This document shows positions 1 to 33,177 of a stretch of DNA of 33,177 nt, in pieces. The notes beneath the pieces are model-generated. The model was not told the DNA's origin. It searched no databases and saw nothing but the letters and a program-made list of their open reading frames with translations. Position numbers and translations under genes: made by a program. Position 1 is the stretch's first letter. Each line of letters begins with the position of its first letter. The stretch comes from Chloroflexota bacterium (GTDB lineage: Bacteria > Chloroflexota > Dehalococcoidia > UBA2247 > RBG-13-53-26), in NCBI GenBank assembly GCA_003551705.1, contig PUNJ01000040.1:1-33177 (forward strand). Reading direction: 5' to 3'.

Positions 1-87
1 CTTGAATAAATCCAAGACCCGTTCGACTTGCATGCATTAGGCACGCCGCCAGCGTTCATCCTGAGCTAGGATCAAACCCTCCAAAAT
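1..87 (-). rRNA. rrs: 16S ribosomal RNA, 5' end only (gene runs off the left edge)
   Basis: The reverse complement starts with the universal 5' segment of 16S rRNA: GTTTGATCCTAGCTCAGG, then GAACGCTGGCGGCGTGCCTA and ATGCATGCAAGTCGAACG. Aligning GTTTGATC to E. coli positions 11-18 puts the mature 5' end near base 87. Only about 87 nt are inside the window. The GGAGGG variant before TTTGATC and the ATGCATGCAAGTCGAACG segment resemble Dehalococcoidia/Chloroflexota sequences; that placement is from memory, not from a search. A strong promoter and a boxA-like leader lie just upstream. Confidence 0.95.
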
Positions 88-102
88 TTCCTTCCACTAT
101 CC

Positions 103-116
103 AATTGTTAAAGTGC
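103..116 (-). promoter_or_regulatory. boxA-like antitermination site in the 16S leader
   Basis: On the reverse strand the leader reads GCACTTTAACAATT, resembling rRNA boxA (TGCTCTTTAACA in E. coli) between the promoter and the 16S 5' end. boxA binds NusB/NusE and supports antitermination in rRNA operons. The call rests on position and partial sequence match. Confidence 0.5.
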
Positions 117-133
117 GTTGAGCAACCCTATAA

Positions 134-162
134 AGATAACCGATTTTGCATATGAGTGTCAA
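134..162 (-). promoter_or_regulatory. sigma70-type promoter of the rRNA operon
   Basis: Reverse strand: a perfect -35 TTGACA (157-162), a 17-base spacer and -10 TTATCT (134-139), about 45 bases upstream of the predicted mature 16S 5' end. Hexamer match, spacing and position all fit an rRNA promoter. Confidence 0.8.
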
Positions 163-227
163 GAGATTTTGCGCACTTTTTCGGGGCGTTCGGCAGCATA
201 CGTTGCGTGGTCTCGCAGGGACCGGCA

Positions 228-608
228 TCAACGTCGTATATTCTTTCGGGATGCATCTAGGCGGTCCAGGGTGGCATCGCTTATACCGAAGTGATGAGCG
301 ATTTCGTGCCTCAGTACCTTGCCGACCTCTCTACGGACCTCTTCATCGTTACGACACTTGGCCTCGATAGGCTTCTGGAAGAGGGTTATCTTGTCCGGCG
401 GTACCAGGTTATAACCCCTGCCTCGCCTGGTCTGCGGCACTCCTTCATAAAGGCCCAACAGGGTCATGTTCCGGGGAAGACGTGAAAGCTGGACACGCGT
501 AGGGTAGTCCTGGACGGTGATGTCCACATTCTCCAAATGCTTCTTGAATTCATCAGGCAGTTCATCTATGGCTGCCAAAACGAGTTCTTCGAAATGCTCG
601 GTATCCAT
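228..608 (-). CDS. zincin-type metallopeptidase (Zincin_1-like), 126 aa
   Basis: A small cytosolic protein whose C-terminal part carries HEIAHHFGISD (residues 101-111), the HExxHxxGxxD arrangement in which two His and a third ligand (here Asp111) bind zinc and Glu102 is the catalytic base. Size and motif position fit the short bacterial zincin family PF06262, whose substrates are generally unknown. An in-frame ATG further upstream would add a Cys/Arg-rich stretch unlike the family. I chose ATG 608 because AGAAAGGA lies a few bases before it. No signal peptide is visible. It follows the zinc-finger gene by 53 bases on the same strand and lies just upstream of the rRNA promoter. Peptidase activity is inferred from the motif only. 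Confidence 0.8.
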   Translation of the reverse strand: MDTEHFEELVLAAIDELPDEFKKHLENVDITVQDYPTRVQLSRLPRNMTLLGLYEGVPQTRRGRGYNLVPPDKITLFQKPIEAKCRNDEEVRREVGKVLRHEIAHHFGISDATLDRLDASRKNIRR

Positions 609-661
609 ACAGTCCTTTCTGCTCATACTGGAGGCAGTAGAGTAGGGCATAGAGATAGGGC

Positions 662-922
662 TCAGTCCCGGCTGGCGACGGCAAAGACAACCTCTCCATC
701 TTCCATGCGCACCTGCATCCTTTGTCCGCAAGTAATGCAGGTAATGGCTCCTCGATAATTGGCTTGGGCGGCACTCAGTGGCACAGGCGTGCCGCACTTC
801 AAACAGGTTAGGCCACTCGTATCAGGCTTCTTATCCACTGAGGCTTGATGGTTCTGCTTATGGGCCATGAACTCCTCGGCAGATTCAAAGGTGAGATTAC
901 AGGAAGCGCATCTGAACGGCAT
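662..922 (-). CDS. small C2H2 zinc-finger plus zinc-ribbon protein, 86 aa
   Basis: Starting at ATG 922, with GGAGG a few bases upstream, the protein begins with an exact C-X2-C-X12-H-X3-H module (Cys5, Cys8, His21, His25) like a classical C2H2 finger. A linker follows, then a CxxC-X18-CxxC ribbon (Cys40/43 and Cys62/65). Both modules should bind zinc, so a nucleic-acid- or protein-binding role is plausible, but no specific function is recognised. A longer reading from 1012 lacks a ribosome site and puts unconserved-looking sequence in front of the finger. The gene may be co-transcribed with the metallopeptidase downstream. Confidence 0.75.
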   Translation of the reverse strand: MPFRCASCNLTFESAEEFMAHKQNHQASVDKKPDTSGLTCLKCGTPVPLSAAQANYRGAITCITCGQRMQVRMEDGEVVFAVASRD

Positions 923-1043
923 GTGACCTCCTTCGGCTCTGTGGAAACGCGGCTGGGAATAGTTAGCCTTGCGAGTCTGAGCTTGTGTAATTAAGTTATA
1001 AGCACTGGCCATTATAGCACAGCCAGTTTGTATTCAGGCCTGA

Positions 1044-1328
1044 TCAATGGTGAGTGGCGAATCCTGAACGTTCGATCCTAAGTTCGAACACTACGGGATT
1101 ATCCGGGTCCGGGCATGCGACCAGTGCCTTCTGTGGGTCTTTTTCCCACGGGAAGGTGCCACCGAACTGGAGGACCTGTGCAAAAGGAAAAAGGGTATAA
1201 AAGGCCCAGGAGCACATGCGCTGCGGTGTAGTCTGGCCTACTAGAAACTCGTCGCCGGTATTGTGTTGCGCCTGGCAGATTCCACTCTGTTTCACAACGC
1301 GGGCTACGATTACCTGGTCATGTTTCAT
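1044..1328 (-). CDS. TIGR04076 family protein, 94 aa
   Basis: A short protein whose C-terminal CPDPDNPVVFELRIER and central CSWAFYTLFPF segments match my recollection of the TIGR04076 family, small cysteine-containing proteins of unknown function found mainly in anaerobes. Cysteines are at residues 18, 39 and 72. The ATG overlaps the stop of the lipid kinase gene (ATGA, 1325-1328), so the two are probably translationally coupled. No membrane segment or signal peptide is seen. The family name is fairly secure; no biochemical role can be given. Confidence 0.7.
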   Translation of the reverse strand: MKHDQVIVARVVKQSGICQAQHNTGDEFLVGQTTPQRMCSWAFYTLFPFAQVLQFGGTFPWEKDPQKALVACPDPDNPVVFELRIERSGFATHH

Positions 1329-2251
1329 ATGCCTGCTAGACCGAGGGCCTTCGGAATGATCTGGAACTTGGCGGGAAGCCGGCCTACCAGATCGCCATCC
1401 ATCTCCAGGAGAACCTCTTTCTCGGATGAAGCTTCCAGCCGTTTAGCCTGATAGTACTCTACCTTGTCAAGTTCAAGGTGTGTACCCTTGTAGAGCTTGG
1501 GTACGCACCTCAGTCCCTGTAGCAGACCAAAATTTCCTACAGATATGATATCAAACAGGCCATCATCCATCTTGGCTCGGGGGGCTGCATGGAAACCGCG
1601 GCCGAAGTACCTTCCGTTGGCAATGATCACATTCCTTGCATCGACCCGGAAAGGGCCGTTGCCGTAAATGGCCAGGTCAATTTCTCTGGCACCATACGTG
1701 AGTGCCGCCATGACGATACCCCAAGTGTAGTTGGGACGCTTTCCCAGGATTCGAGGAGAGCGCGCTGCTCTTTGGACCACAACGCCGCCTCCACCGAGGT
1801 CAGCGATATTCAGAAAGAAGCGGTGGCATATATTGCCGTCAAGTCCCACAAATTCAGCCCGGCCCACATCGACCATGGTTGTGTGGCCATTGTGTAGGGA
1901 CTTCGCGATCTGGGTGGTCTCTTTGGGCAGGGCCAGAGTCCGTGCCAGGTCGCAGCCCGATCCGAGAGGAATTACTCCCAGTAATGGGCTTCTTAGGCCC
2001 AGTGCTTGGTCACTATAGATGCCATTCACAACCTCGTTTACTGTACCGTCGCCGCCCACGGCCACAACCAACTCAAACCCCGAATCGGCCGCCTCCCTGG
2101 CCAGTACAGTTGCCTGACCAAAGGATTCGGTCATCCTGACGTCATGTTGGGAGTGCCCGTTACCGTTGATGTAGCTCTCTATGCGATGCCAGGAAGCTGG
2201 GCACCGCCCTATGGCAATTGTGTTGACTATATAAGCAGTTCTACTCAGAAT
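1325..2251 (-). CDS. diacylglycerol kinase / YegS-type lipid kinase, non-canonical start
   Basis: The ATP-binding signature GGDGTVNEVVNG and a following GVIPLGSGCDLAR segment identify the DAGK catalytic family (PF00781), which phosphorylates diacylglycerol or related lipids at the membrane face. The first in-frame ATG is at 2134 (269 aa), but the frame stays open upstream and encodes AYIVNTIAIGRCPASWHRIE, which looks like the family's N-terminal beta-strand and nucleotide loop (normally xxIVNPxAGxG). Including it needs an ATT (2251) or CTG (2248) start and gives ~308 aa, the usual family length. No ATG, GTG or TTG exists in that stretch, and a stop lies upstream. The 5' boundary is therefore uncertain; 2134 is the conservative alternative. 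The motif's Pro and first Gly are lost, so N-terminal decay is possible. Confidence 0.75.
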   Translation of the reverse strand: MLSRTAYIVNTIAIGRCPASWHRIESYINGNGHSQHDVRMTESFGQATVLAREAADSGFELVVAVGGDGTVNEVVNGIYSDQALGLRSPLLGVIPLGSGCDLARTLALPKETTQIAKSLHNGHTTMVDVGRAEFVGLDGNICHRFFLNIADLGGGGVVVQRAARSPRILGKRPNYTWGIVMAALTYGAREIDLAIYGNGPFRVDARNVIIANGRYFGRGFHAAPRAKMDDGLFDIISVGNFGLLQGLRCVPKLYKGTHLELDKVEYYQAKRLEASSEKEVLLEMDGDLVGRLPAKFQIIPKALGLAGI

Positions 2252-2711
2252 GCCCCCGGGGCGAGGTACTACGGGTTTCTTGCTATTTTACGTCGTATCG
2301 CGGGACTTATCAACAACCAAGCGTGCTGTGTGCATGGTTAGTTACTGCCTTGAGTAATTCATTTGAGACAGCAGCTTAACCGGGGGCTTCACCGTTTGGA
2401 ACCGTTCTTTAACCGGCTTTGTGCTATCAATTCATTAGGGTGCATCTTGTTTGGCTCATGCCCTTCCATGCCGGCAAGAGTATTCAGGATCGGCCAGCTT
2501 GGAAGGTAGCTAGTTGTTGGATAGCTTGCAGATAACAAACTCGCTGCTGTGACTATTTTGAGGCTGCCTTTTGGGTTATCCCTGTATCATATCTGTACCT
2601 GACGGGAGATCTGCCTTATCTCAGGGACTTCGTCGGAGCCCCGGTCAACTCGTATAGTGAAAGAAATAGGCGCAGTCTGTGCCATGAACTAAAGAGGTGT
2701 AAGGAGGGGAG
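2252..2711. other. 460-base intergenic region, divergent lipid kinase and Asp23 operon
   Basis: No ORF with a ribosome site, tRNA or recognisable riboswitch is visible. It must hold promoters for the genes leaving in both directions. TTAACCGG occurs twice (near 2377 and 2411). The last bases carry AAGGAGGGG, the ribosome site of the first Asp23 gene. I could not find a convincing -35/-10 pair. Confidence 0.4.
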
Positions 2712-3161
2712 ATGCAACAGGAAGCACAAAGCCCTGCAAGAATCAGGGAAAAGGAGATGTCGGGGCGTTTGGAGGAGATGCAGGCAGGTGGGGAAATTCT
2801 CATATCTGGTCAGACTTCCATCAGTGACAACGTGATCGCTGCCATTGTCGGAGTAGCCGCCAGCGAAATTGAAGGCATTGCCAGCCTTGGTACGAGTTCG
2901 GTGCGGCGGACCATCTCGGAACGTCTTGGTGGAGCGGAACGCAGGACAAGGGGAGTAGCAGTAGAAGTCGGCAAGAAAGAGGCCATTCTGGACATCGAAA
3001 TGAGGGTTATTTATGGCTATAACATTCCCAATATGATTGTGGAATTGCGTAGCAAGGTAGCTTCGAGGTTGTTGGACCTGACGGCCCTGCGGGCCAAGGC
3101 CATAAACATATCCGTTGTTGATCTGGAATTTCCGGAGCGCATGCCGGGCAGGCTTCAATAA
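2712..3161 (+). CDS. Asp23/Gls24 family envelope stress protein, copy 1 (149 aa)
   Basis: After a ~25-residue charged leader, the Asp23/Gls24 domain runs from GQTSISDNVIAAIVGVAA through IASLG to VDLEFPE. The family is best known from Firmicutes, where Asp23 is a membrane-associated protein held by AmaP and its loss triggers cell-wall stress responses. No signal peptide or membrane segment is present. AAGGAGGGG sits just upstream of the ATG. It is the first gene of a four-gene forward operon (two Asp23 paralogues, AmaP-like anchor, small membrane protein), and that context supports an envelope-homeostasis role. Confidence 0.88.
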   Translation: MQQEAQSPARIREKEMSGRLEEMQAGGEILISGQTSISDNVIAAIVGVAASEIEGIASLGTSSVRRTISERLGGAERRTRGVAVEVGKKEAILDIEMRVIYGYNIPNMIVELRSKVASRLLDLTALRAKAINISVVDLEFPERMPGRLQ

Positions 3162-3218
3162 AGAGCACCATCTATCCAGATGCAAGACATGTTTCTCGGA
3201 GCCTGAGAGGAGGCGCAC

Positions 3219-3644
3219 ATGAGAAGACAGGGCAAGATGGTTGCAAGAGCAGGCAAAGCCAGCCATGAGAGTGCGCCGATATCGAGTGGATATGAGGTGG
3301 GTGGTGAAACTTCCATAGATGATGATGTAATTTCCTCCGTAGCTGTCATAGCCGCCGGCGAGGTCCAGGGGGTAGCCAGTCTAGGCACGAGTTCCATCAG
3401 GCGCACGTGGGTCGAGATTCCCAGTGATATTGGTAAGGTGGGAACTGCGCAGGGTAGCGAGAAAGAGGAAGTGGTTGTCAATCTGACGCTCAACGCCATA
3501 TATGGTTATAGAATCCCCGATATTGTCAGCCAAATACGCATGAGGGTGGCTGATCGTTTACAGGACCTCATTGGAATTAGCGCAAGGGAGATTAATATTG
3601 AGGTGGCGGACATAGAGTTTCCGGAAAGAACATTGCAAGAGTAG
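3219..3644 (+). CDS. Asp23/Gls24 family protein, copy 2 (141 aa)
   Basis: A paralogue of the preceding gene sharing the core pattern: TSIDDDVISSVAVIAAGE, VASLGTSSIRRT, IYGYRIPDI and VADIEFPER, with only short N-terminal differences. GAGGAGG stands ~8 bases before the ATG. Like copy 1 it has no transmembrane segment, so it presumably sits at the membrane through the AmaP-like protein encoded next. The shared SLGTSS-R-R-T motif and similar length point to a local tandem duplication. Two Asp23 proteins could form mixed assemblies; that is inference. Confidence 0.88.
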   Translation: MRRQGKMVARAGKASHESAPISSGYEVGGETSIDDDVISSVAVIAAGEVQGVASLGTSSIRRTWVEIPSDIGKVGTAQGSEKEEVVVNLTLNAIYGYRIPDIVSQIRMRVADRLQDLIGISAREINIEVADIEFPERTLQE

Positions 3645-3716
3645 GAATAGACGGGAATGAGAACCATGTAATCAACCAGGCTTGCTTGCAAGGCCTTTAC
3701 GGAAGGGGGTGGAATT

Positions 3717-4292
3717 GTGTTGGACGCTTTAAACAGAGTAGTGGTGATATTGGTAATCTTGGCGATATTGGCTGCAGCCATATTTGTACTGCTTGTAACC
3801 TTGGGTACGGTTGATCCCGATATAGCGCCCGCCGGCTGGTTTGAAGAGCCGTTGCAGAGCGCAGCGGATGCCACAGGATGGACCCGGGTTGCAATCATAG
3901 CTATCAGCATTATCGTGGCTCTCTTGATGGTGGTGTGGCTTGCTCGAGAACTCATGCCGAGACGCCGTCGTCCGGCCACTTTTTTGATCAGCTCGGGGGA
4001 TTCCGGTATGGCTACGATAGACCGTCAAAGTGTCCGTGAACTGTCAAAGAAGACAGCAGCCACTGTCCATAACGTCAAAGATGTTGAGTGCCGGGTGGGT
4101 GAGGGCAGGACCGGGCTCTTCATTTCCTGCGATGTTACGGTGGTCATGGGTACAAATATACCTGAGACCAGTGCTGAAATACAGAGCAAGGTAAAGGACT
4201 CTGTCCAGAACTATACGGGGCTAGCCATAAGCACGGTCGATGTCAGGGCTAGGTACGAGCCGGGGGAGGCCCGGCACGTCAATCTGGACTGA
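3717..4292 (+). CDS. amaP: AmaP-like alkaline shock membrane anchor (191 aa)
   Basis: Two transmembrane helices flank a short loop: roughly residues 5-28 (VVVILVILAILAAAIFVLLV) and 60-78 (VAIIAISIIVALLMVVWL). An Arg-rich stretch and a C-terminal Asp23-like domain (SVRELSKKTAATVHNV to STVDVRARY) follow. This is the layout of AmaP, which tethers Asp23 to the inner face of the membrane. The start is GTG 3717, with GGGGGTGGA upstream; a TTG follows immediately. It lies between the Asp23 genes and the small membrane gene of the same operon, 11 bases before the latter. Family assignment is based on architecture and gene order. Confidence 0.85.
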   Translation: MLDALNRVVVILVILAILAAAIFVLLVTLGTVDPDIAPAGWFEEPLQSAADATGWTRVAIIAISIIVALLMVVWLARELMPRRRRPATFLISSGDSGMATIDRQSVRELSKKTAATVHNVKDVECRVGEGRTGLFISCDVTVVMGTNIPETSAEIQSKVKDSVQNYTGLAISTVDVRARYEPGEARHVNLD

Positions 4293-4303
4293 GGAGGAGC
4301 AGG

Positions 4304-4501
4304 ATGGAAACGAGAACCATCGGGATACTGATCGGTATTGTGATAGGGGTTGTCTTCGTATGGCAGGGAGCCTTGAATGCCTTTTTCGTAGCTCTCATAA
4401 TTCTGGCCGGTTGGATCATAGCCAAAATCGTAACGGGCGAGATTGACTTGCTTGAAACCTACGAGCGATTCCAGGAGGGCAGGCCGAAGCGTCGAAGATA
4501 A
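4304..4501 (+). CDS. small membrane protein of the Asp23/AmaP operon (DUF2273-like, 65 aa)
   Basis: A 65-residue protein that is almost all membrane-spanning: two hydrophobic stretches (TIGILIGIVIGVVFVWQGAL and FFVALIILAGWIIAKIV) followed by an acidic then basic tail ending GRPKRRR. GAGGAGGAGCAGG precedes the ATG. Small DUF2273-type membrane proteins accompany amaP/asp23 clusters, and this gene occupies the expected place. It probably adds to the membrane anchor of the Asp23 complex; DUF membership is judged from size, topology and context. Confidence 0.75.
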   Translation: METRTIGILIGIVIGVVFVWQGALNAFFVALIILAGWIIAKIVTGEIDLLETYERFQEGRPKRRR

Positions 4502-4620
4502 ACATGCCGGAAACGAAGCACTTTTGACCACCGCGAGTCTATGTGGGCCGGACAACTCTGCTCTGCTTTGGCTGCAGACATGATGCAAATGCCGGGCCGA
4601 TTGGCTATCATATTCTCGTC

Positions 4621-5397
4621 ATGCTGGCCTTGCTGGCAGCCATGAAGGAGGAGATAGCAGGTATCCGGGAACGGATGCTCATAGAGGAGAGCCTGGAAAG
4701 ACCGGGGTGCCGGATCTATGCCGGCAGTTACCGGTCAAAGCCGGTGGTACTGGCACAGACAGGCATCGGAAAAGACCGTGTCCAGGCCGCTACCAGGGCC
4801 GTCCTGGAGCGTTATCCGGTGGACATATTGGTATCAATGGGAATCGCCGGTGCCTTGATGAGGTCTCTGAGAGTCGGCGATGTCTTCATCTGTGCCCAAC
4901 TTGCAACGAACCTGCCTCCAGGAGATTCGGTCGCGGCGTTGCATTGCCATTCAGCTGCCGGCCTGGTTGCTCTGGCATCGGAGGCTTTGATGACCAACGG
5001 AGTCAAATTCGTCACAGGGAAGAGTCTTTCCGTATTGGAAGCCATCATAGAGCCTGAACACAAGCAGGGCCTTGCCGACGATCATGAAGCCGGCGTGGTT
5101 GACATGGAGAGCTTCTGGGCAGCCGGAATTGCTTCAGAATATGGCATTCCATTCCTTGCTGTCAGGGTGGTGTCTGATACTTCCTATGAAAGGATCCCGG
5201 ATTTCGGCCAATTCACCAAGGCAAACGGCGACTTGAAGGCGAGAGAAGCTGGCTTATACTTTTTCAAACATCCCATACACCTTCTCTACATGATTAGGAT
5301 GTGGCGTAACGTAGCCAGGGCGAAGAGCAATCTGCGGCTGGCACTGCAATCGATCATAGACCTTGTTCCTGAGGATTCCCTGGTCTCCTGCCGTTGA
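4621..5397 (+). CDS. MTA/SAH nucleosidase-like phosphorylase superfamily protein (258 aa)
   Basis: The fold signature of the PNP/UDP superfamily is clear: LLAAMKEEI at the N-terminus (the acidic position used by MTA/SAH nucleosidases), TGIGKDRVQAA, SMGIAGAL, the VDMES nucleoside-binding motif, and VRVVSDTS with the catalytic-type Asp. It would cleave the glycosidic bond of a purine nucleoside such as methylthioadenosine or adenosylhomocysteine. A ~40-residue C-terminal extension, HPIHLLYMIRMWRNVARAKS, resembles hopanoid-associated HpnG-type phosphorylases, so that is an alternative. I start at ATG 4621 because the preceding in-frame stretch is not family-like; no ribosome site is visible, so the message may be leaderless. 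It ends 6 bases from a convergent kinase gene. Confidence 0.78.
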   Translation: MLALLAAMKEEIAGIRERMLIEESLERPGCRIYAGSYRSKPVVLAQTGIGKDRVQAATRAVLERYPVDILVSMGIAGALMRSLRVGDVFICAQLATNLPPGDSVAALHCHSAAGLVALASEALMTNGVKFVTGKSLSVLEAIIEPEHKQGLADDHEAGVVDMESFWAAGIASEYGIPFLAVRVVSDTSYERIPDFGQFTKANGDLKAREAGLYFFKHPIHLLYMIRMWRNVARAKSNLRLALQSIIDLVPEDSLVSCR

Positions 5398-5403
5398 GCC
5401 GGT

Positions 5404-7566
5404 TCATAGTTGTATGCGAACGTCCAGGATATCATCCAACCAGGGTTCAACATTGTCTTGGGGCCCGTGAGCGTCTTCGGCCATATCCGGAAAAGTGAAG
5501 AAAAACCGGGTGCCTTTGCCTGGTTCTGAATCAGCCCAGATCGTGCCTCCGTGCTGTTCCACGATCCTCTTGCAAATAGGCAGTCCGATGCCGGTCCCCG
5601 GATATTTGTTCCAGCCATGAAGACGGTTGAATATGAGAAATATCTTGTCCAGGAACTCGTTCTCTATACCCAGACCGTTGTCCTCCAGGGTAAAAAGCCA
5701 AGTGTCGTCCTGTCTATTTGCCTTGATGTGAATTTGGGGCGGGTCATCCCTTCGAAACTTGAGGGCGTTGTCTATAAGATGCTTGAGAAGTTCCTGTAGC
5801 TGTACGTGGTTGGTGAGGAGAGTCGGAAGCCAGTCACTGGTTATCGTCGCATCAGCTTCTGAAATGGTAGGTTGCAGGTCCTCCATGACTTTGTTCAAGA
5901 TCAGATTACAGTCAACCGGTTCATATTCGAAGCGCCGCATGCTCATCGCGGAGTAGGCGAGGAAATCATTCATGAGTTTGTATAACCGCCGGGCTCCGTC
6001 CACTGCATATTCAATGAACTCCTCGGCTTCCTTGTCCAGCCTGCCTCGACAATGGCGGTCCAAGAGTTGTACATAGCTGATTATCTGGCGGATAGGCTCT
6101 TGCAGGTGGTGGGAGGAAACATGGGCAAACTCTCTCAGTTCCGCGGTGGAGCGAGCAACGTCGGTCAGGGCCCGATGCAGTTTGATATCCGTGGTCCTTT
6201 GCTCTGAGAAATCGTACAGAAGCGCTAGGGTGGCTGATTTTCGCTGGTATATTGTGGGCACCGTAATCAATTCGATTTCCTTGACGGTGCCGTTTTTGCA
6301 CTTGATACTACTGGTGGTTCTTGTTGACCGTTCGCCGTTACGGGGGCTGCTATCATGCGTCATCTGGACCCAGAAATCACAGGATAGTCCAAACAATTCT
6401 TCATCCGAATAACCCGTCATACTTGACATTGCGCCGTTTACGAATCTCAATTCTCCTTCTTGCAGGATTATCACCCCATGTCGGGCATTCTCTGCGATAA
6501 AGGAGAATCTATCCTCGGACGCCTTCAAAGCGTCTTCTGCATGTCTGTTCGATACCTCGGAGCTTGCGAACTGCATTTGTTCGCTGGCAGCGACCGGATC
6601 GCGAAATTGCATAACTGATGCAGGTATAGCCATGTCATACTCATGCGTTTGCTGAACGCTGTGATGGCCGTACAACGACTGCTGAGGGGTGACGTCCAAA
6701 ACGAAGCCTGCCAGGACTTCAACGTCTTCTTTCTCGAGCGATATGGCGGAACCTTTTTCCCATACCCACTTCAGCCGGCCTTCCCGTGTACGCAGGCGGT
6801 AGACAGAATCATAAGGTCTCTGTGCGGACAGCGCTTGTCCTATTTCCTTGACCACCCGACGCCTATCGTCTTCGTGCACCAGTTCAATATAGCTGACAAG
6901 GGCATTATGTTTGAGTTCGTCTGGGGAATAGCCTGTAAGGTTCCGGCAACCTTTGTTCAAGACCAGCATTGTTCTGCGGTCGTCGTTCAGGCTACGGTAG
7001 GCCAGGCCGGGGAAGCTGTCAAGAAAATTGACGAGTGATTTGTTTGAAACCTTGCAGGCGGCCAGTTCCCTGCGCATCCTCTGTTCCATGGCTATCTGAT
7101 CAAGAACGTGCTTCATCTTGTAGGGAAAAAGGCCTGTATAGACATCGTCATAGAGAATACAGTCCCGGGCTCCTTTGCTCATGATGTCGATAGCCAATCT
7201 CTGGTCGGCCTCCTCCAGCAGCACGACAAAAGGCGCCCTTGCTTGTATATCGCTAAGAAAGTTGACCAGGTCAGACTGGTTCCCTGTCTCGCCGGATTGA
7301 CCCCGTCCCAAAGCAGGGCAGTCCAAGCAGACCAAAAGATCGTCCGAGGTTTCGATCAGTTCGATAGCGTCGGTGGTCCTGCTGGCACAAATGACTTGAC
7401 ATCCCGCTTTTTCCAGGCTTGTCTTGGCCAGGTTCCGCAGGTCCCAGTTGTTGATGGATAGAAGGATTTCCGGTTCCACCATGAATTGGTCGTGGTACTC
7501 TCTTGAATGACCCATAGCCGCAGTGAACGCAGACTGTTCGCTTTTCTCTGCCGGTTTGCATTTCAA
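5404..7566 (-). CDS. PAS-domain histidine kinase with degenerate N-terminal receiver (720 aa)
   Basis: In order: a receiver-like domain (~31-150); PAS 1 (~178-296, ending VLDVTPQ); PAS 2 (~350-456, LYDFSEQ); a HisKA domain with H486 in FAHVSSHHLQEPIRQ, of the phytochrome-type SHxLQEPxR class; and HATPase_c with N-box LIDNALKF, G1 DNGLGIE and G2 GTGIGLP. No membrane segment is seen, so it is probably a soluble sensor. In the receiver the acidic pair is replaced (ILLSINNWD), although an Asp remains at the phosphoacceptor-like site (CLDCP, residue 82), so this domain is probably not phosphorylated normally. The listed start is TTG 7566; ATGs at 7515 and 7482 are alternatives and none has a good ribosome site. 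No partner regulator is adjacent. Confidence 0.88.
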   Translation of the reverse strand: MKCKPAEKSEQSAFTAAMGHSREYHDQFMVEPEILLSINNWDLRNLAKTSLEKAGCQVICASRTTDAIELIETSDDLLVCLDCPALGRGQSGETGNQSDLVNFLSDIQARAPFVVLLEEADQRLAIDIMSKGARDCILYDDVYTGLFPYKMKHVLDQIAMEQRMRRELAACKVSNKSLVNFLDSFPGLAYRSLNDDRRTMLVLNKGCRNLTGYSPDELKHNALVSYIELVHEDDRRRVVKEIGQALSAQRPYDSVYRLRTREGRLKWVWEKGSAISLEKEDVEVLAGFVLDVTPQQSLYGHHSVQQTHEYDMAIPASVMQFRDPVAASEQMQFASSEVSNRHAEDALKASEDRFSFIAENARHGVIILQEGELRFVNGAMSSMTGYSDEELFGLSCDFWVQMTHDSSPRNGERSTRTTSSIKCKNGTVKEIELITVPTIYQRKSATLALLYDFSEQRTTDIKLHRALTDVARSTAELREFAHVSSHHLQEPIRQIISYVQLLDRHCRGRLDKEAEEFIEYAVDGARRLYKLMNDFLAYSAMSMRRFEYEPVDCNLILNKVMEDLQPTISEADATITSDWLPTLLTNHVQLQELLKHLIDNALKFRRDDPPQIHIKANRQDDTWLFTLEDNGLGIENEFLDKIFLIFNRLHGWNKYPGTGIGLPICKRIVEQHGGTIWADSEPGKGTRFFFTFPDMAEDAHGPQDNVEPWLDDILDVRIQL

Positions 7567-7853
7567 CTATCTGATCTTAGTCCCGTAGGCGAGAAGAGAC
7601 AACAGGGGCAACACCGGCACTGTCTGGATGCAGATACCCAATCAAGTCAGGGCTTGCAAGTACCAGCATGCCAAAAGGACGCAGCACTGCACGCCTATGG
7701 TTGGCTTGGAGACATTATGGTAAGGTGCTGCCGCCAAGGGCCCTGGCTGCAGCGATCCCTAGCCGGTCCCGGTGAAGGTGACGGTGCTGAAAGCAAAAAC
7801 ATGGTCCGGGAACCATCTGGGTCCTTGTTTTCATTGAGTCATGTAGTGGAAGC

Positions 7854-8657
7854 TCAACTGAGCAGGTACCCCCCATCCACGGGTATCACAGTACCGGTTA
7901 CGTAGTCTGCTGCTGGACTTGCCAGGAAGAGGACTACCTTGGCGATGTCATCCGGGAAGCCGGGTCTTCCCAGCGGTAGCCTGCGCACGAATTCATCCAT
8001 GAGCTCTTGGGTGGTCTTGCCGGCGGCTTCTCGAGCTATCCTCTCTTGTTCGACTCCCTTGGTCATGATACTACCTGGTGCTATCGCGTTGACAAGAATC
8101 TGGTAAGGGGCGAATTCCAGGGCCAGGTCTCTGGTCAGCATGACCACGCCTCCTTTGGAGGCGCCATAATGGGCTACCTCTACATGGGGATGCAGGCCGT
8201 CTATGGAGGCCAGGTTTATAATTCTGCCACCTTTAGCTTGCTTGATCATCTCTCTGGCGGCGGCCTGCGAATAGAAAAAGGTCCCTTTCAGGTTAATGCT
8301 GAGAACCTTGTCCCACAGCTTCTCCGTAGTATCCAAGGCCGGGCAAGTGGGATACACGCCTGCATTATTTACGAGTATGTCCAGGCTGCCGAAAGCCTTT
8401 GCTGTTGCTTCGATAGCCCTGTTGGCGTCTTCGACGCTGCTGGCATCTGCTCGTATAACCTGGGCCTTGCCACCCCTGGCCCGTATCTTTTCAATGGTCT
8501 TGGAGGCTTCGTCCAAGTCTATGTCAGCGATCATAACACTAGCTCCAGCTTCTGCCAGCCTGTAACAAATCGACCGGCCTATGCCCACAGCGCCGCCAGT
8601 GACTATAGCCCCCTTGCCGCCCAAGTCCAATAGTTCAGCATTGCTCTTTCTATCCAA
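7854..8657 (-). CDS. short-chain dehydrogenase/reductase, classical SDR (267 aa)
   Basis: A complete classical SDR. The Rossmann glycine motif TGGAVGIG is at residues 20-27, D45 after the second strand (IADIDLDE) suggests NAD(H) preference, NNAG is at 97-100, and the catalytic set is N122, S151, Y164, K168 (YGASK). A C-terminal DGGYLLS closes the fold. It should oxidise or reduce an alcohol/ketone; the substrate cannot be read from sequence. I start at TTG 8657 because GGGAGG lies a few bases upstream and residue 1 then falls at the usual distance before the first strand; the longer frame from 8729 is not SDR-like. A possible promoter is at 8762-8790. Confidence 0.9.
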   Translation of the reverse strand: MDRKSNAELLDLGGKGAIVTGGAVGIGRSICYRLAEAGASVMIADIDLDEASKTIEKIRARGGKAQVIRADASSVEDANRAIEATAKAFGSLDILVNNAGVYPTCPALDTTEKLWDKVLSINLKGTFFYSQAAAREMIKQAKGGRIINLASIDGLHPHVEVAHYGASKGGVVMLTRDLALEFAPYQILVNAIAPGSIMTKGVEQERIAREAAGKTTQELMDEFVRRLPLGRPGFPDDIAKVVLFLASPAADYVTGTVIPVDGGYLLS

Positions 8658-8761
8658 GGTTCCTCCCTTTCTTTTACTCGAAGAACAGCCTGTTATCCGT
8701 TCTTGCCGGCGGTAGCCGGACTCTTCCAAAACACCGGAAAGTCGGGTCCGAATCTTGACTG

Positions 8762-8790
8762 ATTATATTAAGAAATTCCGCCTTTTTAAA
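8762..8790 (-). promoter_or_regulatory. possible promoter for the SDR gene
   Basis: Reverse strand: perfect -10 TATAAT (8762-8767) with a 17-base spacer to a weak -35 TTTAAA (8785-8790), about 105 bases upstream of the SDR start. The -35 is poor, so this rests mainly on the -10 and its location. Confidence 0.35.
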
Positions 8791-8934
8791 GCCTGGTTCC
8801 TGCCGGGCCATGTTGGGTGCCTGCACCTGCTGGAATTCGGTAGAACCTCCATTGCCCGCCGGCACCGGCCCCCCTATGATCGATTTATCTTGCAAGCCCG
8901 TAATGGAGATGAGATCAGGAGAAAGTAGGTTCCT

Positions 8935-11900
8935 GTGATCTCCCACCGAACCAGGGGAGAATTCTTAACGGACGGAAGGACCACTGGCAGAGAAGCTTTC
9001 TGGAAGCCGGTGGGGCTTCTGGTCTTGCTTCTTTGCGTGCTCCTGGGGTCGATGGGTCTGTCCTCTGCCATGGCCGAGGCCTTGGACTGGGAACCTGCCT
9101 TCTGGAACCATGTTGTTGACTCCGAGGGGAGCACGGGGAAGTGGGCTTCCAGCAGCATCGATAGCGCCGGAAGGCCGGGCATAGCCTATTATGAGGCAGA
9201 AGAACAAGCACTGAAGTATGCTCGCTGGAACGGCAGCACCTGGGAGCTCAGTGTGGTTGCGGCAGGTATCGGCGAATGGGAGGATGTTGACCGGCTGTAC
9301 GTGTCTCTGGCCTACGGACCGGGTGATATGCCGGGCATTGCCTTTCATTCCAGTTTGGGGGACAGGAACAGGCTGGAGTATGCCTATTGGGAGGGCACTT
9401 CGTGGACTGTGGAAGTGGTGGATAGCGGAATTCAAACTGGGATAGGCACATATCCCTCCCTGGCTTTTGATCGTGAATCCCGTCCTTGCATCAGCTATCA
9501 CCATCCGGTAACGGGGCTCAAATATGCGGAGCGCACCGGAGACGCTATGGATGGCTGGCAAACTCAGATTGTGGACATGAGCGGCACGGGAGAATACACA
9601 TCCCTGGCCTTCGATAGTAAGGGAAAACCGGGGATCGCTTACCATGATCGAATCACGAGGTCTCTCAATTACGCTCACTGGTCAGGAGATAGCTGGGAAA
9701 CGAGTGCGGTGGAACTAGGTGGAAATGTGGGCCGGTATGCCTCTCTTGCTTATGGGCCCGGGGACATGCCGCATATTGCCTATTATGACGTCAACAACAC
9801 GGCTCTCAAATACGCCTATCATGACGGTGTCTGGCACACATCATGGGTGGATGGCATGACCTGGGGAGAGAAGGTGGGAGAATATGCCGGGTTGGCCTTG
9901 CAGTGGGATGACTCTTTGCCAGGTAATTCCTGCACTTGGACCATAGCCTACTATGACAGGGCTCGGGAGCGGGGCAAGGTAGCTATAAGGACGGACGGTG
10001 AACCCTGGACGTTTCAGGTTCTTGGTGCAACGGGCCGTTCGGGCGAATTCGTTTCTTTGGCTGCCCAAAATGCAACGGTGGGCATCAGCTATTTCGATCG
10101 GGATGAAACCTGTCTCAGGTTCGCGTTTCTGGACCAGGGCCCCCCGCAAGTATCGATAGATCCTGTTCCAGCCTTCATAAATCCGGATTTCATTATGACT
10201 GGTACATCGGGGGATGATTCAGGTGTAGACCGGGTGACCGTTACAATCAAGGATATGTCTGCCAACAAGTATTGGGACGGCAACGACTGGGACGCAACTG
10301 AAGTATGGTTGACGCCGTCAACTCATAGCCCGGACTGGAGTTGCTGGACCTTTGCCATGATCGGCATAGATTTCGCGGATGGCACTGAATACGTGGTCAA
10401 GGTTGTGGCCAAGGATGTAGTGGGCCGGGTTTCTGATACGGCTTATCAAGTCTTCGTTTTTGATGCGACCAGTCCGTTGGCGGCCATTGCAGACGCTGGT
10501 TACTTCACTGAGTCGCCGGTCGTACTGAATGGTACCTCTTCGGATACCCCGCCGGGAGCGGTTTACCAGGTACAGATCCAAATAATTGACCCGAGCACAG
10601 GGTCCTATTGGAACGGGGACGGTTGGCAGCCAGCCGGCGTATGGCACGAAGCTCGCGGGACATCTTCCTGGAGTTATGAAATTAACGCATCTACCTGGGC
10701 TGATGGCATATACATTGTTCGTGCCAGGTCTTTTGACTTGGCCGGTAATATTTCACCTGTTGTCCAAGCAGAGTTCGGTTACGATGCTACAGACCCTTGT
10801 CTTGTTCCGCAGGAAGTGCCTGAGTACGTAAGTTTCCTTGATGTTGTAAGCGGTACAGCTTCGGATGAAGCTGGCTTAGTCCGCATCGAGGCACAGGTTG
10901 AAGACAAGACTTCGATTCTCTTCTGGAACGGGGTTGGTTGGCAGGAAATGCCTGCCTGGTTGGAGGTAACGGGCACAGAATCGTGGAGTTTGGACACAAG
11001 TGAAGTGTTATGGATGGATGGATCCACCTATTCCATACGTTTCCGGGCTTGGGACGTCGCCGGGCGTTCCAGCGTGGAGGAGACATCCCCGTTTGTTTGG
11101 GACACAACTCCGCCTTGGGTCTCCCTGGACCCGATCCCAGACTATGTAAACCGGTTGACTGCCATAGGCGGATCGGCAGGCGATTTGGCTCCTGGGTTGC
11201 TCAACAGCGTGCAATTGCAAGTCGTTAAGGATGGTTACGCTTACTGGGATGGCGGTACATGGCAGGAAATGCCTGTCTGGAACGTCTTGCCGGGAACAGA
11301 AGCCTGGTGTTATGATTTGCCGGCTCTGGACAACGGCGAGTATACCATCAAAGCAGTATCCGTCGATGAGGCCGGAAACGTTTCCGTTCCAGCTCAGAGA
11401 AGTTTCGTTCTTGATAGCGGACTGCCCCTGGTTGCGGCAGACCCTCTTCCAGAGTGGACAAACTCCATACCTGTGGTGACAGGGACCGCCGCCGATGCTT
11501 ATCCGGGCCGGGTTTGCAGGGTGGAGGTCCAGCTGTTTCAGCATGATGGTGCCTATTGGGATGGCACCGGCTGGCAGTTCGAGCCCGTATGGTTGGAGAC
11601 TGCAGGAACCGAAACCTGGTCCCATGAACTGCCGGCCTTGGAGGATGGGACGTATTTCGTAAAAGTGCGGGCCATTGACAAGGCAGGCAACGTATCGGTG
11701 GAACAGTCCATGAGCTTCTTACTTGATCGAGTCCCGCCCAAAGTGTCTATTGGTCCTCTTGAGGGCTGGTTAACCTCCATTGCCGGCACTGCCCATGACT
11801 CCGGCAGTGGCCTGGAATCAGTGAGCATTGCAGTTATGGATATGGAGACGGGGCTGTTTTGGCATGGTCTCGATTGGAAGGAAGATCAGGCATGGCATTG

Positions 11901-14172
11901 TTGCGGCAGTCCTTTCTGGAGTTTTGATTCGTCCAGCGTTCCATGGGTAGGGGACCGCGAGTACATGATAATTGCCAGGGCGGTGGACAGGGCAGGCAAT
12001 TATTCGGCGGAAACTTGGGCGAACCTTGTACATGATGCGGTCATTCCATCGGTATCCATGCAGAGCATGGCTGGTTATTTGAATGATCTAACCTGTATTG
12101 AGGGTACGGCGACAGATGGTCCGGACGGCCAGCTGAGTAGGGTCGAAGTCCAGATAAGAAATGAGGTGGCCCTGGAATACTGGAATGGCAAGGCCTGGCA
12201 GGAGACGCTTGCCTGGGTGGAAGTTTCAGGTACAGAAAACTGGACCATGGTCATGCCTTATCTGGCGGATGCTCGGTACACTGTAATTGCCAGGTCGGTG
12301 GACAGGGCTGGCAATCTATCGGTTCTGGATTTCGTCACTTTCGTATTTGATACTATGGCGCCGGTCGTGAGCCTGGACCGGATACCGTTGTTTACCAGTG
12401 TGCCGCGACTTGCCGGTTCCGCGTACGACAGCGGCAGCGGCCTGGCAGGTATCCATATAATGGTGCAGGAATCGGGTACGGACAAATACTGGAATGGGGC
12501 ATCTTGGGAAGAAGGCCGGACTTGGCTCCCTGTTGACGGGCTTACGACCTGGCAATACGGGGCGGCGATGCCGGAGTGGAGAGACGGTCTGGAGTATACT
12601 CTCATTGCCAGGGCTGTGGATAGAGCGGGCAACCTGTCTGAAACCGGCGAGGCTGCATTCACTTACGATATAAGTCTGCCCACGGTCGAAATAGAGAGGC
12701 CCCCGAGCCTGGTAAATACCTTGACCTTGATAAGCGGAGAAGCTGCTGACGCAGGGCCCGGTCATGTGGACAGGGTAGAGATTCAAATTAAAAAGGTGGC
12801 GGAATCGCTCTGGTGGAGCGGGATGTCTTGGAAGAACGTGCCGGAGTGGGTCCAAGTATCTGGCAAGCATTCTTGGTCCTATGAAATGCCTCGCCTGGAC
12901 GATAATGAATACAGCGTAGTTGTCCGGGCCGTTGATGCTGCCGGGAACATATCTCCAGAAGACACTTACTGTTTTCGCATGCATACTGTTGCGCCGGATA
13001 TCACCATCAAGGCAATGCCGGATTTCCTGAGGACGCCTGTAGTTGTGCAAGGTACAGCTCAAGACGAATTGGGCATAGAGGCGGTGCAGGTCTGCATCGA
13101 GAACACCACGGGTGCTACTTTCTGGAACGGCTCCGGCTGGGTGGCTGAGGCGGTCTGGCTGGATGCTTTGGGGAATACCACCTGGTCGTACGCCTTGCCG
13201 GATATGTATGACGGACTACACACGGTGTACGCAAGGTCGGTGGACTTGGCCGGCAACTTCTCTGAAGCAAGCGAGCAAAGCTTCATATACAACACCAGTC
13301 CGCCAACGGGTTACGGGCCCGCCCAGCCAGTTGACGGAAGTGAACATGCGTCCATTCGCCCCTTGTTGTGTTCGACCATCGCCGTTAACCAGTTTGCCCG
13401 CTTTGCAGGTGGGATTGACGGTCCAGGTACGCGATACCGTTTTGAAATCGCCCTTGACCCGGACTTCACCATGTCGGTGCAGACGAGTAATTGGTTGGAC
13501 CGTGCTGAATGGGTGCCTTCAACGGTTCTAAAGGGTGACAAGTCGTATTTCTGGAGGGTCAAGGCAAGGGATGAAATGGGCAACGAGGGTCCGTGGTCCG
13601 AGAGCGCCGAGTTTCTCACAGCGCCTGTATTCCTTATATCGCCCCCGGGGGAGGCTGTAATAGAGGGGTTTTCCGGCGACATAAAGCTCACCGTTTCTGC
13701 GCTTAGTACGCTGGACAATGTGAAGATGGCTGTGGTCCATGTAGCTGGGGCTTCTCATGAAATTCCTTGCGTCTTTGCTCCTGCGTCTCGTAGTTTCGGA
13801 ATTGAGGGTTTCACTTCTTCGGGGAAGGCGCTCGATGAACTGGATACCACATTCAGGGTTGTTGTGCGTTATGGTGAGGCCGATCTGGTAGCGGCTGGTG
13901 ATGATGCCTCGCGTTTAAGGCTTGCCTATTGGGACCGCGCCCTGGGAAGATGGGAGGAGCTACCAACCAGGATTGATCAGCGAGACCGGACCCTGACGGC
14001 GACAGGGGCCCATCTTGGTGAATGGAGAATACTGGTGGGGCCGCCCAGAGAGGGCATGGCCGTGTGGGCGCTGGTAGTGATAATCTTGGATGGTGTGCTG
14101 GTGAGCATGGTGGCCGGCTTCATGGTCTGGCGGCAACTGGGTACTGTTAGAAAGACGCAGTATTCCGGGTAA
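8935..14172 (+). CDS. giant membrane-anchored surface protein, propeller plus ten Ig-like repeats (1745 aa)
   Basis: An N-terminal signal/anchor helix (~residues 24-47, GLLVLLLCVLLGSMGLSSAMA) leads into about seven ~45-residue repeats (residues ~60-400) with the pattern SLAY/F-x-G-x-P-x-IAYYD...LKYAxW, suggesting a seven-bladed beta-propeller. Ten tandem ~105-residue Ig-like repeats follow (403-1456), each with VSGTAxD, YWNGxxW, W...GTxxWSY, Y.V.ARAVDxAGNxS and F.xD motifs, then an FN3-like domain (~1457-1560), a C-terminal beta domain and a closing transmembrane helix (~1706-1730) with a short basic tail. The protein should be displayed outside the cell as a long stalk with a distal or proximal propeller; adhesion or ligand binding is inferred. 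The start is GTG 8935 with only a weak AGG upstream. Confidence 0.88.
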   Translation: MISHRTRGEFLTDGRTTGREAFWKPVGLLVLLLCVLLGSMGLSSAMAEALDWEPAFWNHVVDSEGSTGKWASSSIDSAGRPGIAYYEAEEQALKYARWNGSTWELSVVAAGIGEWEDVDRLYVSLAYGPGDMPGIAFHSSLGDRNRLEYAYWEGTSWTVEVVDSGIQTGIGTYPSLAFDRESRPCISYHHPVTGLKYAERTGDAMDGWQTQIVDMSGTGEYTSLAFDSKGKPGIAYHDRITRSLNYAHWSGDSWETSAVELGGNVGRYASLAYGPGDMPHIAYYDVNNTALKYAYHDGVWHTSWVDGMTWGEKVGEYAGLALQWDDSLPGNSCTWTIAYYDRARERGKVAIRTDGEPWTFQVLGATGRSGEFVSLAAQNATVGISYFDRDETCLRFAFLDQGPPQVSIDPVPAFINPDFIMTGTSGDDSGVDRVTVTIKDMSANKYWDGNDWDATEVWLTPSTHSPDWSCWTFAMIGIDFADGTEYVVKVVAKDVVGRVSDTAYQVFVFDATSPLAAIADAGYFTESPVVLNGTSSDTPPGAVYQVQIQIIDPSTGSYWNGDGWQPAGVWHEARGTSSWSYEINASTWADGIYIVRARSFDLAGNISPVVQAEFGYDATDPCLVPQEVPEYVSFLDVVSGTASDEAGLVRIEAQVEDKTSILFWNGVGWQEMPAWLEVTGTESWSLDTSEVLWMDGSTYSIRFRAWDVAGRSSVEETSPFVWDTTPPWVSLDPIPDYVNRLTAIGGSAGDLAPGLLNSVQLQVVKDGYAYWDGGTWQEMPVWNVLPGTEAWCYDLPALDNGEYTIKAVSVDEAGNVSVPAQRSFVLDSGLPLVAADPLPEWTNSIPVVTGTAADAYPGRVCRVEVQLFQHDGAYWDGTGWQFEPVWLETAGTETWSHELPALEDGTYFVKVRAIDKAGNVSVEQSMSFLLDRVPPKVSIGPLEGWLTSIAGTAHDSGSGLESVSIAVMDMETGLFWHGLDWKEDQAWHCCGSPFWSFDSSSVPWVGDREYMIIARAVDRAGNYSAETWANLVHDAVIPSVSMQSMAGYLNDLTCIEGTATDGPDGQLSRVEVQIRNEVALEYWNGKAWQETLAWVEVSGTENWTMVMPYLADARYTVIARSVDRAGNLSVLDFVTFVFDTMAPVVSLDRIPLFTSVPRLAGSAYDSGSGLAGIHIMVQESGTDKYWNGASWEEGRTWLPVDGLTTWQYGAAMPEWRDGLEYTLIARAVDRAGNLSETGEAAFTYDISLPTVEIERPPSLVNTLTLISGEAADAGPGHVDRVEIQIKKVAESLWWSGMSWKNVPEWVQVSGKHSWSYEMPRLDDNEYSVVVRAVDAAGNISPEDTYCFRMHTVAPDITIKAMPDFLRTPVVVQGTAQDELGIEAVQVCIENTTGATFWNGSGWVAEAVWLDALGNTTWSYALPDMYDGLHTVYARSVDLAGNFSEASEQSFIYNTSPPTGYGPAQPVDGSEHASIRPLLCSTIAVNQFARFAGGIDGPGTRYRFEIALDPDFTMSVQTSNWLDRAEWVPSTVLKGDKSYFWRVKARDEMGNEGPWSESAEFLTAPVFLISPPGEAVIEGFSGDIKLTVSALSTLDNVKMAVVHVAGASHEIPCVFAPASRSFGIEGFTSSGKALDELDTTFRVVVRYGEADLVAAGDDASRLRLAYWDRALGRWEELPTRIDQRDRTLTATGAHLGEWRILVGPPREGMAVWALVVIILDGVLVSMVAGFMVWRQLGTVRKTQYSG
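10141..13302 (+). repeat. ten tandem ~316-bp repeats encoding Ig-like domains
   Basis: Ten consecutive coding units, each ~105 codons, start at the Pro-x-V boundary. They share the landmarks YWNG/YWDG-x-x-W, W-x-x-x-x-G-T-x-x-W and D-x-AGN-x-S. They are clear at protein level but diverged at DNA level, so this is an old amplified domain array rather than a recent expansion. Confidence 0.85.
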
Positions 14173-14221
14173 AATCGATGCGGGCATTGACTTAGTGCTT
14201 GGAACCGGGACTTGGTCCTGT

Positions 14222-15721
14222 TTACCTGAGCCTGGTGACACGTATTCCGGTGGTTCCTCTTTGGCCTTGTTGCCCTGGCGGTCCCGGCGGCCCTTCAGGG
14301 CCTGGGTCACCCGGATCGCCTTTGGATCCCGGCGGCCCCTGTGGCAAAACGAGCGAGAAGACAGCCATGGCGGCCATTTCAACGCTTCTTGCGTTTATCC
14401 GGTAGTCACGTTGTTCTGTGTCAGGAATAGTGATGATGCATGAGAAAGCACCAGCCTCGTCAGTAATTGTGTGCAGGGGCACGGCAGGCACCTCGACGTC
14501 GTCTACCGTGATCTTGACAGCAGTCCCGCTCGGGAAACCACTGCCGGAGACGGTTGTAAACCCGGCGCCCTTGGCAGGTGATATGCATATAGCTGGTGAA
14601 ACTGTAAAGGTCTCTCTGGTGGAGAATGGAAAGGTGGTGATGTAATGAGGTCCGGCTCCTCCGTTAGGGACTCTTAGAAGACCTGCCACCCCATCCTGTG
14701 CTTCAGTGAGGCCGGCGTCGATCTCTTCACCGTCATAGAGAAGCCGGAATTCCTTCCTAGCGACGTTTGTCACCGTTATGCGGACTTCAGTCCCGACGGG
14801 GCCGCTGGAAGGCCAAATGGTCAAGGTCGGATGGAGAGCAGGAAAAGGTTCCGGTCCGCTTGTCTGCTGAGTCGTCTCGGCAGGGTCATCCAAGTCCTGT
14901 TCACAATCGGGCGTCTCGCTTACATTATCTTGCTGGGCCGGGTCTTCCAGGAAAGCCCTCTCCAGCAGCGGAGCAGGCGAGGATACGTGAAAGACGTGAT
15001 TGTCCGATTTAGGTATGGTGCTGATAGTGTGAGGTCCTGTTGGTGCTGGGGGTATAGAGAATGTTATGTGAAAATTGCCGCTTGTATTGGCTCTGGCGGA
15101 TGCCATCTCTCTGCCATCGAACCTCACCGTAACTTGCCTATGGGGGAATCCAGTGCCTCTTACTGTTAACTGGGTTCCCGGTATTGCAGAGTTCTCGCTA
15201 AGGGAGATTTGAGGTTGGACCTTGATGATGGAAGTGGTGGAAACTGGATCTGTAGTAACCTCATGTTCCCCCGACGTACAATGAGGAATAAGGAATTCAC
15301 CTGCAATAGACCTTGTTTCATCTGCCTTCAGCAGCAAGACTTCTTTAGCGTCCAACTTGATCGAAACATGACCCGGAGGAAAGTTGTTCCCCAGTACGCC
15401 TATTCTGGTCCCGACTGGCCCCATGCACGGTTCCAGACGAGTCTTTGGTACTACGGCGAGCATGGTTCCGCTTATGGTATTGGTGTCCAGTTCTTCGAGA
15501 AAAACATGGTAGGTGCCGCATTCTGTGGGAGGTATAACAAGGCTTTGGGAGAACTGAGTACCGTCTGCCTTTCCCCTCAATACAGGTTCCGAGGATACAT
15601 CATTCCAGTAAACGTTGTATGCTCCGTTTAGGGTTGTAAGAACACCGGACAGGACTATTGAGGAGCCGGCGGCAGCGGCCTTCGGGCTGATCGAAAGCGA
15701 GCAGACCATCTTGTCGTCCAT
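14222..15721 (-). CDS. IPT/TIG-type repeat protein with C-terminal collagen-like tail (499 aa)
   Basis: Several Ig-like IPT/TIG-type modules are visible through repeated GPVGT or PGTxxTVRGxGFP motifs (around residues 102-120, 183-200, 315-335 and 395-410) with following strands such as GxFxxxFxIPxxxxGxHxI. A low-complexity acidic Pro/Gln/Thr linker (~255-300) separates the halves. Residues 462-494 are eleven uninterrupted Gly-X-Y triplets ([16 protein letters not shown] and on), then VTRLR and stop, so the end is collagen-like and may trimerise. The start is ATG 15721 with GAGGTAAG upstream. I see no signal peptide or transmembrane helix, odd for such an architecture; non-classical export or a cytosolic role is open. 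It converges on the giant surface gene, 49 bases apart. Confidence 0.85.
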
Positions 15722-15858
15722 TCTTACCTCACGAGTTCTATGTCAACCATGGTTGAGACGTGTTTCAAGTTAACACGTGAGAAGGAGGCATTGCCACGGT
15801 GTATGCTCCCACTTTAGTGCACCTGTTTCTGGAAGGCTGCACCCAGGCCAAATAGGAG

Positions 15859-15881
15859 CCGGGCCCAAGGAGCGGGCCCGG
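15859..15881. terminator. strong GC hairpin, likely terminator of the peroxiredoxin gene
   Basis: Perfect 8-bp inverted repeat CCGGGCCC / GGGCCCGG with a 7-base loop, ~90 bases beyond the peroxiredoxin stop on the reverse strand. The tract after the stem is moderately T-rich on the forward side (TTAGTTTGTT) and less so on the reverse, so efficiency by direction is uncertain. Confidence 0.6.
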
Positions 15882-15972
15882 TTAGTTTGTTCTGTATGGC
15901 TATATGAGTCCGTAGACCGGAGGTTTTGCCGGTACGCCTCGATTATGGCGCACAGTCCGGCTGCACCGGCTT

Positions 15973-16683
15973 CTAAGAAAATGCCATATCCGGCTTCCAG
16001 ACTTGCCAGACTTTGCCGACGAGATCGGGGCTGGGCTTGAGGGTGGGCTTGCCCGGCTGCCATCCGGAAGGTGTTGCTTCGCCTGTAGCACGAACATGCT
16101 GGAAGGCCTTAATCTGGCGAATGAATTCTCCGACATTGCGTCCAACGGGCGGCGTCAGTACTTCCATGGCTTGGATAACTCCATCGGGATCGATTATGAA
16201 GCGGCCTCGTACGTCAACGCCGGCTTCCTCATCGTAGACGCCGTAGACCGTACCGATACGTCCGCCGGCATCGGAGAGCATGGGAAAGGGTATGCCGCCG
16301 GGGACCATCTTGGAAAGTTCTTCTTCCTGCCATATTTTATGAGAGAAACGGCTGTCCAAGCTCATCGATAGCACCTGAACCCCGAGGGATTCGAGTTCGG
16401 CATGCTTGACGGCAACTGCCGACAATTCCGTCGGTCAGACGAAGGTGAAATCGCCGGGGTAGAAGCAGAGCACGACCCACTTCCCTCTGTAATCGGAGAG
16501 CTTGATGTTTTTGAAATTACCGTCCACGTAAGCCGCGGCTTCAAAGTCCGGGGCTGGTTTACCTATTCGGGCTATCATTTTGGTCGCCTCCTTCATGCTT
16601 TCCTCATCGTCGGCTGGCGGTCTTGCTGTCTCTGCGATTGGACCTTTGGATGGTTTGACGCATCCTTCTTGTTCTTCGGTCAT
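15973..16683 (-). CDS. selenocysteine-containing peroxiredoxin, in-frame TGA as Sec83 (236 aa)
   Basis: Two abutting frames join into one AhpC/TSA peroxiredoxin when the TGA at 16435-16437 is read as selenocysteine. The active site reads [12 protein letters not shown], exactly where the peroxidatic Cys sits in the family (PxxxTxxC). Downstream come [19 protein letters not shown], the conserved Arg region [11 protein letters not shown] and the family tail GWQPGKPT. It should reduce hydroperoxides. The normal resolving-Cys motif (VCP) is ATP (Thr204), and no Cys follows Sec83; only Cys8 and Cys73 remain, so reduction must use another thiol. The start is ATG 16683 with AAGGAG five bases upstream, and a leader of ~35 residues precedes the fold. 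Standard annotation would call two fragments or a pseudogene. sel genes are not in this window. Confidence 0.88.
16406..16425 (-). promoter_or_regulatory. SECIS-like hairpin for selenocysteine insertion
   Basis: Reverse strand, nine bases after the TGA: TTG-T-CGGC, apical loop AGTT, GCCG-T-CAA. This gives 7 Watson-Crick pairs with one T-T mismatch. The apical loop begins 17 bases after TGA and has G at its second position, consistent with the bacterial SECIS consensus as I know it (loop 16-37 nt from UGA, early loop G, short GC stem). An alternative 5-bp outer pairing (16408-16412 with 16428-16432) competes with it. Confidence 0.65.
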
Positions 16684-16733
16684 GTTTCTCCTTAATCCCA
16701 TTTGCCTGGATTCTCTGCGGGCAATCTTATCCT

Positions 16734-16739
16734 ATTATA
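16734..16739 (-). promoter_or_regulatory. -10 box of a probable peroxiredoxin promoter
   Basis: A perfect TATAAT on the reverse strand 51 bases before the peroxiredoxin ATG, giving a short leader of ~45 bases. No good -35 is found at 16-18 bases (CTGCTT at best), so an activator or extended contacts may be needed. Confidence 0.4.
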
Positions 16740-16796
16740 CCTAGAAATCAGGCAAGAAGCAGGCCCTAGCGAGAATCAGGACCATGAGCTTGTGAA

Positions 16797-16831
16797 AGAT
16801 TCCTTCGTCTGAGAATGTCGCCGAAGAATCT
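16797..16831. repeat. inverted repeat between divergent peroxiredoxin and substrate-binding genes
   Basis: Arms AGATTC-C-TTCG (16797-16807) and CGAAGAATCT (16822-16831) pair over 10 bp with one bulged C and a 14-base loop. The right arm touches TTGACA (16831-16836) on the forward strand. It could be an operator or an RNA hairpin; no -10 at the right distance from TTGACA is obvious. Confidence 0.4.
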
Positions 16832-16919
16832 TGACACAATCTATACTCTGTGTGAGGCTATTTATTGCGGTCATGGTGGGGGAGGCCGAATGCCAAAATA
16901 ACGGATACGGGAGGAATAC

Positions 16920-18161
16920 ATGGGCAGACGGTTTTTCCGGGGACTGGGACTTGCACTTCTGTGCATGCTGCTGATTGGTTCAACAGTACTGGTAGCTTGT
17001 TCTGATGGCGAGGGGGATAACGAAGTCCTCATTGGCATACTGACGGACTTCACTGGCCCAGCAGCATTTGCTACCACTCCCACCTATGAATCGTTCAGGC
17101 ACGCCGTCAGATGGAGCCTGGAACAGGACCCCATCCCGGGTTTGGAAGTCAAATACCTTACCTATGACCAGCGAACAGATCCGGCCCGGGTTTCGCCAGG
17201 TTATATGTGGCTGCAGGGACGTGGTGTGGATATGATGTATATCATGAGTCCTACCGATAATGCTATTCTTGCTGAGGATGTGATCAGAGACCAGATGCCC
17301 GTCTTGGGCAATGCCATTGCGGAAGAGATCGGTGATAACCCCAACATATTCAATTTCTGGGGCTCTGATGGACATACCACGGAAGGGGCCGCCATGTGGA
17401 TCATGGAAAACTGGGACTACGAAGGAGAAGGGCGCCCTCCCAAGTTGGCCCATTTCAGCTGGACGCATCCAACGGGAGGTTTCCATCAAGCTGGTTTTGC
17501 CAGGATGCTGGATTGGTATCCCGATAAGTTCGAATGGCTGGGCGTAGAAGCTCCTCCCATAGGCTCGACGGGCTTTTCGGCTGAAATCAGCCGGATCAGG
17601 AATGCCGATTTCATCTTCATCACGCCGGTGGGTGCCATGATGGCTTCATTTATGAGAGAGGCGAGGGACCGGGGATACACCGGTGCATTTGTGAGCGGGA
17701 CCAACCAGTTTCCGGGTTACTGGCCTCTGGTGCAGGGTGCCGTGGCGGCAGACAAGCTCTATGAGTGCTACTTCCTCTATTATACCCCCTGGTGGACTGA
17801 CGATGTGCCTTTCATCCAGGAGGCCAAAGAGGCTATCGAAAAATATTCGAGGAATCCGGAGGTAATCTATACCGGCGGTGGTCCTTCGGGATGGTCCTGC
17901 GGTTTAATTGCCATCAACGCAATCAGGATCGCAGCGGAGAACGTGGGAATTGAAAACATCGACAGGATGGCCCTCTTGGACGCTTTCGCCAGCGTAGAAT
18001 TGGACCTAGAGGGATTCGGCAATGTATGGAAGATAACGGAAGATGATGAATGGAATGTGTTCTGCCGCACAGTAAAGGCGTACAAGTGGGATTTGGAGAC
18101 GTTAAAATGGATGGATGCCGGGACTGAGTGGAGTACACCTCCTTCACTGGCGCGTGACTAA
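16920..18161 (+). CDS. ABC-type substrate-binding lipoprotein, copy 1 (413 aa)
   Basis: The N-terminus is a lipoprotein signal: MGRR, a hydrophobic stretch, then LVAC with Cys27 as the lipidation site. The mature part starts with VLIGILTDFTGPAA, the first strand of the branched-chain amino acid type of periplasmic-binding proteins (Peripla_BP_6), followed by the two-lobed pattern with a DQRTDPARVSPGYMWL segment and VSGTNQFPGYWPL. GGGAGG is a few bases before ATG. It would capture a small solute at the outer membrane face. No permease or ATPase genes are near, so it may work with distant LivHMGF-type partners or as a receptor. A strong terminator follows and a close paralogue comes next. Confidence 0.88.
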   Translation: MGRRFFRGLGLALLCMLLIGSTVLVACSDGEGDNEVLIGILTDFTGPAAFATTPTYESFRHAVRWSLEQDPIPGLEVKYLTYDQRTDPARVSPGYMWLQGRGVDMMYIMSPTDNAILAEDVIRDQMPVLGNAIAEEIGDNPNIFNFWGSDGHTTEGAAMWIMENWDYEGEGRPPKLAHFSWTHPTGGFHQAGFARMLDWYPDKFEWLGVEAPPIGSTGFSAEISRIRNADFIFITPVGAMMASFMREARDRGYTGAFVSGTNQFPGYWPLVQGAVAADKLYECYFLYYTPWWTDDVPFIQEAKEAIEKYSRNPEVIYTGGGPSGWSCGLIAINAIRIAAENVGIENIDRMALLDAFASVELDLEGFGNVWKITEDDEWNVFCRTVKAYKWDLETLKWMDAGTEWSTPPSLARD

Positions 18162-18473
18162 CCTGCCCCTTTGGATCGCAGTGGTCTAGTTAACAGGGCC
18201 GGGCATTCATGCCCGGCCCTGTTTGCGTATGCCGGGCATGTGTACCCTCGGGATTCCCATCTCAAGCATTTCAGCCCCAACTTCCTTCAGATTCTCCAAA
18301 GACAAGTATCTTGGCATACATAATCGTGACCGTTAATCGCGTAATGTGCTCGGTTTAGACTGTCGAATGTGAATTGACTTACCTGACCCCTTGTGATTTC
18401 ATGTATAGCACAACGGCAGCGGTCGCTATGGGGGCATGAGGCCGTAAGCTCAAGAATAAGGCAGGAGGTATAA
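18162..18473 (+). other. intergenic region between the two substrate-binding genes
   Basis: 312 bases holding the terminator at 18192-18223 and the leader of copy 2, ending in GCAGGAGG. TTGACT occurs near 18377 but no -10 lies at the right spacing. No ORF or structured RNA is recognised. Confidence 0.4.
18192..18223 (+). terminator. rho-independent terminator after substrate-binding gene 1
   Basis: Perfect 14-bp stem AACAGGGCCGGGCA / TGCCCGGCCCTGTT with loop TTCA, starting ~30 bases past the stop. The T-tract after it is short (TTTG), but the stem is very stable. It isolates the two paralogues transcriptionally. Confidence 0.85.
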
Positions 18474-19718
18474 ATGGGCAGACGGTTGTTCCGGAGGGTG
18501 ACACTGATGTTGCTCGGGGTGTTGTTGATTGCTTCCACTATCGTGGCGGCATGCGGCGAGGGTGAAGCAAGAATAGGCGAGATACAGATAGGCATTCTGA
18601 CGGACTTCACGGGGCCGGCAGCCTTTGCAACGGTGCCGACAGTTGATTCCTTCAAACATGCTATCAGGTGGTCCCTGGAGCAGGACCCGATAGAAGGGCT
18701 GGAGATCAAGTACGTTTCCTATGACCAGAGGACGGACCCTGCCAGGGTATCGCCGGGTTACATGTGGCTGAAGGGACGCGGAGTGGACATGATGTATATC
18801 ATGAGTCCAACAGACAACTCCATTCTGGCCGACGACTATAGGAAGGATGGGATGCCGGTCATTGCTTCAGCCGTGTCCGAAGAGGTTGGTCCTCATCCAA
18901 ACATATTCTACCTGTGGGGTTCGGACGGTCACGGTACCGAGGCCGTGACGCAGTGGATCATGGACAACTGGGACTATGAGGGGGAGGGCCGTCTTCCGAG
19001 GATCGGCCATCTGAGCTGGACCCATCCAACGGGAGGTTTCCATCAAGCTGGTTTTAACAGGATGGTCGAGTGGCATTCTGACAAGTTCGACTGGGTGGGC
19101 GTGGAAAGCGTGCCTATCGGTTCCACCGGTTTCGCCGGCGAAATCAGCCGGCTGCGGACAGCCGATTTTATTTTCACAACCCCGGTGGGCGCAATGTTGG
19201 CCACTTTCATGCGAGAAGCCAGAGATCGGGGATATACGGGAGCCTTCGTTAGTGGGGCCAACCAGTATCCAGGTTACTGGCCGCTGGTAAAGGGTGCAGT
19301 GGCCGCCCACCAACTCTACGAGTGCTACTTCCTCTACTGGACTCCCTGGTGGACCGAGGATGTTCCTTACATACTAGAAGCCAGGGAAGCCACCGATAAG
19401 TATGCCAGGAATCCGGAGTTGATCTACACGGGCGGTGGTCCGGCAGGGTGGTCGACAGGAGTATTGACTATAGAGGCTATTAGACTGGCGGTGGAAAAGG
19501 TTGGACTGGACAATATTGACAGGGCCGCCATACTCGAGGGTTTCGAATCGATTGAGATGGACATCGAAGGTTTCGGCAATACATGGAAAACTACCCCGGA
19601 CGACGACTGGAATGTGTACTGCCGCACGACGAAGGCCTACCAGTGGGACTTGGAGAAGTTAGAGTGGATTGACGCGGGGACTGATTGGATAACACCCCCG
19701 TCTCTGGCTCGCGACTAA
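18474..19718 (+). CDS. ABC-type substrate-binding lipoprotein, copy 2 (414 aa)
   Basis: A tandem paralogue of the gene before it, nearly colinear: MGRRLFRR start, lipobox VAAC with Cys27, IGILTDFTGPAAFATVPT, DQRTDPARVSPGYMWLKGRG, MMYIMSPTDN, SWTHPTGGFHQAGF, GANQYPGYWPL and the closing TPPSLARD. GCAGGAGG lies before ATG 18474. Differences cluster between these blocks, so ligand preference may have shifted. A 33-base stretch (19023-19055) is identical to copy 1 while flanks differ. No transporter subunit is adjacent and its own terminator follows, implying separate regulation. Both should be anchored on the outer face of the membrane. Confidence 0.88.
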   Translation: MGRRLFRRVTLMLLGVLLIASTIVAACGEGEARIGEIQIGILTDFTGPAAFATVPTVDSFKHAIRWSLEQDPIEGLEIKYVSYDQRTDPARVSPGYMWLKGRGVDMMYIMSPTDNSILADDYRKDGMPVIASAVSEEVGPHPNIFYLWGSDGHGTEAVTQWIMDNWDYEGEGRLPRIGHLSWTHPTGGFHQAGFNRMVEWHSDKFDWVGVESVPIGSTGFAGEISRLRTADFIFTTPVGAMLATFMREARDRGYTGAFVSGANQYPGYWPLVKGAVAAHQLYECYFLYWTPWWTEDVPYILEAREATDKYARNPELIYTGGGPAGWSTGVLTIEAIRLAVEKVGLDNIDRAAILEGFESIEMDIEGFGNTWKTTPDDDWNVYCRTTKAYQWDLEKLEWIDAGTDWITPPSLARD

Positions 19719-19742
19719 TTCGGTCATAAACCGGATACTTTA

Positions 19743-19770
19743 AAGGCCGGGTCCTCAGGGGCCCGGCCTT
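19743..19770 (+). terminator. rho-independent terminator after substrate-binding gene 2
   Basis: 12-bp stem AAGGCCGGGTCC / GGGCCCGGCCTT (one T-G pair) with loop TCAG, followed by ATTCCTTTT, 24 bases after the stop. Its GGCCGGG core matches the terminator of copy 1. Confidence 0.88.
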
Positions 19771-19909
19771 ATTCCTTTTGCCCGTGTCCATGGCTGTCGT
19801 AAATCGGGTCGCAGGCTATAAAGGCATCGTCATAGCTCTGCTGGCCTGGTACGCCTCGCCAGCTGGTTCTTACCCATTTTCTCGAGGGGCCAATGCCCAG
19901 GAACTACCG

Positions 19910-20290
19910 TCAGGCAGAGACCTTCTTCACCAGGAGGATAAGCCCCTTGACATCAATCACGAGGACTTCGTCATTGATGTCAATCTCGTGCTCCAAGGCT
20001 GAGGCCTTCCATATTTCCCCTCTGATCTTGATTGTACCCTCGGGCTTCAGCGGGGAAACTACCTTGCCTCTGCGACCGATCATTCCTTCCTTGCCGCCTA
20101 CTTGTCTCCTCCTGGATATTGACAGGATTATGCGATGTACAAAGAGCACCCATATTGCTGATGCAACTATAGTGATGGCGATTACCGTTCCAGATATGTT
20201 TACACCAAACCGCCATAGAATGTAAATCGCGATAGCGACTACTACGATTTCGTCCAAGGCCAGAAAGAAGGCTTTGAGCAGGTTACGCAT
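19910..20290 (-). CDS. NfeD-like membrane protein (126 aa)
   Basis: Two hydrophobic segments (roughly residues 14-28 and 32-52) are followed by a basic RRRQ turn and a C-terminal domain with GRRGKVVSPLKPEGTIKIRGEIWKA and VLVIDVKGLILLVKKV, the OB-fold pattern of NfeD proteins. NfeD proteins work with stomatin/SPFH partners in membrane microdomains; this is the short form without the N-terminal ClpP-like protease. No SPFH gene is adjacent. It lies 52 bases after the MBL hydrolase gene on the same strand and is probably the last gene of that operon. No ribosome site is obvious at ATG 20290. Confidence 0.8.
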   Translation of the reverse strand: MRNLLKAFFLALDEIVVVAIAIYILWRFGVNISGTVIAITIVASAIWVLFVHRIILSISRRRQVGGKEGMIGRRGKVVSPLKPEGTIKIRGEIWKASALEHEIDINDEVLVIDVKGLILLVKKVSA

Positions 20291-20342
20291 GGAGAAATGT
20301 TACCATAGTCGCCGCTAAGGTCCCATACCGGGGCTGGTCAAA

Positions 20343-21242
20343 TCAAGAAAGACATTGCCTGAAATAGTCAATATAACCGGCAGGATCGAATTTGAAGTTC
20401 TGCAGCAGCTTCGGGTCCGCGGACTGCTCTTCCAGGTGCCGTCCCAGTTGTTGCAGGATTTCCTTATCGCTCTTACCTTCCTCTACACACTTATGGACTA
20501 TGTCACGAAAGGCCCTGCTGTTGCCCCGGACCTCTTCGATAAGTCGATTCGACGGGTTGGCCCTCTCACCGATATGGGAGAAGAACAGCATTTCAGGACC
20601 GAGTTGGGACAGCCTTTCGATGGAGTCAAGGTAAAGATACGGGTCGAAGGGAGGTATTCCTGCCGGAAGAACGATCTCCGAATTATCGTCCACAGGAAAT
20701 CCCAACGCCTCTCCACAGAACAGTCCCCTGGTCAGGGTGTCCATTATGGAAATGTGGTGGTAGGCGTGTCCAGGGGTATAGTAGACGGACAGGGTGCGGC
20801 CGTTCTGCTGGAAGGTTTGACCGTCTGCGACGGGCTGTACCTGCGCTTCGGGCACGGGCATAACAGGGCCAAAGAAGTCCTCGCAATCGGCGCCGAAAAC
20901 CATGCGAGTTGCCTGGATCAGCCTGGCGGGATCTACCACGTGCCGTGCCACTCTGGGGTGGACCACTATCTTCGCCCACGGTAGCTCCTTTGCCAGATAC
21001 CCAATGGCACCGGCATGATCGACGTGGATATGGGTGGGTATGATATGAGAGACTCGTTCCAGGTCCATGCCAAGTTCACCAGAGCTTCTGACAAGTCTGG
21101 CAGCTGCGGTGGTTGCACCTGGTTCAATGAGGATCAGCCTGTCCATCCCCACAATGTAGGTTACCTGTGGCATTTCGAAATGCGGTACTTTGCCGCAATC
21201 GATGATGTAGGTGTCTTTAGCAAGTTCTCTAATCTCCGTCAT
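20343..21242 (-). CDS. MBL-fold metallo-hydrolase, copy 1 (299 aa)
   Basis: The metal-binding motif THIHVDHAG (His71, His73, Asp75, His76), a second His in PGHAYHH (residue 159) and a late His in FFSHIGE define the metallo-beta-lactamase fold. The bridging acid, normally Asp, is Glu178 here (FCGEALG), whereas the paralogue at 23000-23899 keeps Asp, so metal coordination may be altered. It has a ~100-residue C-terminal helical extension and no signal peptide. Substrate is unknown; glyoxalase-II-like, lactonase or sulfatase-type activities all occur in this fold. It follows the HEAT-repeat gene by 22 bases, so the two are likely co-transcribed. Confidence 0.87.
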   Translation of the reverse strand: MTEIRELAKDTYIIDCGKVPHFEMPQVTYIVGMDRLILIEPGATTAAARLVRSSGELGMDLERVSHIIPTHIHVDHAGAIGYLAKELPWAKIVVHPRVARHVVDPARLIQATRMVFGADCEDFFGPVMPVPEAQVQPVADGQTFQQNGRTLSVYYTPGHAYHHISIMDTLTRGLFCGEALGFPVDDNSEIVLPAGIPPFDPYLYLDSIERLSQLGPEMLFFSHIGERANPSNRLIEEVRGNSRAFRDIVHKCVEEGKSDKEILQQLGRHLEEQSADPKLLQNFKFDPAGYIDYFRQCLS

Positions 21243-21264
21243 GGTCCACTCTCGAAGCCCGTTT

Positions 21265-22845
21265 CTAGTTTATGAGTACCTGGTCTTCGCAACCAGGACA
21301 TTTATACCAGAGGTCGCCGGCCAGTCCAGGCAGGTAGGCATCTCCGCCGGACTCTTCGTTCTTGACATATCTTTCGCTTACCAGTGCCTCTCTAATGCCT
21401 AGATAGGTCTGGCACACAGGGCAGAGTACGTGCTCCTGCTCATAGGGCTTCCCCCGGTTAAGGATATCGCGTGCATCTTTGCAGTATGTTGATCCGCTCT
21501 TGACGATGTCCAGCAACACCTGTTGTGCCGGAGGAGATCCAATGTTTCCCAAGGCGTTCAATATAGTGTAAATGAGGATACTCGCACCCGTGCTGGTAAG
21601 CATTTCGTTAAGGGGTTGCACTGCCTCATCGTCCCTGAGGTAACCGAGAGTCTGGATGCATCCTTGGACATAGCCCCAATTCTTGTCTGCGAGACCTTCA
21701 AGTAGCGTTGGCGTCACCCCGCGATCGGCAATCAGGCCAAGCGCCGATGCACTTTGCTGGACCAGTGATTCATCTTCTGATCTTAGATTGAGTAGCAGTG
21801 TAGGAATCATCTCGTCTCTCACCTGATGGGACTTACGCCATCCCGTGTCTATCTGGTCCAATGCATCGCATGATAAGCGCTGTCTGGAATATGATTTGCC
21901 TTGCAAGAGCATCTTGAGGAGGGCCTGCTTGGCTTCTGGACTGCCGACAGCGGCCAAGCCACTTGCCAGCATTCGTTGGGTTTGTTTGTCCCCCAGACCC
22001 ATTAGATCAACCATGTAATCGATGGCAGGCTTGCCCAACTGCGTAAGTTGCTCCCAGTCTCCTTTCTCGGTCAAGTAGATGACCTGTTCTTCGGGAGTTT
22101 GCGGCTTCCACTGGAGGTTTTCCAAGAGTTGAACAGCTTCGCTCCTTGTCGAAGCTTCTTTTCCGGAGAGCATCTGTATGCAGGCATCTGTCAGTTTGAG
22201 TGCGGTTTCACTCTTCTGCCATGCTGGATCGATGGCGTGCAACGAACGCAACGCGGCTTCCCGTGAGCTGGAGTTCGCATTTGTCAGGGATATGATCAGA
22301 GCGTGTATCGACTCCTGAGCATCGCTCCCCTTTTGCCAGTTGGGGTCCGACTGGTTCAAAGCCTGCAGTGCCGCATTTCGTACAGAAGTTATGTCTGAAT
22401 TGAGGCAAGTTAGCAGCGGGCCCGTGCTTCTCCGGTCCCCGATTTTCCCCAGGATGATGGCTGACAGCCTCTTTATCTCAGGATCGCTGTCCTCCAAGGC
22501 TGCCATGAGGTTAGGAACGGCATTCCTGGCAGCGTCGCTGGAGGGCCAAGTTTGATCTATTGAATTAAGGGCAAGGAGGGCCTGTTCTCTGACATTGGAG
22601 GACCAGTCTGCCAGCCTGCAGACAAGCGACGTTACAGCCCGGACGTCTTTGAGTTTGCCCAGCGCCTCTGCAGCCGCTCCTCGCACACCGGCATCACGGT
22701 CTAGAAGGCTATCCATCAAAGGAGCTACGCAAGTGGGATCGCCGAGAGCCCCAAGCCTCTCTGCGGCCTTTCTTCTTGCCTGGCTATCCTCACTGTTTAA
22801 AGAGGCAAGCTTACGCCTGGTTTTTAAAGATTTGAGGAGACCCAT
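21265..22845 (-). CDS. HEAT-repeat scaffold protein with C-terminal zinc ribbon (526 aa)
   Basis: Nearly the whole protein is HEAT/PBS-lyase-like helical repeats with motifs such as ARRKAAERLGALGDPTCVAPL, GAAAEALGKLKD and SASALGLIADRGV, about ten or more in number. Such solenoids bind partner proteins. Residues ~468-526 instead hold CPVC and, ~45 residues on, CPGC, a zinc-ribbon-like pair at the C-terminus. No signal peptide or transmembrane segment is seen. GGAAGGAC stands immediately before the ATG, with short spacing. A promoter with a perfect TATAAT lies upstream at 22940-22967. It leads an operon with an MBL hydrolase and an NfeD-like gene; a scaffold for one of them is speculation. Confidence 0.85.
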   Translation of the reverse strand: MGLLKSLKTRRKLASLNSEDSQARRKAAERLGALGDPTCVAPLMDSLLDRDAGVRGAAAEALGKLKDVRAVTSLVCRLADWSSNVREQALLALNSIDQTWPSSDAARNAVPNLMAALEDSDPEIKRLSAIILGKIGDRRSTGPLLTCLNSDITSVRNAALQALNQSDPNWQKGSDAQESIHALIISLTNANSSSREAALRSLHAIDPAWQKSETALKLTDACIQMLSGKEASTRSEAVQLLENLQWKPQTPEEQVIYLTEKGDWEQLTQLGKPAIDYMVDLMGLGDKQTQRMLASGLAAVGSPEAKQALLKMLLQGKSYSRQRLSCDALDQIDTGWRKSHQVRDEMIPTLLLNLRSEDESLVQQSASALGLIADRGVTPTLLEGLADKNWGYVQGCIQTLGYLRDDEAVQPLNEMLTSTGASILIYTILNALGNIGSPPAQQVLLDIVKSGSTYCKDARDILNRGKPYEQEHVLCPVCQTYLGIREALVSERYVKNEESGGDAYLPGLAGDLWYKCPGCEDQVLIN

Positions 22846-22939
22846 GTCCTTCCCAATATTGATCGGTTAGGGTCCAGATCCCCCGCCTTGCCAGTGATGC
22901 ACAACAGTCATTCAAGCCTAAATCCAAAGTCTTTGGTCG

Positions 22940-22967
22940 ATTATACAATAGTATGAGTTTAAAACAA
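22940..22967 (-). promoter_or_regulatory. promoter of the HEAT/MBL/NfeD operon
   Basis: Reverse strand: -35 TTGTTT (22962-22967), 16-base spacer, perfect -10 TATAAT (22940-22945), ~95 bases upstream of the HEAT-protein start. Confidence 0.65.
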
Positions 22968-22999
22968 CCGGTCTACTCTTCCGATAACGGGAGAGTCTC

Positions 23000-23899
23000 T
23001 TATCTTGAGTTCCGCCCGTAGAAATCTACGTAGCCAGATATGCTGGCTTCGACTATGGCAGGTATGTCCTTCTCGGGGCAGTGGCTGGCAGAGTATCGGC
23101 GGATGCGACCATTAATCGCGTTGTGACCTTCGCCGGCCTTGAGGGCCTGACGAATTATTCTAGCATAATCCGCACATATCATTTTTACCATACTTAAGAG
23201 TCTTCGTACCCCCGTCTCAGCCCCATGATGGGCATAGAAAATGATGTCGGGCGAAAGCCCAGCCAGTTTGTCAATGGTCTCCAAGTAGGCCTCCGGATCA
23301 AATGGTGGCAGCCCGACCGGAAAGGGAATATCCGGTGTTTCATCCGCAATATAGCCAAGGGCGTCCCCGCAGAAGAGACCATGAGTAAGGCTGTCCATGA
23401 CAGCTATATGATGGGTAGCATGACCGGGTGAGAAATAAATGGTAAGGGTCCTTCCATTGAGACGGATTTCCTGCCCATCGAATGCCGGCAAGACCGTATT
23501 CTGCGGCACCGGAAGCACTGGTCCCAGAGTATCTTCGAAATCCGGTCCGAAAACTGCGCGAAAGTTCTGGACGATCTTGGCCGGATCTATCATGTGGTTT
23601 ATGCCTTTGGGATGCAGGACAACCTTGGCATCAGGCATAACTTTGGCGAGGAAACCGGTCCCTCCGGCGTGGTCGAGATGAATATGGGTGGGTATGATGT
23701 AAGCGAAGTCTCCGGGTGCCACCCCGATATCGGGGCAACCATCCAGTATTTCTCTGGCTGCAGATGTTGAACCGGGATCTATTATGACAGGCGTTTCACC
23801 GGTCAAGATGTACGCGACCTGCCGGAGTTCGAATACCGGGTCTCTACCGCAATCGAATGAATAGGTCTGATCGCCTATTTCTTTGATCTCAACAGGCAT
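23000..23899 (-). CDS. MBL-fold metallo-hydrolase, copy 2 (299 aa)
   Basis: A paralogue of the hydrolase at 20343-21242 with the same block order: THIHLDHAG (residues 71-79), PGHATHH, FCGDALG with the standard bridging Asp179, and a late FYAHHGAE. The N-termini align well (EIKEIGDQTYSFDCG against EIRELAKDTYIIDCG), which is why I start at ATG 23899; an in-frame ATG at 23929 is possible and neither has a clear ribosome site. The C-terminal ~90 residues are helical and less alike. All metal ligands are intact, so it is probably active, with unknown substrate. It stands alone between the universal stress gene and the HEAT operon promoter. Confidence 0.87.
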   Translation of the reverse strand: MPVEIKEIGDQTYSFDCGRDPVFELRQVAYILTGETPVIIDPGSTSAAREILDGCPDIGVAPGDFAYIIPTHIHLDHAGGTGFLAKVMPDAKVVLHPKGINHMIDPAKIVQNFRAVFGPDFEDTLGPVLPVPQNTVLPAFDGQEIRLNGRTLTIYFSPGHATHHIAVMDSLTHGLFCGDALGYIADETPDIPFPVGLPPFDPEAYLETIDKLAGLSPDIIFYAHHGAETGVRRLLSMVKMICADYARIIRQALKAGEGHNAINGRIRRYSASHCPEKDIPAIVEASISGYVDFYGRNSR

Positions 23900-23957
23900 G
23901 ATGGACGAACTGTATGCCGAATACCTCATGATAGCAGAGGTGCAGGGAAATGCAAGC

Positions 23958-24863
23958 TTAAGGGACTGACGGTAAGGGTGGTCTGACTACAAGCAACGGC
24001 AGTGATGAGGCGTCTATCAGTTTGGATGCAACACTGCCAAAGGCCCATTTGGTGATACCTGAGTACCCATGGGTAGACATGGCTATCAAGTCAACGAACC
24101 TCTCCTCTGCAAACTCCAGGATGGTTTCGGCCGGCTTTCCAACGAGCAGGGTGGAAGAGGCATGGAAACCCGCTTTGGCGATTGTAGCCTCTACATCGCG
24201 CAAGTAACGCGCTGCTTCCCGCTCGAGGCCGGACTTGAGTTCAAGCGAGTAGTCCGTACCTCGCTTGTACACGGGTGCACCGGGCACATGAACAGGTTCG
24301 ATGACACGCAACAGCAAGATCTCGCCGCCGTCCTTGGCAAGCTCAAGGGCGTAAGGCACTATTTGCTCAGCGAATTGGGAACCGTCCAGAGGCAGGAGAA
24401 CCTTCTCCAGAGTGATTTGTTTCCTGCGCTCCAGTTCTCTGGGTCGGATAAGTAATACCGGCAGGCGTGAATTTCTGATAATCTTGTTGGCTATGCTCCC
24501 CAAGGGCCAATACCCCGTTCCTGTGCTGCCGTGAGTGGAGATCAATATGAGGCCGACTTCATATTCGCCGGCAAAGTCCAGTATGGAGGCCGCTACATCA
24601 CCAAAAACGCAGAGCCCCGTCACGTCCACGCCCTCGTCTTGTAATGAGTGCGCTGTCTTGTCCAGGTAGGCCTGAAACGGCTTTTCCAAGGGATCTCCGG
24701 GGGCGCAGGCACTGAGCAACAGGAACTGGCTGCCGAGTTTCGCTGCCAGCTTTCTCACATACGGTAAGGCAGCCTCAGCCATGCCTGACCCGTCGAGGGG
24801 CACCAATATCTTATCGTAGAGTTTTGTGCTCAAGGTTTTCGGAACACCTGCTTTTCGCTCCAA
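23958..24863 (-). CDS. tandem universal stress protein, two UspA domains (301 aa)
   Basis: Two complete Usp domains in one chain: residues ~16-142 (YDKILVPLDGS ... STHGSTGTGYWPLGSIANKI ... LPVLLIRP) and ~152-297 (EKVLLPLDGS ... STHGYSGITKWAFGSVASKL ... LPLLVVRP). Both retain the G-x2-G-x9-G-S nucleotide-binding motif, so ATP binding is expected at each. Usp proteins accumulate under starvation, oxidative or energy stress; the exact job is unknown. The start is TTG 24863, with AGGAGG ~8 bases upstream. An 8-bp inverted repeat lies in the divergent upstream region. Confidence 0.92.
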   Translation of the reverse strand: MERKAGVPKTLSTKLYDKILVPLDGSGMAEAALPYVRKLAAKLGSQFLLLSACAPGDPLEKPFQAYLDKTAHSLQDEGVDVTGLCVFGDVAASILDFAGEYEVGLILISTHGSTGTGYWPLGSIANKIIRNSRLPVLLIRPRELERRKQITLEKVLLPLDGSQFAEQIVPYALELAKDGGEILLLRVIEPVHVPGAPVYKRGTDYSLELKSGLEREAARYLRDVEATIAKAGFHASSTLLVGKPAETILEFAEERFVDLIAMSTHGYSGITKWAFGSVASKLIDASSLPLLVVRPPLPSVP

Positions 24864-24927
24864 AGACCACCTCCTCGCGCCATGGCCAATAGTCCCTTCA
24901 AGTCAATGATGGCACAAACTACGTTGC

Positions 24928-24959
24928 GAAACCATTAATGCAGGTTAAGATATGGTTTC
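24928..24959. repeat. perfect inverted repeat between the Usp and hydrolase genes
   Basis: GAAACCAT (24928-24935) and ATGGTTTC (24952-24959), exact 8-bp arms around 16 bases, 65 bases upstream of the Usp start in a divergent intergenic region. Arm length and spacing suit a dimeric regulator's operator or a hairpin; chance is not excluded. Confidence 0.4.
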
Positions 24960-25097
24960 ACGATTGCCTGGGTTGAACAATACCAGGTCCGGACCGTATT
25001 TGCTTTTTGGCTATCCTATTCCGGTCCTGTTGGTCTGGCCGCCTTCGTAAAGGTCTTTGGGGTATACTTGCTATAAGAAGGTTGGCGTGGAGGTTCT

Positions 25098-25922
25098 ATG
25101 CCTATTGCTAAGGTGGGGTCTATTGGCCTCTATTATGAGACACATGGACACGGTGAGCCGGTAGTGCTCATCATGGGGCTTGGGGGTGGTGGCAGCATGT
25201 GGTGGCATCAGGTGGCAAGCTTATCGCAGGAATACAGAGTTGTAACCTACGACCATCGTGGTGTAGGGCGCAGTGACCAATCACCAGGCCCCTACACGAT
25301 GCAGATGTTTGTCGATGATGTAACCGGGCTCATGGACCACCTGGGCATTGGCATTGCTCATGTCTACGGTTTGTCGATGGGAGGCATGATAGCGCAGCAA
25401 TTGGCCTTGGACCGGCCGGGGAGGGTCAGCAGCCTGGTCCTGGGTGCTACTTGTTGTGGCGGGACGCATTCACTGTTGCCGTCCCCGGAAACTGTACAGG
25501 TCCTTGCCCGGATTGCAGAAATGCCTGCCGGGGAGGCCATGGAGGCAACTGCGCAAGCCATTTTGGGTACCTCGTCCCTGCCAACCAGACAGGAACTCGT
25601 CAAGGAGATTATGAAGAGGGGCGCGGAATGTCCACCCTCACGGCGCGGCCTGAAAGGCCAGATGGAGGCTCTGGCCTTCTTTGACGTGTATGAGCGTTTA
25701 CACGAAGTGAAGGTACCCGCTCTGATTCTGGCGGGGACGGAAGATGTCTTGATGCCGCCGGAAAACTCACGGCTACTGGCATCACTCATACCATCTGCAG
25801 AAATCGTGCTTATCGAAGAGGCAGGTCATTGCTACATCTGGGAGGTCCCAGAAAAGGCGGACGCAATAGTGCTGGACTTTCTGAGAAGGCATTCGCTGCC
25901 TGGTCAAGCAGAAGTTTACTAG
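25098..25922 (+). CDS. alpha/beta-hydrolase fold protein (274 aa)
   Basis: The fold is complete: oxyanion-loop region IMGLGGGGSMW, DHRGVGRSD, nucleophile elbow GLSMGG with Ser93, acid GTEDVLMPP (Asp216) and His244 in EEAGHCYIWE. It resembles the 3-oxoadipate enol-lactonase / haloperoxidase-like group of small soluble hydrolases, but the substrate cannot be assigned. No signal peptide. GGAGG is six bases before the ATG. It is transcribed away from the Usp gene and ends 27 bases from the convergent response regulator. Confidence 0.88.
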   Translation: MPIAKVGSIGLYYETHGHGEPVVLIMGLGGGGSMWWHQVASLSQEYRVVTYDHRGVGRSDQSPGPYTMQMFVDDVTGLMDHLGIGIAHVYGLSMGGMIAQQLALDRPGRVSSLVLGATCCGGTHSLLPSPETVQVLARIAEMPAGEAMEATAQAILGTSSLPTRQELVKEIMKRGAECPPSRRGLKGQMEALAFFDVYERLHEVKVPALILAGTEDVLMPPENSRLLASLIPSAEIVLIEEAGHCYIWEVPEKADAIVLDFLRRHSLPGQAEVY

Positions 25923-25949
25923 TCTGGATTGGATCTCGAGCCGCCGGAT

Positions 25950-26333
25950 CTAGCTTCCGTTCTGCCCGGTGGCCAGGTCCTTTATTCTGTCCAGGAGTTG
26001 GGCCTGGCTAAAGGGTTTGGTAATATAGGCATTGGCTCCCGATCGCAGTCCCTTTTCTATCACTGCCTGGTCACCCCAGACCGTCAGGATCAGAACGGGG
26101 ACTTGCGAAAAAGTCCGTATTCTTGCCAGAACTTCGAAGCCGTTCAAGTCGGGGAGACCGAGGTCAAGAATAACTACATCCGGCGACTCGGTTCGCACCA
26201 TTTCTACCCCACGCTCTCCGAAGGTTGCATGGCGGAAGGCGGCTTCCGGCATGCGGACTTGGAGCGCAAGGGCGACGGCTTCGATGACGTCAGCGTCGTC
26301 ATCAATCATGAGCACCTTCATTCTGGTCCCCAT
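25950..26333 (-). CDS. single-domain response regulator, CheY-like (127 aa)
   Basis: A receiver domain alone, with all key residues: acidic Asp11-Asp13 (MIDDDAD), phosphoacceptor Asp57 (VILDLGLPD), Thr84 (ILTVWG) and Lys106 (ITKPFS). The LDLGLPDLNGFEVL and TKPF segments are closest to OmpR-type receivers, yet no DNA-binding domain follows, so it must act through protein contacts or in a phosphorelay. ATG 26333 has AGGAG six bases upstream. No kinase is adjacent; the orphan kinases at 5404 and 31453 in this window are possible but unproven partners. Confidence 0.9.
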   Translation of the reverse strand: MGTRMKVLMIDDDADVIEAVALALQVRMPEAAFRHATFGERGVEMVRTESPDVVILDLGLPDLNGFEVLARIRTFSQVPVLILTVWGDQAVIEKGLRSGANAYITKPFSQAQLLDRIKDLATGQNGS

Positions 26334-26355
26334 TTCTGCTCCTGGCTTTCGAACT

Positions 26356-26913
26356 TCATTGCCGGGTCAATCCGTTCCTGGTTCTCATACCAGTTTCCAA
26401 GACATCTACTGCTTGTGCATATACCATGCGGGCTACCTCATCAGGATCGGCCTGTCTATCTCTGGCCTCCTCCACCCACGGCGTTATACGGTGGGTGAAC
26501 TCAGGAACAACGGTAGACAGTGGCGGAATATCGAGGGCTCTCAGGTTGTCATGTCCCCAGTTGTCCAGGGCCATGTAGCATCCCAGGAAGATGTCCCTCA
26601 GTTGCAGTACGGCCGGCTTGTCAAAAACGTCGAACTTATGACAAAAGTGGAAGCGACAGACTATGGGCCTTACCCGGTGAATGGGGCAGATGGTGAAGTG
26701 CGGAGCGTAGAGTTCACAACCCACATCCTGGCAACACAGTCCTCCACAGTCGTCGCAGACTCGTTCCCGGGCAGCAAAAGCCTCCATACGGTGCAGTGCA
26801 TCTGACACCTCTTTCCCGAAAAGCTGTTGAATGAGGCCGTAATCTACAAAGACTACCTGGGGGAAATGGTCCACTTGCCTGAGGAAGCTTTCTATGGCAT
26901 AGCTGCTGTCCAT
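26356..26913 (-). CDS. YkgJ-type cysteine-cluster protein (185 aa)
   Basis: Eight cysteines fall in one ~40-residue stretch (53, 56, 60, 61, 66, 76, 86, 91), in the arrangement CDDCGGLCC ... CELYA ... CPIH ... RPIVCRFHFC. This is the pattern of the YkgJ/CxxCxxCC family (PF03692), thought to bind zinc or an iron-sulfur cluster. The flanks are helical with no known domain; function is unknown. A GGAATAGGTC sequence precedes the ATG. The response regulator gene begins 22 bases downstream on the same strand, so they probably share a transcript. Confidence 0.8.
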   Translation of the reverse strand: MDSSYAIESFLRQVDHFPQVVFVDYGLIQQLFGKEVSDALHRMEAFAARERVCDDCGGLCCQDVGCELYAPHFTICPIHRVRPIVCRFHFCHKFDVFDKPAVLQLRDIFLGCYMALDNWGHDNLRALDIPPLSTVVPEFTHRITPWVEEARDRQADPDEVARMVYAQAVDVLETGMRTRNGLTRQ

Positions 26914-27005
26914 GACCTATTCCAATATAACGGTTGGACAGCTTTCTAAGCAAGAAATGCTGTTTACTGTGAGTATAGCGGTTAGACACAGTCCTGCCTT
27001 GCGTC

Positions 27006-28508
27006 TCAATCGTACCTGGTCGAGAACCGTTTGTTCTCATCCTTGCACAGTAGTCGGACAGCTTGGCGACCTGAGTAAAGGGCAGAGGGGACAGTGCCGC
27101 CAGGCATAACCCACTGCCCTGCCATGTAGAAGCTGGACAGTCCCGGCAGTGTCCGGGGCAAACTCTGCTTCAGGATTTCCGGAGTGGGCATCCATCCCAT
27201 GTACGCCCCGTGGTGATTCATGGTATGACGCCAGGTTGTGAAAGGCGTGGCTACATCAACCATTTCAACCAGAGGCGAGATGCCGGGATACACCCCTTCA
27301 ATTCTCGAAAGGACCTCCGAGGCCACCTTCTCTTTCTCTGTCTGGTAAAGGCGGTGGTCCCGGCGGAGTTCGTTCCAATGGTCCCAGTCTGACTCGAAGC
27401 GGACCTGCAGAACGGTCTTGCCAGGTGGTGAGAACTTGCGGCTGTGATTATATATGCGTAACCGCATGTAGTCCGCGGAACTTTTGCCTGTCACCAGTGG
27501 CTGGGGGAGTTTGATCGTGCTCAACCAGGGTTCGCCTTGAAAAGAACTTACTACCCCAAGACTTGTTATTACCTGAGGACGAATAATCTCTGAGTTCCGA
27601 AATCTGCGTTTCACGCTCTCATCCATATAGCGCCCGCTCAACAGCCTGAGGACCGTGTTGTAGCTATCTCCGGCCGATATTACCGTGTCGGCATGGTGCT
27701 GGCTACCATCGGAAAGCTGGATCCCTGTCGCCTTTCCTTTCTCCACCAGTATTCCTTCCACGGTGCTCGCGTAATTCACATTTCCACCCAGGTTCTTATA
27801 GCGTTCCACGAGCGGTTGGACGAAAGTGGAGCAGCCACCATCAAGTAGTGCGAGTTGATCATCTGCATGGAGGGCCAGCAGGAGGACCAGGAACCACACT
27901 GGGGCGTCAGGGACATATAAGGTCTCCAGTATGTGCTTCAACCAGGGTTCATGTATAACGCGTGCGTAGCTTCTTATCGAGGAGGCATTGGTTCCTGAGA
28001 ACTCATGCAGAATCCGGCGAAATCGCCATCCGAATTTGATATGATCGAGGTTGTTGTACAACTCGGCAGGTCTCTTCAGGCCGATATGGCTCAGGTCCAG
28101 GCCCTGCAGCCGGCGCGCGCTGGACAACAGGTGTTCTATTTTTCCGTGGTCCGATGGGAAAAGCATACCAAGCTCTTCTCCCAAACTTTCCAAATCAGCC
28201 GTAATCTCGAGTTTGCGGCCGCTCTCAAGGTCTACAAACCTGCCCAGGCTGGGGAGGTCCGCAAAAACACACGTATCCTGGATACCAAGCTCACGATAGA
28301 TTCTGTTCAGGGCTGTTCCGGCTTTGTGGCCCGTGACCAGCTGAAAACCGCCGTCTATCAGGTAGTTCTTCCTTACCCAGGAAGCCGCCACGCCGCCGGC
28401 TGCTGTGTGATGCTCGAATATCTGGCTCTGAAAGCCGTTCATCTGGGCATAACAACCGGTGGCAAGCCCGGCCAGTCCCGCCCCAATTATGATGATAGAT
28501 CCAGACAT
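27006..28508 (-). CDS. FAD-dependent oxidoreductase, CrtI/phytoene desaturase-like (500 aa)
   Basis: The N-terminus has the dinucleotide motif IIIGAGLAGLATGCYAQ, followed by the carotenoid/retinol dehydrogenase pattern GGVAASWVRKNYLIDGG, LDGGCSTFVQPLVERYKNLGG in the middle, and the C-terminal FAD motif FYMAGQWVMPGGTVPSALYSG. This places it in the amine-oxidase/CrtI superfamily, near carotenoid isomerase and desaturase-like proteins. Substrate is unknown, since no carotenoid genes are nearby. No cleavable signal is apparent beyond the Rossmann strand. The ATG at 28508 lacks a clear ribosome site. Confidence 0.87.
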   Translation of the reverse strand: MSGSIIIIGAGLAGLATGCYAQMNGFQSQIFEHHTAAGGVAASWVRKNYLIDGGFQLVTGHKAGTALNRIYRELGIQDTCVFADLPSLGRFVDLESGRKLEITADLESLGEELGMLFPSDHGKIEHLLSSARRLQGLDLSHIGLKRPAELYNNLDHIKFGWRFRRILHEFSGTNASSIRSYARVIHEPWLKHILETLYVPDAPVWFLVLLLALHADDQLALLDGGCSTFVQPLVERYKNLGGNVNYASTVEGILVEKGKATGIQLSDGSQHHADTVISAGDSYNTVLRLLSGRYMDESVKRRFRNSEIIRPQVITSLGVVSSFQGEPWLSTIKLPQPLVTGKSSADYMRLRIYNHSRKFSPPGKTVLQVRFESDWDHWNELRRDHRLYQTEKEKVASEVLSRIEGVYPGISPLVEMVDVATPFTTWRHTMNHHGAYMGWMPTPEILKQSLPRTLPGLSSFYMAGQWVMPGGTVPSALYSGRQAVRLLCKDENKRFSTRYD

Positions 28509-28654
28509 GTAACGCCCGAGGCCATTTTGACCGAAGGGCGTTCTTGTGTCAAATGAGATAGATGTTTGGCATGGTCCTTAACCATGCACGTATTGCAGGA
28601 ACTGCCCGCTTGGAGCGGCCTGAAATACTCGTTCGTTCGCCATCATCTGATATA

Positions 28655-28819
28655 CTATTCTCTGAAGGCCCAGATGAGAGCAATGATCCAGCCTACAATG
28701 GTCCATCCCAGGAAGATATTCAGCAGGACGATTGCCGTCGAGTTTCTGGATTTCCGGATCAGCGCGATGATGGTTGGCAACAGATATATTATGATACCGA
28801 AGAAACCGAATTCCCACAT
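28655..28819 (-). CDS. superinfection-immunity (Imm)-like small membrane protein (54 aa)
   Basis: Too short for most gene finders. Translation from ATG 28819 gives MWEFGFFGIIIYLLPTIIAL, a short polar RKSRNS turn, then VLLNIFLGWTIVGWIIALIW and AFRE-stop. Two transmembrane helices and the LLNxFLGWTxxGWIxALIWA signature match the T4 Imm-like superinfection immunity family (PF14373), which occurs widely in bacterial chromosomes as well as phages. The ribosome site is weak (CTGGTAGC). Coding is supported by the motif and the absence of another gene here. There are no phage genes around, so a phage-defence role is not implied. Confidence 0.72.
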   Translation of the reverse strand: MWEFGFFGIIIYLLPTIIALIRKSRNSTAIVLLNIFLGWTIVGWIIALIWAFRE

Positions 28820-28942
28820 GCTACCAGGTTAGCACCCGACGGGTTAAGAGCCGGTATAGAGACCTTTCAACCTCATCCGCTACAGGTTACATTGTGCGAA
28901 GGTTCATGAGTTTCCAGTTCCTTATCGAGAGCGAGGTGCGAT

Positions 28943-30148
28943 TTGGACGTAGTTAGAAAAGTGAGGAAGAATCTGGAAAAGAGTCGCCAGGAAGCCACGA
29001 AATACCATGAGCAGGGAAACGTGGTTATGGCCAGAACAGAGTATGCCAACTGTGCTCGACAATTGCGGTATCTGGCCGGCCTGTCAAAGCCGTCACTAAG
29101 AGAGGGCTTGATCAACGAGTCCAGAAAGTACGATGAGCTGGTCGTGTCACTGGGAGGTCAACCGGTGGCACCCCCTCATGGTCCTGGGCTTTCTGCTCCG
29201 ACGGTGGAGTCTCCTGGTGTGACAGGGCAACAATCGAAGTTGCAGCACGCTGTTCTTGCAGAGAAACCCAAGGTAAACTTTGCTGGTGTGGCCGGTCTTG
29301 ACGAGGTCAAAGAGCATATAAGAGAGGCTATCATAGACCCTTTCGTATATCCTGATGAATACGCTCATTTCGGCGTACAGCCGGGTGGAGGTATCCTTCT
29401 TTATGGTCCTCCTGGTTGTGGCAAGACCATGATAGCGGCTGCGGCAGCGTCGGAAGCCGATGCCGTGTTCATAAGCCTCAAAAGCAGTGATATCAAGAAC
29501 ATGTACGTTGGAGAATCCGAGAAGAACGTGAAGACTGTATTTACCATGGCGGAACAGTATCCACGGGCAATCATCTTCTTTGACGAGATAGATGCTTTGG
29601 CCTCCGAGCGCAGTTCGCGCATGGAGGTGCACGAGCGAAGCCTGGTGAGTGAATTGCTGGCGCAGATGGACGGCTTGGAGGTCAAGGGAGAACCGAGGAA
29701 TGTCCTGGTCCTGGCGGCCACCAACCGTCCATGGGGTATAGACATTGCTCTTCGCCGGTCAGGCAGGTTCGATACCACGATCTTTGTTCCACATCCGGAC
29801 CGTCCTGCGCGTCAGAGGCTGTTGGAAATCAATTTGCAGGACAAGCCGGTTTCGGCATCTGTCAGCCTGGACCGGTTAACCGACTTGACAGAGGGTTACG
29901 CCTCCTCGGAAATAGCCGGCATATGCCAGAAAGCTGCAAGGATACCTTTGCGGGAACGCATAAGCGATAACCTGCCGCGGCGGGAACTGGTAATGGCGGA
30001 CTTCGAACAGGTGCTGGAACACACTAAGACGGTGTTGGATTCCTGGTACAGAAAGGCGCTCAAGGAATTAGCACACTCGGAAGAATCAGAAACCTTTGCC
30101 GAGCTCGTGCTGATGGCACAAGGCTACCGGTTTCGGAAAGAAAGATAG
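28943..30148 (+). CDS. Vps4-like AAA+ ATPase with MIT-like N-terminal domain (401 aa)
   Basis: Residues 1-70 form a helical region (LEKSRQEATKYHEQGNVVMA, YANCARQLRYLAG) resembling an MIT three-helix bundle. A Pro-rich linker and a single AAA+ module of the Vps4/katanin/meiotic group follow: Walker A GPPGCGKT (155-162), pore-loop MYVGESEKNV, Walker B IIFFDEID, ATNRPWGID sensor and LRRSGRFD arginine-finger helix, then a C-terminal helical part. It should be a ring-forming unfoldase or disassembly ATPase whose MIT domain recruits the target. The start is TTG 28943, with GAGGTG upstream. No recognisable ESCRT-III or protease partner is adjacent; it converges with the unknown gene at 30172. Confidence 0.85.
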   Translation: MDVVRKVRKNLEKSRQEATKYHEQGNVVMARTEYANCARQLRYLAGLSKPSLREGLINESRKYDELVVSLGGQPVAPPHGPGLSAPTVESPGVTGQQSKLQHAVLAEKPKVNFAGVAGLDEVKEHIREAIIDPFVYPDEYAHFGVQPGGGILLYGPPGCGKTMIAAAAASEADAVFISLKSSDIKNMYVGESEKNVKTVFTMAEQYPRAIIFFDEIDALASERSSRMEVHERSLVSELLAQMDGLEVKGEPRNVLVLAATNRPWGIDIALRRSGRFDTTIFVPHPDRPARQRLLEINLQDKPVSASVSLDRLTDLTEGYASSEIAGICQKAARIPLRERISDNLPRRELVMADFEQVLEHTKTVLDSWYRKALKELAHSEESETFAELVLMAQGYRFRKER

Positions 30149-30171
30149 TCTTGTAGACCATGCTATCCCGC

Positions 30172-31440
30172 TTAGGTATCTTCAGGGTGAATGGCCAATG
30201 AGTCGTGCCCCATGTAGAGCTTGGGTTTTGGCGTTCGGAAGCTCTTGTTAGGTATCTCCAGGTGTTGCACGTCCACTCTCTGGGCGTCGCAAGGGAGGGC
30301 TACCAGTTCCTGCCGGTTCGAGTAGATACCTACGTAGACGATGTTGGGATAGACACTGAACATGTCCTCCATTTTCTGCCGCAGGCTCAATCTGATTGTG
30401 GGGTTGCCAAGGAATTCCCCCCAGCCGATGAATCGGTGCAGATGACAGGCGATGATACTTGGGGTCTTGGCTGATTCTGCTGCCTCACTGACCATTGTCT
30501 CGATTTCACTCTCAAACGGCTGGTATTCGCCTTTGGAAATGGAGAATATGGCCAGCCTGTCAGGCTTTCTCTCACGTTGCGGTGTGAACCCGGCTATGTG
30601 GACGAAGAGATCGCCGGATTCCTTGGCAAGCAAAGCATTCATCTCTGTCAGGGACAAGCCTTCATACAGAGTGTCCATCTTGAACAGGTCTATGCTGAAG
30701 GAGGGCGTTTCAGTTTGCTTGAGAAGCTGCCAGCCGCCCCGAATGGCGGGTCTGAGCAGGTCCAGGACCGTGTCGATCTCCCCTGGGGCTGGCTCTTGTT
30801 TCAACCTCAATGCCATTCTGTAGCTATACCGGGAGTCTTGGACCATGCGACAAAAGCACCCGAACACGTACTGGGCCAAGTCGAAGGAGAGGCCGGACCT
30901 GGCCAGGGCACTGGTAGACTTGCAATGGACGTCCATGTTCTCCATCCCTTTTCGGAGCGTCATTTGCGGTCCATCCCTGTCTGTTTCCGGATCAAGGAAC
31001 AGCAGATGCAAATCGTGTTCCGGATACCGCGTCTTCAAGTCTGCAGCCATCAGCAGTTGATGAAGGAACTCGCTGTACTGGTCTGCTGTGGAGAGCTTGG
31101 TCTTCAAATGGTGGGAAAAGACTTTAGCTGGCATGGTAGACCAGTAGCCTTCGAAAGCATAAATGGCAGTTACCAAATGCTCCAGCAATATGCTTGGCTC
31201 CAAGTACTTGGCGGTGTGGCCTAGCGACAGATCCCTGGGTGGTCTGGGGGTGAATTGACTATGGAGCAGGGGTATTACCGTTGGTGTATGCGGGTGCCTG
31301 TGCGCCCACATGCCTTCCGGACTGTGCATTAGCCTGAAATGTTCGTATTCCTTGATGCCAGAGGAGACCCATTCTTCTCCCAGTACGTCGATGAGTCCAT
31401 GTACTCTTTTGGTGGTCAGGTTGGATTCGAAAGAGGCCAT
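30172..31440 (-). CDS. unrecognised 422-aa protein downstream of a histidine kinase
   Basis: I do not recognise a domain. The sequence looks soluble and mixed alpha/beta, with no signal peptide or transmembrane segment. It has a His-rich early segment (WAHRHPHTPTVIPLLH), a DPETDRDGPQ acidic loop and a late SNRQELVALP strand. Some stretches (VFVHI..., YPNIVYVGIYS) look like a sensory or nucleotide-related fold, but that is weak. It begins 12 bases after the stop of the multi-PAS histidine kinase, so it is probably co-expressed and may be its partner or effector. A TATAAT directly upstream allows a separate leaderless message. Confidence 0.6.
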   Translation of the reverse strand: MASFESNLTTKRVHGLIDVLGEEWVSSGIKEYEHFRLMHSPEGMWAHRHPHTPTVIPLLHSQFTPRPPRDLSLGHTAKYLEPSILLEHLVTAIYAFEGYWSTMPAKVFSHHLKTKLSTADQYSEFLHQLLMAADLKTRYPEHDLHLLFLDPETDRDGPQMTLRKGMENMDVHCKSTSALARSGLSFDLAQYVFGCFCRMVQDSRYSYRMALRLKQEPAPGEIDTVLDLLRPAIRGGWQLLKQTETPSFSIDLFKMDTLYEGLSLTEMNALLAKESGDLFVHIAGFTPQRERKPDRLAIFSISKGEYQPFESEIETMVSEAAESAKTPSIIACHLHRFIGWGEFLGNPTIRLSLRQKMEDMFSVYPNIVYVGIYSNRQELVALPCDAQRVDVQHLEIPNKSFRTPKPKLYMGHDSLAIHPEDT

Positions 31441-31446
31441 CTGCCT

Positions 31447-31475
31447 ATTATACTACGACGGCGTTGCCAAGTCAG
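31447..31475 (-). promoter_or_regulatory. possible internal promoter giving a leaderless transcript
   Basis: Reverse strand: -35 CTGACT (31470-31475), 17-base spacer, perfect -10 TATAAT (31447-31452). Transcription would begin near 31440, the A of the ATG. It overlaps the end of the kinase gene. Confidence 0.35.
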
Positions 31476-33177
31476 GGTTCTGGTCCCTGGCCTCTTTCTT
31501 TTCGCGAGGGAGCTTCCGCGGGATACTGAGACCAAAAACAGTCCCCTCTCCCTCGCTGCTCGTAACCCAGATGGAGCCTCCGTGAAGTTCAACCAGCGTC
31601 TTGGATAATGCCAGGCCCAGGCCCAGTCCGCTTTTCCGTCCTCTTACCCCCTGAGGCCGGTAGTATGGATCGAAGAGCCGGGCTTGCTGCTGTGCAGGGA
31701 TGCCGGGTCCTGTATCCTCCACTTCGACAAACAGCATTTCACTGCCCTGCCGGGCTCTAAGAGTCACATGACCCTGGTCGGAAATGAACTTGATAGCGTT
31801 TTCCACCAGGTTTTGCAGGACCTGTCTCAGCCTGTCCGCATCGGCCCAGATTGCTGACAGGCTTGCGGGCAGGTCACACTTCAGGACTACGTTCTTCTCT
31901 GCCGCAAGTGCCGCGAAGTCATCATAAACGGTCTTGAGCAGCAGACTGGGGTAGATGGCCTTTAGATCGAGTTTCAGAATGCCCATCTCGCCCCGGGCAA
32001 GGTCCATTAACTCATCGATTCGCCTGTTCAGGGAATGGGTACCCCGCCTGAGGTTTCTGGCCATTGCCAGGGCGGGCATCTCAAGATTGTCTGAAAGAAG
32101 TTCGCTGGAGACCATCATGGAAGTCAGTGGTGTCTTGAGTTCGTGTACCAGGCCCCGCAAAAACTCGGTCCTCTTTGTGATCTCATCTTCAAGTTCCTGG
32201 CGAAGCCTGGTTTCCTTGGTGTAGGCTTCCTGCAGTGCCTGCTCGGCCCTCTTGCGCTCCGAAATATCTCTGGTCACTACGACGAAGCCCGTTGGCGTGC
32301 TGGACAGGTCCTTGAGGACGCTGACGGTCAACTCCGCCGGGAACTCGGTGCCATCCTGCTTTCTCAGCGTAAATTCCGAGTAATACGCCGAGCCTTCTGC
32401 CACAGTTTCCGGCAATCGTTCAAGGGCTAAGGGGATCTCATCGGAGGCTATGTAATCAAAAGCAGGCTTGCCGTAAACCTCATCCTTGTTGGCGATTCCG
32501 TAAATCTCGATCGCTTTCCTGTTCACGTCCAGAAGTTGACACTCCAGATCGGTAACAGTGATACCTTCGCCGACGGACTCGAAAATGAGGCGCAGTCTTT
32601 CCTGAGACCTCCAGAGCGCGGCTTCCACACGCCTGCGACTGGTGACATCACGCATGACGCCCATGATGGCGGGCCTGTCCCGGTACGGGATTTCCTTGGC
32701 GAATATCTCCACGTTCCTGACCCGGCCGTCCTTGCGCACCATTTTCATATCATTCATTCTGGACGTATGGTCTCCCATTTGCCACAGGCGAAACCTGTCT
32801 TCCAGATAGTCTCTGCGTTCTGGTATAACCAGGTCGAGGAAGGACTTGCCGATGAGTTCCGATGGGGAGTACCCGGTGATTGTCTCCATGGCAGGATTGA
32901 CGAAGACGTAGAGGCCGTCCTGGACAATGGCTATGCCGTCGCTGGCCTTTTCGATTAGCGTGGAATACAAAAGCTCCGACTCTTGCAAGCGTATTTCGAT
33001 TTGCTTGCGGGCTGTGATATCCCTGCTTACTCCCAACAGGCCTATCGGCTTGCCATCAGTGTCCCTTATGAACGTGGTCTTGGCATCTGCCCAGATCATC
33101 TTTCCGGTGCTGGAGTAGGCCTCCAACTCCATAGTCCAGCTACGCTGCGGGTCTATTCCGGGTTGGCCGTCCATGGC
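31453..33177 (-). CDS. multi-PAS sensor histidine kinase, N-terminus beyond window
   Basis: The frame runs off the right edge, so only the C-terminal ~573 residues are seen. Visible in order: the end of one PAS (to GVSRDITARK), PAS 2 (~65-180, VMRDVTSR), PAS 3 (~190-308, VTRDISERK), a coiled linker, HisKA with His344 in FLRGLVHELKTPL, and HATPase_c with NLVENAIKF, DTGPGIP and GLGLGLAL. The catalytic motifs are complete. A helical coiled-coil of ~30 residues joins the PAS array to the dimerisation domain. No receiver is fused. The unrecognised gene 12 bases downstream is the likely partner. Confidence 0.9.
   Translation of the reverse strand, partial: AMDGQPGIDPQRSWTMELEAYSSTGKMIWADAKTTFIRDTDGKPIGLLGVSRDITARKQIEIRLQESELLYSTLIEKASDGIAIVQDGLYVFVNPAMETITGYSPSELIGKSFLDLVIPERRDYLEDRFRLWQMGDHTSRMNDMKMVRKDGRVRNVEIFAKEIPYRDRPAIMGVMRDVTSRRRVEAALWRSQERLRLIFESVGEGITVTDLECQLLDVNRKAIEIYGIANKDEVYGKPAFDYIASDEIPLALERLPETVAEGSAYYSEFTLRKQDGTEFPAELTVSVLKDLSSTPTGFVVVTRDISERKRAEQALQEAYTKETRLRQELEDEITKRTEFLRGLVHELKTPLTSMMVSSELLSDNLEMPALAMARNLRRGTHSLNRRIDELMDLARGEMGILKLDLKAIYPSLLLKTVYDDFAALAAEKNVVLKCDLPASLSAIWADADRLRQVLQNLVENAIKFISDQGHVTLRARQGSEMLFVEVEDTGPGIPAQQQARLFDPYYRPQGVRGRKSGLGLGLALSKTLVELHGGSIWVTSSEGEGTVFGLSIPRKLPREKKEARDQNPDLATPS

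Follow-up and report, generated by a model that had tools for sequence, protein, structure and literature searches.

A predicted selenocysteine-containing peroxiredoxin of the PrxU family in an uncultured Dehalococcoidia genome

The window (the whole stretch of 33,177 nucleotides analysed here) is contig C210 of a 2.81-Mb Dehalococcoidia assembly in 212 contigs, 94.8% complete with 3.5% contamination. It carries a peroxiredoxin gene with a TGA in mid-frame, which we read from its sequence, with a probability of about 0.95, as a functional selenoprotein gene and an orthologue of PrxU. An intact selenoprotein gene can show up in raw sequence as a gene with a stop codon inside it, and this is a well-supported example from uncultured Dehalococcoidia, where peroxide defence has, to our knowledge, been little studied. 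A literature search combining selenocysteine, peroxiredoxin and Dehalococcoidia found no paper.

The gene and its family

The gene and its start signals are placed as follows.

15973..16683, minus strand: putative prxU-type selenoprotein gene, 236 residues plus TAG stop (read-through translation, Pfam, NCBIfam)
16435..16437, minus strand: in-frame TGA, predicted selenocysteine (Sec) codon at the peroxidatic position, residue 83 (read-through translation)
16688..16693, minus strand: Shine-Dalgarno-like AAGGAG, 4 nt before the ATG at 16683 (direct sequence reading)

From the ATG at 16683 to the TAG at 15975-15973 there is a single frame of 236 residues (15970-16683, minus strand, TGA read as U). 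The preliminary description had put the TGA exactly at the catalytic Cys of an AhpC/TSA peroxiredoxin (FTFV-U-PTE) with 153 residues beyond it, and read-through translation bears this out: the sole TGA of the frame stands in the context PGDFTFV-U-PTE, and 153 residues follow in the same frame (16434-15976). Family similarity lies on both sides of the TGA: Pfam AhpC-TSA matches residues 40-172 of the protein (E 1.1e-38), and 1-cysPrx_C matches residues 193-226 (E 5.3e-10). The NCBIfam model NF040737 (peroxi_PrxU) is matched at 408.1 bits (cut-off 270, E 1.2e-122) over model positions 2-233 of 233; the score on TIGR03137 (AhpC) is 190.6 bits, under its cut-off of 272. The protein also contains TxxU (T80-F-V-U83), the motif given for Sec-peroxiredoxins in the available part of PMC13188914. 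Because peroxiredoxins with TxxU are an established family (available parts of PMC13188914 and PMC9312934), the enzyme is counted within a known kind: by its sequence it is a member of the already known family PrxU.

The predicted structure has a mean pLDDT of 87.0 and a pTM of 0.84 (the other four models averaged 72-76), with low confidence in tail residues 1-5 and 19-22. Strand 69-74 carries Cys73 near its end, and helix 82-92 carries Sec83 at its start. The best PDB match of the model is human Prx2 (7kj1_A, TM 0.91 by target length). The fold is thus shared with the AhpC/Prx1-type 2-Cys peroxiredoxins, human Prx2 being 46% identical in the structural alignment, but the window protein has Sec for the peroxidatic Cys, a replaced resolving Cys, and an N-terminal tail with Cys8.

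A plasmid collection searched at E <= 1e-50 gave two matches. PrxU of Peptoclostridium (Eubacterium) acidaminophilum DSM 3953 (prxU, WP_084481301.1) is 59.3% identical over 97% of the window protein and scores almost the same on NF040737 (408.0 against 408.1 bits). Its sole Cys and Sec residues are C9, C74 and U84, those of the window protein C8, C73 and U83; both lack the C-terminal resolving Cys, and the residues after Sec are ATE in the former and PTE in the latter. Its gene has the same type of sequence after the TGA as the window, with TCAGCAGTTGCTGA. The organism belongs to another phylum, and its prxU lies on an 808-kb plasmid, where a Fur-family gene stands at a distance of about 2 kb. 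The second match, from a cold-seep Chloroflexota bacterium, is 66.0% identical to the window protein. Such genes had been described beforehand as normally mis-annotated (as two fragments or a pseudogene), which does not always hold: two plasmid records annotate such a gene in full as a single CDS, under the names prxU in NZ_CP007453 and ‘peroxiredoxin’ in CP069395.

The window's genome also encodes a Cys paralogue (G000:C64:10305-10847), 41% identical to the window protein and with Cys in its active site (DFTPVCTTE). It belongs to another family, scoring 264 bits on NF009668 (cut-off 211) and only 140.9 bits on NF040737.

The TGA codon, its hairpin and the selenocysteine machinery

The alignment with relatives that the preliminary description had proposed was made for 104 sequences (the window, class loci L035-L057 and 80 named relatives; two genomes are counted in both sets, L041 being L101 and L042 being L100). 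The peroxidatic codon is TGA in 102 and TGC in two (L054 and L056), which is beyond chance. The proteins of L041 and L042 are identical, over the stretch compared, to records named as Dehalococcoidia or Dehalococcoidales, which identifies the class. The class loci come from a search of 393 Dehalococcoidia genomes, with peroxiredoxin matches at E <= 1e-20 in 108 of them. The TGA count was restricted to the 24 best loci (L034-L057, 48–100% identity), the lower matches being mostly other peroxiredoxins at about 30–44% identity; one fragment (in G101, 73% identical over residues 169-232, the Sec position uncovered) was left out. TGA is found in 22 of these 24 loci, from nine families by label, and TGC in L054 (65% identity) and L056 (48%).

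The scan of named genomes gave at least 591 stretches from at least 585 relatives, of which the best 80 were kept. All 80 have TGA; as they are only the best 80 of at least 585, this count is uninformative on remoter Cys forms. The titles among these best 80, mostly labels of metagenome-assembled genomes, name Deltaproteobacteria, Chloroflexi, Zixiibacteriota, Actinomycetota, Bacillota and Acidobacteriota, and further Nitrospirae, Armatimonadetes, Krumholzibacteriia, Aminicenantes and Pirellulales. Sec-peroxiredoxins had been described beforehand as existing in a few anaerobes. They are not so confined, as is shown by TGA in all of the best 80 of at least 585 named relatives, and equally by a 2016 survey whose table, in the available part of PMC5029168, gives 91 Sec-peroxiredoxins in 78 organisms; 12 Sec-containing peroxiredoxins are counted in the available part of PMC1794560. 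Five of the best 80 of at least 585 relatives (L097, L109, L115, L136 and L139) have a hydrophobic N-terminus resembling a signal peptide or membrane anchor (judged by eye, with start codons set by script); some forms of PrxU may therefore be exported.

Directly 3′ of the TGA lies a hairpin that, on the comparative evidence below, is a bacterial SECIS.

16407..16424, minus strand: bacterial SECIS hairpin as recognised by covariation and RNAalifold, eight nested pairs, apical GU at 16416-16415

With the T of the TGA as nt 1, nt 14-21 pair with nt 24-31. Codons end at nt 15, 18, 21, 24, 27 and 30, so that the pairs 15-30, 18-27 and 21-24 each join two wobble positions and constraint on the protein explains them poorly. 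Of 98 distinct TGA sequences, 90, 98 and 98 respectively form standard pairs at these places, and the maxima in shuffles (2000 each) were 78, 86 and 86. Their mutual information (0.52, 0.69 and 0.68) ranks 1–3 of the 105 wobble-wobble pairs in the stretch, the next highest value being 0.18, and the same three rank at the top among 71 non-redundant sequences. G22 and U23 are invariant in all 98. All 98 encode Val90 by GTT or GTC; among the 1851 Val codons that lie outside the hairpin region (ORFs of the best 80 of at least 585 named relatives), 885 are GTA or GTG. In the Cys form L054 Val90 is GTG and pair 21-24 is broken, a single case. Pair 16-29 is a U-U mismatch in the window, as in 22 of the 98 sequences.

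On 31 diverse sequences the RNAalifold tool predicted this hairpin, with six of its eight pairs, and no other. Scored as eight pairs over the same 31, the helix has 90.7% of cells paired and 30 cells changed on both sides; its covariation score is 0.388, against a shuffle average of 0.155 (none of 500 as high) and 0.099–0.122 for slid versions, of which version -3 has 85.3% of cells paired and merely 0.106 in covariation. Other results are weaker or contrary. Single-sequence folding of the window hairpin was not significant (z -0.5 to -2.3 in four stretches); pairs 18-27 and 20-25 appeared in 86 of 98 single-sequence folds and were missing in 12. RNAalifold run through its Python module returned an empty structure on the 98 and on the 71 sequences, while folding a toy case of three. 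At gathering thresholds the only Rfam match in the window is an SSU rRNA, and no SECIS was reported. The covariation data are strong comparative support for a SECIS of the PrxU family. As in other bacteria the stem-loop sits directly 3′ of the UGA inside the coding sequence, and nothing unusual was seen in it; the GGUC loop form in this family presumably resembles the loop of E. coli fdhF.

The machinery for Sec had been named as a check on the preliminary description, and all four parts are present in the genome.

C30:10320-10413: tRNA-Sec, 77.9 bits, anticodon UCA by ARAGORN
C30:2171-4018: selB, 355.4 bits
C30:4201-5550: selA, 556.3 bits
C189:4867-5793, plus strand: selD, 383.8 bits

Across the class, 256 of all 393 genomes have selA, among them 21 of the 22 that carry the TGA form; the exception among the 22, G295, in which selA was not found, is 79% complete. 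As to the Cys forms, no selA was found in G197 (L054, 64% complete), and G279 (L056) has one. The view that the gene is a functional selenoprotein gene is thus supported by the machinery, the conserved TGA and the covarying hairpin together. The genome's SelD, too, is a predicted selenoprotein, its frame containing one TGA (GAG-U-ACKIG); SelD is a known Sec family, with 38 listed in the available part of PMC1794560.

Proposed catalytic cycle and probable role

SelB would bind the hairpin and bring Sec-tRNA to the UGA, as in established bacterial Sec decoding, to give the 236-residue protein. By analogy with the peroxiredoxin family, the selenolate of Sec83 would then attack H2O2 or an organic hydroperoxide and become a selenenic acid, which a thiol would return to the selenol. 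Typical 2-Cys peroxiredoxins (AhpC/Prx1) are defined by a C-terminal resolving Cys in a VCP motif. Three residues of the window protein bear on this step.

16072..16074, minus strand: Thr204, at the place of the AhpC/Prx1 C-terminal resolving Cys (E-A-T-P here, E-V-C-P in relatives)
16465..16467, minus strand: Cys73 codon (V-L-C-F-Y-P), ten residues before Sec, candidate resolving thiol (conservation)
16660..16662, minus strand: Cys8 codon in an N-terminal tail motif, candidate resolving thiol (conservation of the tail motif)

Since Thr204 replaces the C-terminal Cys, three candidates are proposed for the resolving thiol: Cys8 in the N-terminal tail, which is flexible, Cys73 in the strand that precedes the active site, and a thiol of an external thioredoxin-like protein. 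In the best 80 of at least 585 named relatives the residue at site 204 is T in 59, M in 16, A in 2, and L, I and C in one each (the last L143). Cys73 is present in all 24 class loci L034-L057, Cys forms included, and in 80 of the best 80 of at least 585 named relatives, a count that is partly circular because one of the two scan patterns contained Cys73. The tail motif with Cys8 was found by regular expression in 73 of the best 80 of at least 585; on inspection L074 has it from an earlier start and L128 is a variant, and the tail Cys is absent in five (L092, L101, L115, L132 and L135). It is absent also in three of the 22 TGA-form class members (L041, L048 and L053).

That Cys8 and Cys73 act as resolving thiols is our conjecture. 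In its fullest form, which we offer tentatively and hold to be somewhat improbable as a whole, PrxU would have moved its resolving thiol: the tail Cys (GCVxPAxGP) would bond Sec83 as a selenenylsulfide, with Cys73 as relay or fallback. To the same tentative degree, the AhpC/Prx1-type C-terminal Cys would have given way mostly to Thr or Met. If true, the selenium branch of the peroxiredoxins would have a resolving geometry of its own, shared with P. acidaminophilum PrxU. The alternative that differs in the resolving step alone is a 1-Cys-like cycle, in which an external thioredoxin or other thiol resolves Sec directly and Cys8 and Cys73 serve the structure or some other purpose. Its chances lie only a little short of even: the tail Cys is missing in 5 of the best 80 of at least 585 relatives and 3 of 22 class members, 75 of the best 80 of at least 585 have no Cys at all after Sec, and the family name of NF040737 says thioredoxin-dependent. 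Against such a cycle, every one of the 24 class loci retains Cys73, Cys forms among them, and most members keep the tail Cys; the retention of both suggests shared use. With the C-terminal Cys replaced and two recurrent thiols in view, the question of resolution is reduced to a short, testable list of residues. Our literature search found no text on the resolving mechanism of PrxU; Sohling et al. 2001, reportedly the founding paper on the protein, was outside its reach.

The enzyme's role is likely the defence of an anaerobe against oxygen and peroxide. At 31 of the best 80 of at least 585 named loci, nine clusters of mostly oxygen- and iron-stress genes occur within 4 kb (raw counts; many loci end at contig ends, and one representative per cluster was scanned).

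Rubrerythrin: 11 of the best 80 of at least 585 loci
ODP/flavodoxin: 10
Second rubrerythrin-like group: 10
Fur: 9
Ferritin-like: 8
Desulfoferrodoxin: 8
Rubredoxin-reductase-like: 6
Glutaredoxin-reductase fusions: 6
Ferritin: 5

ABC transporter ATPases, named by eye, also recur, at 9 of the best 80 of at least 585 loci. Among the scanned neighbours in the window no stress genes were found. The gene is flanked there by genes for a TIG/collagen-like protein and for two Peripla_BP_6 proteins; none of them has an evident connection with the peroxiredoxin.

16920-18161 and 18474-19718, plus strand: adjoining Peripla_BP_6 periplasmic-binding proteins

Elsewhere in the window, a frame of 1745 residues (8935-14172, plus strand) with bacterial Ig-like repeats (Big_13 and Big_3 families) probably encodes a large surface protein, and the 5′ end of a bacterial 16S rRNA gene lies at the contig edge (1-87, minus strand), a usual break point of metagenome assemblies.

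Other readings of the TGA and a tRNA-Cys of tRNA-Sec shape

The UGA might instead be read as another amino acid, through a change of code or as Cys by an opal-reading tRNA-Cys of selC* type. The genome does have a tRNA-Cys shaped like tRNA-Sec, and selC* tRNAs with UCA anticodons are known elsewhere (available part of PMC7609411). The one here, however, has a GCA anticodon, and a canonical tRNA-Sec with UCA is present in the same genome. TGA also serves as a stop elsewhere in the window, ending ORFs 20343-21242 (metallo-beta-lactamase fold) and 27006-28508, and the SECIS hairpin and the co-occurrence with selA favour Sec. On these grounds we reject an altered code as very unlikely.

Less probable still is a pseudogene or an error of sequencing or assembly, in which a Cys codon (TGC or TGT) was mutated or misread as TGA to leave a dead fragment of 82 residues: a single base separates the codons and the assembly is split into 212 contigs, but 102 of 104 sequences have TGA at the same codon, another 153 residues of open frame follow it, the TGA forms covary at synonymous (wobble) sites downstream, and pair 21-24 is lost in the Cys form L054 with its Val90 GTG (one case), so that this reading too is rejected.

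The tRNA-Cys of tRNA-Sec shape in the window's genome lies among selenium-related genes on another contig.

G000:C189 3-332: yedF (TIGR03527), incomplete at the contig end
G000:C189 342-436 (L031), plus strand: tRNA-Sec-shaped tRNA with GCA anticodon, between yedF and yedE (ARAGORN)
G000:C189 484-744: truncated selB after the tRNA, with 85% identity to SelB of this genome over the first 87 residues
G000:C189 1974-3101: yedE (TIGR04112)

ARAGORN gives this tRNA an 8-bp acceptor, a 5-bp T stem and a long variable arm. A pattern for such tRNAs made 16 matches in 14 of the 393 class genomes, its reversed control matching in four genomes, and ARAGORN on nine of the matched places found a tRNA-Cys(GCA) at five (G000:C189, G101:C9, G086:C45, G329:C114 and G062:C83). 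A canonical tRNA-Cys was matched in G000, G101 and G086 as well, and the canonical pattern had no match in G329 and G062. The five resemble the selC* tRNA-Cys that the available part of PMC7609411 lists for four other phyla (Firmicutes, Thermodesulfobacteria, Nitrospirae and Proteobacteria), in some cases with selB* downstream. The selC* tRNA-Cys is described there as an 8/4 form with a bulge, whereas ARAGORN drew none for the tRNA of G000:C189. All five have T (U73) at the discriminator, read from the sequence, with yedF within about 2 kb, and in the window's genome the selB copy behind the tRNA is cut after about 87 residues.
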